Shown: piece by piece, positions 1 to 64,000 of the stretch
How positions within the stretch are numbered: position 1 is the first letter of the stretch
How the letters are laid out: every line of letters begins with the position of its first letter
Assembly: GCA_937139605.1 (NCBI GenBank)
Contig: CAKZQG010000045.1
Location: 5,455 to 69,454, forward strand
DNA from: an uncultured bacterium
GTDB lineage: Bacteria; DRYD01
Length of the DNA: 64,000 bases
Reading direction: 5' to 3'
Translations under genes and position numbers: made by a program
The notes under the pieces: generated by a model
Seen by the model: only the letters and a program-made list of their open reading frames with translations
The model's database searches: none
What the model was told of the DNA's origin: nothing

Positions 1-180
1 TAAAAGCTCAATATAGTGTTCAATATTTTGAAACAAAGTAATAGTAGGATAATCAAAATAGTAATTATCAACAGATATACCCAAATTTTTATTTAAGTAA
101 TTATGAATAGAATTAGCAAAAAAATCTAAGTTAGATTTAGAAGCAAATATCCCAACAATACTAAATATAGCTACCCTCAT
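1..180 (-). CDS. Partial unrecognised protein (N-terminal 60 codons)
   Basis: An open frame begins with ATG at 180 and runs off the left edge of the window. It starts MRVAIFSIVGIFASKSNLDF and has a beta-strand-like first segment. A GGGGA Shine-Dalgarno site sits about five bases upstream of the ATG, which supports the start. I do not recognise the family; the opening could be the first strand of a Rossmann or nucleotide-binding fold, but no motif is complete. It is followed on the same strand, upstream, by the ComEC-like gene, so the two may be co-transcribed. Confidence 0.5.
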   Translation of the reverse strand, partial: MRVAIFSIVGIFASKSNLDFFANSIHNYLNKNLGISVDNYYFDYPTITLFQNIEHYIELL

Positions 181-226
181 AACAATCCCCACACTACATA
201 AATTATAAATAATTTAATAAATAATT

Positions 227-1690
227 TTACTTAAAATATAAAACCAACTGCTTCTGATTAACTATATAATCAATAAAACCCAATAAAAAATAGATTATAT
301 AATAAATTACATTAAATTTAAAAAATAAATAAATAATCCCTAAATAAAAAACAACAGGATAAATAACACTAACAAAAATATTATAAAATATACCAGAAAT
401 TGATAAAAACCCGAAATAATAAATCAATATAGGGAGTAAAAAAATAGTAGCACTTAAAGACATAACAAAACTATCAACTACATAATAAAAGATAATTCTC
501 AAAAAATAAGGGTATCTATCAAAGAAATCAATAATCCATTTTTTTAAAGTATCTCCCAAAACTACAATCCCTATAAAACTAATAAAACTCATCTTAAATG
601 AAAGATTATAAATAAACTTGTAATCTATAAATAAAAAAACTATTAATAAAACAAAAAATAATTTAACAAGATAAAAAATATTACTTTTTTGATCATAATT
701 AAAAAGAACTAAGTTAGTAATAATAGCTATTATAAAAGCTCTAAGTAAGGGATAATCAAAACCAACTACTAAACAATAAATCCACACAATTATGATACTA
801 AAAAAAATAATTACTCCCCTATTTTTTATATCCCTAAAAACAAGATAATATAAAAAAGATAGTAAATAAAAGGAAAAATTAAGTACTAAAGCTATATTTC
901 CCCCAGAAGCCACAAACAAATGATATAATCCACTCTTTATTAATTTTTGCTTTTCATAATAACTAAAATCATCAACCCCCCAAATCATACCCTTCAATAT
1001 ATCAGAATACTTCCCAAAATCACTATACCTTTTATTTATATATCCTCTTACATTATTAATAAATTTATTTATAAAATTATCATCATTTACAAAATTAATA
1101 TCATAAAAATAATTAACTCCATAAAAAATATTGTTAGAAAAATAAAAATCAAATTTTTTTTCATATTGATTAACAAATTCCAAATAAGCAAAAGCCAAGA
1201 ATTTTTTATCCTCTAATAAAAAACTACCTACTAACTCATTCCCTATAAATCTATCTAATTTATTTCTCTGGATTATTACATTAGTATTTATTAAATAGCT
1301 ATAGTAATTATCATAAGATTTAATTACTTTTAAAAGTACATAATTAGATTTAATTTTAGAAATCTGGAACTCAAAATAGCCACTTATCATTTTATTACTT
1401 AAAACTTTATATATCTTAATTTTATAATCTTTAAAATTATGGTAAGCAATAAAGAAAGAAAATACACAAATACTAACTAAAATCCCAAAATCCAATACCC
1501 TTATCCTCTCTTTATTAAATAAAAAATACTTAAATAAAAATAACAAAAATAAATAACAAAAAAATAATACCAACTCAATATAGAAAATCTCAAGAAATTT
1601 CATATTAATAAATAGATTTCTAATTAAATAATGAAAAATAAAATAAGAATTAAATAAAAGAACAATACTAAAAAAAACAAAATGATTCAT
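227..1690 (-). CDS. comEC: ComEC/Rec2-like competence membrane protein
   Basis: This is a 487-residue multi-pass membrane protein. Residues around 230-275 match the ComEC/Rec2 core: a GMIWG-type segment followed by GLYHLFVASGGNIALV, the equivalent of the family signature GLxHLxAISGxHV. Family members form the inner-membrane channel that takes up single-stranded DNA during transformation. The N-terminal part has about two membrane segments and a soluble region (about residues 85-210) like the family's N-terminal OB-fold domain; the C-terminal half is a series of hydrophobic helices. The C-terminal metallo-beta-lactamase domain of long ComEC proteins is absent. No clear Shine-Dalgarno site precedes the ATG, so the start is tentative. 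No other competence gene is nearby. Confidence 0.75.
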   Translation of the reverse strand: MNHFVFFSIVLLFNSYFIFHYLIRNLFINMKFLEIFYIELVLFFCYLFLLFLFKYFLFNKERIRVLDFGILVSICVFSFFIAYHNFKDYKIKIYKVLSNKMISGYFEFQISKIKSNYVLLKVIKSYDNYYSYLINTNVIIQRNKLDRFIGNELVGSFLLEDKKFLAFAYLEFVNQYEKKFDFYFSNNIFYGVNYFYDINFVNDDNFINKFINNVRGYINKRYSDFGKYSDILKGMIWGVDDFSYYEKQKLIKSGLYHLFVASGGNIALVLNFSFYLLSFLYYLVFRDIKNRGVIIFFSIIIVWIYCLVVGFDYPLLRAFIIAIITNLVLFNYDQKSNIFYLVKLFFVLLIVFLFIDYKFIYNLSFKMSFISFIGIVVLGDTLKKWIIDFFDRYPYFLRIIFYYVVDSFVMSLSATIFLLPILIYYFGFLSISGIFYNIFVSVIYPVVFYLGIIYLFFKFNVIYYIIYFLLGFIDYIVNQKQLVLYFK

Positions 1691-1752
1691 ATTTTATTAA
1701 TTAGCTATTTACTTTTTATTAGCAATTCATTATTGAAATTTTAATATTGAGA

Positions 1753-3126
1753 TTAAGAAACTGGGGCTAATTTAGCAGTAAAATGAGGCACTAACTCATC
1801 AGCTTCTAACACTCTATAAGGCTTTAAATTATTTATATTATCTTTTATTAATGAAAATATATATGCAACATATTCTAAATGTTTATAAGTATAAGTTCTT
1901 CTGGGGATAGCCAATCTAACCAAGTTCATTATAGCATCTTTAGAATACATAAGATATCCAACTTCAACACTTCTAATTCCTCCTAATCTATAAAGTTCAA
2001 TTACTAAACTTTGAGCTAAGTAATCTTCTGGTTTTAAGTGTTGAATAAATTTAGAGGCATTAACGAAAACAGCATGTCCTCCAACAGGCTCTATTATAGG
2101 GATCCCAATATTCTTTAATAAATCTCCTAAAAATTTAACCTGATTTATTCTATAATTTAGATAATCTTCATCTAGCACTTCTTCCAAGCCTTTAGCAATA
2201 ACTTCCATATCCTTGCCAGATAATCCCCCATAAGTAGGGAACCCTTCATATAAAATAACCAACTGCCTAATCTTAGGTACTAATTCTTTATTATTAGTAG
2301 CAATAAACCCGCCCATATGTGCTATCCCATCTTTCTTTGTACTCATATAAAATATATCACAATATTGGGTATAGTCGTGGATTATTTCTTTAATAGATTT
2401 ATTAGAGTTAGTTATTCTTTTATAAAGGATAGAATTTTCTGCGATTCTACAACCATCAATAACAAAAATTCTATTATATTTCTTTGTTATTTCATAAGCC
2501 TGTTTTAGATTATTTAGCTCAACGGGTTGGCCTCCTAATGCATTATTAGTTATTGTCATAACTACATGACTAACATTACCATTTTTTAAAAGTTCTTCTA
2601 ATTTTTCTAAATCTATATTCCCTTTAAAATTATATTTTTCATCTTTATAATAAGGGGTAGGTATATTGATAGGGGTTGCTTTAAAGTGTTTATATATAGC
2701 AAAACCGGTATCAAAATGGGTATTACTAATAACAATATCGCCAGGTTTAGTTAGGATTTCTGCTAAAATTTTTTCAGCAGCTCTACCCTGATGTACCGGA
2801 AAAATAAACTCTTTATTACAAAAATTCTTAGCAGCATCTATAAATCTCTCATAACTAATAGACCCCGCATAAGACTCATCATACAACATCATATAACTTA
2901 ACTGTAAATCACTTAAAGTATTCGTCCCACTATCTGTTAATAAATCTATTGTTATATACTTTGATGGAATATTAAACAAATTATAATTAGCTTTTTTTAA
3001 TATTTCTTCTCTTTGTTCAATAGTTAAAAAATTTATCTTTTCTGCTACCTTATATTTATAAAGCTCAATATCAGATAAATTAAAATCTTTAAAATTACTA
3101 AATTTATTAAAGATTTCGTTTTTCAT
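1753..3126 (-). CDS. tnaA: Tryptophanase / tyrosine phenol-lyase family beta-eliminating lyase
   Basis: This is a PLP-dependent beta-eliminating lyase of 457 residues, the usual family length. Tryptophanase converts tryptophan to indole, pyruvate and ammonia; the close relative tyrosine phenol-lyase makes phenol from tyrosine. Visible motifs are HQGRAAEK (about 112-119, phosphate-binding region), the ITNNALGGQPV stretch, DGCRIAEN (about 224-231, PLP-ring contact), STKKDGIAHMGG with the Schiff-base lysine at about 265, and a C-terminal IPRRTYT. The end HFTAKLAPVS is also typical. The sequence alone does not separate the two substrate classes; tryptophanase is favoured. An AGAGGTGGATT site directly precedes the ATG. 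The divergent neighbour RbgA shares the intergenic region. Confidence 0.85.
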   Translation of the reverse strand: MKNEIFNKFSNFKDFNLSDIELYKYKVAEKINFLTIEQREEILKKANYNLFNIPSKYITIDLLTDSGTNTLSDLQLSYMMLYDESYAGSISYERFIDAAKNFCNKEFIFPVHQGRAAEKILAEILTKPGDIVISNTHFDTGFAIYKHFKATPINIPTPYYKDEKYNFKGNIDLEKLEELLKNGNVSHVVMTITNNALGGQPVELNNLKQAYEITKKYNRIFVIDGCRIAENSILYKRITNSNKSIKEIIHDYTQYCDIFYMSTKKDGIAHMGGFIATNNKELVPKIRQLVILYEGFPTYGGLSGKDMEVIAKGLEEVLDEDYLNYRINQVKFLGDLLKNIGIPIIEPVGGHAVFVNASKFIQHLKPEDYLAQSLVIELYRLGGIRSVEVGYLMYSKDAIMNLVRLAIPRRTYTYKHLEYVAYIFSLIKDNINNLKPYRVLEADELVPHFTAKLAPVS

Positions 3127-3271
3127 AATCCACCTCTATTTTATCATTATTCTTTTCTTTTTTAAATTTCTTAAAACTTACAATTATCCCTTTAAAAAGA
3201 AAAATAAATTATTTTTTATTAAACGATTATTTTAAATGATTAACAAAAAAAATGGAGTAATAATAAAATAT

Positions 3272-3961
3272 ATGGAAGAAGTTAAAATAAAATTATCTTT
3301 CCCATTACATGTTAAAAAATCAATAGATATAATTCAAAAAATAATAAAAAAAATAAATACAATAATTTACGTAGTAGATAGTAGAGTTTTTGAATTAACT
3401 TTTGACTTAAATATCTTAAATAAGTTTCAACTTAAAAACAAGATCCTTATAATATTTTTTAATAAAACTGATTTAATAGATAAAAAAGATAAAAAAAATC
3501 TCCAAGATTTTATAAATAATTTAGAATCTAATATAAACCAAATAAAAGAAAAATTCAAACTAAAAGAAATTTATTTTATTATAGGGAATAAAGAAAAAAT
3601 AAAAGATTTAAAAAACAAATTAAAAGAAATAGCAAATAGAGAGTTATTTATAAATATAGTGATAATAGGCTATCCTAATGTAGGGAAATCTACAATTATT
3701 AACAGACTAATAAATAGATCTAAAGCCAAAGTAGAAGATAAAGTAGGAACAACAAGATCTTTACAGTGGTATTCTATTGAATATAATATTAAAATATTAG
3801 ATAGTCCGGGGATAATTTTACCTACAGATACAACCCTAAAAGATGCATTAACATTATATAAATTTAACATAATTTCAGAGAGTTTTATCCCATTACCTAC
3901 GGAAAAAATTCAAAGCATGTTAAGAAAATATGAAAAAGATAGTAAGTATAATAGGAACTAG
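3272..3961 (+). CDS. rbgA: RbgA/YlqF-type circularly permuted ribosome-assembly GTPase
   Basis: The protein is a small circularly permuted GTPase. G motifs run in the order G4 (FNKTDL, about residues 63-68), then G1 (GYPNVGKST) and G3 (DSPGI), as in RbgA/YlqF, which promotes late 50S subunit maturation. The N-terminal FPLHVKKS matches the family FPGHMxKA opening. I start at the ATG at 3272 because a GGAG site precedes it; the in-frame ATG at 3236 has none. The end overlaps the start of wecB by 32 bp in another frame, so translation is probably coupled. At about 229 residues it is shorter than B. subtilis RbgA (about 280); the C-terminal helical domain is reduced. Confidence 0.8.
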   Translation: MEEVKIKLSFPLHVKKSIDIIQKIIKKINTIIYVVDSRVFELTFDLNILNKFQLKNKILIIFFNKTDLIDKKDKKNLQDFINNLESNINQIKEKFKLKEIYFIIGNKEKIKDLKNKLKEIANRELFINIVIIGYPNVGKSTIINRLINRSKAKVEDKVGTTRSLQWYSIEYNIKILDSPGIILPTDTTLKDALTLYKFNIISESFIPLPTEKIQSMLRKYEKDSKYNRN

Positions 3962-5177
3962 GCCACAATATATTAAAATAAAACCAATATACTTAGCATT
4001 TAATAAAATCAATAAAAACAATAATCAAATAAAACACGTTATAATAAACACTTCTCAACATTATGATTATAATATGTCCCAAGCGCTGTTTAAAGATTTA
4101 TTAATAGAGAATATAGACTACCATTTAGATATAGATTATAAATTAATAACTAATCCTGGGGAGCAAACTGCTTTAATGATGAAAAAAATCGAAAAATTAA
4201 TCTTAAAGATAAATCCGGATATAGTGATGTTGTATGGTGATACGAATAGTACCTTAGCTGGAGCTATTGTATGTTCTAAGTTAAAAATCCCGATAGCACA
4301 TATAGAAGCCGGCTTAAGGAGCTATAATAAATTTATGCCAGAAGAAATTAATAGAATCCTAACAGATCATATCTCTACATTCTTATTTTGTCCTACCAAA
4401 AACTCCGTTATTAATCTAAAAAAAGAAGGTTTTAAAAACTTAATCCCTACATTAATAACACTTAAAAAAATAAATAAACTTAATCTAAAAATTTATAACA
4501 TAAATAACCCTATTGTAATAAATGTAGGGGATATTATGTACGATTTACTTAATATAGTTCTAGATAAAATAAAAAAGAATTACAATAAAATAGATATTTT
4601 AAAAAAATTAGATATATTGAGTTTAGATTATATTTTATTAACGATTCACAGGCAAGAAAACACTGAAGATATAAACACTTTAATAGATTTATTAAATTTT
4701 GTAAAAGAAGTTTCAAAAAAATATAACAAAAAAGTTATATTTCCTATCCATCCAAGAACATCTAAAATAATTAATGAGATTTTAAAAAGTTCAAAAGAAT
4801 TGTATAAAATAATGGATAACTTTATAATAATAGAGCCTGTAAAATATACGGATAATATATTTTTAATATTAAATGCGTTTATGGTATTAACTGATTCCGG
4901 GGGGTTACAAAAGGAAGCTTATTTATTAAAAGTTCCCACAGTAACTTTAAGGAATGAAACAGAATGGATAGAAACTTTAAAAAACAATTTTAATATACTT
5001 TATAAGGATTTTATATATAAATTTAATATGAATCATCCATTAATTTCAAAAAGGGAGGATTTATTAAAGGAGATAATGTTAAAAAGAATGGGGATAAATG
5101 AGTTTGGAGATACCAAAGCTTCTTATAAAATAATAAAATTATTACTAAATTACATCACTAAAAAATTACCATATTAA
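3930..5177 (+). CDS. wecB: UDP-N-acetylglucosamine 2-epimerase (non-hydrolysing)
   Basis: At 415 residues it is slightly longer than WecB/MnaA (about 375). It interconverts UDP-GlcNAc and UDP-ManNAc for surface polysaccharide synthesis in the cytoplasm. Family signatures are all present: GTRPQYIKIKP near the N-terminus, TSQHYDYNM, GDTNSTLAGA, HIEAGLRSYNKFMPEE with the catalytic acidic residues, LLTIHRQENTED, and TDSGGLQKEAY in the nucleotide-binding C-terminal domain. The first ATG is inside the end of the preceding GTPase gene. No other polysaccharide gene is adjacent. Confidence 0.92.
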   Translation: MKKIVSIIGTRPQYIKIKPIYLAFNKINKNNNQIKHVIINTSQHYDYNMSQALFKDLLIENIDYHLDIDYKLITNPGEQTALMMKKIEKLILKINPDIVMLYGDTNSTLAGAIVCSKLKIPIAHIEAGLRSYNKFMPEEINRILTDHISTFLFCPTKNSVINLKKEGFKNLIPTLITLKKINKLNLKIYNINNPIVINVGDIMYDLLNIVLDKIKKNYNKIDILKKLDILSLDYILLTIHRQENTEDINTLIDLLNFVKEVSKKYNKKVIFPIHPRTSKIINEILKSSKELYKIMDNFIIIEPVKYTDNIFLILNAFMVLTDSGGLQKEAYLLKVPTVTLRNETEWIETLKNNFNILYKDFIYKFNMNHPLISKREDLLKEIMLKRMGINEFGDTKASYKIIKLLLNYITKKLPY

Positions 5178-5207
5178 TTATTTTAATTTATTTTTTATTT
5201 TGCTTTT

Positions 5208-5241
5208 GTGATATTATTTTTTTTGTGATATTATTTTTTTT
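5208..5241. repeat. Perfect 17-bp tandem duplication
   Basis: A 17-bp unit, GTGATATTATTTTTTTT, occurs twice back to back without a mismatch. It lies just beyond the 3' end of the decayed OmpA/MotB-type gene and between it and wecB. It looks like a simple slippage duplication. Confidence 0.8.
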
Positions 5242-5244
5242 GGA

Positions 5245-5493
5245 TTATTTTGGGGAATATTCAAGGATAATTTCTATTCTTTCATGTTTATTGTCGTTAG
5301 GGGGTAAATTTTTATCGAAGGGTGTTTGTCCTCCTCTAGCACTTATAGAAATAAACCACGGCTGGATTCCACAGCCTGTTAAAATATCAGCAACATTAGC
5401 AGCTCTCATTGCAGATAATTGCCAATTTTCTTTTTGTCCTATTTGAGTTGGTTTAGTATGTCCTTCTATCCTTATCTTATATATACTATAAAC
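5245..5493 (-). pseudogene. Remnant of an OmpA/MotB-type peptidoglycan-binding domain
   Basis: Read on the minus strand, 83 codons between two TAA stops encode the C-terminal half of an OmpA-family domain. It reads YKIRIEGHTKPTQIG, then NWQLSAMRAANVADIL, then GIQPWFISISARGGQTPF, and ends HERIEIILEYSPK. These match the GHTD, NWELSxxRAxxV, GxGExxP and RRVEIxL blocks of MotB/OmpA. There is no start codon or signal/TM segment in frame: a stop at 5494-5496 cuts it off, and upstream sequence (5497-5640) is hydrophobic in shifting frames with more stops. I read it as a decayed gene for a stator protein (MotB) or an OmpA-like lipoprotein. It has not been functional as a whole protein. Confidence 0.75.
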
Positions 5494-5646
5494 TTACAAG
5501 ATAATGATTATAGAGGATACAAAATTGAAAAAGTAAAAAAAACAACTTTAGGAAATATAAAAAACTATATAATACAATTTTGGTTGTTAATAAAACACAT
5601 TGCTAAGAATAAAATAACAAAAAATTAATAATTATTGCATATGTAA

Positions 5647-6831
5647 TTATAAAACAGTTATGTCTTTAAGGTATTTAATAAAATCGGCATTACGGATAAT
5701 ATTTTTTATTAATTTAATAGTATTTTGGATATCAACTAAATGAACGATTTGATAATTAGTATGAATATATTTAGCAGGGACTGAGATAATAATAGTATTA
5801 GCTAAATCTTGAAGATAACCAGCATCAGTGCCACCAATATTCGGCTTCTTTATCTGTAAAGGAATATCCAAAGAATTAGCTATAAATTTAACAAATTCTA
5901 TAAACTTTGGATTAGCTATATAACTTTTATCCATAATAGTCAAAACAGGACCCTTAGAAACATAAGAAACCTGAGAATCAGTATATGGAGACTCTGCAGA
6001 AGTCGTTTCTAAAATTATAATCAAATTAGCTCTAAATCTTTCGTTATTAAGAATAAACCGTGCACCCCTTAACCCCAATTCTTCTTGAACAGTAAAAATA
6101 TGTAGAACATCAACAAAAGGATCTATATTCTTTAATAGATGTAAATTAATATAAGTTCCAACCCTATTATCAAAAGCTTTGCCCATAACACTATAAGGAG
6201 AAATGACTTCAAAATAAGACTCCAAAAGCAAAGGATCCCCAATCTCAATTAAATCATAATTACAATCAACATCAACGTATAAATCACTAAACTCTTTAAC
6301 ACTAAACTCTTTTTTAATATGAGGAGGTAAAGAAGCAAAAACCCCCTTAACATACCCACTCTTAGTCTTTATAACAACCTTAGAAGATAAAAGATTCTTA
6401 ACATCCCATCCCCCTATCGGCTCCACCTTAACATAAGGATACTTCATTTTCTCACTAACAATAAACCCTACCTCATCTATATGACTAGCTAAAGCAACCT
6501 TAAACTCCTCCTGCGGAATATCCTTAAAAACAGTTATATTCCCCTTAATATCAACAGTATAAGTGTAATTATAATTTTCAATAAAATTAGTGATAATATT
6601 TTTAACATCATCTTCAAAATTAGAAACCCCAAAAGCATTAGATAAAGAAGCTAATAGATCTAAATCAATTGGATCTAATTCCTTTAAATAATTATCAATA
6701 TCTTCATCAGATATTTTAAAATATTCCCTTAAATCAACAGCATTAATATTAGATTCATAAAGATTTTCCCTTACTTCCTCAGCTACATCAGATAATACAG
6801 TTTGTTTAGTAGATACTTCTTTTTCTTTCAT
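5647..6831 (-). CDS. M42 family glutamyl/deblocking aminopeptidase
   Basis: This is an M42 metallo-aminopeptidase (FrvX/TET type), a two-metal enzyme that trims peptides in the cytoplasm, often as a dodecamer. Metal and catalytic motifs are visible in order: ALASHIDEVGF (His and Asp ligands), GKAFDNRVG (bridging Asp), TVQEELGLRGA (catalytic Glu and ligand), an ETTSAESPY stretch, and IHTNYQIVHLVDI with the C-terminal His ligand. It carries about 55 extra N-terminal residues, acidic and helical, before the usual family start near LASLSNAFGVSNFEDDV. I place the start at the ATG at 6831 because AGAGG lies eight bases upstream; the in-frame GTG at 6840 is too close to that site. Confidence 0.88.
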   Translation of the reverse strand: MKEKEVSTKQTVLSDVAEEVRENLYESNINAVDLREYFKISDEDIDNYLKELDPIDLDLLASLSNAFGVSNFEDDVKNIITNFIENYNYTYTVDIKGNITVFKDIPQEEFKVALASHIDEVGFIVSEKMKYPYVKVEPIGGWDVKNLLSSKVVIKTKSGYVKGVFASLPPHIKKEFSVKEFSDLYVDVDCNYDLIEIGDPLLLESYFEVISPYSVMGKAFDNRVGTYINLHLLKNIDPFVDVLHIFTVQEELGLRGARFILNNERFRANLIIILETTSAESPYTDSQVSYVSKGPVLTIMDKSYIANPKFIEFVKFIANSLDIPLQIKKPNIGGTDAGYLQDLANTIIISVPAKYIHTNYQIVHLVDIQNTIKLIKNIIRNADFIKYLKDITVL

Positions 6832-6900
6832 AATCTCCACCTCTTAATAATTTTTTTTCTATTTTTACTAAAATAAAGGCCATTTAAATTAGTATCTTTA

Positions 6901-7740
6901 TTAAAATTTAAAACTTTCAAAATTTTTTAAATAATAATTACCTAAATTTTTATAACTTTTATATTTATCAATAATAAAAACTTTAAGAGAATTATTTTTA
7001 GAATCTAAAAACTTAAAATAAAAATAATCATTCCTAAAATAGGCTTCGTATAAAGATATATCAGAATTACTTAAATTATTAAAAGCTTTAAGATAATTTA
7101 AATGATCTTTATAATCCTTAATTTCTATATTTTTTTCATTATAATTTAATCTCAAAAGCATTATCTGATTTACTAAAATCTTAAGATTATCTTCAATAGG
7201 ATACAAAATAGAAGCCAAATTAGGATCTATATATTTATAAAAATTAGGAGTAGAATAATCATAAAGATACATTATCTCTAAATCAGAATTATAATACTTT
7301 TTTAAATAAGCAATAATGCCAAAAGAAGTAGGATTATTTTTTAATTTTTTATTAGTTAATTTTTCCTTAGGAATAGGAGGATAATAATAAATAGGAAATT
7401 CTTTACCTTTTAAATTATATAATTCATTTAAAATAGTAAAAACATTTTTATCAATATTGAAAAAATAAATTTTATTATTATCATAATCAACTACCTGCTG
7501 AACATCATCAAATAAAAAATACTCTATATTACTTTTTAAATTATAATCATAATATTTAAAAGATAAAACATATTCAGGAATACTTAAATTTTGATTATTA
7601 AAATTTTGATTATTAAAATTTTGGGTATTAAAATTTTGATTTGCTAAAGAAAACTTTAAAACAAAAAAATAAAAAAATATAAAAATATAAATAATATTTT
7701 TTTTAATTTGATAATCCCTAATTTTAATAATGTTATACAT
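6901..7740 (-). CDS. Exported protein of unknown function with Asn-Gln repeats
   Basis: The 279-residue protein begins with a basic segment and a strongly hydrophobic stretch (about residues 14-31) ending FSLANQ, which fits a Sec signal peptide cleaved near SLA. Immediately after come four short repeats of the type QNFNN, encoded by a 15-bp tandem repeat at about 7585-7642. The mature part is rich in Tyr, Asn and Lys and has no motif I recognise. It is unlikely to be a lipoprotein because no Cys follows the hydrophobic segment. It lies 50 bp downstream of clpP on the same strand. Confidence 0.6.
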   Translation of the reverse strand: MYNIIKIRDYQIKKNIIYIFIFFYFFVLKFSLANQNFNTQNFNNQNFNNQNLSIPEYVLSFKYYDYNLKSNIEYFLFDDVQQVVDYDNNKIYFFNIDKNVFTILNELYNLKGKEFPIYYYPPIPKEKLTNKKLKNNPTSFGIIAYLKKYYNSDLEIMYLYDYSTPNFYKYIDPNLASILYPIEDNLKILVNQIMLLRLNYNEKNIEIKDYKDHLNYLKAFNNLSNSDISLYEAYFRNDYFYFKFLDSKNNSLKVFIIDKYKSYKNLGNYYLKNFESFKF

Positions 7741-7790
7741 TAAATTTTACGGTTAAATTTTGTAATATATTAATTTTATATTATATTTTA

Positions 7791-8435
7791 CTATAATGGT
7801 TGTTCAGATAGAGGGGTAATATTTCTATTTTCAGGGGTAATAATATCATCAATTATGCCATATTCTTTAGCCTCTAAAGCAGACATATAGTAATCTCTAT
7901 CAGTATCTATTTCAATTTTTTCAATAGGTTGGCCTGTATGATTAGATAATATTTCATTAATAATTTTTTTCAATCTCATAATTTCTTTGGCATGGATTTC
8001 AATATCTTTAGCTTGCCCACCGATCCCTTTTATCCAGGGTTGATGGATCATAATCCTTGAATAAGGTAAAGCAAAGCGCTTACCTTTAGCTCCACCAGCT
8101 AATAAGACAGCCGCAGCACTTGCAGCCATCCCAACACATATCGTAGAAACATCCGGCTTTATTACCCTCATTGTATCATATATAGCTAACGCAGCAGTTA
8201 TACTACCCCCTGGGCTATTTATATATAAATCTATATCTTTATCAGGATCTTCTTTCTCTAAAAACAATAACTGCGCTATTATTAAATTAGCAATATGATC
8301 TTCAATAGCATCACCTAAAAATACTATCCTTTCTTTTAGTAATCTAGAATATATATCATAAGATCTCTCTCCTCTTGGAGTTTGCTCAACTACTATAGGA
8401 ACTAAAGTATTACGATAAATACTTAAATCCCTCAT
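7791..8435 (-). CDS. clpP: ATP-dependent Clp protease proteolytic subunit
   Basis: The 214-residue protein is a ClpP serine protease subunit, which forms a tetradecameric barrel loaded by ClpX or ClpA/C. The catalytic triad is visible: Ser106 in [11 protein letters not shown], His131 in RIMIHQPW, and the Asp in the [11 protein letters not shown] stretch near 178-181. The GGS turn ([12 protein letters not shown]) that shapes the oxyanion hole is intact. A GAAGGGGTGGATT site directly precedes the ATG. No clpX or tig gene is next to it, which is unlike the common tig-clpP-clpX order. Confidence 0.97.
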
Positions 8436-8717
8436 AATCCACCCCTTCCTATCCTAATGAAAATTTTTTAATATTTTTTAGTGAAAATCCCTATATTTTA
8501 TTAAAAATTAACTATCACTTAGCTTCAAAGTTTCTCTTTATTTTATTCTACTTCTTTTAGTATAAACCTTTTTATTTTTTAGATTTATTTTTAATATCCT
8601 TAATAAATAAATAACTAAAATTAACATTTTTTTTACACTTAAATAAATATTTTTTTTAGATTTATTTAAAAATTAAAATAGAAAAAAATAAAAAATAAAA
8701 ACCGGGAGGGAACTAAC

Positions 8718-9512
8718 ATGTCAGAAATAACTACTAATAACAAAATAAACCTAAATCTATCAAAAGGGAAAATAGATAACAATTTAATATTAACATCTAA
8801 TGACCAAGATAACAACACTAATTTAAAAATTGACTTAAATACTAATAATAATTCTTCATTAACGAATAAAGTAAGTGATATATTGTCATATACCCAAGAT
8901 GGAGTAAGTAGTTTAACAGAAACTGCACAAACATTTGTAGAAAATAATCCAGCATTTATATTCCAAAAAACCGCAGAACAACTAAAAAGCTCAATAGTAA
9001 GTGGTATATATAGCACCTTTGGGGAAGTAGTAGATAAAGTATTACTAGGAGCATTTAGAGGAGTTACCCTAGCATTTGACGCCTGGAACTTTATAAAAAA
9101 ATTAAAAGAAAAAAATAAACTAAAACAAGAATTAGAAAAACTAAATAATCAAATAAAAGAAGCTAATCTAGAAGAAACTAAAAAAGCAGAAATAGATCAA
9201 AAAATAAATAAACTATTAGAAGATATAGATGAAAACAAAATGGATTTAGGAGTAAGTGGGGGAAGAGTAATAACAGATTTATTAGGAGTAGTAGGAGCAA
9301 TAGCAGGTTTAGGATTCTTAGGAGGAGCATTAGCTACAGCAGCACCATATCTAATAGGAGTAGCCTTAGTAGGAGATATTGCTGGAATCTCTTATTATGC
9401 CTATAAAGCTATAAAAAATGGAGTTAATTCATTCCAACAAAAACTAGCACAACGAAGAGAATTAGAAATGAAACAAAAACAAACACAAACACAAACACAA
9501 ATAAATACTTAA
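8718..9512 (+). CDS. Unknown helical protein with coiled coil and glycine/alanine-rich hydrophobic hairpin
   Basis: I do not recognise this 264-residue protein. The first 45 residues are polar and Asn/Ser/Thr-rich with no signal peptide. Residues about 125-172 are a charged coiled coil (KLKEKNKLKQELEKLNNQI). Residues about 180-230 form two small-residue-rich hydrophobic segments (GVVGAIAGLGFLGGALATAA, then VALVGDIAGISYYAY) like a membrane hairpin or glycine zipper. The C-terminus is a KQTQTQTQTQ tail encoded by an in-frame ACAAAC hexanucleotide repeat. A strong GGGAGGGA site precedes the ATG and a 280-bp spacer precedes that, so it is probably a single-gene unit. Its layout resembles the plus-strand gene at 17816. 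Confidence 0.55.
   Translation: MSEITTNNKINLNLSKGKIDNNLILTSNDQDNNTNLKIDLNTNNNSSLTNKVSDILSYTQDGVSSLTETAQTFVENNPAFIFQKTAEQLKSSIVSGIYSTFGEVVDKVLLGAFRGVTLAFDAWNFIKKLKEKNKLKQELEKLNNQIKEANLEETKKAEIDQKINKLLEDIDENKMDLGVSGGRVITDLLGVVGAIAGLGFLGGALATAAPYLIGVALVGDIAGISYYAYKAIKNGVNSFQQKLAQRRELEMKQKQTQTQTQINT
9474..9503 (+). repeat. Hexanucleotide ACAAAC-type microsatellite
   Basis: About four tandem copies of a six-base CA/A-rich unit encode the alternating Gln-Thr tail of the preceding protein. Because the unit is six bases, copy-number change would alter tail length without a frameshift. Confidence 0.6.
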
Positions 9513-9589
9513 TCAAGGTGTTTTTAGTAGTTATTTACCCATAATGGTGTATAGGCGGAACATAAGTGTTAGGAGATTTTTAATGTTAT

Positions 9590-10129
9590 TTAAATTTTAA
9601 ACGGCGTATGGGGGGGTGAAATTCCATTATTAAGGGGTTTTTGGGGGTTACTTAACCCCCTAATTCTAAGTTCTAGTTTCATAACTAGTGCATCTTCTTT
9701 ATTATAGTAATATTTTTCCCTTTTTTTTATTTCTTTATATCCAATTTTTTTATATAAATTTATAGCTTTATAATTATTAATGCTAACTTCTAAATAAGAT
9801 ACTTTAATTCCTTTTAAATTTAAGCAAGCAAGATGTAATATAAGTAATAATTTAGCTAAACCCAAGTTTTGAAAATCCTTTTTTATAGCTATTTTATACA
9901 ATTCACTTTCAAAAGAACTAATAAAAGATAAACAAAAGCCTACAATACATCCATCCTTCTTTATTACAGAAAATAAATAATTCTTATTAGTAATATAATA
10001 CAAGAAATCTTCTTTATCCCATATACTAAGCCCCTTAAAGTTTTGAGAATCTATTTCTATAATATTTTCTAAATCAATTTTTGTCAAATTAAACTGATTT
10101 AAATTACTAAAAATTACCATAAAAAACAA
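9590..10129 (-). CDS. rimI: RimI-like GNAT acetyltransferase
   Basis: This is a GNAT-fold N-acetyltransferase resembling RimI, which acetylates the N-terminus of ribosomal protein S18. The acetyl-CoA-binding signature appears as KDFQNLGLAKLLL (a Q/RxxGxG/A variant), followed by LEVSINNYKAINLYKKIGYKE, the typical RimI LEVRxSNxxAxxLYxxxGF stretch. I keep the TTG start at 10129 because AAGGGGA lies ten bases upstream; the ATG at 10120 is farther away. The family usually ends near DALVMKLEL; here about 22 additional residues are encoded by an unusually GC-rich segment containing a perfect hairpin (see 9643-9660), so the stop has probably been displaced. It is last in a four-gene minus-strand run. 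Confidence 0.75.
   Translation of the reverse strand: MFFMVIFSNLNQFNLTKIDLENIIEIDSQNFKGLSIWDKEDFLYYITNKNYLFSVIKKDGCIVGFCLSFISSFESELYKIAIKKDFQNLGLAKLLLILHLACLNLKGIKVSYLEVSINNYKAINLYKKIGYKEIKKREKYYYNKEDALVMKLELRIRGLSNPQKPLNNGISPPHTPFKI
9643..9660. repeat. GC-rich perfect inverted repeat inside the rimI tail
   Basis: GGGGGTTA and TAACCCCC face each other with a two-base centre, giving a compact hairpin in a stretch that also contains runs of seven G and the island CGGCGTATG at about 9601-9617. This base composition stands out from the surrounding sequence. Neither strand has a proper T-tract after the stem, so it is not a convincing terminator. Confidence 0.6.
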
Positions 10130-10152
10130 AATAAAAAAATCCCCTTAAAATT

Positions 10153-10824
10153 TTAAAACAAAGAAAATAAAGTTATCTTAGAATTTAAACTAATTTTATT
10201 TAAATTAAGATTTGATTTATTAATATTATTAAAATCATAGACAACATTGGGATTCTGAGTAAATATAATAAAACTAATTTGATTATAAAAGTCGGATAAT
10301 ATTTTTAAAAATGAATAATAAGAAGAATAATCTAATCCTAAAAATGGTTCATCTATTAAAAGTATTTCTTTAAAAGTTATTAATTCCCTTATGATTAGGA
10401 TTTTTTGTTTATATCCAAAAGAAAGCTCACTTATTGTTTTATTTAGATAGCTTTTTTCTATTTTAAAATATTCAAAAAACAGATCAACACTTTTATTAAA
10501 ATCTATTTTAATATTTTTATTTTTAGATAATTCAAAATACAGTTTAATATTTTGATAAACAGTTAATTTATCATAGAAATTATGGAAATCCCAAATAAAA
10601 CCGATATATTTCGCATTTATTTTAATAAAATCACTATAATTTTTATATAAATAATTATGAAAAATTGCCTTAAATAGAGTAGTTTTACCACTACCATTAT
10701 CTCCAATAATAAAATTAACACTGTTATTAACTATACTAAAGCTAATATCCTTAAAAATAACATCATCATCTTTGTTATATCTAAAAGAAAAATTATTAAA
10801 ATCAATTAGATTTTTATTGTACAT
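10153..10824 (-). CDS. ABC transporter-type ATPase
   Basis: This 223-residue ATP-binding cassette protein has Walker A GDNGSGKTTL (about 40-49), the signature LSFGYKQK (in place of LSGGQ), and Walker B ILLIDEP. The switch His is replaced: the segment after Walker B reads IIFTQNP rather than the usual xxTHxx. It is short, with no extra C-terminal domain, comparable to CcmA or lipoprotein-type ATPases. No permease gene is adjacent; its neighbours are a TrmI-like methyltransferase and RimI-like acetyltransferase, so the partner and substrate are unknown. Confidence 0.8.
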   Translation of the reverse strand: MYNKNLIDFNNFSFRYNKDDDVIFKDISFSIVNNSVNFIIGDNGSGKTTLFKAIFHNYLYKNYSDFIKINAKYIGFIWDFHNFYDKLTVYQNIKLYFELSKNKNIKIDFNKSVDLFFEYFKIEKSYLNKTISELSFGYKQKILIIRELITFKEILLIDEPFLGLDYSSYYSFLKILSDFYNQISFIIFTQNPNVVYDFNNINKSNLNLNKISLNSKITLFSLF

Positions 10825-10833
10825 ATAAAAATA

Positions 10834-11604
10834 TTAAGAATTATCAACTTTTTTAGCAAAAGTTAAAAACAGAGAATGATTTAAATATTTCTCATAAGGT
10901 CTAGAACCTACGTCTCTTATTAACCATTGTCTTTCTATTATTTCATAAGTTCTAAAATAAACGAAGCCATACTTAGAGAATATATTTCTAGATTCTTTTA
11001 CTTGCTCTATATTAGGTACAACAAATACTAAATCCCCCCCACTTTTCAAAACATTTAATATTAATTCCAAATAAATATAAGGCTCTGGAAGATCTATAAT
11101 AATACAATCAAAATATTCTTTATACTTTATAGGTACTTTCTTTTGCTCATCTTTAATTAATAAAGCTAAAACACAATTAATATCTCCATATTTTTTTATA
11201 TTATTTAACGCATTCTTAATATTTTTAAAACTTACATCCAGAGATAAAATAGGTTTATTAATAAAATGAGATAAAAACAGAGAAAAAGCACCACTACCTA
11301 ATCCTATCTCTAAAACCTTTGAACCCTTATTTATAGAAGTATTAACTAAAATATGAGCTATATCTTTAGAATTAATAGTATTAGTTGTCCTATTAATTTT
11401 TGAGATTATATCCTTATAAGCAGGCTTTAAAACATAATAAAATTTACCCTTAGTTGTAGTAATTTTTTTACCATAACTTATGTTTTTTAAATCATTATCT
11501 AACACTATTTTCCCTTTATGAGTAGTTAGTGAATCTATTTTATTTATATCAGAAACTAATATTTTTGATTCAACAGAATTATATATCAAATATCCTTTAG
11601 GCAT
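10834..11604 (-). CDS. trmI: TrmI-type tRNA (adenine-N1)-methyltransferase
   Basis: The protein fits the TrmI family, which makes m1A58 in the tRNA T-loop. An N-terminal beta domain (residues 1-70) is followed by a Rossmann SAM-binding domain with NSKDIAHILVNTSINKGSKVLEIGLGSGAFS, then the motif-IV-like FDCIIIDLPEPY. The C-terminal block EIIERQW followed by RDVGSRPYEKYLNHSLFLTFAKK is the family's ERQWxxxRPxxxxxHTGFLTFAR pattern. At 256 residues it has normal length. It lies 26 bp downstream of the CCA-adding-like gene, making a small tRNA-maturation group. Confidence 0.85.
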   Translation of the reverse strand: MPKGYLIYNSVESKILVSDINKIDSLTTHKGKIVLDNDLKNISYGKKITTTKGKFYYVLKPAYKDIISKINRTTNTINSKDIAHILVNTSINKGSKVLEIGLGSGAFSLFLSHFINKPILSLDVSFKNIKNALNNIKKYGDINCVLALLIKDEQKKVPIKYKEYFDCIIIDLPEPYIYLELILNVLKSGGDLVFVVPNIEQVKESRNIFSKYGFVYFRTYEIIERQWLIRDVGSRPYEKYLNHSLFLTFAKKVDNS

Positions 11605-11630
11605 AAAAATAATTAAAAAAATATAATAAT

Positions 11631-12842
11631 TTAAACAGTTAATTGCATTAAATAATCTAAGTATTCATCATATTCTTCAGAATCAAACAAAACTTTAAAT
11701 TGATCAAAAGACATTAAGTTTTTTTTAAACTGGCAAACATACCTACAAAGTTGTAATAACTTTTCCAAAGTTTTTAAATAATCCTTATTATTTATTTTTT
11801 TTAAATTTAGTAAAAAATTATAATAGATAAATTCAAAGCCTGTATAATTTTTCCTGTGCTTAAATATATCTATTAAAGTTTTTTTATTATCTCGTTTGTT
11901 CCAGAGTTCTATTAATTTCTTAGCTCTTTGAAAAATATTATCCCCTAGAACATAAGTTAATAAACTTTGGATATTATCATTATTTATTAAAGCCATCATT
12001 AATAAAATAGAAACTGCCTTATGTTTTTCATAAATCTCTAATTCATATTCACTTAATAATAATTCCCTATAAAATTCAAATGTAAAATCTAATACTTTAA
12101 TAGCTTCTATTAAATCATCATTAGGTTCTAAATTAAATAACTCATTTATTTTAAACAATCTAAAATCTAATAAAGCCTTATAAACAAAATCTAATTCAAA
12201 TATTTTAAATAATTCTTGTTTTACTCTTACATAATTTAACGAAAGTATGGAAGAAATATTATCTTGAATATATTTTAAGGTATTTTCTTCTATAGTTAAA
12301 TTATATTTATTTTTAAACCTAATAGCTCTTATAATTCTAAGAGGATCTTCAATTAAACTTTGCAATCTATATGTCCTTAAGATTTTGTTTTTTATATCAG
12401 TTAATGAATTAGTTAAGTCTATCAATTTATTATTAAATATGTCAAAATATAAACTATTAATAGTAAAATCTCTTCTTATTGCATCTTGGTATATATCGGT
12501 AGTGTAAGTAGTATCTATAATTATTTTTGGGTCACATTCTATTACAATCCTATATATATACCTATTTGTATCCAACTCTATTAATTTATAGTTATATCCT
12601 TTATAGCAATCGGTACATATTTTTTGAATTGCTTCCTTATATACAGATATATTATTATTTTTTAAAAGAAAAACTAAATCTAATTCATTATCTATTTTAT
12701 TTTCAAAAATAAGATTCCTAATAAATCCACCCACCAAATATAATTCAAAATCTAAATTATTACATTCTCTACAAAATAATTTGTCTAATCTATAAAATCT
12801 GACAATTTCTATTAACTTTTTCTCTATATAATATTCATCCAT
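11631..12842 (-). CDS. cca: CCA-adding/poly(A) polymerase family nucleotidyltransferase (class II)
   Basis: This 403-residue protein is a class II tRNA nucleotidyltransferase-like enzyme, which adds or repairs the 3' CCA end. Present are the GGFIRNLI nucleotide-binding turn (about 37-44), a catalytic-strand segment IDNELDLVFL, the RRDFTINSLYFD motif (about 138-149), and EDPLRIIRAIRFKNKYNLTIEENT, the neck region. The first catalytic carboxylate is odd: the family DxD reads ELD here, a conservative Glu for Asp. No HD hydrolase domain is visible. The window's tRNA-Leu gene does not encode CCA, consistent with a need for this activity. Confidence 0.85.
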   Translation of the reverse strand: MDEYYIEKKLIEIVRFYRLDKLFCRECNNLDFELYLVGGFIRNLIFENKIDNELDLVFLLKNNNISVYKEAIQKICTDCYKGYNYKLIELDTNRYIYRIVIECDPKIIIDTTYTTDIYQDAIRRDFTINSLYFDIFNNKLIDLTNSLTDIKNKILRTYRLQSLIEDPLRIIRAIRFKNKYNLTIEENTLKYIQDNISSILSLNYVRVKQELFKIFELDFVYKALLDFRLFKINELFNLEPNDDLIEAIKVLDFTFEFYRELLLSEYELEIYEKHKAVSILLMMALINNDNIQSLLTYVLGDNIFQRAKKLIELWNKRDNKKTLIDIFKHRKNYTGFEFIYYNFLLNLKKINNKDYLKTLEKLLQLCRYVCQFKKNLMSFDQFKVLFDSEEYDEYLDYLMQLTV

Positions 12843-12997
12843 AAAATTAAATATAATTAATTAATTTTTATTTTCCTAAAAATAAAATTCTCTAAAAAAA
12901 ACAAAAATCCCTTATATTTTTTTAAATTAAATCAAAATTACAATTAAAATATGTTTTTTCTAAAGGTAAGGAGTATTTTGAATAAAATAATATAAAT

Positions 12998-15106
12998 ATG
13001 GGGATAATAGATAAAATAAAATATGATATAAAAAGTATATTAGAACCAACAAGTATAGGAATAATTGGAGTTTCAAGTAATAAAGAACATATAAGTTATT
13101 CATTTTTAGAAAATCTTATCAATTCCAATTATGAAGGGATAATCTATCCTGTTAATCCTAAATTAAAAGCAATTAAAGGATTAAAAGTATATAATGATAT
13201 TAGTGAGATTCCAATAGTAGATTTAGCAGTGGTAATTTTAAAACCAACAATAGCCTTAGAAACAATAGAAAAAGGAGCAATCAAAGGGATAAAAAATTTC
13301 ATTGTACTAAGCAGTGGATTTGCTGAAACTGAAGAAGGTGAAATATATCAAACCAAACTCAAAGAATTAAGTGATAAATACAACCTAACAATATTAGGCC
13401 CCAATTGCGTAGGAGTTATAAATACTTATTATAATTTAAATGCATCGTTTGCTACAAAATATCTACCTAAACAAGGGAACATATCAATAATAGCTCAAAG
13501 TGGAGGATTTACTATAGGAGTAGTTAAATTTCTAACACGAAGAAACTTAGGAATAAGCAAGCTAATAAGTGTAGGAAATAAATCAGTCTTACAAGAAAGC
13601 CATTTCTTAGAATACCTATATGATGACAACACCACTAACGCAATTATATTATACATTGAAGATATAAAAAATATCGATGAATTTCAAGAAATAGTATTAA
13701 AACTAATAGAAATAAACAAACCAATAGTAGTTTTTAAAGGTGGAATAACGCAAGAAGGGCAGATAGCTTCTGCCTCGCATACCGCCGCATTAGCAGGACA
13801 TAACGAAATATTCAATACACTATTAAATAAACTCAATTTAATAAAAGTAGAAAATGTCAAAGATTTATATAATATTACTTTATTGCTTTCTAAGAATTTT
13901 GAATTATTTAAATCAAAAAAATCTAAAAAGGTATTAATAATAACGAATTGTGGGGGTTGTGGGGTAATAACCACAGATTTCGCTGTAAAAAATAATTTAG
14001 AAGTACCTAAAATTTCAGAATCATTTAAAACAGATTTATACAAAGTCCTTCCACCTGCTGCAGGAGTTAATAACCCAATAGATATAGTAGGAGATGCAGA
14101 TGATACTAGATTCGAAAAAACTTTACAAATTATATTGAACCACAAAAATGAATATGACATATTACTATTAGTTCCTGCACAACAATCTACAATAGATATG
14201 AAAAAAGTTAGCGACGTTATAGCAAAAATTGAACCAGAATTTACCAAAAATAACATACCTATAGTATGTTGCATGTATTCATTAGATATATTTTCAAAAG
14301 ATTTTGAAAATATAAATCAAACAAATATCCCAATATACGAGTACCCTGAAGAAGCTACTTTAGCTATATCTAAAATAATAGAATATAACTTAAAAAGAGA
14401 ATTAATATTAAAAAATAAAAACTTACCATTATTAGAATTAGATATTGATTATAATAAAATAAAAGAACTCATTATGGAAAGTGAAAGCGAATATATTCCT
14501 TTAAATAAAAATATAAAAATCTTAGATTTTTTGAAAATAAATCAGCCTAAATATCAAATAATTAATAACGAAAAAGATTTAGAAAATATAGAATTAGAAT
14601 ATCCATTAGTAATGAAATCTTTAGATCCTAAAATAATACATAAAACAGAAAAACAAGCAGTTATTTTAAATATAAAAAATAAAAATGAATTAATAGAAAG
14701 CTATAATAAATTAAAAAGTTTATATCCAATTGCTTTAGTCCAAGAAATGATTGAAAAAGATTTAGAATTAATAATAGGTTATAAAAAAGATAAGATCTTA
14801 AATAAAGGGTTCATATTATTAGGATTAGGAGGAATTTTTACAGAAATCCTTAAAAAATTCGAAACAATTTTAATACCAACTAATAAAGAAGAAATAATAA
14901 ATACTTTAAACAAATTAAATATTCTAAAAATATTTCAAAATTACAGAAATAAAAAATATGACCTTAATTCACTAATAAATACAATATTAAAAATAAATGA
15001 ATTAGTAATAAAAATAGATGAAATAGAAGAAATTGATTTAAACCCTGTTATAGTTAATGAAAAAGGAGTTTTTACAGTAGATATAAGAATAAAAAAACAA
15101 TTATAA
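12998..15106 (+). CDS. ADP-forming acetyl/acyl-CoA synthetase (fused alpha-beta)
   Basis: The 702-residue protein matches the fused ADP-forming acyl-CoA synthetase family, which conserves acetyl-CoA thioester energy as ATP (acyl-CoA + ADP + Pi to acid + CoA + ATP) in fermenters and hyperthermophiles. Domains in order are a CoA-binding Rossmann domain (SIGIIGVSSNKEH, PVNPK, LGPNCVGVIN), succinyl-CoA-ligase-like domains with the phosphorylated-His region ASHTAALAGH, a second ligase domain (NCGGCGVITTDFA), and a C-terminal ATP-grasp domain (VMKSLDPKIIHKTEKQAV, LVQEMIEKDLELIIGY, LGLGGIF, IDLNPVIV). The ATG at 12998 is 24 bases from the nearest AAGGAG site, which instead fits a tiny upstream frame (12978-12995). 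mnmA follows 30 bp downstream. Confidence 0.9.
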   Translation: MGIIDKIKYDIKSILEPTSIGIIGVSSNKEHISYSFLENLINSNYEGIIYPVNPKLKAIKGLKVYNDISEIPIVDLAVVILKPTIALETIEKGAIKGIKNFIVLSSGFAETEEGEIYQTKLKELSDKYNLTILGPNCVGVINTYYNLNASFATKYLPKQGNISIIAQSGGFTIGVVKFLTRRNLGISKLISVGNKSVLQESHFLEYLYDDNTTNAIILYIEDIKNIDEFQEIVLKLIEINKPIVVFKGGITQEGQIASASHTAALAGHNEIFNTLLNKLNLIKVENVKDLYNITLLLSKNFELFKSKKSKKVLIITNCGGCGVITTDFAVKNNLEVPKISESFKTDLYKVLPPAAGVNNPIDIVGDADDTRFEKTLQIILNHKNEYDILLLVPAQQSTIDMKKVSDVIAKIEPEFTKNNIPIVCCMYSLDIFSKDFENINQTNIPIYEYPEEATLAISKIIEYNLKRELILKNKNLPLLELDIDYNKIKELIMESESEYIPLNKNIKILDFLKINQPKYQIINNEKDLENIELEYPLVMKSLDPKIIHKTEKQAVILNIKNKNELIESYNKLKSLYPIALVQEMIEKDLELIIGYKKDKILNKGFILLGLGGIFTEILKKFETILIPTNKEEIINTLNKLNILKIFQNYRNKKYDLNSLINTILKINELVIKIDEIEEIDLNPVIVNEKGVFTVDIRIKKQL

Positions 15107-15136
15107 ATTTAAAATATATTCAAGGAGTAATTGATT

Positions 15137-16384
15137 ATGGTAAATAACCTAAGCGTAGTAAATAATATATCTTATAAAAATGTAGAGAATATAGAAACTA
15201 AAGAGATATCAAAAGAAGAAATAGATAATTTACTACAACAAATAAAGCAAAATTTAGATTATATAAATAAAGATGATATAATAGCGGTAGGTTTAAGTGG
15301 AGGAGTAGATTCATCCACTACCCTACTTCTATTAAAACTATTAGGTTTTAAAGTCATAGGATTAACTATGAAAATATGGGATGAAAAATATAATGAAATT
15401 TTCAAATTTAAAGCAGATAACAAAAGCAATATCCATGGGTGCTTTGGTCCAGAAGAATTCGAAGATATCCAAGATTGTATCAAATTAACTAAACACCTAA
15501 ACATAGATTATTATGTAATCGATTTAACTCAAGAATACGAAAATATAGTTTTAAATTATTTTAAAGAAGAATACTTAAATGGAAGAACTCCAAACCCTTG
15601 TGTTATGTGTAATTGGAAAATGAAATTTGAATATCTCTTAGAAAAAGCTATTAACAGTAATATAAAATTTGATTACTTTGCTACAGGACACTACGTAAAA
15701 AAAATAAAATATAACAACCAATTTACTTTACAAAAAGCTAATTACCTTAAAAAAGATCAAACTTATTATTTATCGTTTTTAAATCAAAAGCATTTAGAAA
15801 AATCTATTTTCCCCTTAGGATTAGCTAAATCTAAAGAACAAGTTAGATTAATTGCTAAATATTACAATCTTCCTACTTACAACAAAATAGATAGCCAAAA
15901 CTTTATATCCACTAACTATATAGAAATCTTCAAAAATGAACAAATAGAAAACGGGATAATAGTTGATAAATATGGAAATATCTTAGGAAAACATAAAGGA
16001 GTACATAACTACACAATAGGGCAAAGAAAACATATTGGGATACCTTCATCTAAAAGATTATATGTAATATCAATTAATAAAGAGGAAAACAAAATAATAG
16101 TAGGGGAAAAAGAAGATCTATATCAAAGCAAATTTATAGTTAAAAATTTAAATTGGATAATAAATTTAGATGAAGTAGAAAAAATAAATAATAAAGAAGG
16201 GATTTTAGTTAAAATTAGATATACTCATAATGAATCACCTGCTACTTTAAGTTTTATTGAAAAAAATAAAGTGTTAGTAGAATTTAAGGAAAAGCAATTA
16301 GCAATAACCCCTGGCCAAATATCTGTTTTTTATCACAACGATATTCTATTAGGAGCAGGGATAATCGATAGAATTATCTTCTAA
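15137..16384 (+). CDS. mnmA: tRNA-specific 2-thiouridylase MnmA
   Basis: MnmA inserts sulfur at C2 of U34 in tRNA Lys, Glu and Gln. The PP-loop GLSGGVDSST lies near the N-terminus after a 45-residue extension, followed by GCFGPEEFEDIQDC, RTPNPCVMCN with the first catalytic Cys, ATGHYVKK, DQTYYLSFL, and the NYTIGQRKHIGI block of the central domain. The second catalytic Cys, normally in an SQxICF motif, is not there: the aligned stretch is DSQNFISTNY. The PEE-type insertion and this change together look like a distinct MnmA subfamily. I use the ATG at 15137, nine bases after AAGGAG, not the TTG six bases earlier. Confidence 0.88.
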   Translation: MVNNLSVVNNISYKNVENIETKEISKEEIDNLLQQIKQNLDYINKDDIIAVGLSGGVDSSTTLLLLKLLGFKVIGLTMKIWDEKYNEIFKFKADNKSNIHGCFGPEEFEDIQDCIKLTKHLNIDYYVIDLTQEYENIVLNYFKEEYLNGRTPNPCVMCNWKMKFEYLLEKAINSNIKFDYFATGHYVKKIKYNNQFTLQKANYLKKDQTYYLSFLNQKHLEKSIFPLGLAKSKEQVRLIAKYYNLPTYNKIDSQNFISTNYIEIFKNEQIENGIIVDKYGNILGKHKGVHNYTIGQRKHIGIPSSKRLYVISINKEENKIIVGEKEDLYQSKFIVKNLNWIINLDEVEKINNKEGILVKIRYTHNESPATLSFIEKNKVLVEFKEKQLAITPGQISVFYHNDILLGAGIIDRIIF

Positions 16385-16410
16385 TAGCAATTATAATAGC
16401 AAATAAATAA

Positions 16411-17646
16411 TTAAAAATAATTTACAAATTTTTTTATAACTTCAACAAAATTATTAATATAACTGGAATTTAAATAATCTTTGGTCATATTTAATTCTCT
16501 TATTAAAAAATTAGAATCAATTACCAAGTGGTTATTAAATATGTTAATTACTTTTAGCCAGTGACTAGAAGAATTAGCAAAATCATTTATATTACTATCA
16601 AAATAAGAGAAATTTTGATTTAAAAATAAATGGGAAACTACAGGAAATAATCTACTAACAAAAACCCCTTCTTTAAATAACTCATTTAACAATTCATCTC
16701 TATTGAAATTAATTCTTATATTAAATCTCCACGAAAGTAAATCACTATCTAATAATTCAATTAAATTATCTTTAAGTAATACACTTTTTTTAGTTAATAT
16801 ACTTTTTAAAGTAGTTAAATAAAAATAATTGATATTTTTTTTCAACTCTAATAGACTAAAAAAAGTAGTTTTTAAATTATTTCTTAAAATTATGCTAAAA
16901 TCCAAATTATTTAAAATTTTATCTAATATATTATCTAATTCGTTTTGATCTATTAAAATTAGCTCAGAATTATAACACTTAAATACATTTTTATTATTTA
17001 TGATTTTAAATAAGATTTCTGTTTTATTTTTAGAATAAAAAATATTACTCCCTTTAAAGATTTTATCTACTTTATTAATAAGCTTAGAAATAATGGATTT
17101 ATCTATAACATTACTTAAATTAATATTGAGATTAAAAGGAGAAAATAAAGCACTTCCATAACCTAATTCTAATTGTTTAGCATATGAAAAACTAAAGACG
17201 AAAAAATCTTGTTTAAATAATTTAGAGTTATTCAATATAAATTCAAGAGTTTCTTTAGTAGGTATAACCAAAGCCATGTCCCATAAAGTTATTACTAATT
17301 TATTATCTTTTTTTATAAATTCATTTATTCTTTCTATTTCATTTTTTAATAAAATAACTTTTTGAGGCTCAAAATTCCCATATGGAATCACTACATTAAT
17401 TAAAATTAGAGAATCCTTTGGATAACAAGCTATTATTTTTTTTAAATCAAAAGGATAAAGAGTTTTATAATCTATATCATAAAAAGAGAGTTTAAAATTA
17501 CAATATATGGAAGCCAAAGGGAAAGTATAACATATGTTAGCAGGAAATAGTATAAACATATTTTTAAAATCTTTAAATATAGTTGGTAAATTTTTTAAGA
17601 TTTTAACAAGAGAATTAGATGCTCTTGGTAAATAATAAATTCTCAT
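16411..17646 (-). CDS. DegT/DnrJ/EryC1-like PLP-fold protein
   Basis: The 411-residue protein has the fold pattern of DegT-type sugar aminotransferases. It has an early hydrophobic strand FILFPANICYTFPLASIY, then FYDIDYKTLYPFD where the family has a DVD-type segment, WDMALVIP in the position of the PLP-contact Asp, and SFSYAKQLELGYGSALFS, where the Lys aligns with the PLP-binding lysine (family SFxxxKxxxxGxGG). The sequence is strongly diverged, so substrate and even catalytic activity are uncertain. No clear Shine-Dalgarno site precedes the ATG at 17646. It converges on mnmA and stands alone on its strand. Confidence 0.6.
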   Translation of the reverse strand: MRIYYLPRASNSLVKILKNLPTIFKDFKNMFILFPANICYTFPLASIYCNFKLSFYDIDYKTLYPFDLKKIIACYPKDSLILINVVIPYGNFEPQKVILLKNEIERINEFIKKDNKLVITLWDMALVIPTKETLEFILNNSKLFKQDFFVFSFSYAKQLELGYGSALFSPFNLNINLSNVIDKSIISKLINKVDKIFKGSNIFYSKNKTEILFKIINNKNVFKCYNSELILIDQNELDNILDKILNNLDFSIILRNNLKTTFFSLLELKKNINYFYLTTLKSILTKKSVLLKDNLIELLDSDLLSWRFNIRINFNRDELLNELFKEGVFVSRLFPVVSHLFLNQNFSYFDSNINDFANSSSHWLKVINIFNNHLVIDSNFLIRELNMTKDYLNSSYINNFVEVIKKFVNYF

Positions 17647-17815
17647 CAATTATTTTTATTAAAAATAAATATTAAACTCCCTTCCTAAAAAATCTAATAA
17701 AAATTTAACATAAATTTAACATAATATAATAGATAAATAAAGGATTTTTTTTATTTAAAAAAAATAATAATAAAAAAGGTAAAGGAATTATTAAAATTAA
17801 GGGGAGATTTAAACT

Positions 17816-19267
17816 ATGGATATAGTTAATAACTTAAAAATAACTAGTTCTAATTCCTTGGTAAATAATAACATAGGAAATAAAGAAATAGATAAAGAAA
17901 ATATTATAATATCTAAACCTTTAGATAAACTTGATTTAGAAAAAATAAATGAAAAATTTAACGATTTACTAAATAATATAAAAGAAAAACTAAGTAAAGA
18001 AATAGAAGAGTTTAAAAATACACCTACTCCTAGGGAACTAAATCCTTCGTTACTAAGAGGTTTAACTACAGCTGGATTACTAAGTAGTATATATTTATTA
18101 TCTAACCCTTTCTTAGCATTAGTGCCATTAGCAACAACAGCTATATCCTACAAAATAGGAGAAAAAGTAAATAATCCTTTATATTCAATAGCATCATCTT
18201 TTATATTACCTTCTGTTATAAATTCTTTAATTTTATTGTATAATTCTATAAATCCATTAAGTGTAATAAGTTTATTATTAACTTCATCTATGATATCTAC
18301 CGTAAGCCTCCTAAACTCAACTACCTCAAAAGAAATAAATGATATAAAAAACTTCTCAATTCAAACACTACCTATTAATTATTTAGTAAATATTCCATTA
18401 AGTGTAAATTTAGTATCTAATTTTTCTTCAAGTATATCAAATATATTCGAAATAGACGATAATAAGAAAATGATATTTTCGATTTTAACTAATTTAGGGT
18501 TATCAGCGTTATTAGCTTTACCTTTTGGAGTTACTAATTTTGCACTATTTGCTATTTTAAGTTCTATATTTTCAATTATTAATTTAAAAGCAGCTCCCAA
18601 AGTTCAATCTTTTATAGATAAAGCACAAAATTATTTATCAAATAAGATCTCCAATTTCCTAAAAGATAAACTAAGTTTTTTAAGTAAACTACCAATCTCT
18701 TTAAGGTCTTTAATAGCTGGTTTAACAATAGGAGGAGTAAGTTCATTATCTACTTCAATATTAAGTACATTACTAATGCCAATTTTAGGGCCTTTAAGCT
18801 TCGCTATCCCCCTTGCTACCTTCTTAATAACAGGCTTATCCACCACAAAATCATTTTATACCATGTTAAAAAATAAAGAAAAAACTATTGAATTTATTAA
18901 TAACATAGAATCATATATAGAAAAAAATGAAATAGATAAAGCTATAAACGAATTTAAAGATTATATTTCAAAAAATACCAAAGAATTAGATTTATCTAAA
19001 GTATCTAATAATGAATTAAAAATAATAATGTTTAATCAATTGATAAATTTCCATATAACTAATTTAATCCTATATTACAATGATAAAAAAATAGACAAAG
19101 CAATTCAAGAATTTAAAACTATACAATTTTTACAATTAGTTTTAAATACAAATGATATAAATAAATCTAAGGAAATAGTAAATAATATTTCAAAAGACCA
19201 AGCTTTAAAATCAATTGAAGATTTTATAAACTATCTTAAAAATAACAATACTTCTACCAATAATTAA
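17816..19267 (+). CDS. Unknown large hydrophobic, small-residue-rich protein
   Basis: I do not recognise this 483-residue protein. Like the protein at 8718 it begins with a polar Asn/Ser-rich leader without a signal peptide, followed by a charged helix (about 38-70). The middle (about 80-350) is mostly hydrophobic helices with Ser, Leu, Ala and Gly, for example GLLSSIYLLSNPFLALVPLA and GLTIGGVSSLSTSILSTLLM. The last 130 residues are charged and helical, with two related segments (DKAINEFKDY and DKAIQEFKTI). It sits alone between convergent/divergent genes with its own GGGGAGA ribosome site. It may be a membrane or lipid-associated protein; nothing shows its job. Confidence 0.55.
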   Translation: MDIVNNLKITSSNSLVNNNIGNKEIDKENIIISKPLDKLDLEKINEKFNDLLNNIKEKLSKEIEEFKNTPTPRELNPSLLRGLTTAGLLSSIYLLSNPFLALVPLATTAISYKIGEKVNNPLYSIASSFILPSVINSLILLYNSINPLSVISLLLTSSMISTVSLLNSTTSKEINDIKNFSIQTLPINYLVNIPLSVNLVSNFSSSISNIFEIDDNKKMIFSILTNLGLSALLALPFGVTNFALFAILSSIFSIINLKAAPKVQSFIDKAQNYLSNKISNFLKDKLSFLSKLPISLRSLIAGLTIGGVSSLSTSILSTLLMPILGPLSFAIPLATFLITGLSTTKSFYTMLKNKEKTIEFINNIESYIEKNEIDKAINEFKDYISKNTKELDLSKVSNNELKIIMFNQLINFHITNLILYYNDKKIDKAIQEFKTIQFLQLVLNTNDINKSKEIVNNISKDQALKSIEDFINYLKNNNTSTNN

Positions 19268-19339
19268 TTATTTGATTTATAAAGATTTTTTATTATTTTT
19301 AATTATTCTAAATATTAAATTAAAGTATTATTAATAAAA

Positions 19340-19888
19340 TTAAACCCATTTAATAGAGCAACCAATAGAAGGATACTGTGGTTCTAAAACTTCATCATTA
19401 TTAAGCATTTTAAATATAGCTTCTTCTAAATCTTTTTTAGTAACCTTAGTTATATCCTTCCAATTATCATCAAATCTTCCATGATAAACTAATTTTTTGT
19501 CTTTATTGTATAAATAGATATCTGGAGTACATTGAGCATTAAATTTTTTGGCAACTTCCTGAGTTTCATCAACTAAATAAGGAAAAGGAATCCCTAATTT
19601 TTTTATATATTCTTTCATATTTTCCACGCTATCTTCTGGATAATTAGGATTAGCTGCATTAGGATTGATCGCTACAAAATTAACTCCTAAAGATTTAACT
19701 TTATTATATAATTCAATAGATCTAGGCCAAATAGCTTGTGCATATGGACAATGATTACAAGTAAATATAACAACTAATCCATTCTCACCAAATAACTCAT
19801 TAACATCATACTCCTTATTATAAGGATCTTTTAATTTAAAATATGGTATATCACTAAACAAAGGAACTTTAACAGACTCTACTGCCAT
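19340..19888 (-). CDS. Thioredoxin-fold peroxiredoxin-like protein
   Basis: This 182-residue protein belongs to the AhpC/TSA-like thioredoxin superfamily group that carries a TCNHCPYAQA active site. The redox CxxC is CNHC at about residues 49-52, and the thioredoxin cis-Pro loop appears as AQCTPDIYLY. The C-terminal YPSIGCSIKWV is a family hallmark with a third conserved Cys. Such proteins are thought to reduce thiols or peroxides in the cytoplasm, but substrates are not defined. An AAGGAGGTGAATT-type site precedes the ATG. It is the last gene downstream of rpoB-rpoC-gldG on the same strand. Confidence 0.8.
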   Translation of the reverse strand: MAVESVKVPLFSDIPYFKLKDPYNKEYDVNELFGENGLVVIFTCNHCPYAQAIWPRSIELYNKVKSLGVNFVAINPNAANPNYPEDSVENMKEYIKKLGIPFPYLVDETQEVAKKFNAQCTPDIYLYNKDKKLVYHGRFDDNWKDITKVTKKDLEEAIFKMLNNDEVLEPQYPSIGCSIKWV

Positions 19889-19929
19889 AAACTAATTCAC
19901 CTCCTTAATTAAAATTTATATTTATTAGA

Positions 19930-21276
19930 TTAATTTTTTTCTCTAAATTTAGCATAATACCTTCTTTTTATTACTAAAGAATAAACTAAAATAATAAAAA
20001 CAAAAGGTAAAACTAAATAAATAAGATACATAATAATCATATGCTCCCTTTTTATAACAACAGGTAAAGGAGGAACATCATTAGGCCTTAAACTCTTAGC
20101 AATAGGTTGATCTAACATATAATCAATAACATTCATAACAAAACTCTTATTATCATAAGCAGATACCAAAGAATTAGCTAAAATATTAGAATCCCCAATA
20201 ACTAACAACATAGCTTTTTTATCCTTAAAAACTTTTTCTGACATCATACAAACCGTATATTCCTTAATATCTCTAGATATCTGTAAAACTCCTTTTTTAA
20301 GTTGTTCAATATTAGCAGAGACTGCTTTAGTCGTTAAAACTTCAGATAAAGAAGCACCTTCTATATTAGAATTAGCTTTATTTTCATACCTTTGGATAAT
20401 TAAAGGAGCAAACATTGCTAAATTAGTATTATATAAATTAGATAAATAAGGTAAATTAACAGGAAAAACCACCACATAAAGCGGATTATTAGTAAATACA
20501 CTAATAGCAACCTGATCACTAATAGAAATCCCATAATTATTAACTAATTTACGCAAATTAGGGAACTTAGAAGGTGAATATTCTTTAAAAGATAAAGCAA
20601 CTATTAATCTACCTCCATTATATAAGTAATCATTAATCTTTTTTAACTCAAAATCACTAATATCTATCCTAGGAGAAACAATAACAGATAAAAGATTTTC
20701 ATTAACATAAAGATTCTCAGAAGCTAGATTAACTACCTTAATATTAAATCCTTCTTCTGATAAAGTTTGTTTTAAGGAGCTAAGACCGTCAGGATTAGTA
20801 TTATCTATACTATATTCTCCATGACCAGTAATAAAAGCGATATTCCCTTTTTTTTGATTAGCTAAATTAAAAACTATACTATAAAATTTATCTTGATCAA
20901 TTCCAGAACTCTCATACTTTTTTCTATCTTTATACATAATCAATACCTGATTATTAGAAGAAAATCCATATAAATTAGCTTGAGTAAAATTATAACGAGG
21001 ATCCAAATATTCATATTTAACTTTTTTAGAATATCTGGCTAATTTCCCAAAAAAATCCAATAAATCATTATATTCTTTACTACCTTTATCATATAAAATT
21101 TTAACATAAACAGGAGAATCTAAAGAATTAAGGAAATTAATTAATTCCTTAGAAATAGAATATTTTTTCTCCTTTGTTAAATCAAAAACTATAGGATTCT
21201 TATGTAACAAAAAAATAGAAATAATACCAATCAGTAAAATAGAAAGTATCTCAATTATCCTATTATACTTATACAT
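19930..21276 (-). CDS. GldG-like ABC transporter auxiliary protein
   Basis: The 448-residue protein has one N-terminal membrane segment (about 7-25), a long extracytoplasmic region, and one C-terminal segment (about 415-437) followed by a basic tail. This is the layout of GldG-type proteins, which accompany the GldA ATPase and GldF permease in gliding-type and related ABC systems. Matching blocks include DLTxEKKYSISKEL, VYVKILYDKGS, and IAFITGHGEYSIDN in the extracytoplasmic domain. A likely ATPase partner is encoded at 37650, far away; no GldF-like permease is in the window. AGGTGATTTTAT precedes the ATG. It is 58 bp downstream of rpoC. Confidence 0.7.
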   Translation of the reverse strand: MYKYNRIIEILSILLIGIISIFLLHKNPIVFDLTKEKKYSISKELINFLNSLDSPVYVKILYDKGSKEYNDLLDFFGKLARYSKKVKYEYLDPRYNFTQANLYGFSSNNQVLIMYKDRKKYESSGIDQDKFYSIVFNLANQKKGNIAFITGHGEYSIDNTNPDGLSSLKQTLSEEGFNIKVVNLASENLYVNENLLSVIVSPRIDISDFELKKINDYLYNGGRLIVALSFKEYSPSKFPNLRKLVNNYGISISDQVAISVFTNNPLYVVVFPVNLPYLSNLYNTNLAMFAPLIIQRYENKANSNIEGASLSEVLTTKAVSANIEQLKKGVLQISRDIKEYTVCMMSEKVFKDKKAMLLVIGDSNILANSLVSAYDNKSFVMNVIDYMLDQPIAKSLRPNDVPPLPVVIKREHMIIMYLIYLVLPFVFIILVYSLVIKRRYYAKFREKN

Positions 21277-21334
21277 ATAAAATCACCTACTTTTTAAAAG
21301 TATTAGTTAAATTATTAATTAAACTATAATTAAA

Positions 21335-24300
21335 CTATTGATTAACAGATAAAGTTTCATAATTTTCTTGCATTTCTTCTTCTATGATAACTTCTTTATA
21401 ATCTTCAAAATTAGTACCTGTAGGTATTAACTTCCCTATTATTATATTTTCTTTTAATCCAAATAAATAATCTTTTTTACCAGATATTGCGGCGTAGGAT
21501 AATACTCTAGTTGTTTCTTGGAATGATGCAGCAGATAACCAAGATTCAGATTCTAAAGATGCTTTACTTATACCTAAAACTTCTGGTATATATTTTACTA
21601 ATCTTTTACCTTGCTTTGCTAATTCATTATTTATATAATTTACTATACTTTTATCTACTAATTGCCCATACATTAACGAGCTATCTCCTGGATCTTCTAC
21701 ATAAACGAATCTAAACATCTGTCTAACTATTACTTCCATATGCTTATCTACAATATATACCCCTTGACTTAAATAAACCTTTTGCATTTCCTCTATTACA
21801 TATTTCTGGATTCTTTCAACTGCTTTATCTATTAATTTTCTTTTTAATTCTTCATCTATATTCATACTTACTATGTTTTCTAGTAATATTTTAAATGGTA
21901 ATGATCCATATGTTAACGTATCACCAATTGATAATTTTTGTCCTACTTTTACTATTACTCTCTTATTAGATGGAATAGTATAAGTATATACTTTTTGAGT
22001 AATTAATCCTTTTATTTTTACTAATTTTTCATTAGTTAAAGGATTAATTGAAACTTCTTCTACTATTGAATCTTCCAAAACAAAATAATCTGAAGAATTC
22101 CTAGGTCTTCTTCTTACTTCTAATAATTCCTGTACTCTTGGAATACCCTGAATTATATCTGACTCTAAAGCCACTCCTCCTGTATGGAAAGTTCTTAAAG
22201 TCAATTGAGTTCCTGGTTCTCCTATACTTTGTGCAGCTATTATTCCAACAGCCTCACCCAAATCAATTAGTACATTTCCTCTTGCCATATCTTCACCATA
22301 ACATTTTCTACAAACTCCTTTAAATACCTTACATTTTAATACACTTCTTATATTAACTTCATAATAATATTTGGATATTAACTTTGCTTTTTCCCTAGTT
22401 ATTAAGTCTCCTTCAGCTACAATTTTCTCCCCTGTTTCCAGATTTACATAATCACTTGCAGCTACTCTTCCCCTTATCCTATTAACTAACGGCAATATCT
22501 CTTCTTCACTAAAAACTTTTATAGTCTTTACTCCATTTGAACTTAATTCTTTTATTTTTAAATAATCTATTATATCATATTTCTTTAAGTTAAATTGTTC
22601 ATAATTATCTGCAACATATCTTCCTAAAGATTTTTCAACATCTATTTCTTCAATATATGAACTATCAAAATTAACATTTTTTATAGCTCTTACAGTTATA
22701 TATTCATCTGTTTTACAATCTTCTTCTCTTACTATTACATCTTGAGATACATCAACTAATTTTCTAGTTAAATATCCTGCATCTGCGGTTCTTAGAGCAG
22801 TATCAACTAATCCTTTTCTACCTCCATGACTACCTACAAAATAATCAAATATTCCTAATCCTTCTGTAAATGATTTCTTTATTGGCAAAGGTATAACTTC
22901 TCCTTTAGGATTAACCATTAATCCCCTTATAGCTACCAATTGTTTTGCTTGATCTACATTCCCCCTTGCTCCCGAATTAGCTAACATCCATATACTATTT
23001 AATGGATAATTCTTTGAAAAATAATCTTTAAACAATTGAGTTACATTATCAGTCACTTCATACCATAAATCTATCTTCTTTTTATAATATTCTTCATCAG
23101 ATAATAATCCTAATTCATAAACTTTTTCTAATATTACTTGCTTTTCTTCTGCTTCTTTAATTATTGGATATTTATCTTGAGGAACTATTAAATCTCCTAT
23201 AGATATAGTTGTAGCTGATTTAGTTGCAAAATAAAATCCTATGTCCTTTAATTCATCTAATACAGGATGTACTTTTGACATACCATATCTATATATACAT
23301 TCTTCTACAATCCATTTTAATTCCTTTTTACCTACTATAAAATTAACAAACGGAAAATCAGATAAATATTTTCTTATAGCATTATTAAATATAATTCTTC
23401 CTATTGTAGTTTCAATTTTAGTTTGTTTAAATTCTTCGATTTTATCTATTCCATTTGCTACTCTATCAAAATTAACTTTAAAATATACCCAAGTACTTAA
23501 TGAATAATTTAGTTCATTATATAATCTAAGAGCTTCTTCATAGGATGCTACATATACTTGAATTTTTTCTGGTTTTTGAAAAGCAAAAGTAAGCCAATAT
23601 GCACCTAATACCATATCCTGAGAAGGTACATTTGCTGGCTCTCCATTAGCTGGAATCAACATATTATGAATTGATAACATTAAATTTCTGTACTCTAATT
23701 GAGCTTCTGTAGATAAAGGAATATGTACTGCCATCTGATCCCCATCAAAATCTGCATTATACGGCCCACATACTAATGGATGTATTTGAATTGCCTTACC
23801 ATCAACTAAAACAGGATAAAACGCCTGGATACTCAATCTATGCAATGTAGGCGCTCTATTTAATATCACTGGGAAATTAGATATAACATTTTGTACTACA
23901 TCCCAAATTTCAGGTTTCCTTAACTCTAACATTCTTTTAGCCTTCTTTATATTATCAGTTTTACCTTTCTCCATTAACTTATGTAAGATAAACGGTTTAA
24001 ATAATTCCAAAGCCATATCTATTGGTAATCCACATTGATACATCTTCAACTTAGGATTTACTACTATAACGCTTCTACCTGAATAATCTACACGCTTACC
24101 TAATAAATTATACCTAAATCTCCCTTGCTTCCCTTGAATACTATCAGATAAAGATTTTAAAACTCTTCTATTAGAAACAACAATAGGCCTTTTAGTACGA
24201 GAATTATCTATTAAAGCATCTACTGCTTTTTGAAGCATTCTCTTTTCATTATTAATTATTATCATAGGTGCCTGTAATTCTATTAATCTCTTTAATCGTA

Positions 24301-26257
24301 AATTCCTATTTATAATTCTCCTATATAAATCATTTAAATCAGAAGAAGCGAATTTACCTCCTTCCAATTGAACAATAGGCCTAATTTCAGCAGGTAAAAC
24401 AGGTAAAACCTCTAAAACCATCCACTCAGGCTTTATTTTACTCTTTAAAAACATCTTTATTATACTTATTCTTTTAAGATATTTTCTTATATTCCTTGAA
24501 TCCTTTTCTTTTAATTTCTCTAAATTTTCTAACTCCTTTTCTAAATCCATTTTAGATAATAATTCTTTTATAGGTAAAGCACCAGTTTCTAAACTAAATA
24601 CAACCATTATATTATCTGCAACAACTTTAGCTACTTTAGCTAATTTAATCACGAACTCCTTAAACCTTTCATCAAAATATAAATCTAATAACTCATTTTC
24701 TAATTTCTTTAATTCAGATAATAAATTTAATTTATTTTCTTTATCTTTTTCATTTTTTATAACTAACTGCTTATACTCATCAGCTAATTCCCAATACTTA
24801 TTATAATTTTCAACATACTCATTTACCCATTTTGATATATCCGTTTTTTCAGTAGATTGTTTTAATTCGAATATAACTTTCCTAAAAACTTCAAATGTTT
24901 CAAATATATTATGTAATTCCATTACATTACTCTTAAATTGTAATAATTCTTTATCCATATTTTGTATATCTTTTAATATTAAATTCTCTTCTTCTATATC
25001 ATTAGTATAACTTCTTAATTTTTGAATAACTTCTTCTAAATCTTTTAATAATTTTTGTAAATCTTTTATACTAAATTTAACTTTAGAAATAGTTAAATAA
25101 TTATAAATTCCATTATTAAAATCTTCAAGAATTGCTCTAAAATCAGATAACAAATTAATTATATTTTCATTTTCTTTCTTTACTTTTTTATCTAAATTTT
25201 TCTCCTTTAATGATGATAATTTTAAATTTATATCATATGTTATAGTTCGTTCTATTTTCTCATATAATATATTAAATTTTGTCATTAAATTATCCAATTT
25301 ATGTTTAGTTATATTGATGATATTTTGTATCTCATTATCAGTATTTATAAGTAAATTAATAATAACAATTTTTTCTTTTTCATATTTTTCAGCTTCTATT
25401 AAAATTTCTTTTTCATAATTTTTATAAATAGATTTTATTTCTAAGGATGTTAATAATTTCTGAATCTCTATATATTTCCTATCTATATTTTCTATTTCTT
25501 CAAATATCTTTATAAACTTTGATAATTTATTTTTCCCTCTCTTTAATTCAGCATATAACCTTTTACTTATATTTGGATAATCTTCATCTATTACTACCTT
25601 ATACAATTTATCAAATTTCTTAACATCAAATTGAAAAACTAATAATTCTCTTAAGAATTGATCAGCTTTTTTTATTAAATTTATTATTTTAGTTAAAAAT
25701 TCATTTTCTTTTTCATCTTTACTATTTTCTATAATCTTTTCATATTCTTCTTCTAATAATTTTATCAACTCATCTTTTTTGTTTATATATTTCTTTTTCA
25801 ATATAAAATACAATATATTCCTATTGTTTTTATTTAAATCAGTGACAATATAAGATTCAAAATAAACAACATCTTTTAGTTGTTTATCTTCTAAATCAAG
25901 TAAAATAGATAAAATACCAGGGCTTCCTTGTAAAAACCAGAAATGAACGACAGGAGCAGCTAATTCTATATGCCCCATTCTTTCACGCCTTACTTTAGAT
26001 TTAGTAACTTCAACTCCACATCTATCACAGATAACCCCTTTAGCTTTTATTTTTCTTTTCTTATATTTCCCACAAGCACACTCATAATCTTTCTCTGGTC
26101 CAAATATCCTTTCACAGAACAATCCATCCCGTTCAGGTTTTAATGTTTTATAATTTTTAGTTTCAGGTTTTTTAACTTCCCCATAAGATAATTCTCTAAT
26201 TCTTTCAGGAGAAGCTAACCCAATTTTTATTGCTTTTATATTATTAAAAGTAAGCAC
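21335..26257 (-). CDS. rpoC: DNA-directed RNA polymerase subunit beta'
   Basis: This is the catalytic beta' subunit, 1640 residues. The N-terminal zinc site uses C60, C62, C77 and C80 (ECACG then CDRCG). The active-site NADFDGDQMAVH is near residues 831-842. The second zinc site is made of the Cys in IVREEDCKTDEY plus LKCKVFKGVCRKC near 1305-1320. The trigger-loop region QSIGEPGTQLTLRTFHTGG is intact. Between the zinc domain and the clamp (about 140-580) lies a very charged Lys/Glu/Leu-rich segment, probably coiled coil, instead of the compact E. coli arrangement; this explains the extra length. The start is GTG, preceded by AGGGGGAA. It lies 19 bp after rpoB, so the two are one operon. Confidence 0.98.
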   Translation of the reverse strand: MLTFNNIKAIKIGLASPERIRELSYGEVKKPETKNYKTLKPERDGLFCERIFGPEKDYECACGKYKKRKIKAKGVICDRCGVEVTKSKVRRERMGHIELAAPVVHFWFLQGSPGILSILLDLEDKQLKDVVYFESYIVTDLNKNNRNILYFILKKKYINKKDELIKLLEEEYEKIIENSKDEKENEFLTKIINLIKKADQFLRELLVFQFDVKKFDKLYKVVIDEDYPNISKRLYAELKRGKNKLSKFIKIFEEIENIDRKYIEIQKLLTSLEIKSIYKNYEKEILIEAEKYEKEKIVIINLLINTDNEIQNIINITKHKLDNLMTKFNILYEKIERTITYDINLKLSSLKEKNLDKKVKKENENIINLLSDFRAILEDFNNGIYNYLTISKVKFSIKDLQKLLKDLEEVIQKLRSYTNDIEEENLILKDIQNMDKELLQFKSNVMELHNIFETFEVFRKVIFELKQSTEKTDISKWVNEYVENYNKYWELADEYKQLVIKNEKDKENKLNLLSELKKLENELLDLYFDERFKEFVIKLAKVAKVVADNIMVVFSLETGALPIKELLSKMDLEKELENLEKLKEKDSRNIRKYLKRISIIKMFLKSKIKPEWMVLEVLPVLPAEIRPIVQLEGGKFASSDLNDLYRRIINRNLRLKRLIELQAPMIIINNEKRMLQKAVDALIDNSRTKRPIVVSNRRVLKSLSDSIQGKQGRFRYNLLGKRVDYSGRSVIVVNPKLKMYQCGLPIDMALELFKPFILHKLMEKGKTDNIKKAKRMLELRKPEIWDVVQNVISNFPVILNRAPTLHRLSIQAFYPVLVDGKAIQIHPLVCGPYNADFDGDQMAVHIPLSTEAQLEYRNLMLSIHNMLIPANGEPANVPSQDMVLGAYWLTFAFQKPEKIQVYVASYEEALRLYNELNYSLSTWVYFKVNFDRVANGIDKIEEFKQTKIETTIGRIIFNNAIRKYLSDFPFVNFIVGKKELKWIVEECIYRYGMSKVHPVLDELKDIGFYFATKSATTISIGDLIVPQDKYPIIKEAEEKQVILEKVYELGLLSDEEYYKKKIDLWYEVTDNVTQLFKDYFSKNYPLNSIWMLANSGARGNVDQAKQLVAIRGLMVNPKGEVIPLPIKKSFTEGLGIFDYFVGSHGGRKGLVDTALRTADAGYLTRKLVDVSQDVIVREEDCKTDEYITVRAIKNVNFDSSYIEEIDVEKSLGRYVADNYEQFNLKKYDIIDYLKIKELSSNGVKTIKVFSEEEILPLVNRIRGRVAASDYVNLETGEKIVAEGDLITREKAKLISKYYYEVNIRSVLKCKVFKGVCRKCYGEDMARGNVLIDLGEAVGIIAAQSIGEPGTQLTLRTFHTGGVALESDIIQGIPRVQELLEVRRRPRNSSDYFVLEDSIVEEVSINPLTNEKLVKIKGLITQKVYTYTIPSNKRVIVKVGQKLSIGDTLTYGSLPFKILLENIVSMNIDEELKRKLIDKAVERIQKYVIEEMQKVYLSQGVYIVDKHMEVIVRQMFRFVYVEDPGDSSLMYGQLVDKSIVNYINNELAKQGKRLVKYIPEVLGISKASLESESWLSAASFQETTRVLSYAAISGKKDYLFGLKENIIIGKLIPTGTNFEDYKEVIIEEEMQENYETLSVNQ

Positions 26258-26276
26258 AAATATTCCCCCTTCCTTT

Positions 26277-29200
26277 TTATATTAAACTACCTTCTTCCTC
26301 AACTTCAAAATCTTCAAAACTCTTAGGAACAATAGGCTGATTTTTATTAGTAATAATCTCTATATCCAATCCTAAAGCTTGTAATTCTTTTACTAAAACT
26401 TTAAAACTTTCAGGGATTCCTTTAAATACAACAGGCTTGCCTTTAACAATAGATTCATAAGCTTTATTTCTACCTAATACATCATCAGATTTAATAGTAA
26501 GCATTTCTTGTAGAGAATAAGAAGCACCATAAGCTTCTAAAGCCCAAACTTCCATTTCTCCAAATCTTTGCCCACCATACTGAGCTCTACCACCCAACGG
26601 CTGCTGAGTTATCAAAGAATAAGGCCCCGTAGATCTAGCATGAATCTTATCCTCTACCATATGTATTAATTTCATCATATAAACATATCCCACAGTTACA
26701 GGCCTATCAAACGGTTCTCCAGTTTTACCATCATATAATACAAACTTCCCATTTATTAAATTCTCTATTATTTTATCATATAAAAATTCAATTTCATCTT
26801 TTGTAAAATCTCTAACTGTGAATAATTTAACTAATTGCCTATATTCCATTTTCTCTAATTTTTCTTTATTTATATCCTTTGATAATCTATTTATTATTTC
26901 TTCTTTAGATATTTTATTTTCATTAAAAAGAATATCTAAAAGGTGCTTAACAGTATAACCACTATCCCTCATTAATAATAATAACAAATCATATTCAGTA
27001 TAATTATATAAACTATTAAGCATATTTTTATACTTATAATTAAGAGCTTCTTTAATAAGATTTTTAATTTCATCTAAAGATAAATTAGAAAAAGGTAAAA
27101 CTTTAATTCTAATACCTAAGATTTTACAAACTAATCCTAAATGAGCTTCAAATATTTGGCCGATATTCATTCTAGAAGGAACTCCTAAGGGATTAAGAAT
27201 AACTTGAACAGGGGTACCATCAGCCATAAAAGGCATATCTTCAATAGGAACAATAATAGAAATAACCCCTTTATTACCATGTCTTAGAGCAACTTTATCA
27301 CCTACTTTTATATTCCTATTTTGAGCAATATGAATTAATACTCGTTCTAGATAATTATTAGCACTATTAATTTTATTAGTATCTCCTTTAAAATCAAATA
27401 CTTTAATAACAGTACCATAAACCCCTGGTGGTGCTTTTAAAGAAGTATCCCTCGCATTCCTTGCACTCTTACCAAAAATAGCTTGTAATAATTTTTCTTC
27501 AGCAGTTAACTCAACTTCACTTTGAGGAGTTATTTTACCTACCAAAATATCCCCAGGTTTAACATAAGCACCAACAGAAATTATCCCATGCTCATCTAAA
27601 TACTTAATAGCTTCATCAGAAACTGTTCCAATTTCCCTCGTAATTTCCTCAGGGCCCTGCTTAGTATGAACAGCTACAACTTCTTCCTCATCTACATGAA
27701 TACTTCTAAAATAATCCTTTCTAATAATTTCTTCACTAATAATAACTGCATCTTCAAAATTATAACCTTCCCAAGGCATATAAGCAACTAAAACATTCCT
27801 ACCTAAAGCTAATTCATCACCGTCTATAGAAAAACCCGAAGCAATAACATCCCCAGCTTTAACTTCATCGTTTAAATTAACCAACGGTCTCTGGTTAATA
27901 ATAGTAGCACTATTAGTATTAACAAATTTTAATAAATCATAACTATTATATATACCTTTAACTTTATTAACTTCAATAACAATTCTTTTAGAATCTACAT
28001 AAACGACTTTACCAGAATTTTTAGCAATAACACAATATCCACTTTGTTTAGCCACTTCTTTTTCTAATCCTGTAAAAATAAAAGGTTTTTCAGGATTTAG
28101 TAAAGGTACAGATTGCCTTTGCATATTAGTACCCATTAATGCTCTATTTATATCGTCGTTTTCTATAAAAGGAATTAAAGAAGCAGAAACAGAAAATATT
28201 TGGATAGGACTAATCTCAACAAAATCTATTTCATTTGCCTCAACAGTTATAAATGTTCCTTTATACCTAACATCAACTTTAGTTTCTAATATTTCACCAG
28301 TTTTGATATCAAATTTAATATCAGCAGGAGCTATTTTATAGTTCTCTTCTTGAGAAGCATCTAAATAATAAATTTTACTAAAATCAATTTTCCCATTATT
28401 AATCTTATAATAAGGAGCAACTAAAAACCCAAAAGGAGAATTTATAGTAGCATAAGTAGTTAAAGAAGTAATGAGTCCAATGTTTTGTCCTTCAGGAGTT
28501 TCCACAGGACAAATCCTACTATAATGACTACTATGAATATCCCTTATATCAAACCCTGCTTGCTCTCTTTGGATACCACCTATCCCCAAAGTAGATAATC
28601 TTCTTTTATGAGTTAACTCAGATAACGGATTAGTTTGATCTAAAAATTGAGATAAAGAATTTTGAGCAAAAAATATTTTAAGCATACCACTAACAGGTCT
28701 TGGATTTATTACATCAGAAATCCTTATTGTCTCTTCATTAGCCTGAGTTAAGTTATCCTTAGTTAATCTAACAAACTTAACCATTCCAGCTTTAAGAGTA
28801 TTATATAAATGCTCTCCAACAGGCCTTACCCTTCTATTAGATAAACTATTTATATCATCCTCTAATCTCTTACCTTCTACAAATTCAAAATGAGATCTTA
28901 TAACACTAATTATTTCATTATAGATAAATCCTTTCAAGTTAATTTTATATTCACAATAAGGACATATCATATAACCGCCATCATATTTTGTTTCATTTAA
29001 TTTAAAATATTTTTCACATAAAATACACTTAATAACGACTTTATCTTTTAAATCATTTCCACAAGAAACACAAGAAAAATTAATATTGTTATTAGTAATA
29101 GAAATATTTTTATACAAATTAATAGTTTGACAATTATTACACTTAACAGAATTATTTAAAACTGGACTATAATGTAATCTAATTCCACAAGAATTACATT

Positions 29201-30503
29201 CTATACTACCGTTTTTACTTATAGTTCCACAATTATGACAAGAAATATCATATCCCATTTTTTGATTTACTTTATATCTACCTGCAACAGATAACTCATA
29301 TTTATCTTTACTAAAATAAGGGAAAACTTGTTCCTGAACAACATCTAAAGGTATATTAGTAACTGTTTCCCCACTTATTCTTCTATGAAGTAATCTAATA
29401 GCTTTTTCTTGCTCATCAGCTCCAAAAATTTTGTTTCTTCTTATATCCCTTTCTATAGTATTAATAATTAATTGAACAATATGAGAGAAGAATTTATATT
29501 TATCATAGAAATATTCACTAACATTTTCAACATTAGCAAATTCTGTTTTTCCCTTTTCAGAAATCTTTTTATAAATATAAGGAATTAAATATTCATTAAT
29601 AAATTTTTCTATTTCATTATTTTCTAATAATATTTCTTCAGCTTTTTCTATAAATTCTTTTTCAAATTTTACCTTAAAATCCTTAGCTAAGTAATTAAAA
29701 ATAAGTTCTTCTAAGATATCATAGTTAGAGAACCCCAATGCTTTTAATAAAGCGACTATAGTAAATTTTATTTTTTTATCCATTCTAACGCGTATAAAAT
29801 TAGTGGATTTTATTTTTTCTAATTCTCTTTCATGGTAATAAACTTCAGAAAGATCCGTTTCTATATCTAAAATATTTCCCTTAGCAGGAATAATAGTAGT
29901 TTTATAATTAGTTAATTTTTCTACTTTTTCTTTAAAATGATAAATTCCTGGGGATCTTATTAATTGATTTACAAAAACTCTTTCAGTACCATTAACAATA
30001 AAAGTACCTCTGTCAGTCATCATTGGTAATTCAAAAAATAATACTTCATCCTCTAAGGTTTTAACAGGTTCTATTTCCTTTCTTAATGGTCCCGAACAAT
30101 CGATACATTCTAAACTCTTATTATCTCTTAATTCATAATAAACTTTTCCACATTTAGAACAAATAAACTTAGATTTTCCAACTGTTAATGTTAAACTAAT
30201 ATAAACAGGTACATAATAAGTTAATTGTTCATATTTACATTTTTGTAGATCTTTTTCACTAACTTCCCCAATTCTATAACCCTTATAGTTTATAATATAT
30301 TTATCAGTTTCAATAGGAAAAAACTCTCTAAATATAGAATCCAAACCTTCATTTAAAAACCATTTAAAAGAATCCTTAGATACATTTAGAAATTCTGGTA
30401 AATCAGGAATAACATAATCTTTCCATCTACCTAATGCTAATACTTTTCCATTTTCTTTTACTTGCTGAATCTCTTTAGATATCTCTTGGTTAAGTAAATT
30501 CAT
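26277..30503 (-). CDS. rpoB: DNA-directed RNA polymerase subunit beta with zinc-ribbon insertions
   Basis: This is the beta subunit, 1408 residues. Core motifs are clear: [27 protein letters not shown], a rifampicin-pocket region [42 protein letters not shown], and the C-terminal [27 protein letters not shown]. Two Cys-rich insertions are unusual. The first has CSKC (115-118) and CIDC (133-136). The second, between [10 protein letters not shown] and [11 protein letters not shown], has six CxxC pairs at 422/425, 436/439, 455/458, 478/481, 493/496 and 514/517. Together these make four probable zinc ribbons, absent from E. coli beta. The ATG is preceded by AAGGGGG. Confidence 0.98.
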   Translation of the reverse strand: [1408 protein letters not shown]

Positions 30504-30693
30504 ATAATCTTAAACCCCCTTCTTATCTTATAATTATTTTTTATTTTAATATTTGTATAAATTATTGATCTTACTAAATCATAAAGTATAAAAATAAAAA
30601 CAAAAAAAGGATCGTAAATAACTTTTAGAGTTCCAAAAATACTTTTGAATAAAATCAGATAACATAATTTTTAATGACTCTAGTTATATTATT

Positions 30694-31950
30694 CTACTTA
30701 TCAAAAAATTCTCCTTTTTTAACATAATTATTTTTATTTTCTTCATTAGAAATTTTATTAAAATTATTAAAATTAAATCCAACCCCTAAAGCCATAATTA
30801 AAACAGATAACAAAATAACTTGAACAACTAGTGAAATATTTACTAATTCCACTTTATTTTGAGTTATAGATAAAAATAGAATAATAGTAATTAAACCCCT
30901 TGGAGATATTAAAACTAATGGTAATAACTGCTGCTTAGTTAATCTCAAAAAGAAATACCTAATAATTAAAATAATACTTATAATAAATAAAGAAAGTAAA
31001 AAGTTCTGTAAATTAACAATATCATCTAAATTTAACATAAAACCAAAAATCAAGAAAAATAAGGTTCTAATTAGAAATGTAAATTCAATAACAATATCTC
31101 TAAACCTTTTAGTTTCTAAATCCATTAAATCAAAATCAAAAAATTTAGATAATTCAAACCCTTTAAAATTTATATTTTTAAGTAACTCTATATTACTTAA
31201 AAATAATCCAAAAATAAGAATCAAAATCAAAGAAGGTAAATTAACAATTTTAGCTAAAGCATAAAAAATAACAATAGAAAGTATAATAGGGATAAATTTA
31301 ACATGATAATCTAAATAATGTATCAAAAAAAACAAAAATAAAGTAAAAAACAAAGATAAAATAATCATTAATAATATATTAAAACTAAACTCCCATACTA
31401 TCTCAAATCTCACATAATTCTTATAAGCTAATAGATTAAAAAATAATATACCCAAAATATCAGAAAATGAGCTTTCATAAACAATAAAATCTTTATTCTT
31501 TTTATCAAGATTAACAACAGCAGGTATAGCTATAGCACTACTTATAACAGCTAAAGGTATAGCATTTATCAAATACCTATAGTATTCATATTCTCTATTA
31601 TCTATATGGTAAAATATAAAAGATAAAATAAGACTTATAAAAACTAATTGAAGAAAAGCATTAACAAAAGCACTTATTAAAATCTTTAGATTCTCTTTGT
31701 TAATTTCTATCTCTAAAGCTGCTTCAAGAATTATTAAAATTAACCCAATAGTACCTAATATCTTTGCTGTTAAAAATATTTCTTTTTCATTTAAAACAAT
31801 CCCATAATTGATAGTTAAAATCTTAAATAAAAATCCCAACAATAATACAAATATAACAGAAGGAATTTTTATAAATTTCGAAAACAATTCAAAAACATAA
31901 GATAAAATAAGTAACAAAGGAATAAAAATTAATATTATTTCAACTGACAT
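30694..31950 (-). CDS. Cation/proton antiporter (CPA family, NhaP-like)
   Basis: The 418-residue protein has about twelve hydrophobic segments with the layout of monovalent cation:proton antiporters. The N-terminus has FVLLLGFLFK and then LIILEAALEIE, a position where the family has an acidic residue in the transport core. The C-terminal half includes IRYFFLRLTKQQLLPLVLISPRGLITIILFLSI, similar to the SARGLV-type motif of CPA1/NhaP exchangers. The ND or DD ion-binding pair is not obvious, so Na+ versus K+ specificity is open. Regulatory TrkA domains are absent. It stands alone between rpoB and the FabL-like gene on the same strand. Confidence 0.75.
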   Translation of the reverse strand: MSVEIILIFIPLLLILSYVFELFSKFIKIPSVIFVLLLGFLFKILTINYGIVLNEKEIFLTAKILGTIGLILIILEAALEIEINKENLKILISAFVNAFLQLVFISLILSFIFYHIDNREYEYYRYLINAIPLAVISSAIAIPAVVNLDKKNKDFIVYESSFSDILGILFFNLLAYKNYVRFEIVWEFSFNILLMIILSLFFTLFLFFLIHYLDYHVKFIPIILSIVIFYALAKIVNLPSLILILIFGLFLSNIELLKNINFKGFELSKFFDFDLMDLETKRFRDIVIEFTFLIRTLFFLIFGFMLNLDDIVNLQNFLLSLFIISIILIIRYFFLRLTKQQLLPLVLISPRGLITIILFLSITQNKVELVNISLVVQVILLSVLIMALGVGFNFNNFNKISNEENKNNYVKKGEFFDK

Positions 31951-31992
31951 AAAAAATTAATCTAAAAGATATATTAAATTAAAAATTCTTGA

Positions 31993-32823
31993 TTAAGTTA
32001 AAAATTCTCCACCATCAACGTAAATAGTATTACCTGTAATCCAATAAGTTAATTTTGTTGATAAAGCTAAAATAGCATTAGCGACATCTTCAGGAGTGGT
32101 TAATCTTTTATGTGGATTATATTTTAAAGCTTTTTCAATCATATCATTAGAAGATGGGATTTTTCTTAAAGCTGGGGTATCAGTAACTCCTGCACATATA
32201 GCATTAGCGGTAATATTATAAGGAGCTAACTCTAATGCTAATTGCCTAATATGAGCTTCTAAAGCAGCTTTAGCAGCAGAAACTGGCCCATAATCCTTCC
32301 AATTCCTACTAGAACCTATACTAGTCATAGCAAATATCCTCGCATGCTTTTTAAACATACCATTAAAAAATAACTCTTGTACCCAATAAACCAAAGAGTT
32401 AGCCATTACATTTAATGTCATTTCTAATTGCTCCTTATTTACACTATCACTTAAAGTATTAGCTATATAAGGTTTTAAAGCTCCAAAAGCTAAAGAATGT
32501 AATAAAACCTTGATACTATTTGTTCCTATTTCCTCTTTTAACTTATTTACAATATTTTTAATATTATTAATATCAGCAGCATTTGTATTAAAGAAGATAG
32601 CTTTTCTTTTATATGTTTGCTCTATCTCATTTTTAATATTTATAGCATTTTGTAAAGTAGATTTCATATCTAAATGAATTCCAATAATATCCATTCCATG
32701 TTTAGCTAATTTCAAAGCAGTAGCAGCACCGAACCCAGAAGAAGCACCTAAAATCAATGCCCAACCATCTAATTTTAAATTAACTTCTAATTCTTCCATA
32801 ATATATTCTTCCCTTATACTCAT
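31993..32823 (-). CDS. fabL: FabL/FabI-type enoyl-ACP reductase (SDR)
   Basis: This is a short-chain dehydrogenase of about 276 residues. The nucleotide loop is GASSGFGAATALKLA. The catalytic pattern is Tyr-x6-Lys (YGPVSAAKAALE), the spacing used by enoyl-ACP reductases FabI/FabL rather than the Tyr-x3-Lys of ordinary SDRs. The substrate loop TDTPALRKIPSSNDMIEKA and the end TGNTIYVDGGEFLT resemble B. subtilis FabL, which reduces enoyl-ACP with NADPH in fatty-acid elongation. Residues 1-10 before MEELEVN may be extra; the ATG at 32796 is a possible alternative start. No other fab gene is adjacent. Confidence 0.75.
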   Translation of the reverse strand: MSIREEYIMEELEVNLKLDGWALILGASSGFGAATALKLAKHGMDIIGIHLDMKSTLQNAINIKNEIEQTYKRKAIFFNTNAADINNIKNIVNKLKEEIGTNSIKVLLHSLAFGALKPYIANTLSDSVNKEQLEMTLNVMANSLVYWVQELFFNGMFKKHARIFAMTSIGSSRNWKDYGPVSAAKAALEAHIRQLALELAPYNITANAICAGVTDTPALRKIPSSNDMIEKALKYNPHKRLTTPEDVANAILALSTKLTYWITGNTIYVDGGEFLT

Positions 32824-33006
32824 AAAAAATTTTCACCCCTTGTGTTAAATTAATTAGTTAATAACTATAGTTTAATTTTCTACATTACTAATAATAAATC
32901 CTCTATTATCTTTAACATCGTAAAAAAAATACATAAAGATTATCAATCTCATATCAACAAAACTCATATTCAAAAGTAAGCCTAGCTTTTTATGATTAAA
33001 ATGCTA

Positions 33007-33873
33007 TTAATTTTTAAGGCGAGGATCAAATAAATCTTCAATACCATAAGATAGCAATACCAAAGAAATTTGAAATAATATAATAAAAAATATAGGTGCA
33101 AACAAATAAGGCCAGGCATTAGGAACATAAATAGCCCCCGTAGAACCTATAGCTAAATTAATCATCATTCCCCAATTATTTATTTCCAAAGGAACTAGCC
33201 CTAAAACCATTATACCTACACTAGCCACTATAGCCCCCCTAGAAATATTTATAAAATTTATTAAAACAATAGGCAAAAGAAGCGGTAGTAATTCACTAAA
33301 AATAACATATAAAATAGGGTAATCGTAGATTTTGTAAAAAATAATGAATTCTTTAGATTTAAGAGATATTGTTTGAGCTCTAATAGAAGAAGCTAAAGAA
33401 GGCCAAGACCAAATAGCTAATAAAAAAGAAAAACTAATTATATCATTAACTTTTAAAACAGAAGCTAAAATAGCCATAATTGGGAAACTAGGAACACTTA
33501 AAAATATATCAATTAATCTACTTATTAACGAATCAATAAATTTACCAAAGTATCCAGCAACTATATCTAAAACGAATCCAATTAAAGTTGCCCAAAAACC
33601 AGTTAATAATGCTATAAAAATAACATAAAAAGCTCCTTTAAAAATTAGTAATAAAACATCTCTACCTGCATAATCAGTCCCTAAAGGATGCCTCCAAGAA
33701 ATACCAAAAAATCTCTGACTATAATCAGGTTCCAAATTCATAGGAATTAATTTACCAATTAAAGCAATAACAATAAAAAATAAAAAAAGAACTAAACCTA
33801 TAAATGTAGGAGATAAAATAAAACCTAAATATTGTTTTAATAAACTCTTATCAAAGACAATTTTTTTATTCAT
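33007..33873 (-). CDS. Oligopeptide/dipeptide ABC transporter permease (DppC/OppC type)
   Basis: The frame is open for 288 residues and contains six hydrophobic segments with family landmarks: HPLGTDYAGRDVLLLIFKGA near residues 60-80, and PSFPIMAILASVL. The cytoplasmic coupling loop, however, is degenerate: instead of the EYVxAARxxGA pattern it reads KEFIIFYKIYDYPILYVIF. The upstream permease and ATPase genes of the same operon are broken (33893-35822), so this gene is probably losing function too, even though it has no internal stop. No Shine-Dalgarno site is clear. Confidence 0.75.
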   Translation of the reverse strand: MNKKIVFDKSLLKQYLGFILSPTFIGLVLFLFFIVIALIGKLIPMNLEPDYSQRFFGISWRHPLGTDYAGRDVLLLIFKGAFYVIFIALLTGFWATLIGFVLDIVAGYFGKFIDSLISRLIDIFLSVPSFPIMAILASVLKVNDIISFSFLLAIWSWPSLASSIRAQTISLKSKEFIIFYKIYDYPILYVIFSELLPLLLPIVLINFINISRGAIVASVGIMVLGLVPLEINNWGMMINLAIGSTGAIYVPNAWPYLFAPIFFIILFQISLVLLSYGIEDLFDPRLKN

Positions 33874-33892
33874 TTTTTCATTTTAATTTTGA

Positions 33893-34881
33893 TTAATCAA
33901 TATTTTTGGTTCTAATATCTACAATTTTATGAGTAATATCTGCTAAAAAATTAAGTAATAATACCAGTAAAGTAATAATAGTAAGTATTCCTTGAATGAG
34001 GGTATAATCACGTAAAGCAATAGCTTTAGAAAAGAAATATCCTATACCAGGATAGCTAAAAATAGGCTCTAAGAAAAATGCCCCCTGTAATATCCCACTT
34101 AAATTTATAAAAAACAAAGGAATTACAGGGATAATAGCATTTGGTAAAATATAATAAAAAAGAATAGTCTTATTTTTTAAACCTTTAGCTTTAGCTAAAA
34201 GTACATAATTTTCAGAAATAACAGTAATAGCAGCAGCCCTAAAAGCCAAAATCCAACCACCTAATAAAACCAAAGAATAACTCAAAACAGGTAAAACCGA
34301 ATGCTTTATAATAGAAACCAAAAAACCAAGTGAAAAAGGTTGAGTTTCTATACTATAGGCTCCTCTTAGCGGAAAAATCTTTAAATAAACTCCAAACAAA
34401 ACTAAAAGTATAATACCCACCAAAAAGTTAGGAATAGAATTTAAAATAGAAGCAAAAATAGTAATATCATTATCAACAAATTTATCTCTATTATAAGCAG
34501 AAATTATCCCTAAAACTAAACTCACTAAAAAGCTAAAAACCAAAGCAGTTAATCCTAAATAAACAGTCCAAAAAATAGAATGCATAATTATACTTGATAC
34601 AGATACCTTGTAAATAATAGACTCCCTAAATTGCCACTAAAAATATTAGTAAGATAAGAAAAAAACTGTGCTAATACCCCCTCATTTATATCATATCCCA
34701 ATTGACTTTCAACTATCTTATAAGCTTGTTTGTAAGAAATATCCATAATTTAGCACTAATTCCTGAATCCTTATTTGAATTATATCCCCGGCATCATTCC
34801 TAATATTAAAAAAATAAGTATCAAAACAATAAAAAACGTTATACCAATAGAAACAACTCTCTTAAATATATACCTACCCAT
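33893..34881 (-). pseudogene. Frameshifted DppB/OppB-type permease
   Basis: The gene begins at ATG 34881 with MGRYIFKRVVSIGITFFIVL, reaching GMMPG, the typical DppB start, then stops. Continuation of the protein is found in other frames: DIIQIRIQELVLN, then YKQAYKIVESQLGYDINEGV and IFSGNLGSLLFTR, then VSSIIMHSIFWTVYL, which leads into a 230-codon frame from 34585 to 33893 with the EAA-type loop ENYVLLAKAKGLKNKTILFYYILPN. At least three frameshifts are needed to reconstruct the roughly 320-residue permease. An open frame starting at ATG 34585 is therefore only the 3' part. Confidence 0.85.
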
Positions 34882-34919
34882 AAAAAATGACATTAAATTT
34901 TTTGTAAAATATTTTATTT

Positions 34920-35822
34920 TTATTGATAATCATTGAATAGATGGCAAGCTACAAATCTACTTTGATGAATTTTAAGTAAAGGTTTTTCTACTTTACATTT
35001 ATTCGCTGCATACTTACATCTAAAATAAAAAACGCAAGCTCTAAAATTATTTGAATTAATATTATCCTCACTTTCTAAAACCCCACTTTTATTTTCATTA
35101 ATATTATAATCATCTTTATTCAAAAGCAATTTAAGGTAAGGATGTAAAGGATTATCTAAAGATTCTTTTAAATTCCCTACTTCTACCAGCTCTCCTTTAT
35201 ACATCACAGCAATTCTACCCTCAAAATATTTCAAAGTACCAATATCATGAGTAATATAAATAAAAGTTATACCATTTTTATTTAGATCAGATAGTGTTTT
35301 TATAATAGATAGTTTAGTATTAGCATCCAAATCCGATGTATGCTCATCAGCTATTATAATATCAGGATTAGATAAAAGAGTCCTAATAATAGAAATTCTT
35401 TGTAATTAACCTCCAGATAACTGATAAGGGAAGCTATAAACTAACTCAAAATCTAAATCAAACTTAATAAATAAATCACTAATTATCTGTTTTACCTTAA
35501 TAATATCGGGAATATTATAAACAAAATGTAGTACAGAAACTAAATAATAAAAGATATTTTTAAGAGGATTAAAAGAGGAGAATGGATCTTGAAAAATAAC
35601 TCCTATCTTGAGTTTATCACTTTTAGGTAGCTTTAGAATTTCTTGATTATATAGTAAAATACTTGCTTAACAAGGTTTAATCAATCCTAAACAAGCTTTA
35701 GCTAAAGTAGTCTTACCTGAACCCGATTCCCCTATTACTCCAACAAGCTCCCCCTTATAAATATCCAAATTTATATCCTTTAATATCACATTATTATCTA
35801 TAATAAATATTAGTATATCCAT
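34920..35822 (-). pseudogene. Oligopeptide ABC transporter ATPase with two in-frame stops
   Basis: One frame encodes a full DppD/F-type ATPase from ATG 35822 (GGGAGTT site upstream): GVIGESGSGKTTLAKACLGL is Walker A, IIIADEHTSDLDANTK is Walker B, YITHDI is the switch region, and the C-terminal part has the oligopeptide-transporter block NPLHPYLKLLL and Cys-rich FRCKYAANKC. Two TAA codons interrupt it: one after GLIKPC and one in the signature, LSGG-stop-LQR, where Gln (CAA) is expected. Both fit simple point mutation. The longest intact piece starts at 35330. Confidence 0.85.
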
Positions 35823-36132
35823 AACTCCCTACAAAGCTTTATCATAATCCATCATCCATACCATAAAAATTAATAAATCTTTATCCATACTCATCTATTA
35901 AAAATATTATTACTCTGATTTGTATATACTTTATTAAATTTTTTATAAATAATTTTAATCTTTATTCTTTTATTTTCTTAATTTAAAATTCTAATAAATA
36001 AAATCCAAACTCTTTTTTACTAACAATATAATAAATTAATAAGCCAATTAAAAACTGTTCATAAAATAAAAATTAATAGTTAAACATTTTTCTTATTAGT
36101 AAAATTTTTAACTTTCTAAGGGTATTATTTTT
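35823..36132. other. 310-bp AT-rich spacer, no gene seen
   Basis: Nothing convincing is encoded here. A 22-codon minus-strand frame (starting MSMDKDLLIFMVWMM) ends just before the broken ATPase gene, but is too short to identify. No substrate-binding protein gene, the usual first member of an oligopeptide transporter operon, is present. Confidence 0.5.
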
Positions 36133-37635
36133 TTAATTATTAAAAAGCTTCAAATAATCTTCAAGATTAAAAATAAAAAATGGCCAAAATCTACTTGATA
36201 ATTTATTACCAACAATTACTTTATAATCAAATAATTCTTTATTCAATTTTAACACTAACTCTTTTAACAAATTAACTTCATTATCTAAATTTGCTTTTAC
36301 TAAATTATTAACTTTTTGTAATTCCTTTGTTAATTCTTTTTTAATTTTTCTATTACTAGGATCACTAATTTTTTTTATTAAATCATATTTATAATCTATT
36401 AAATCCTTTGGTATCTTTTTAGATATAGAATCTATTTGAAAATAAACTTTATCTAATAAACCTTTCAACTCATTATTTAAAAACTTTTCAATTTCTTTGA
36501 AATGAATACTTAATTTTTCAAAAATTTTAAAGAGATTTTCAATATTATAATCAATAGCAGATAAAATTCCATTAACTATACTTAAAACACTATCCAAAGA
36601 ACTAACATAATTAGCAATAAAGTCATAATTAAAAGGATATAAAGTAGCAGTTATAATATCAGTTTTTTTTAAATTAAAACAAAAATTATTCAAATAATAA
36701 TGAGAAGTAAGATAATCAGAGATAAAAGTGTAATAAGAACTACCGATACCAAGAATATCAATATTAGAAAAGAATAGTCTTCTGAAAGTAGCCCATAAAA
36801 CTGCCTTTGGTCTAATTGAATTTAAAATACTATCATCTTTTATATCAATATAAAATTTCTCTTCATTTTTAAGAAAATAAACTCTATTATTATCAATATA
36901 CAAAGTGTTCCTAAATCCTTGTTCAGAAATAAACCAAAAAGGTAATTCATTATCCAAAATCTTCCTAACAGTTTTTATTTCATTAAAATACAACATATTA
37001 ACAGCATCATTATAAAACCTATTTAAATCCCTATAATTTAAAATGTAATCATAAAAAAAACTTCTAAATTCATTAGTTTTTGAAATATTACTTACTAAAT
37101 CAAATTCAATATCAACATTCTTTCCAAAATATTCAAAATATTTAAGAAAAATAAAATAAATAAAATCAGAAAATTTAGTAAAATTGCTAACATCAATATT
37201 ATGAATCAATTCAATAAAGAAAGAAAAATTATCTATAAACTCAGTTTTATTAAAATAAACTTTAAAGTTAAATAAAATATCTTTAAAAAAATTATAAATA
37301 ATGTTTATAAATTCTTTTAGATAGTAAAAAGGTATTTTTTCATAAGCAAATTCTGATTCAATAGACTTATCTAAAATCTGGATATTAAATTTATCAGAAT
37401 CATTAAAAACAATTAACTTGTTATTAAAATTCGATTTAATAAGATGTACAAATTTAATAAAAACGCCAGGATAAAATAGAGTAGGTTGATGAGAAACAAC
37501 AATCTTATCATTAGATTTAAAATCTTTAGAAAATAAAATCTCTTTAAAAACTAATTCTTCTTTATACGGGATATAAACTTGTTTTATAGAACTTAAAAAC
37601 TCAGATAGGTATAAATCAAATACTGAGCTTTTCAC
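36133..37635 (-). CDS. BshC-like protein (putative bacillithiol cysteine-adding enzyme)
   Basis: The 500-residue protein resembles BshC, which adds cysteine to GlcN-malate in bacillithiol synthesis. Points in favour are VVSHQPTLFYPGVFIKFVHLI in the position of the family TGQQxGLFxGPLxTxxK, followed by IVFNDSDKFN where the family has an acidic AxEDHDFEE segment. A central RPKAVLWATFRRLFFSNIDILGIG and a C-terminal coiled coil (about 365-470) ending in a hydrophobic FWPFFIFNLEDYLKLF also fit. Identity is low and no bshA or bshB gene is nearby, so this call is tentative. It is last in a five-gene minus-strand run, 14 bp after the ABC ATPase. Confidence 0.45.
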   Translation of the reverse strand: MKSSVFDLYLSEFLSSIKQVYIPYKEELVFKEILFSKDFKSNDKIVVSHQPTLFYPGVFIKFVHLIKSNFNNKLIVFNDSDKFNIQILDKSIESEFAYEKIPFYYLKEFINIIYNFFKDILFNFKVYFNKTEFIDNFSFFIELIHNIDVSNFTKFSDFIYFIFLKYFEYFGKNVDIEFDLVSNISKTNEFRSFFYDYILNYRDLNRFYNDAVNMLYFNEIKTVRKILDNELPFWFISEQGFRNTLYIDNNRVYFLKNEEKFYIDIKDDSILNSIRPKAVLWATFRRLFFSNIDILGIGSSYYTFISDYLTSHYYLNNFCFNLKKTDIITATLYPFNYDFIANYVSSLDSVLSIVNGILSAIDYNIENLFKIFEKLSIHFKEIEKFLNNELKGLLDKVYFQIDSISKKIPKDLIDYKYDLIKKISDPSNRKIKKELTKELQKVNNLVKANLDNEVNLLKELVLKLNKELFDYKVIVGNKLSSRFWPFFIFNLEDYLKLFNN

Positions 37636-37649
37636 TTTAAGTAAAATCC

Positions 37650-38645
37650 TTATTTATTATTAACAAGATTTTTATCATCAGTTTTTTTATTAAGCATCTC
37701 TTCTTCCCATTTATTTATTACATTCACAAAAAGATCTTCCATTTTTAATTCTTTTTTATCTATATACAATAGCTTATAATTATTATCAAATAAATATTTA
37801 TTAAGTTGATAGAGCTTATTTTCAATAGAATAATCTCCTTTAATATAAAAACCATTTTGGTCTAAACGAATATCAGCATTATTTAAAATATTTTTTATAT
37901 CAGATAATAAATTATCATTGGGTTTAAAGTCTTGAAAAACATAATTAATAACTAAGCCACTTCCTTGTTTAGCTAATTCACTTAACTCTCCATTTAATAA
38001 GATATTTCCTTTGTGAATAATAACAATATCATCACAAATAGCTTCAACTTCTTGCATAATGTGAGTACTTAAAATAACACTTCTATTAACTGATAAATCT
38101 TTTATAAGCTTCCTAATTTCAATAATCTGGAAAGGATCCAGTCCTTGAGTAGGTTCATCTAAAATAATAACTTTTGGATTCCCCAAGATAGCCTGAGCTA
38201 AACCTACTCTTTGTTTATACCCCTTAGATAGTTCCCTTAAAAAATAATCTTGATAATTAAGAAGCCCAACCATCTGCATAACCTTAAAAACTTCTTCTTT
38301 AATGTTATCAACCCCTTTAACGTCAGCAACAAACTCTAAAAACTCATTAACTTTTAAATCCTCATAAAGTGGGAAATTCTCCGGTAAATAACCTACTATT
38401 TTTCTAATAGCCAAAGGATTATCCAAGATATTAATATTATCTACAAAAACTTCTCCACTATCAGGTTTAAGATAAGTTGTAATTATTTTCATAGTAGTAG
38501 TTTTACCTGCACCATTTAACCCCAAAAACCCAGTAACTTTATTTTTTCTAAAATCAACTGTTAGATTATTAAGAACCTTAGATAATCCAGAATAATAACT
38601 CTTATTAACTCCTTTTAAACTAACAATGATATCTACTTTTTCCAT
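37650..38645 (-). CDS. ABC-2 / GldA-type transporter ATPase
   Basis: The ATPase shows Walker A GLNGAGKTTTMKII (about 43-56), IVGYLPENFPLYEDLKVNEFLEF, signature LSKGYKQRVGLAQAIL, Walker B VIILDEPTQGLDP and switch STHIMQEVEAICD, all typical of the GldA/ABC-2 export family. A C-terminal domain of about 100 residues follows. A probable functional partner is the GldG-like protein at 19930; the GldF-type permease is not in the window. I use ATG 38645, nine bases after AAGGAG, rather than the TTG three codons earlier. It lies 11 bp after atpD in the likely transcript. Confidence 0.85.
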   Translation of the reverse strand: MEKVDIIVSLKGVNKSYYSGLSKVLNNLTVDFRKNKVTGFLGLNGAGKTTTMKIITTYLKPDSGEVFVDNINILDNPLAIRKIVGYLPENFPLYEDLKVNEFLEFVADVKGVDNIKEEVFKVMQMVGLLNYQDYFLRELSKGYKQRVGLAQAILGNPKVIILDEPTQGLDPFQIIEIRKLIKDLSVNRSVILSTHIMQEVEAICDDIVIIHKGNILLNGELSELAKQGSGLVINYVFQDFKPNDNLLSDIKNILNNADIRLDQNGFYIKGDYSIENKLYQLNKYLFDNNYKLLYIDKKELKMEDLFVNVINKWEEEMLNKKTDDKNLVNNK

Positions 38646-38665
38646 AAATTTCAACTCCTTTTTAA

Positions 38666-40144
<1,479 letters not shown>

Positions 40145-40170
40145 TTAATTACCTCCTTAATTGTTAGTTT

Positions 40171-42651
40171 TTATCTTCTTTTTATAGAATAATTTTTATT
40201 TAATTTATTTAAATAAAGATCAAGGAATTCATTAATTTTTTCAGAAGAAATATTTTCAAAGGGCTTTATAACTATTCTAAATGTAAAAGAATTAAGCTCT
40301 TTGTAATTATCCAGTAAATAAAAATCAATTATTTTAAATCTTATTTTATCATTATTAAATTGTTTTTCAACTTCTAAGATTTCTTTTTTCAAATTAAACA
40401 ATATATTATTATAATTATCATCAATAATAACAGAAAAATCTCTATAAATTAAAGGTAATTCAATTAATTGATATTCTTTTTTAATTTTAGTGTTTAAATC
40501 TTGATTTTCTATAGAAAAATTAGGGTAATTTTCAATAATTTTTTGTAATTCAGATAAATTAAGATTAAAGACGATAGTATAAGATGGTAATTCCCCATCT
40601 TTTATATATTCATTAACTAAATAATTAATAGTGCCAATAAAAGCGATTTTTTTATCCAAAACATAAATATCATACGCTTTTTCTAAAAACTTATAATTAG
40701 ATTCTCTAAATTCAATTAAATCCCTATAAATCCCATAAGAATTAAGAATATTATAAAAAATATTTTTAATAATTTGAAAATTAAAGATAAAATAGCTTTT
40801 AGAATCTTTAAATAAGAAATTAATATTATTATTAAGGATAACTGCAGCTAGTTCAGTTTTTTCATAATCTAAATAACTATGCCCTAACTCAAAGATTTTT
40901 AAATTTTTGTATCCTTGCTTATAATTATAGTCAGCAATTAATAAAGTAGAGGCTAAAACATAATTCCTATAAGCATTATACTCATTAGACATAGGATTAA
41001 ATAATTCTAAATACTTTTCATTAAATAATTTTAAATACTCACTATTTAATAAGTTATAACCAATAACATAGGTGAAATTATTATTAATAAATGCGTTTTT
41101 AAAATCTTCTTGTAATTTTAAGGAAAAATCTTTATGTGGTTTAAAATAAGAGATATTAATATTTTTATTAATAGCTTTATTTTTAAAGAAATTATATCCT
41201 TGAAATCTAGCGATTTCTTCAGCTAAATCCCACCAATAATTTAAATCTTTTCTGTAAGTCCTAATAATAATATCTTTATTATTTAAAATATCTACCAAAA
41301 ATCCTAATTTAGTAAATTTTTCTTTTATATTATCTAATTCTAATTCTTTAAATCCTAAATATTTTTTTATTTTATCCAAATCAGCGGTAATAGTTTTTAA
41401 ATCTAAAGCTTTATCTAAGTTTTTTAGATTTTTATTTACTTTAGATAAAATAAATCTAATTTGAGAATCAGGTAAGAATTCTTTAATTAAAAACGAAGCT
41501 CTTTTGTAAGCTAAGAAAGAATAATAAATAGGGATATCTTTCTCAAATCGCTTAGAAGAATTAGTATATATATTTAATCTTTTAGAAGTTCTCCTAATAG
41601 AGATAGGATCAAAACTAGCAGATTCCAATAAAATAGTGTTAGTACTATCAAAGATAGAATAATTTCGTGATCCAATAATTCCCCCTAAAGCTAATACTTT
41701 ATTATCAGCATCAGAAATAACAATATCATCTGTAGATAAAATATAATCTTTATCATCCAAAGCTTGTAGTAATTCTTGATTATAAGCATTTCTAACTACA
41801 ATTTTTCCTTTTATAAAATTAAAATCAAAAGCATGTAATGGATTAGCTAATTCGTACATAACAAAATTAGTTATATCTACAATATTATTAATAGGTTTAA
41901 TATTGATAGAATCTAATAAAAGTTGAAACTCAACATTAGAAGGCATTATCTTAATATTATCAAAAATAATGCCAGTATATACTCTACATTTATCTGTTAA
42001 TATTTCAATATCAAATTTATATTCGTTGCTTAAAGTAGAAAAATCAGATAAAGATAAATCCGGCAAATCTTTATTTAATTTAACAGATAATTCTTTAAGA
42101 ATATGATAAAATCCGAAATAATCAGGCCTATTAGCAAATGGTTGTATCTCTATAATATAATCAGTAGTATTTATAATATCATTGAGATATTTTCCAATAT
42201 TATTAGTAAAATTTTTATCGAAATTAAATTTAGCTACTTTATCACCAATAGCTCTAATGTTATCCCAATTTAATTCTGTAGTAGATAACATCATTCCAAA
42301 GCTTTCTAATCCTTTCATTTTTTTAATATCAATAACAAGTTTATTATTTTGGAATTCTAATACTGCTCCTTTAAGAGCAACTAAAACTATGTCATTAACT
42401 TCAACAGATTCATCTGCAGTTAGTATCTGTAAAATTTCATTAGAAAAATCTACTTTACAAACGTACAATTTATCAGCATTAGGATGTTTTTCTTTAAATA
42501 CAATTTTCCCTATCCTTATATTTTTATAATCTCTTGAAATTTTATAATAATTTTCAACCTGAACTCCAATATCCAATAAGGAATTAACAACATCACCTAT
42601 TGAAAAATTATATTGAAAATATTTATTTATTAAATTTAAACTCAATAACAT
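40171..42651 (-). CDS. pheT: Phenylalanine-tRNA ligase beta subunit
   Basis: This is the 826-residue beta subunit of the (alpha-beta)2 phenylalanyl-tRNA synthetase. An N-terminal tRNA-binding (EMAP/YtpR-type) domain is seen at IGKIVFKEKHPNADKLYVCKV; B3/B4 editing-region blocks follow, with NIVDITNFVMYELANPLHAFD and LESASFDPISIRRTSKRL. The B5 region and catalytic-like core occupy about 420-720, and the C-terminal anticodon-binding FDX domain ends the protein (PLIYRDFSVIIDD). The usual partner pheS is not adjacent. It lies 10 bp from the upstream unknown gene. Confidence 0.95.
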   Translation of the reverse strand: MLLSLNLINKYFQYNFSIGDVVNSLLDIGVQVENYYKISRDYKNIRIGKIVFKEKHPNADKLYVCKVDFSNEILQILTADESVEVNDIVLVALKGAVLEFQNNKLVIDIKKMKGLESFGMMLSTTELNWDNIRAIGDKVAKFNFDKNFTNNIGKYLNDIINTTDYIIEIQPFANRPDYFGFYHILKELSVKLNKDLPDLSLSDFSTLSNEYKFDIEILTDKCRVYTGIIFDNIKIMPSNVEFQLLLDSINIKPINNIVDITNFVMYELANPLHAFDFNFIKGKIVVRNAYNQELLQALDDKDYILSTDDIVISDADNKVLALGGIIGSRNYSIFDSTNTILLESASFDPISIRRTSKRLNIYTNSSKRFEKDIPIYYSFLAYKRASFLIKEFLPDSQIRFILSKVNKNLKNLDKALDLKTITADLDKIKKYLGFKELELDNIKEKFTKLGFLVDILNNKDIIIRTYRKDLNYWWDLAEEIARFQGYNFFKNKAINKNINISYFKPHKDFSLKLQEDFKNAFINNNFTYVIGYNLLNSEYLKLFNEKYLELFNPMSNEYNAYRNYVLASTLLIADYNYKQGYKNLKIFELGHSYLDYEKTELAAVILNNNINFLFKDSKSYFIFNFQIIKNIFYNILNSYGIYRDLIEFRESNYKFLEKAYDIYVLDKKIAFIGTINYLVNEYIKDGELPSYTIVFNLNLSELQKIIENYPNFSIENQDLNTKIKKEYQLIELPLIYRDFSVIIDDNYNNILFNLKKEILEVEKQFNNDKIRFKIIDFYLLDNYKELNSFTFRIVIKPFENISSEKINEFLDLYLNKLNKNYSIKRR

Positions 42652-42660
42652 ATAAATTAA

Positions 42661-43368
42661 CTAACCTAATAACTTAATGGTATTATATACATTATTTTCC
42701 ATAACATATTCTTGAACCTTTACGATAGTATCTATATTAATTTCTTGGAAAACATTAGTTCCTAAATTTAAGTCAAATTCAGTATAAGATTTCAGATTAA
42801 TAATAAAATTTCCTTCAAAAGTTTCAGATTTTCCGCTAACAAGCTCCATATTAATGGGGATATTGATACTAACTTCATGACTTTTAGCTTCAATAATAGC
42901 AATATTATTAGTTATTTCTTTAAGAGTATATACCATATTTACATTAGCTTCCTTATTAACAGTAGGTAAAGAGAATTTAATAGGATTAGTCCACGAGTCA
43001 CCGATATTTAGATCATAATCAGGGAAAACAAGAGTACTAACTTCATTACTACCAGCACTCTCTATGATTTCTCCCCTTGGACTAACTAACATATAAACAA
43101 CTTGATTAGAGACAGGAATAACAGTAGTTTTGATATCATCCGTCATTTCTTGAGCTATTTCTTGCTCAGAAACATTCCTATTATAAACTTTTATCCTAAT
43201 ATGATAGCCTTCTTCATCATATGCTACAGGTTTAAGATTAATAGAACTATAAGAGACAAATTTATTAGCGTCAAGAACTTCCATAATTTTAGATACTTGT
43301 CTTATAACAACAGATTTAGCTTCGTAATTTAAGATTTTTCCAACTTTATAATTAAAAACTAACTTCAC
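42661..43368 (-). CDS. Conserved hypothetical beta-rich protein (DUF6263-like)
   Basis: About 235 residues, mostly beta-strand-like and without signal peptide or membrane segment. It has a segment VFPDYDLNIGDSWTNPIKFSL and ITNNIAIIEAKSHEVSINI reminiscent of DUF6263-type proteins of unknown function, but the match is by eye only. The likely start is GTG at 43368, because GGGGG lies seven bases upstream; an ATG at 43383 in the same frame overlaps that site. It is the first gene of the run leading to pheT, atpD, the ABC ATPase and the BshC-like gene. Confidence 0.55.
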   Translation of the reverse strand: MKLVFNYKVGKILNYEAKSVVIRQVSKIMEVLDANKFVSYSSINLKPVAYDEEGYHIRIKVYNRNVSEQEIAQEMTDDIKTTVIPVSNQVVYMLVSPRGEIIESAGSNEVSTLVFPDYDLNIGDSWTNPIKFSLPTVNKEANVNMVYTLKEITNNIAIIEAKSHEVSINIPINMELVSGKSETFEGNFIINLKSYTEFDLNLGTNVFQEINIDTIVKVQEYVMENNVYNTIKLLG

Positions 43369-43676
43369 ACTTTTTACCCCCATTTTTATTATTTTTTTAT
43401 TTTTTAAATTATTTTTTTAAAGATATTACTCTTAGTAATTATATTAAACACAATTAAAAATATACCTCTTAATTTTTATAATTAACAACTAATTAATTAC
43501 TTATTACCTAATAATTCATACTCAAAATTACTCAGTTTTTTATTTATTTTATCAAACTCTATTCCTAGTAAATATATTTTTTCATAATTTAAATATTTTT
43601 TAAAGTATTCTTTTTCCTTAATTTGTTTTAACGCTTTCCCTTTTTCTTTTTCATTCTCTAACACCTTAAACTCCAT

Positions 43677-43697
43677 TATAACGAAAGTTATATGAAA
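43677..43697. repeat. Hairpin mini-insertion, copy 5 (21 bp, in frame)
   Basis: Plus-strand sequence is TATAAC, GAAA, GTTATA, TGAAA: a six-base-pair stem closed by a GAAA tetraloop, then a TGAAA tail. In the host gene it adds seven residues (FHITFVI) between KKIVYI and MEFKVLE, splitting an otherwise typical PD-(D/E)XK strand. Confidence 0.85.
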
Positions 43698-44105
43698 TAT
43701 ATAAACTATTTTTTTATCCACTATTATTGTTAAATTTATTCTACCTTTTGATGTATTATCTTCTATTATTACGTTATATCCTGTTGAATATATTAGCCCA
43801 TATATTGCTGCAGAATATATATACTCGTTTTTTAACACTTCATAACTTATTGTATTTATAAATATCTCTATCTGTTTTTTTATTTCTTGTAGATTCCCCT
43901 TTTTAAATGCTAAGCTTATTAATGTTGTCTTATCTACTTGGTAATCTCCTGTTATATAAAATAATATCTCACTGTTAAATGATTTTCTCACTTCTTTATT
44001 CGGATAATCTAATGAATATAGAACCTCTTCATTCTCATATTTATACTCCTCTTTGATGGTTAAATATCCTGTTTGGAACATTAATGCTTCTATGCTTATA
44101 TATTC

Positions 44106-44141
44106 TATAACGAGAGATGTATTCTCGAAGTTATATAATAA
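44106..44141. repeat. Hairpin mini-insertion, copy 4 (36 bp, in frame, diverged)
   Basis: Arms TATAAC and GTTATA enclose an inner CGAGA/TCTCG stem. The tail is TAATAA instead of TGAAA. It inserts 12 codons between FDI and EYISIEALMFQTGYL of the host protein, a place where relatives read straight through. Confidence 0.8.
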
Positions 44142-44341
44142 TATGTCAAACTTTTCTAATATCTCACTTGTGTAGAATTTCTTATGTAAATACGGTAAAT
44201 CAAAGTTTCTTTGTTTTATTATTTTAAATAAAAATTTTGTTCTTCCTGTTTCATACCAATAATTTCTTATCTCCTTCTTCTTTAAATATAATAACACATC
44301 AAATAGATTATATACTTTATTGCCTAAAAAATTATATCCGT

Positions 44342-44375
44342 TATAACGAACGCAGTATGCGTGAGTTATATGAAA
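44342..44375. repeat. Hairpin mini-insertion, copy 3 (34 bp)
   Basis: Arms TATAAC / GTTATA with inner stem ACGCA-GTA-TGCGT and TGAAA tail. It is directly joined to copy 2. Removing both restores the codons for KWYNGYNFLGNKVYNLF in the host gene. Confidence 0.9.
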
Positions 44376-44409
44376 TATAACGAACACAGTATGTGTGAGT
44401 TATATGAAA
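44376..44409. repeat. Hairpin mini-insertion, copy 2 (34 bp)
   Basis: Tandem neighbour of copy 3, identical except that the inner stem reads ACACA-GTA-TGTGT: both sides of one pair changed together (G-C to A-T), so the stem is preserved. Confidence 0.9.
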
Positions 44410-45085
44410 TATACCATTTTCTTACTTCTTCTATATTTACATTATCCAGATACTCCTTAAAATAATGTTCTAATTCTTCTTGGGTATATCCGCATATGTC
44501 GCCATATTCTTTGCTTAATGAAATATCCTCTAACTGATTTAATCCACTAAACAGAGATACTTTTGCAAATTTTGAAACCCCTGTTACTATCACAAACTCT
44601 ATATACCTATCTAACACTTTCAATACTGAATAAAATGCTTTTAACATCTCTCTTATCTCATATACTTCTTCCTTATCTATTAAATCTAATATCGGTTTAT
44701 CATATTCATCTACTAATATCACTACCTGCTTTTTAGTTTTTTCACTTATATGCTCTATTAATAATTTCCAATTTATATATACACTTAAATTCTCTTTTAT
44801 TTCATAATCATATTTCTCTGAATACCTTAATATCACTGAATATATCTGTTCTTCTAATAACTTCTTATTTAACGTCTGGATTTCCCCAAAATCTACCCTA
44901 ATTACCGGATATTTTTCATTCCAATCCCATTTATTTTCTATATACAGTCCTTTAAATAATTCTCCTTGAGCTTCATATAGATACTCAATAGTGGATAAAA
45001 GTAATGATTTTCCAAAGCGTCTAGGCCTACTTAAAAATATATACTTACAACTACTTAATAATTCATATATATACTTTGTTTTATC

Positions 45086-45119
45086 TATAACGAAGGCGTA
45101 AGCCTAATGTTATATGAAA
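45086..45119. repeat. Hairpin mini-insertion, copy 1 (34 bp)
   Basis: Arms TATAAC / GTTATA with inner stem AGGC-GTAA-GCCT and TGAAA tail. It separates NNYVYV from DKTKYIYELL in the host gene and shifts the frame. Confidence 0.9.
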
Positions 45120-45355
45120 TACATATACATAATTATTTGTTATCAATTCTTTAAAATCGCTTATTCCAATTGGTAATTTTTTCATAAAAAACCCCCTCTT
45201 TTAAATGAGCATTTTCTAATTAATATTTAAATTAATCTAAAATATAATCCTGTTTTCTATATTTATATAAATTTTAGAAAAAAATAAAATTAAAGGAAAA
45301 TATAAAAAATAAGAGAAAAAAGAAAATAGAAATAATGGATAAAAGGAATAATAGA

Positions 45356-45441
45356 GGGGAAGTGGCGGAATCTGGTAGACGCGTTGGACTCAGGATCCAA
45401 TGGGGCAATCTCCCGTGTGGGTTCAAATCCCACCTTCCCCA
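45356..45441 (+). tRNA. tRNA-Leu (anticodon CAG)
   Basis: The sequence folds as a class II tRNA. The acceptor GGGGAAG pairs with CTTCCCC and is followed by discriminator A; the D-arm contains GGTAGAC; the anticodon stem TTGGA/TCCAA holds CT-CAG-GA. A long variable arm (GGG/CCC-paired) and T-arm GTGGG-TTCAAAT-CCCAC complete it. The long variable arm, CAG anticodon and discriminator A identify leucine. The 3' CCA is not encoded. It lies about 30 bp upstream of rsmH. Confidence 0.97.
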
Positions 45442-45472
45442 ATAATTACCAACATATTTAATAAAAACTAAA

Positions 45473-46465
45473 ATGTCAAACTCTTTAAAATCCCTAAACT
45501 TAATAACAAATATTAACAAAATTCACTACCATTATCCAGTAATGATAAATAACATTTTAAACAATATAAACGAATTCATAATAAATAAAAAAGTAAATAA
45601 TTTTAATTATATAGACTGTACCTTAGGTTTAGGAAACCATTTTAATAACATATACAAAACTTTTAATGAATACATAAATAAATCAATTCTAATAGATAAA
45701 GATATAAACTCAATAAATTTAACTATAAACTTCCTAAAACAAGAAAAAATAATAAATAATAATAATTTTTTACTTATAAGTTTAAACAAAAATGAACTAA
45801 TAGAAAATGATTATCTAAATTACAAATTTTATTTCATAAATGAAAATTTTAAAAACTTAATAAATTATAAATTTTTAACAAATGAAGAAGAAATATTAAT
45901 AATAATAGTAGATTTAGGGATATCAATGTATCAAATAAAAAATGAATTAGGATTTAGTTTTAATAAGGATACCTTACTTGATATGAGATATGATAAATCT
46001 CAAGAAATAACAGCTAAATACATATTAAATAAATACTCCCAACAAGATTTATTAGAAGTTTTTAATAAAATCTTAAGTTATAAAGATACAAAAAAAATAG
46101 TAAATGAAATAGTAAAATACAGAGAAAAGAAAGAAATAGAAACTACACAAGAATTGAATAAAATAATAACAAAAATATTCAGTGCTAAATTTTTAAAAGA
46201 TTATCTCCAAAAAGTATATCTATCTTTAAGAATAGAAACAAATAATGAGCTAAATGATTTAAAAGAGTTTTTAGAAAATATACCAAAAATAAAAAATAAA
46301 TCTCTATTTTTCATAATAAGTTATCATTCTTTAGAAGGTAAAATAATTAAAAGATTTTTAAAAGAGAATAATTTAAAATATAAAAAAGAAAAACCATCAA
46401 AAGATGAAGTAAAGATAAACAAACCATCAAGAAGTGCTCTCCTTTGGATTTTTAGTAATTTCTAA
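45473..46465 (+). CDS. rsmH: 16S rRNA (cytosine1402-N4)-methyltransferase RsmH
   Basis: RsmH (MraW) makes m4C1402 in the ribosomal P site. The 330-residue protein has HYHYPVMINNILNNI at the start, YIDCTLGLGNHF as the SAM motif (less canonical than DGTxGxGGH), IVDLGISMYQI and the conserved FSFNKDTLLDMRYD, and the C-terminal signature ISYHSLEGKIIKRFLK and NKPSRSALLWIF. It is more diverged than usual, with many Asn/Lys/Ile residues from the AT bias. The usual downstream cell-division genes (ftsL, ftsI) are missing; an M16 peptidase follows. Confidence 0.92.
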   Translation: MSNSLKSLNLITNINKIHYHYPVMINNILNNINEFIINKKVNNFNYIDCTLGLGNHFNNIYKTFNEYINKSILIDKDINSINLTINFLKQEKIINNNNFLLISLNKNELIENDYLNYKFYFINENFKNLINYKFLTNEEEILIIIVDLGISMYQIKNELGFSFNKDTLLDMRYDKSQEITAKYILNKYSQQDLLEVFNKILSYKDTKKIVNEIVKYREKKEIETTQELNKIITKIFSAKFLKDYLQKVYLSLRIETNNELNDLKEFLENIPKIKNKSLFFIISYHSLEGKIIKRFLKENNLKYKKEKPSKDEVKINKPSRSALLWIFSNF

Positions 46466-46504
46466 AAACCGTAATAAATAAAACAAAAAAGGAGGAGTTA
46501 ATTA

Positions 46505-47833
46505 ATGAAACAAAAAAATAAAATTCAGAATTTAACAACAAAAACAAAAAAACAAGATATTATTAAACAATTCATAGATTTACATTATAGATTAACATAT
46601 GTAATAGATGAATTTGATTTTAAGTTTATATATAAGAAAGTGGATTACCCATCATCATTTGTAGGATTCTTTACTAGAGCAGGGTCTTTATATGAGAAAG
46701 AAGAAGAAAAAGGGATAGCACATTTAATAGAACATTCTGTTTTTAGAGGTTCTAAAAACTATCCTAGTGATATACCAAAATATATTAACTACCTTGGAGG
46801 ATATACAAACGCCTATACTTCATACGATCAAACAGTATATTACATTAAGTTACCTACATATAATTTAGATAAGGGGCTAGATGTTTTAATAGATATGGTA
46901 TTAAATCCGCTGTTTAAAGAAGAAGATGTAAATTCAGAAAAAAATATAATATTTCATGAGATAAATATGAGAGATGATGAGCCCATGGTAGTTCTATTTG
47001 AAGAGACAATGAAAAAAATATATCCATCAAGTCCAATAAAAGACCCGATAATTGGATACAAGGAAACCTTAGAAAAAATAACAACTAAAGAAATCCGGGA
47101 ATTCTTTGAATATTATCAAAGCCCAAATAACTCCTTCTTTGTAATCGTTAGTAATAAAGAATTAGATGAAATAAAAGATCTAATAAAAAAATCGATAGAA
47201 AATAAAAAAATTAAAACAACGAAAAAAGATTTAAATAAAGTAAATTATAAAATAGAAGATATTCCTAAAAAAGAATTAGAGATAAAAGGGAATGTAAATA
47301 AAGTTTATTTATTAGTTTCATATTATTGTCCTACATCAATAGAAACTTATAAAGAAATAGAAGAGGTATATTATTTAAATATAATTTGTTCAATGTTAGG
47401 AGGCTCTAATTATAGTATATTAAATAGAGTTTTAAAAAATGAACTAAAATTAGCAGATGCAGTTTCTTTTGAATATTATACAACAAATGAGATTCCTGGA
47501 ATCATTTATTTTAGTGCTATTACAGATGAAAACAAAATAAATAACTTATTAGAAAAATATAACGAAATAATAAACGAACCTAATCAATACTTAGATAGCA
47601 ATTACTTTGAAGTTATAAAAGAGAATTCGCTAAGTAGTAATTTCTGGACATTTGAGTCTCCAGCAAGTCAAGGAATGCTAATAGGTTCTTCAGAGCTATT
47701 TAAAACTTATAAAGAAGCTTATGAATATATAAATAAACTAAATAAAATAAAATTCCAAGATCTATTCGATATAGCTCATAAATATATAATCAATAAAAAT
47801 CCCTTTATTAGTAAATATATTCCCCAAAAATAA
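46505..47833 (+). CDS. M16 family zinc peptidase
   Basis: The 442-residue protein is an insulinase/processing-peptidase-type metalloprotease. The inverted zinc motif HLIEH is at 73-77 (GIAHLIEHSVFRGSKNY), and the third ligand lies in SEKNIIFHEINMRDDEP. NAYTSYDQTVYY and the later PVIRPxxG-like stretch KDPIIGYKETLEKIT fit the family's N-terminal half; the inactive-like C-terminal half follows. It is the size of the single-chain bacterial M16B proteins (PqqL/YmxG type). A GGAGGAG site precedes the ATG. Confidence 0.9.
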   Translation: MKQKNKIQNLTTKTKKQDIIKQFIDLHYRLTYVIDEFDFKFIYKKVDYPSSFVGFFTRAGSLYEKEEEKGIAHLIEHSVFRGSKNYPSDIPKYINYLGGYTNAYTSYDQTVYYIKLPTYNLDKGLDVLIDMVLNPLFKEEDVNSEKNIIFHEINMRDDEPMVVLFEETMKKIYPSSPIKDPIIGYKETLEKITTKEIREFFEYYQSPNNSFFVIVSNKELDEIKDLIKKSIENKKIKTTKKDLNKVNYKIEDIPKKELEIKGNVNKVYLLVSYYCPTSIETYKEIEEVYYLNIICSMLGGSNYSILNRVLKNELKLADAVSFEYYTTNEIPGIIYFSAITDENKINNLLEKYNEIINEPNQYLDSNYFEVIKENSLSSNFWTFESPASQGMLIGSSELFKTYKEAYEYINKLNKIKFQDLFDIAHKYIINKNPFISKYIPQK

Positions 47834-47856
47834 CAAAATAATACAAAAATAAAATC

Positions 47857-48405
47857 ATGAAAGAGAATTTATTAAAAAAAGAAGAAGAATTGATAACTTC
47901 CGGAGAACTCCTAAAAATATGCTTATTATATTCTTTAAAACTATTTTCTAATATATTAAAAAAAATACTCAAAAACCTAAATATAGATAAAAAGAACAAA
48001 ATCCAAAAACTAACTCTCATAATAAATACCCTAAAAGAAATAGAACTAATTATAACTAACTTAAGTTATTTAGATAAAATTTTATTTGAATTTTACTTAA
48101 TAATAAAAAAATATTTAAAAAAACTAACAAAAAACACAATTAACAAAGAAAAACCAATTAATGAAATAACAAAATTAAAAACAATAAGTACCATTATCCT
48201 AAAATTACTAATATTATTACCTTCAATAAAATTAAAACTAATTTTATTTTTAGAAAAAATAATAAAATTAATAAAGTTAGATATTAGCAGCTTTTTATAT
48301 ACTGATTTCATAATAATAAAAAATATTTTAAAATCAATAAAAAAAAGCTATAAAGAATTAATAAAAACCAACCAAAAAGAAATAGATATTATAAAAAAGA
48401 TATAG
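47857..48405 (+). CDS. Unknown Lys/Leu-rich helical protein
   Basis: This 182-residue protein is almost entirely Lys, Leu, Ile, Asn and Glu and predicted helical, with amphipathic segments such as LLKICLLYSLKLFSNILKKIL. I recognise no motif. It is translated between the M16 peptidase and DUF3084 genes with gaps of 23 and 8 bp, so it is probably in the same transcript. Its composition is what drift in an AT-rich genome gives, and function cannot be inferred. Confidence 0.45.
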   Translation: MKENLLKKEEELITSGELLKICLLYSLKLFSNILKKILKNLNIDKKNKIQKLTLIINTLKEIELIITNLSYLDKILFEFYLIIKKYLKKLTKNTINKEKPINEITKLKTISTIILKLLILLPSIKLKLILFLEKIIKLIKLDISSFLYTDFIIIKNILKSIKKSYKELIKTNQKEIDIIKKI

Positions 48406-48413
48406 AACTAAAA

Positions 48414-49409
48414 ATGAATTTACAAGATTTTATTTCATTTTTATTTAAATTACTATTTTTTTTTGCATTAGGGGTTCTAATATCAATATTTGCAGATAAT
48501 ATAGGTAAAAAAATAGGGAAAAAGAAAATAGTATTATTTAATTTAAGACCAAAATATACTGCAATGATAATAACAGCTATAGGTGGTGGAGTAATTGCTA
48601 TACTTAGTTCATTGATATTATCTTTATTATCTCAAGATGCCAAAACCTACTTATTCCAAATGAATAAAATAAAACAAGAAATTAATATATATAAACAAGA
48701 AGTAAATAAATTAAAGCAAAGGTATGATGAATTACTTAGCGAAGTTAATTTATTAATAACAATGACCCACTTAGGAGATATTATATTCATAAAAGATCAA
48801 CCAGTATTTATTAAATCTATTGAAAATAATAAAAACATTAAAGAGGAAATATACAATATAATTGAAGAGGCAAATAAAAGCATAAAACAAAAATATATTT
48901 ATAGTTTAAAAAATGATCAAACAACAGAAACAATATATTCCAATTTAATAAGAATAAATAAAAATCAACTAACAGATATAATAAAAAAAATCTATTCAAA
49001 TCCTAATAGAAAGTATGTTATAATATTTTTAGCAAGTAGGAATATATTTTTAGGAGAATACGTAGATGTTAATCTATACTTATTAGAGGATAAATTAATA
49101 TTAAAAAAGAATTCAATATTAGGAGAAATAGAAATAAAAAACCCAGATGATATTCAACAAACAATAGCTTTAATTCTACAAGAGCTTAATAATATACAAC
49201 AGGAATTAATAAAAAAAGGAAAAATTCCAACTGACAATACCATAGGTGGAAACATTAATTTAAGTGATATAATAAATATAGCAATAGAACTGAAAAATCA
49301 AGCTGAATTAACTAAAATGAAACAAAAATTTAAAATCCTGTTAATAAATAGAAACGATATATATATTGCAAACAAGTTTAATGTAGAATTAAAAATAATT
49401 ACTTATTAA
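48414..49409 (+). CDS. DUF3084-type membrane-anchored coiled-coil protein
   Basis: The 331-residue protein has two N-terminal membrane segments (about 10-30 and 50-75) separated by a basic stretch KKIGKKKIVLFNLRPKYTA, the LFGLRPRHTA-like block typical of DUF3084. A coiled coil (about 80-115, KIKQEINIYKQEVNKLKQRY) and a soluble C-terminal domain follow. The family is best known from cyanobacteria and its role is not known. The adjacent gene encodes a YqgF/RuvC-like RNase H-fold protein. Confidence 0.7.
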   Translation: MNLQDFISFLFKLLFFFALGVLISIFADNIGKKIGKKKIVLFNLRPKYTAMIITAIGGGVIAILSSLILSLLSQDAKTYLFQMNKIKQEINIYKQEVNKLKQRYDELLSEVNLLITMTHLGDIIFIKDQPVFIKSIENNKNIKEEIYNIIEEANKSIKQKYIYSLKNDQTTETIYSNLIRINKNQLTDIIKKIYSNPNRKYVIIFLASRNIFLGEYVDVNLYLLEDKLILKKNSILGEIEIKNPDDIQQTIALILQELNNIQQELIKKGKIPTDNTIGGNINLSDIINIAIELKNQAELTKMKQKFKILLINRNDIYIANKFNVELKIITY

Positions 49410-49418
49410 ACAAAATAT

Positions 49419-49895
49419 ATGGATAAAAATAGGTATATCTTAGGGATAGATCCAGGAAACTATAAAATAGGATTAGCTATTTTAGACACTAAAAAAAATA
49501 TGATAATATATAAAAATATTACCAAAATTTTCCATTTTTTAGATGTAATATCAACTATAATAGATGAATATGAAATAAAAAAAATAGTTTTAGGTAATGG
49601 AAATGGATATAAAAAAATACTATTCTTACTTAATTCATTATCTAATATTTATAAAAATTTATCAATTGAAGTAGTTAATGAATACAACACATCTTTCAAA
49701 GCAAGAAAATTATATGTTCAAGAAGGGAAAAATTGGTTAAATAAATTAACTCGTTTCATAAGATCTTTCTTTATAGAAATAGATGATTATAGTGCAATAA
49801 TTATTTTAAAAAGATATATCATAAACTCAAATAAAATGAAAAGTACAGATTCATATAATATAAAAGATATACAATCTAATAAAGATATTTCTTAG
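49419..49895 (+). CDS. YqgF/RuvC-like RNase H-fold protein
   Basis: The 158-residue protein opens with ILGIDPGNYKIGLAILD, the first catalytic Asp of the RuvC/YqgF fold, continues with KIVLGNG, then VVNEYNTSFKARKLYV (the conserved acidic strand) and IDDYSAIIIL near the C-terminus, where the last catalytic Asp pair is expected. YqgF matures the 16S rRNA 5' end; RuvC resolves Holliday junctions. The three acidic positions are intact, so it may be an active nuclease, but which class is uncertain. It sits 9 bp after the DUF3084 gene. Confidence 0.7.
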   Translation: MDKNRYILGIDPGNYKIGLAILDTKKNMIIYKNITKIFHFLDVISTIIDEYEIKKIVLGNGNGYKKILFLLNSLSNIYKNLSIEVVNEYNTSFKARKLYVQEGKNWLNKLTRFIRSFFIEIDDYSAIIILKRYIINSNKMKSTDSYNIKDIQSNKDIS

Positions 49896-49923
49896 CCTTT
49901 TTATGTTATATTTTATTTTATAA

Positions 49924-50781
49924 ATGTTTATATCAGGAAAACAGTTAAAAGAAATACTTAAAAAATCAAATAAAATTGATAATAATAATAATGATAATTT
50001 TATATTATTTAATTTAGATTTGAATACAACACATAAACAATACAGAATTTATTTAGAAAAAGATGGAATATATTTCCCACAAGTAAATCTGAAAATAAGC
50101 TACGATTTAATAAAAAAATATTCTAAAAAAGAAGAACTCTTATATTTAATAACTTCCGAAGAATTAAAGCCTTTAGTATTCTTTGAAAATAAATCATACA
50201 GAATCTTATCTACTGTTCCTCCTTCTTTAGAAATAGATGGAATAAGAATGCATACAACTAATGTAGATAAAGAAATAAATCAAAAAATAGAATTATTAAA
50301 AATAAAAAGAGGGTATAAAGTTTTAGATACTTGTTGTGGTTTTGGATATACTGCTATAGCTGCTGCTAAAAAAGGCGCTAAAGTTATAACAATAGAAATA
50401 GATCCATTTATAATAAAATTAGCTAAATTAAATCCATACTCTAAAGAACTATTTACAAACAAAAATATCACTTTAATTATAGGGGATACATCTAAAATAT
50501 TAAAAAATATTGAGGATTTTTTTGATGTAATTATTCATGATCCTCCTAGATTATCTCCAAAAACAGGAAACCTATATTCAAATGAATTATATATTACTTT
50601 TTATAAATTATTAAAACCTAAAGGTATTCTATTTCATTATGTAGGAAATGTAGGAAAAAAATACAGAAATAAAGATTTATTGCATACAATCTCTAAAAGA
50701 TTAACAGATATAGGTTTTAAAGTTAAAAAAGATAATAATTTACAATCTATATTAGCTTATAAAAGTTATTTTTGGTTTTAA
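49924..50781 (+). CDS. Archaeal-type SAM-dependent methyltransferase (COG2521-like)
   Basis: The 285-residue protein has an N-terminal domain of about 100 residues and a Rossmann methyltransferase domain. SAM motif I is KVLDTCCGFGYTAIAAAKKGA, motif II IEIDPFIIKLAKLNPYS, then GDTSKIL and FDVIIHDPPRLS with LYSNELYITFYKLLKPKGILFHYVGNVG. This combination (DTCxGxGYTA, NPxS, HDPPR, HYxGxxG) is the pattern of a family described mostly in archaea and some thermophilic bacteria. Substrate is unknown. It lies between the YqgF-like gene and fliI. Confidence 0.75.
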   Translation: MFISGKQLKEILKKSNKIDNNNNDNFILFNLDLNTTHKQYRIYLEKDGIYFPQVNLKISYDLIKKYSKKEELLYLITSEELKPLVFFENKSYRILSTVPPSLEIDGIRMHTTNVDKEINQKIELLKIKRGYKVLDTCCGFGYTAIAAAKKGAKVITIEIDPFIIKLAKLNPYSKELFTNKNITLIIGDTSKILKNIEDFFDVIIHDPPRLSPKTGNLYSNELYITFYKLLKPKGILFHYVGNVGKKYRNKDLLHTISKRLTDIGFKVKKDNNLQSILAYKSYFWF

Positions 50782-50854
50782 TGTTTTTTGATTTTAGTTT
50801 CTTAAAGGAAAAAATAACAAAAATCTTTAAAATAAAAATAGGGAGTTATTAATT

Positions 50855-52210
50855 ATGTTAGATCTAAAAAAATATAATAACTTAATAGATAATATAAACC
50901 CAAAAGATTTAGTAAAAGTATATGGAAAAGTAAAACAAATTGTAGGATTAGTAATAGAAAGTGATGGTCCTCCTTGTCAAGTAGGTGAAATATGTTATAT
51001 TTACCCCTTAAGTTCTTATCAAGATCCAATAGTAGCAGAAGTAGTAGGATTTAAGGATGAAAGGGTATTATTAATGCCAATTGGTTCATTAGTAGGAGTT
51101 TCACCAGGTAGTGAAGTAAGAGCGACAGGAAAACAATTAATGGTAAAAGTAGGCCCTAAAATATTAGGAAGAATATTAGATGGATTAGGAAATCCCATAG
51201 ATGGTAAAGGGCCATTAGAATATGAAACAGAGTATCCTATTTATAATGATCCTCCTAATCCATTTTTACGTCCAAGAATAAAAACTCCATTATCGATGGG
51301 AGTAAGGGCTATAGATGGATTACTTACCTTAGGCAAAGGTCAAAGAGTAGGAATCTTCGCAGGTTCAGGCGTAGGCAAAAGTACCACTTTATCTATGATA
51401 ACCAGATTTACTCAAGCAGATTTAACAGTACTATGTTTAGTAGGAGAAAGAGGAAGAGAACTAAGAGATTTTATAGAACGAGATTTAGGAGAAGAAGGAT
51501 TAAAAAGATCAGTAGTAGTAGTAGCTACGTCAGATACCCCAGCTTTAGTAAGATTAAAAGCAGCATATGTAGCAACAGCTATAGCAGAATATTTTAGAGA
51601 TCAAGGGAAAGATGTACTACTAATGATGGATAGTGTTACTCGTTTTGCAATGGCTCAAAGAGAAATAGGATTAGCTATAGGAGAACCTCCTTCTACTAAA
51701 GGATACACTCCATCAGTTTTTGCATTATTACCTAAATTAATGGAACGCCCAGGTACTTCACCAACAGGAAGTATCACAGCAATATACACTGTTTTAGTAG
51801 AAGGGGATGATATGAACGAGCCAATAGCAGATACAACAAGGGGGATACTTGATGGACATATAGTATTATCAAGAGCATTAGCTCATTTAAATCATTATCC
51901 TGCAATAGATGTTTTACAATCAGTTAGTAGATTATTTGTAGAAATAACAACAGCAGAACATCAAAAAGCAGCTTCCATTATGAGAGAAATTTTAGGAACC
52001 TATAAAAAAAATGAAGATATTATTTCCTTAGGAATGTATAAAAAAGGCACAGATCCAAGAATAGATTATGCTATAGAAAAAATAGATGAAGTAAATAATT
52101 TTTTAAAACAAGGAGTATTTGAAGAAGATAACCTAGAAAATGCTATAAAAAGAATGATAGAAATAACAGCTGATTACGAAGAAAAAGTTATAAAAAAATT
52201 AAAAAAATAA
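50855..52210 (+). CDS. fliI: Flagellar/type III export ATPase FliI
   Basis: This 451-residue ATPase powers or regulates substrate export through the flagellar type III apparatus. Walker A GSGVGKST is near 170-177; [31 protein letters not shown] and [22 protein letters not shown] (Walker B) are highly characteristic of FliI/SctN, as is [51 protein letters not shown]. It is not an F1 subunit. A FliJ-like gene follows 11 bp downstream with its own AAGGAG site, but no other flagellar gene is in the window. GGGAG precedes the ATG. Confidence 0.95.
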
Positions 52211-52221
52211 AGGAGAATTAA

Positions 52222-52680
52222 ATGTATTCCAAACCATTTAAATTTAAATTAGAAAAAATACTACAAATGAAAATAGAAGAAGAAGAAGAGCAAAAGAAAG
52301 TATTTGCAAAAGCTATGAAAAAATTACAAGTAGAAGAAGAAAAATTACAAAAATTACAAAATCTTTTAGAATATAAAAAAGAGGAATTTAAAATTAAATT
52401 ACTCCAAGCAAATGAAGCTCATTTTTTTAAATCTTTTAGTGATTACCTAGAAAAATTAAAAAAAGATATAGAATTACAAAAAGTAGTTGTCGAAAAATGT
52501 AGATTAGAAGTGGAAATAGAAAAACAGAAATTACAAGATAAAATGAATGAAAGAAAAAGTTTTGAAAAACTAAAAGAAAAAGAATACCAAAAATATTTAG
52601 CTGAACAAAAATTAACAGAAAATAAATTTCTAGATGAATTATCTAATATAAGGTATTCTCGACAAAAATTAAATGAGTAA
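52222..52680 (+). CDS. fliJ: FliJ-like flagellar export chaperone
   Basis: The 152-residue protein is nearly all coiled coil (about 10-145), beginning YSKPFKFKLEKILQMKIEEEEEQKKVFA, the FliJ-type opening FxLxxLLxLRxxxExxAxxxLA. FliJ binds FliI and the export gate and acts as a chaperone-escort. The call relies on the coiled-coil pattern plus position 11 bp after fliI. Conserved primary-sequence signatures of FliJ are weak. Confidence 0.8.
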   Translation: MYSKPFKFKLEKILQMKIEEEEEQKKVFAKAMKKLQVEEEKLQKLQNLLEYKKEEFKIKLLQANEAHFFKSFSDYLEKLKKDIELQKVVVEKCRLEVEIEKQKLQDKMNERKSFEKLKEKEYQKYLAEQKLTENKFLDELSNIRYSRQKLNE

Positions 52681-52708
52681 AATCTAAAAAAATAATTAAA
52701 TTTAAAAA

Positions 52709-52766
52709 TTTCTGCCATGGTAAAGGGGCAGAAAAAATATACCTTTACCTACCAAATAAAAGGTAT
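52709..52766 (+). promoter_or_regulatory. Candidate alternating hairpin leader upstream of the acyl-CoA synthetase
   Basis: Three perfect 8-bp stems overlap. Stem A pairs TTTCTGCC (52709-52716) with GGCAGAAA (52727-52734). Stem B pairs GGTAAAGG (52719-52726) with CCTTTACC (52742-52749). Stem C pairs ATACCTTT (52739-52746) with AAAGGTAT (52759-52766). B uses the loop of A, and C uses the right arm of B, so they exclude one another pairwise. The region ends 14 bases before the synthetase ATG, which has no Shine-Dalgarno site. This looks like a structural switch; the ligand or trigger is unknown. Confidence 0.45.
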
Positions 52767-52780
52767 CTAAAAATGTAAAT

Positions 52781-54733
52781 ATGCAAACCATACCAATTGC
52801 CTATAAACCATCAAATGATATCATTATTAATTCAAATATAACTAAAATATTAAATAAATTCAATTTAAGTTATGAAGAGTTTTTAGATAAATCAATAAAA
52901 GAACCCGAGTGGTTCTGGACAGAATTCTTTAATGATATAAATTTTAAATGGCTAAAATTCCCCGATAAAATAGTAGAATTCAAAGAAAAATTATATGATA
53001 CTAAATGGTTTATAAATGGAAAACTAAATATATCCCTAAATTGCTTAGATAATTCAAATAAAGAAAATTTAAGTGTTATAGAAGTAGATGAAAATTCAAA
53101 TGAATATAAATTAACTTATAAAGAATTAGAAGAAAAAGTAAATAAATTATCTAATTTCTTAGCTAATAATGGGGTAAAAGAAAATGATGTAGTAGCATTA
53201 TTTATGCCATTATCATTAGAATCTGTTTTATCTATTTTAGCATTAAGTAGGATAGGGGCAATAATATTACCATTATTTTCTGGTTTTGGTAGCGACGCCG
53301 TTAATTTAAGATTGAAAATTAGTAACGCTAAATATATTATCTCGTATAAACATAATATTAGAAGAAATAAATTAATAAATATGGAAGAAATCTTATTTAA
53401 ATCACTAAATGAAACCGAAATTAAAAAAATATTTTTAATTAATAAATACAATATAAATGATAATTTTAATTTAAAAAATATTAAAAATATAGAGATAATA
53501 GATTTTAATCAATATGAAAAAAGCTTACCTTACATAACTATTCCAGAATTTGATAGTTACAAAGAATTAATGATAATATATACTTCAGGTACAACAGGTA
53601 AACCAAAAGGAATTGTACATTATCATTCAGGATTTCCTATAAAGTCTGCACAAGATATGTATCATATATTTGATATAAAACCTAATGATATAATAACGTG
53701 GATAACAGATATAGGTTGGATGATGGGGCCGTGGTTAATATTCGGTGCTCTTATAAATAAAGCTACAATATTTATATATAACGGTTCCCCAGATTACCCT
53801 AACATAGATATAATATGGGAACTAACTAAAAAATACAATGTAAATATTGTAGGTTTATCACCATCGTATATAAGAGCAATATCAAATAAATCAAATGTAA
53901 ATAAAATGGAATTACCTTCACTAAAAGCAATAGGATCAACTGGCGAAGTTTGGGATTATAATAGCTGGATATGGACTTTTAATAACATATGTAAAAATAA
54001 AATTCCAATAATAAACTACTCTGGGGGTACTGAAATATCAGGTGGGATCTTAGGAAACGTAAATATAAAAGATATAAAGCCTCTTAGTTTTAATACGATG
54101 GTTCCTGGGATTTATGCAGATGTTTTAGATGAAAACGGAAATAGTATAGTAAATGAAGAAGGGTATTTGGTTATAAAAAACCATAATCCTGGGTTAGCAA
54201 AGACGTTTTTAAATGAACATGAAAAGTACCTACAAACCTACTGGAGCAAATACGATAATATATGGTATCATGGGGATTTAGCTTATAAAGATAATGAAGG
54301 GTTCTTTTTTATATTAGGTAGAGCAGATGATACTTTAAAAATAGCTGGAAAAAGAATAGGTCCCGCTGAATATGAGACAATATTAAATGAACATAAGGAT
54401 GTAAAAGAATCGGCTGTTGTAGGAGTTCCAGATGAATTAAAAGGAAATGTACCTGTAGCTTTTATAACTCTTAAAAATGAAATAAAAGATGAATTATCAT
54501 TAAATGAATTAAAAAAAGAACTATTCAATTCAATAATAGATAAATTGGGTAAACCCTTTGCATTAAAAGAAATATATATAGTAAAAGATATTCCAAAAAC
54601 AAGAAATGCAAAAATAATGAGAAGAATATTAAGAGATATATTAATCTATAAAGAAGTAAAAGGAGATGTTAGTAATCTTGTTAATCCAGAAATTATACAA
54701 GATATTATTAATTCAATAAGCTTCAAAACATAG
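52781..54733 (+). CDS. acs: AMP-forming acetyl/acyl-CoA synthetase
   Basis: This 650-residue ANL-superfamily enzyme activates acetate or another short acid to acyl-CoA through an acyl-AMP. The ATP motif IYTSGTTGKPKGIVH is near 265-280; DIGWMMGPW, SGGTEISGGIL, WYHGDLAYKDNEGFFFILGRADDTLKIAGKRIGPAEYE, and the C-terminal domain lysine in TRNAKIMRR are all present. The N-terminal domain matches AcsA (EWFWTEFFNDINFKW; KWFINGKLNIS). The acetyl-selecting Trp is likely within the ITDIGWMMGPW stretch, but specificity (acetate versus propionate) is not decided here. It is the last gene of the plus-strand run. Confidence 0.9.
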   Translation: MQTIPIAYKPSNDIIINSNITKILNKFNLSYEEFLDKSIKEPEWFWTEFFNDINFKWLKFPDKIVEFKEKLYDTKWFINGKLNISLNCLDNSNKENLSVIEVDENSNEYKLTYKELEEKVNKLSNFLANNGVKENDVVALFMPLSLESVLSILALSRIGAIILPLFSGFGSDAVNLRLKISNAKYIISYKHNIRRNKLINMEEILFKSLNETEIKKIFLINKYNINDNFNLKNIKNIEIIDFNQYEKSLPYITIPEFDSYKELMIIYTSGTTGKPKGIVHYHSGFPIKSAQDMYHIFDIKPNDIITWITDIGWMMGPWLIFGALINKATIFIYNGSPDYPNIDIIWELTKKYNVNIVGLSPSYIRAISNKSNVNKMELPSLKAIGSTGEVWDYNSWIWTFNNICKNKIPIINYSGGTEISGGILGNVNIKDIKPLSFNTMVPGIYADVLDENGNSIVNEEGYLVIKNHNPGLAKTFLNEHEKYLQTYWSKYDNIWYHGDLAYKDNEGFFFILGRADDTLKIAGKRIGPAEYETILNEHKDVKESAVVGVPDELKGNVPVAFITLKNEIKDELSLNELKKELFNSIIDKLGKPFALKEIYIVKDIPKTRNAKIMRRILRDILIYKEVKGDVSNLVNPEIIQDIINSISFKT

Positions 54734-55034
54734 TTTAAAATATAATATTACTATATACTTTACTTTTTAGAACTATACTATTAAACTTAATTATAGATTT
54801 ATTATCAATTAGTTTAGGCTTCTCTCTTTCAAAGTGATGTTACATTCATTTTATTTTTAAACAGACACTTTTGTTATTTCTTTACCAAGTTCTTTAAAAA
54901 TATACCAACTAAAACTACTTATAAAACACTTTTATAATAGTTTTAATAAAACAAGAAATTTTGTGCTATATTAATTTTTCAAAGAATCTTTACTTATACA
55001 TCTATTTTTTATTTTAGTAATTTCTTTATTTCGT
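54734..55034. other. 301-bp spacer, no gene seen
   Basis: AT-rich sequence between two convergent genes. On the minus strand a short open piece reads WYIFKELGKEITKVSV before a stop, possibly a relic, but I cannot identify it. No terminator hairpin is obvious. Confidence 0.4.
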
Positions 55035-56615
55035 TTAATTGCTTTTATTATTTTTATACAATTTAGTAGGAATTTTTCCATTTACCATATTCTCCAGTAA
55101 AACTTTTACTATTATATTTGTATCCTTAACTATACGATCTAATTTCTTTTTATTATTAACAAAAAAGTTCCTACCTAACTCAATTGTATAAGAAAAAACG
55201 CCGTTGGTGTCATAATAATCTGAAGAACCACCTGTAGTAAAATAGAGTTCATTTTCTTTTATTACCGAAAATTTTCCTCCTAATTCTTTATTAATTTCTT
55301 CACCTACTTCTTTATATATAGTATCCCATTTACTGATCTTATCTTCCAAAGGATAAGGATAAAGGATCATATTACCAAATGAATGTAAATCGATAACCAC
55401 ATCAATATTATTATCTTTGACATATTTAGTAACTGCCTGTACTTCTTTTTCACTATTTCCATAGGGTCCCCTGTACTGTATATTTGATGGATCATCAGAA
55501 GCTCCTTTATCATCTTCTACTTTTTCTGGAGAATCATCGGGTAATCTATAAAGTGTAGGATCTTTATCAGTATAATAATTCCTATTAAGATCAACACCAT
55601 GGTTATCCCTTCTATTTTTTCGCCACCAAGCATCATGGTTTAAAGAATATTCATAACCATCTGGATTCAACACAGGTAATATATATATATCTACTTTATC
55701 CAAGTATTTAGATAATTGACTACCAGGATTTTCAAGGATATCCTTGGCAACTTCTAAAGCTGCGATACCTGTAGCCCATTCTCTTGCATGAGTTAATCCC
55801 TGAACTAAAATACTAGCTTTTTTTCCTTCTTTATTAATATTATTAGATATTTTTAATACAACAATTTTTCTTCCTTCTGCAGTTTCCCCTATTGTTTCTA
55901 ATTTAACTTTATCAGGGTATTTACTAGCCATTTGCTCCATCTCATTCAGTATTTCTTCATAATTTTTAATTACTCTCTTGTTAGGTTTTATATTTATCTC
56001 TCTTAATTTTCTTTTTAGATCTTGTATATACTCCATCCCATGAACCTTCTTTCCATTCTTCAAAGTAATCCCCATCTTTTCATATAACTCTTGATCAGAT
56101 AACACATGATCTCCATTCATATCAACATGTGTTTTAAAATAATCAATATAATTTTTATCTGATACTTTAACTAAATATCTTTTTTTGGGCCACTCAACAA
56201 AAAGGGATTTACTAGCTTCATCAATTAACTTTTGATATGTATACCCTTTCTTAATAAGTTCCTTCTTAAGTTGCATAGAAATCAAGCCTTCTCCATTTTC
56301 TACTTCTCTTTTAAATAAATCAAATTCTTCTCTGGAGAGCGTATTTCTATTAATTAGCTTTAAATAAACTCCTAAAACAGAATTTAACTCTCCATCTTGA
56401 ATTTTTCCATCCTTATTAATATCAACCAAATCCTTAATACTTATAGCATTCCATTCTTTACCCTCAATTTTTCCATTCTTATCAATATCTAGTAAATCTC
56501 TAATTAATAATCTATTAGTATCAAATTTATTTTCTTTCTCATTATCAAAACCTTTTGCCATATTTCCATTTATTGTATTCATATTTCCATTTATTGTATT
56601 TCCGTTTTTTATCAT
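55035..56615 (-). CDS. M14 zinc carboxypeptidase with N-terminal EF-hand repeats
   Basis: The 526-residue protein combines calcium-binding-like loops with a carboxypeptidase A-type domain. Loops DIDKNGKIEGKEW (about 43-55), DINKDGKIQDGEL (about 65-77) and DMNGDHVLSDQEL (about 165-177) follow the EF-hand/dockerin pattern. The M14 domain has zinc ligands H277 and E280 in LTHAREW, the LPVLNPDGYEYS and GVDLNRNY substrate loops, the third ligand in IDLHSFGNMILYPYP, and the catalytic Glu in YTIELG. There is no signal peptide: the N-terminus is polar with a TINGNMN repeat. The same Asn-rich leader style occurs in other proteins here. A GGAGGTG site precedes the ATG. Confidence 0.88.
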   Translation of the reverse strand: MIKNGNTINGNMNTINGNMAKGFDNEKENKFDTNRLLIRDLLDIDKNGKIEGKEWNAISIKDLVDINKDGKIQDGELNSVLGVYLKLINRNTLSREEFDLFKREVENGEGLISMQLKKELIKKGYTYQKLIDEASKSLFVEWPKKRYLVKVSDKNYIDYFKTHVDMNGDHVLSDQELYEKMGITLKNGKKVHGMEYIQDLKRKLREINIKPNKRVIKNYEEILNEMEQMASKYPDKVKLETIGETAEGRKIVVLKISNNINKEGKKASILVQGLTHAREWATGIAALEVAKDILENPGSQLSKYLDKVDIYILPVLNPDGYEYSLNHDAWWRKNRRDNHGVDLNRNYYTDKDPTLYRLPDDSPEKVEDDKGASDDPSNIQYRGPYGNSEKEVQAVTKYVKDNNIDVVIDLHSFGNMILYPYPLEDKISKWDTIYKEVGEEINKELGGKFSVIKENELYFTTGGSSDYYDTNGVFSYTIELGRNFFVNNKKKLDRIVKDTNIIVKVLLENMVNGKIPTKLYKNNKSN

Positions 56616-56883
56616 ATTTTTTTCACCTCCAACATATTTTTTTATATTTATTTTTTTATATTTTAGTAACTAATATTTCAAGGAAAATTTAGTTAGCAAA
56701 AATTTAAAAAAAATGTTAATATTTAAATAAAAAAATATTTAATATAAGGTAAAATATAGAAATCAAATTTTATATGCTAAAGTGAATTATATTTATAACA
56801 AATAAAAATATATAAGTACAACATAAATATTGCTAATTTTTCTAAAATATCAATTATCAATTCAATTAAAGAGATATTAAAGT

Positions 56884-57560
56884 ATACAGCGCTGCGCCAA
56901 TAACTCCCCCCACAATTCCTCCCTAATGGCTCCTATTATTGCTACTTTCAACATTTTTGCCTTTACATCTATTTTTATTTTCAAATATGACTTCCTTTTC
57001 TTAGTAAGTATCCAAAATCTTATAATCTATTTTGGGAGTAATTTTAACCCAATATCCCTTTATTTCTTCTCTACATTCCTTATGAATATATGGTTTCAAA
57101 TGAGTAGATCCATTTACAAGATCATAATATGACAAATAATAAATATGAATAGTACATTTTATTTCCTTAATCAGCTTTATACTTAAAATCATAGCCTTTA
57201 AATTCCGGTTTTCTGAATTCATTAATATATTTTTTACCAAAAGGATCTCTTCGGCCAATAAAAGTTTTGGTAACTGCTATACTACTTTCTATTTTCATCT
57301 AATTGAGACACTATAGCATACACCGTCTTAAATAATGGGTAGTCAATATTATCTAATTCTTTTAAATATTAGTTACGGTGGTATTTTAGCTAACTCTTTT
57401 TGTTCATAAACAGGTTCTTTATAAGTTACTGTTATAGTTTTCAAAGGGGTATTTTGGATCTCTTTTTTAGCTTGCTCTAGACTGTAGCGTGAACCTATTA
57501 AAGATCCTCCTACTGCTCCTATACTTGCCCCTAAACCAATCGCTAATATTTTAATACTTA
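56884..57560 (-). pseudogene. Decayed gene(s) of unknown identity, minus strand
   Basis: Coding-like pieces lie in different frames with stops between them. From right to left: ILAIGLGASIGAVGGSLIGS then YKEPVYEQKELAKIPP-stop; KELDNIDYPLFKTVYAIVSQLDENRK-stop in another frame; MKIESSIAVTKTFIGRRDPFG to KYKAD-stop in a third; and THLKPYIHKECREEIKGYW to ILDTY-stop. A last piece resembles a glycine-rich membrane segment near 56890-56930. They look like one or two small membrane/hypothetical proteins broken by frameshifts. I cannot name them. An unrelated plus-strand frame at 56926-57132 is not supported. Confidence 0.45.
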
Positions 57561-57571
57561 AAAGAATATCT

Positions 57572-58390
57572 TTAAAAAAATGTTAATTTTTGAGAGTTTA
57601 TTATTTTTTTTAAATTATTCAAAATAATATCACAGATTATAGGTAAATCAATCTTTTTTAAATTAAAAACAAATTCATAAATTAGTTTAACATAAAATGG
57701 GTAATTAGTTTTTCCTCTATAAGGTTGTGGTGCTAGGTAAGGGCTATCTGTTTCTAATAAAATATTATTTAAATCAACATTTAAAACAATTTCTTTTAAA
57801 TAATCGTTTTTTTTATTATTATAAGTAATAATCCCTCCTAAACCTATATACCAATTATTATCAATAATTTCTTTCAGGATTTCTTTATTACTTGATGTAA
57901 AACAATGGAATACTGCTTTTATATGTTTTTTTGATTCATATTTTTTTAATATATTAATAACGTCTTGTTCTGCAGATCTGGAATGAATACTTAATGGTAA
58001 ATCATATTTATAAGCTAAATAGACGAAATATTCAAAAACTTCAATTTGTTGATTTTTAGTTTCCTTTTGTTCATCTCTATATAAATCAATTCCTACTTCT
58101 CCTAAAAAAATTAATTTATTATTATTTTTATGTTGTTCAAAAGCTTTAAGGATTATATTTTCGTACTTAGAAATGGGGTAATATTTATAAGCTTCATAGG
58201 GATGGATCCCAAAGCCAAAATAAACATTATTATTTTTTGATATATCAATTAGCTTAGGTAATTCTTCTAAATCAGTAGCCATTGAAATACAAAAGATATT
58301 ATCTTCTCTTAATTTATTTATTATAAATTCTATATCTTTTTGAGTATAGGTTTTATCAGTTAAATGACAATGTGTATCAAACAAAAGCAT
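57572..58390 (-). CDS. tatD: TatD family DNase
   Basis: TatD hydrolases are metal-dependent 3'-5' exonucleases/DNases of the amidohydrolase superfamily. The 272-residue protein has the metal ligands in DTHCHLTDKTY, GFGIHPYEAY, LGEVGIDLYRD, LSIHSRSAEQDV, VFHCFTSS and LLETDSPYLAPQPYRGKTNYP, all in the family order. Length is typical. An AAGGAAAA site is near the ATG. It lies downstream of nothing on its strand and converges on no obvious partner. Confidence 0.95.
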   Translation of the reverse strand: MLLFDTHCHLTDKTYTQKDIEFIINKLREDNIFCISMATDLEELPKLIDISKNNNVYFGFGIHPYEAYKYYPISKYENIILKAFEQHKNNNKLIFLGEVGIDLYRDEQKETKNQQIEVFEYFVYLAYKYDLPLSIHSRSAEQDVINILKKYESKKHIKAVFHCFTSSNKEILKEIIDNNWYIGLGGIITYNNKKNDYLKEIVLNVDLNNILLETDSPYLAPQPYRGKTNYPFYVKLIYEFVFNLKKIDLPIICDIILNNLKKIINSQKLTFF

Positions 58391-58606
58391 TCTTTTTTTC
58401 CTTCTTTTTTTTATAATAAAATAACTTTCCTACCTTAATTAAATATTTTTCATATACATACATTTCCCTTTATATTCTCTTGGATAATTATTATATTTTT
58501 TAACATAATTTTAACAATTGATTTTATTTTTTTTTCATTATATTCTTAATAAACTTTAATAAAGAAATAAAATAAAATTTATAAAATAAGGAGGTGCTTA
58601 TTATAT

Positions 58607-59965
58607 ATGGTAGGTTTATACATCAATAAAAATATTTATAATAATCCATTATCAAAAAATTTCCACAATCAACAAACGCGATTATCAGAAAATGATATTA
58701 TATTAGAAAATTATACTATTCAAAATGATCAAAAAAAATCAAATAATATAGATAGTAGAGAAGATAAAATAAATAGTAAATTAAATACAAAACAAGAAGA
58801 ATGTCAAAAAATAGGTAATTTATGTGTTTTTGAACAAAAACTTGATTTTTCACTACCTATTTTAAATAATAAAATAGTCTTAGGTAATAAATATTTTGAT
58901 AACCCAGAAGAAGCTGCAAAATACTTAGTTAATCTATTCTCTCCTTATTCATTTAACTTAAAGATTAACTATAAATACGATCATTTTCTTACTAATAGAG
59001 TACATATATCTACTAATTTTTATTACTTTAATCCTAAATATATAAATACAACAATATATGTTGATGCATACAAAAAATGCCCTCCTAAACCACTATTACC
59101 AATATTCAATAAAAATAATAATTCTTGTGAATTTGTTTATTCAGTCAATAGCCAAGAATTAAAAGATCCTCAGGAAGCTATAAAAGCTGCTATTTCTGAA
59201 AAATTTGGGAAATATAAAAATCTTTCCATTAATAAATATGTTCATTTTTCAAAATTAGAGTACAATCCATGTTTTGGTACAAAAGAGTATTCTAGCCAGT
59301 TTATAAACTCATTAATAGACAAAATAATCTATTATCATTATAAACCTGATTTAGAAAAGAGTTATAAATTGAAAGCAGATGTATCCTTCTTAGATATACC
59401 TGACATAAATTTTGATAACATTTTAAATTCCAACAATAAAATAGACAATATTAGTTTACAAAATAACCAAGAAAGCAACATAGAAATCAATAATAATAAC
59501 ATAAATAAGCAAAATAAATTAGAATTTGTTCTAAAAGTTTTAAATGATAAAATTATTTTTGAAGACAAAGAATTTAATGACATAAAAGAAGCTGTTAATT
59601 ATGCTGTAAAGAAACAATTCCCTAATGCTTACAATATCAAAATAATTCCTACCAATATTTATCCTACCAAAATACACGTATTAGCTAATTTCGAAAAAAC
59701 TACAGATAACCAAGAACCTAAGATAATAATCGATAACCTTTATATTCCAGCATATAAGAAAAATAATACTTATATATACAAATTTTATGATAAATTATTT
59801 AGTGATCAAAATGAAGTTATTAAATTTGCATTAGATTACTGGTTTGGTAAATATGATAATCTCTCAATTAATAATATTTCGGTAAAAAAAGTTGGTGAAT
59901 TTTACTGGCTTGTTGCAAACGTAGGTTTTAGAGATATCCCAGATATACAAAATATATCTGATTAA
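58607..59965 (+). CDS. Unknown protein with internal duplication ending in DIPDI
   Basis: I do not recognise this 452-residue protein. It contains two copies of a domain: about 82-270 (DFSLPILNNKIVLGNKYFDN ... SEKFGKYKNLSINKY ... VSFLDIPDI) and about 300-450 (EFVLKVLNDKIIFEDKEFND ... DYWFGKYDNLSINNI ... VGFRDIPDI). Each copy has itself a strand-helix layout: K-V/I-F strand, then a DxEEAxxYA helix. There is no signal peptide. The N-terminal 75 residues are polar and Asn-rich, like other plus-strand solo genes here. An AAGGAGG site lies 12 bases before the ATG, and a terminator follows. Confidence 0.6.
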   Translation: MVGLYINKNIYNNPLSKNFHNQQTRLSENDIILENYTIQNDQKKSNNIDSREDKINSKLNTKQEECQKIGNLCVFEQKLDFSLPILNNKIVLGNKYFDNPEEAAKYLVNLFSPYSFNLKINYKYDHFLTNRVHISTNFYYFNPKYINTTIYVDAYKKCPPKPLLPIFNKNNNSCEFVYSVNSQELKDPQEAIKAAISEKFGKYKNLSINKYVHFSKLEYNPCFGTKEYSSQFINSLIDKIIYYHYKPDLEKSYKLKADVSFLDIPDINFDNILNSNNKIDNISLQNNQESNIEINNNNINKQNKLEFVLKVLNDKIIFEDKEFNDIKEAVNYAVKKQFPNAYNIKIIPTNIYPTKIHVLANFEKTTDNQEPKIIIDNLYIPAYKKNNTYIYKFYDKLFSDQNEVIKFALDYWFGKYDNLSINNISVKKVGEFYWLVANVGFRDIPDIQNISD

Positions 59966-60001
59966 ATTAAGAAAAGTTTGAAATAATAAATTAAATCAAT
60001 G

Positions 60002-60036
60002 AAAAAAAGGGAGGAATAATTATCCTCCCTTTTTTT
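60002..60036. terminator. Bidirectional rho-independent terminator
   Basis: Seven A, GGGAGGA, a seven-base loop, TCCTCCC and seven T form a 14-bp stem with a T-tract on both strands. It sits between the convergent ends of the gene at 58607 and katG and can stop transcription from either side. Confidence 0.9.
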
Positions 60037-60074
60037 ATATATAAATAAAAATATATTTCGAATTATTTTTTAAA

Positions 60075-62258
60075 TTAATTATTAAATTTAATATCAAATC
60101 TATCAAGATTCATAATTTTATCCCAAGCTTTAACAAAATCGTTAATAAATTTTTCCTTAGCATCATCGGCAGCATATACTTCACAGACATATCGTAATTC
60201 TTCATGATGTACAAATATAAGATCAACTCTAGTAGCAACCCATTTTTCATTACCAGTTTTCCTATCATATCCTTTATATAAATATTTATTATCATCAATA
60301 GCTTTCCATTGGATATTCATATCTAAAATATTAACAAAAAAGTCATTAGTTAAAGTATAAGGTTTATCAGTTAAAACCCCATAGTTAGTATAGTTATAGA
60401 CTGCTCCTAAAACTCTTAATCCACCAACTAATACAACCATTTCTGGAACGGTAAGAGTTAATAATTGAGCTTTATCAACTAAGAAATATTCAGGAGTTGT
60501 ATATATATTATTAGGATCAATAGTTTTTGGATCTTTAAAATAATTTCTGAATCCATCAGCAAAAGGTTCTATTTCTTTGTAAAAATCTACTTCTATTTGA
60601 TTTTCGTTAGCATCAACCCTACCAGGGATAAATGGTACTTTAATATTAAAACCTGCGTTTTTAGCTGCTTCTTCTATAGCTGCACAGCCTCCTAAAACTA
60701 TTAAATCAGCTATTGATACTTTTTTATTTGTTCCTTTTTGTTTTTGCTCATTATTAAACTCAGCTTGAATATTTTCATATATAGTTAAGATTCTTTTTAA
60801 ATCATTAGGGTGATTTACCTCATATTGATTTAATGGATAAAATCTAATTCTAGCTCCGTTAGCACCGCCACGTCTATCTGAGTTTCTATAAGAAGAAGCA
60901 GAGCTCCAAGCAGTATAAACCATCTCATTTATCTTTAATCCAGAATTTCTTATTTTGTTTTTAAGATATTCTATATCATTTTCATCTATTAAATCATAAT
61001 CTCTTAATGGTAATGGATCTTGCCATATAAAGTCTTCTTTAGGGACGTAAGGTCCTATATAGCAGCTTTTAGGGCCCATATCCCTATGAGTTAGTTTAAA
61101 CCATGCGATAGAGAATTTCTTTTCAAATTCTTCTGGATTATCTAAAAATCTTCTTGCAATTCTAGAATATTCAGGATCAAAGCGTAAAGATAAATCAGCA
61201 GTTAGCATTCTAGGTTTGTGTTTTTTATTAGGATCAAAGGGATCAGGAATAATTTCTTCTGAATTTTTAGCTACCCATTGGTATTTATTATCTGGGCTTT
61301 TTTCCAATTCCCATTCATAATCAAATAGGAATTTAAGGTAATATATTCCGAACTTAGTAGGAGTAGAAGACCATATAACTTCAAATCCAGAGGTATAAGT
61401 ATCGGGGCCTTTACCAGTTTTATAGTCATATTTCCAACCTAAACCAACATTTTCAACATCGGAAGCGGATGGTTCAGGATTAAGGTATTTGGAAGGTCCT
61501 GCACCGTGAGTTTTCCCAAAGGCATGGCCTCCTGCAATTAAAGCAACTGTATCTTCATCATTCATCCCCATCCTATAAAAAGAAAGTCTTATATGTTGTG
61601 CTAATTTCAAGGGATCAGGTTCTCCTCTTACGCCTTCAGGGTTAACATAAATTAATCCCATTTCAGTAGCAGCATATGGTTTTTTTAATTCGTCATTATT
61701 GAATCTTTGATTATCAGTAAGCATTTTTTCTTCCGGTCCCCAATCTGGGCTTTCATCTGGTTCAAAAATATCTTCTCTTCCTAAGGAAAATCCATATATT
61801 TTTACTCCCATATCTTCCAAAGCGATTGTTCCAGAAAGTATGATTAAATCTGCCCAGGAGATTTTTCTTCCGTATTTCTTTTTAATAGGCCATAGTAATC
61901 TAATGGCTTTATCAAGTGATACATTATCAGGCCAATTTATTCTTAAGGGGAAATAGATGCTACCGTCTCTTGCGCCGCCTCTACCGTCGTATATTCTATA
62001 GCTTCCTGCGCTATGCCAAGCTAATCTAATAAATAAAGGCCCGTAGTGATTATAATCAGCTGGCCACCAATCAACCGAAGTTTTCATTAATTGTTTTAAA
62101 TCTTTAATAACTTCGTCTACATTTAAAGTTTTAACTTCTTTAATATAATTGTAATCGCTACCGTATGGATTTTGATATATACAATTTTGTCTTAAAATTT
62201 TTAAATTTAATCTATTGGGGTACCAATCTGTTATCCATCTTTTTCTTGTTTTTTCCAT
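60075..62258 (-). CDS. katG: Catalase-peroxidase KatG
   Basis: The 727-residue heme enzyme removes hydrogen peroxide by catalase and peroxidase activities. Distal residues R78, W81 and H82 are in [12 protein letters not shown], and the Met-Tyr-Trp adduct partners are W81, Y204 ([18 protein letters not shown]) and M232 ([26 protein letters not shown]). The proximal heme ligand is H245. The inactive C-terminal half is also present. AAGGGGAGTATTTTT precedes the ATG. It is a single-gene unit ending at a strong bidirectional terminator and beginning close to the CRISPR array. Confidence 0.97.
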
Positions 62259-62347
62259 AAAAATACTCCCCTTTCTATCTTGTTTATTTTTATTCTTTAT
62301 ATATTAATAATTCAATTAAAACTAAGACAAATCCTCTTTAAAATATG

Positions 62348-63953
62348 TTTTCAATTCTAATAGATTCATATATAACTATTGAGAACAATATTTAATTTTT
62401 TTTATAGTAACTTTCAATTCCACTAGGTTCAAATATAACAGAATTAAGAAACGAGACAGAATTAGAATTTTTTAACTTTCAATTCCACTAGGTTCAGATA
62501 TAACCTTTACATATAAAAATCCATCACAACAACTGTTGTGGCTTTCAATTCCACTAGGTTCAGATATAACAATACATACGCTTATAAAGAGTATAATTGG
62601 TTAATATCTTTCAATTCCACTAGGTTCAGATATAACAAGAGAGATAATAAAAAGATTATACTTATTAAGTTTACTTTCAATTCCACTAGGTTCAGATATA
62701 ACAGAATGGAGATAAAAAAGTGGAATGGCGTTATAAAATCTTTCAATTCCACTAGGTTCAGATATAACAAATTCATTTCCTTTCTTTCTATTCTTTTTTT
62801 CTATTCTTTCAATTCCACTAGGTTCAGATATAACGGAAGGTACAAAAGTACCTTCCAAAAACAAACCAAAACTTTCAATTCCACTAGGTTCAGATATAAC
62901 GAAAAGATAGAAAAGTTAAATCAATTTGGTTTCGAATCTTTCAATTCCACTAGGTTCAGATATAACTCCTTGGATTGGGATTTTTACCTCGTTGAGCTTT
63001 TATCTTTCAATTCCACTAGGTTCAGATATAACAATTTATGGATGAAATTTCTTTAATCCCCAGTCTCCCTTTCAATTCCACTAGGTTCAGATATAACAAA
63101 ATGAAATTGAAATAGATAGTATAGACGATTTTCGCTTTCAATTCCACTAGGTTCAGATATAACGGGCCAAAGATTCCACCTTGGGTGCCGAGGTGGTTGC
63201 TTTCAATTCCACTAGGTTCAGATATAACACGTTTCCTATTGTTATCACTGGGAAACGTATTCGTTCTTTCAATTCCACTAGGTTCAGATATAACAGACAA
63301 TTGTAATCGAATCCTCACCCCAAAAAATACCTTTCAATTCCACTAGGTTCAGATATAACTACTTGTTTTTAAAATTTATGTTATATTTCTTTCTTCTTTC
63401 AATTCCACTAGGTTCAGATATAACATATAATAGCTCGTTGGAATTATAATATAATGTATAACTTTCAATTCCACTAGGTTCAGATATAACTTGATATAAT
63501 TAATAAGTTAAATAATTCTAAAAAACATCTTTCAATTCCACTAGGTTCAGATATAACACAATTTTGTAATAATTTGTTAACAATTTTGTAACATCTTTCA
63601 ATTCCACTAGGTTCAGATATAACAACTCCCTTTTATTTTTTTATTTATTTTCTTTCCACACCTTTCAATTCCACTAGGTTCAGATATAACAATGTTTAGA
63701 ATAGATAAACATTTTAATTATATTTACTTTCAATTCCACTAGGTTCAGATATAACGAGGGATCGACCCTCGCTGCTGAATGGGAAGGCCAAAACTTTCAA
63801 TTCCACTAGGTTCAGATATAACAATATTTAAAACAAAAAAAGGAAAATATTTTGTTAAACTTTCAATTCCACTAGGTTCAGATATAACGTCTTTTTGTAA
63901 ATACTTTGTTAAGTAATTTATAATCTTTCAATTCCACTAGGTTCAGATATAAC
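62348..63953 (-). CRISPR. CRISPR array, 25 repeats of 29 bp and 24 spacers of 34-38 bp
   Basis: On the plus strand each repeat begins CTTTCAATTCC and ends GGTTCAGATATAAC. Repeats start at 62348, 62411, 62476, 62542, 62608, 62674, 62740, 62806, 62872, 62938, 63004, 63069, 63135, 63200, 63266, 63331, 63396, 63462, 63529, 63595, 63662, 63727, 63794, 63860 and 63925. Read on the minus strand the repeat ends ATTGAAAG, the usual 3' end of type I/III repeats that supplies the crRNA 5' handle, so transcription is right to left. The two leftmost repeats are degenerate (about five and one mismatches), as expected at the leader-distal end. No cas genes are in the window. Confidence 0.97.
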
Positions 63954-64000
63954 CCTATATAGGGTATTTTTTCTATTATATATATTATCTAAAAAAAATG
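63954..64000 (-). promoter_or_regulatory. Probable start of the CRISPR leader
   Basis: The last repeat is followed by 47 bases without another repeat, so the array ends here. The sequence contains the perfect 12-base palindrome CCCTATATAGGG (overlapping the repeat end) and then T- and A-rich DNA. Given the inferred minus-strand transcription, this should be the leader-proximal end. Confidence 0.5.

Follow-up and report, generated by a model that had tools for sequence, protein, structure and literature searches.

The mobile palindromes known from bacteria are scattered throughout the genome. REP elements are palindromes of 20-40 bp tagged by GTAG or CGTC (PMC3733652), and Rickettsia palindromic elements, of about 150 bp, are found in many unrelated genes and encode a conserved peptide (PMC10969869). 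The GC clusters of yeast mitochondria are short palindromic mobile inserts of an AT-rich genome, with a possible 2-bp target, short co-conversion tracts and a proposed help from a reverse transcriptase (PMC4478555). Short inserts which break the frame of protein genes are described in the mitochondria of Magnusiomyces capitatus (the byps) and in gene 60 of phage T4, where the gap is skipped in translation, matching triplets not being strictly required in the byps of M. capitatus (PMC5009743). Finally, the gene family with which we are concerned here, DUF1703, is expanded into many paralogues in Cardinium cCpun, with intragenic recombination reported among them; hairpin inserts are not mentioned in the part of that article drawn on here (PMC6387759).

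The inserts described below are 21-36 bp long, with one 54-bp form, in about 37 copies sharing a common fold. They are like REP elements in their size, in their hairpin with a mismatched interior, in the tag carried at one end, in their variable stem, in being sometimes intragenic (as REP elements can be) and in occurring in both orientations (PMC3733652). They differ from them in that the tag is here TTTCA (most copies have TTTCA/TGAAA, some a slight variant of it, none GTAG or CGTC), in that they occupy one gene family instead of being dispersed between genes, and in that the genome shows no RAYT/Y1 transposase. The resemblance to Rickettsia palindromic elements, which had been drawn in an earlier note made from this DNA alone, holds for the behaviour (palindromic inserts within protein genes, several of them in frame) but neither for the size, which is 21-54 bp here, nor for the dispersal in unrelated genes, the present inserts being found in a single gene family, in both frames and both orientations. 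Hence, we do not file the element under either name: it fails on the tag and the transposase of the first and on the dispersal of the second. In its workings it nevertheless comes closest to these two and to the GC clusters of yeast mitochondria. The yeast GC clusters, which the GC-rich hairpins of a related genome (see below) resemble especially, are mitochondrial and spread over a whole organelle genome with no tie to one gene family. The byps and the gap of gene 60 are alike in being short frame-breaking inserts, but the additional lesions of the copies studied here and the mismatched triplets at one site (e) speak against a skipping in translation. No description of the element was found in the open-licence papers searched, and the earlier note knew of none.

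Inserts of the DUF1703-type gene

The window (the whole stretch of 64,000 nucleotides that was analysed) belongs to a genome of 1.88 Mb in 45 contigs, 88.5% complete, called G000 below. The interrupted gene it contains (Table 1) has both DUF1703 domains, AAA-ATPase_like and PDDEXK_9, as does an intact paralogue in which the Pfam matches have E = 8.6e-68 (PF09820) and 6.8e-17 (PF08011). The earlier note had reported five palindromic inserts in this gene, of 21, 36, 34, 34 and 34 bp, and it was right in every detail: two keep the frame, adding 7 and 12 residues, and the other three shift it, all five share the plus-strand arms TATAAC...GTTATA, four of them end in TGAAA, every site has a TA target, and the inner stems vary while remaining paired, as a comparison of c with d makes plain. 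The 36-mer ends in TATAATAA in the window copy and in TATGATAA in the other copies. The pattern TATAAC-N4..24-GTTATA occurs seven times in the window when 0.58 occurrences are expected, and none of 100 shuffles had at least seven. When the 21-mer and the three 34-mers are excised, one open frame runs across the whole gene; when the 36-mer is excised too, the sequence of the empty paralogues is recovered (...FDIEYISIEA...).

Table 1. The interrupted gene and its inserts, in positions of the window
Feature	Length	Position	Strand	Remarks
Host gene, interrupted copy, DUF1703-type AAA-ATPase_like (PF09820) and PDDEXK_9 (PF08011)		43497-45185	minus	Pfam matches; single open frame without a, c, d and e
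Element a	21 bp	43677-43697	minus	In frame, adds FHITFVI (7 residues); immediately upstream of the E-x-K motif of the nuclease domain; 10 aligned copies identical
Element b	36 bp	44106-44141	minus	In frame, adds 12 residues, LLYNFENTSLVI; 4 copies
Element d	34 bp	44342-44375	minus	Frame-shifting, within the WYNGYN motif; inner stem ACGCA/TGCGT; alone in copy C33, elsewhere in tandem with c
Element c	34 bp	44376-44409	minus	Frame-shifting, in tandem with d; inner stem ACACA/TGTGT, a compensatory change with respect to d; identical in 6 copies
Element e	34 bp	45086-45119	minus	Frame-shifting, N-terminal YVYV^DKTK motif; inner stem AGGC/GCCT; 7 copies

Distribution and anatomy of the element

What we say of the whole genome rests on pattern searches and on covariance-model searches. 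The pattern TATAACN{2,30}GTTATATGA has 35 exact matches in G000 (33 of them in the same orientation, 2 in the opposite one), while the reversed control pattern has none. The earlier note had called for such a genome-wide search without foreseeing its outcome, namely that all 35 matches fall inside paralogues of one DUF1703-type gene family, which numbers about 20 gene copies (19 PF09820 and 22 PF08011 matches). A covariance model made from eight element types, with which the best 150 of 1262 first-look candidates were scored, added two sites, i, which is antisense and has the arms TACAAC/GTTGTA (on C4 and C5), and h, an in-frame insert of 54 bp (on C6 and C42); among the candidates scored, and up to E=1, no element of G000 lay outside the DUF1703 family. 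The total is therefore about 37 copies, all within DUF1703 paralogues, numbers which are minima as the contigs break at members of the family. We observed besides that many contigs (C3/C4, C35/C36, C28, C33, C42 and others) break off within a DUF1703 copy, with order and orientation matching, so that they resemble successive parts of one scaffold; nearly every copy with an insert is on the minus strand.

The elements occupy eight or nine homologous positions (a, b, c/d, e, f, h, i), in both orientations relative to the gene, f and i being antisense. When insert-free homologues are aligned, as had been suggested, the paralogues without inserts display the empty sites, for instance at C4:28.9-30.6k, in the three tandem copies on C41, on C28 and on C2. 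The set of inserts is shuffled from one copy to another: C33 carries d but no c, C9 is limited to e and a, and C6 is without a. In a crude model where the family makes up 1.7% of the genome, the probability that eight independent sites all fall in it by chance is about 7e-15; insertion at random does not account for the restriction to one family. An assembly artefact is unlikely, since the elements occur on 10 contigs or more, their flanks differ, and relatives have homologous elements.

Read in its own orientation, the element has the following layout: ATA / TTTCA TATAAC, 2-3 nt, an inner stem of 4-5 bp, a TAC-like loop, the other strand of the inner stem, TC, GTTATA / G; its ends are written as TTTCATATAAC. 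Folded individually as DNA, seven of the elements longer than 21 bp take the same two-stem shape, with a small internal loop between the outer and the inner stem, and element a has the outer stem only, its inner stem being missing. The inner stems vary from type to type and still pair (GAGA/TCTC in b, GGGA/TCCC in the element g of the sister species), and in i the two outer arms have changed together (TACAAC/GTTGTA). A covariation count made on the alignment is weak, as the alignment misplaces the inner stems, which have two lengths, and the argument for pairing rests on the individual folds and on the explicit pairs (b and g, c and d, the arms of i). We saw no relative of the element that was longer.

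All sites have a TA target. Taken in the orientation of the element, the two antisense sites included, the next base is G at six sites out of eight (p=4e-4, post hoc) and the preceding base is A at seven out of eight. A duplication of TA is compatible with every site, and a cut after ATA without any duplication fits equally well: the two are indistinguishable, TATA being the end of the element itself.

Hairpin inserts in related genomes

The strict pattern of G000 has no match in G001, a genome of the same genus (about 32 PF09820 matches, 87% complete), and it is absent from all 39 other genomes searched. G001 carries two copies of a homologous 36-mer, g, at KGLY^IEDKW, a position which is unused in G000, and a decayed element in an HD-domain pseudogene (G001:C100; L405:1140-1930), outside the DUF1703 family. 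This pseudogene, decayed itself, is upstream of the start of a DUF1703 gene found at the end of the contig, a few kb away. That a repeated hairpin element multiplies inside genes, as had been proposed from the window, is borne out by its many copies, by its two orientations, by the filled and empty sites and by this homologous copy elsewhere in the sister species.

G002, a genome of the same family but of another genus, has an insert of its own: a GC-rich hairpin of the TGGGGTAGGGGNCCCC type, usually of 21 bp, which is unrelated to the element of G000. Its core, GGGGNCCCC, occurs at 16 sites in G002 and all 16 are in six DUF1703 copies, with up to five per gene; two of these sites, YYYV^ and SLF^, nearly coincide with sites e and f of G000. 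Of these six copies, four or more have stops or frameshifts outside the inserts, while the full-length insert-free copies are open. With two mismatches allowed, the sole clear place outside DUF1703 is a 21-bp tandem triplet in a glycine-zipper gene (G002:C6:84846-84902; L433:1840-1910). The triplet is related to the GC-rich hairpin and forms a Pro-rich C-terminal tail, which a neighbouring paralogue lacks; it is a possible source of the G002 element, or a possible landing place for it.

Matches to an open pattern, in at least 115 genome stretches and 106 viral stretches, were considered as distant relatives, and those examined turned out to be unrelated conserved sequences, regulatory hairpins or chance. 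On one viral contig, two identical hairpins TATAACGTCTATTTATTAGACGTTATATGAAA stand upstream of small genes (L272:13527-13558 and 13786-13817); they are probably a regulatory look-alike.

Age, spread and fate of the interrupted copies

Elements occupying the same site differ by 0.5% (they are about 99.5% identical), while filled G000 copies differ from one another at about 41% of their silent sites, which is as much as intact copies do. Beyond about 10 bp from the inserts, the flanks of filled copies differ as much as those of empty ones; closer in, there is slightly more similarity, chiefly at e and b. This means that the inserts are young and have spread between paralogues in very short tracts. 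The identity within a site reflects this recent spread and not a constraint, because the inner stems differ freely between sites. We rejected for the same reasons the idea of ancient insertions held by selection: stems free between sites, elements identical within a site, silent sites strongly diverged close by. Identical runs of 40-217 bp between paralogues number 165 when 22 are expected at 40 bp or more, an 8-fold excess approximately, and therefore short-tract conversion is at work in the family, in which intragenic recombination is also reported for Cardinium (PMC6387759).

We think it probable that the inserts form a family of non-autonomous, REP-like, selfish palindromic mini-elements which inactivate the copies they enter. 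A new position would be created by a rare insertion of the hairpin at TA, usually at ATA^G in the orientation of the element and either way round with respect to the gene, and the filled position would then be copied into other paralogues by gene conversion over a very short tract; an insertion templated by single-stranded DNA or by RNA, after ATA, would fit the oriented target. The 34-bp inserts, which break the frame, most likely inactivate the copy, whereas those of 21, 36 and 54 bp stay in frame and may be tolerated. Stops or frameshifts additional to the inserts are present in five of eight filled copies (C4C has a TAA and C5A a TGA, C5B is frameshifted, C4A has lost 1 bp and C9A has a tandem duplication of 14 bp) and in none of six full-length empty G000 copies (p=0.03), with the reservation that some frameshifts of the filled copies could be assembly errors. 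A larger comparison including G001 gives p=1e-4 and is to be discounted, its copies having been selected for their open frames. In the window copy, Asn replaces the conserved Asp of GRIDLT, presumably the catalytic one. An excess of damage at invariant residues of the filled copies is not clear, with about one case per copy in both classes, and the associated P = 0.016 is unreliable as the leave-one-out columns of intact copies include their own deviations. Against inactivation counts the equality of dN/dS (0.125 in filled copies vs 0.117 in intact ones): by that measure the filled copies are not pseudogene-like. We take this signal to reflect recent conversion, and recent spread can explain it without proving it. 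No mobilising enzyme was found: PF01797 (Y1/RAYT), with two matches in G002, is absent from G000, G001, G003 and G005, an absence which is not certain with G000 88.5% complete.

The strongest rival of these selfish mini-elements is a directed mobility, where the inserts would be actively targeted to the DUF1703 family in the manner of a miniature homing drive; for example, the PD-(D/E)XK nuclease of the family would cut the empty sites, or a retron-like reverse transcriptase would copy family transcripts. We hold it to be rather unlikely. It would account for the fact that, in two genera, two unrelated hairpin families keep wholly or nearly to the same gene family, for conversion tracts of about 10 bp or less around the elements and for the oriented ATA^G target. 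Retron-like reverse transcriptases are in fact present in G000 and in G002 (G000:C2, RVT match 63625-64260, L440:1294-2475; G002:C22, L439:1285-2598); they are homologous, they both have YADN instead of YADD and RT_XIII as their best PADLOC model, and that of G000 is about 8 kb from a DUF1703 copy. Such a resident enzyme makes an RNA route possible, and no more than that. Against a directed mobility, nothing links an enzyme directly to the element, G001 has elements but no match to a reverse transcriptase (in a genome 87% complete), one of its elements lies outside the DUF1703 family, and ordinary short-tract conversion also moves inserts between copies. A wider version of the same idea can be put forward, unlikely as it may be: a hairpin system bound to the gene family, in which each genus would have its own hairpin, all of them directed into DUF1703, the nuclease family, alone or with the resident reverse transcriptase, driving a site-faithful copying in tracts of about 10 bp, that is, a minimal homing element of 21-54 bp.

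It is quite improbable that the inserts are removed from the RNA or skipped by the ribosome as byps are, so that interrupted copies would make full proteins. The frame and the protein are otherwise kept, dN/dS in filled copies is that of intact ones, the inserts have the form of hairpins and the take-off and landing triplets match at c/d (TAT/TAT). However, the triplets at e do not match (GTA/ATA), the five filled copies mentioned above have lesions outside the inserts, f and i are antisense, so that the RNA shows the complementary hairpin, and no Rfam family is matched at the inserts. The inserts are also too young for dN/dS to be informative: the signal of purifying selection gives no support to bypassing, because recent spread explains it equally well. 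With the conserved Asp lost in the window copy as well, the byp-like bypassing envisaged in the earlier note is not supported. An import of insert-laden DUF1703 genes from a relative with hairpins all over its genome, followed by mixing through recombination, would explain the confinement without targeting and suits a family which is found on plasmids and spreads horizontally (PMC6387759), but it is still less credible, since no donor appeared in the 39 other genomes, the matches examined in open collection scans were due to chance or to gene families, and the unrelated hairpins of sister genera would call for two independent imports.

Whether selfish mini-elements or a directed system are at work, two unrelated hairpin families residing, in two genera, in one gene family or nearly so mean either that the family attracts or drives them, or that recombining multigene families are traps where inserts persist. 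The data set, natural and unusually clean, bears on the way in which the smallest mobile DNA moves: it offers about 37 copies in two orientations, sites both filled and empty, compensatory changes, and sister genomes. It bears also on DUF1703, a widespread, recombining, nuclease-like family of unknown function.

Finally, DUF1703 genes carried by plasmids, phages and viral contigs were considered; three of the plasmid loci were read in detail, and they showed no hairpin inserts. One unannotated copy, likewise without hairpin inserts, is on the Calditerrivibrio plasmid pCALNI01 (L434:20001-21528), which carries other DUF1703 members; its reading is split in two and it comes directly after a tyrosine recombinase gene.
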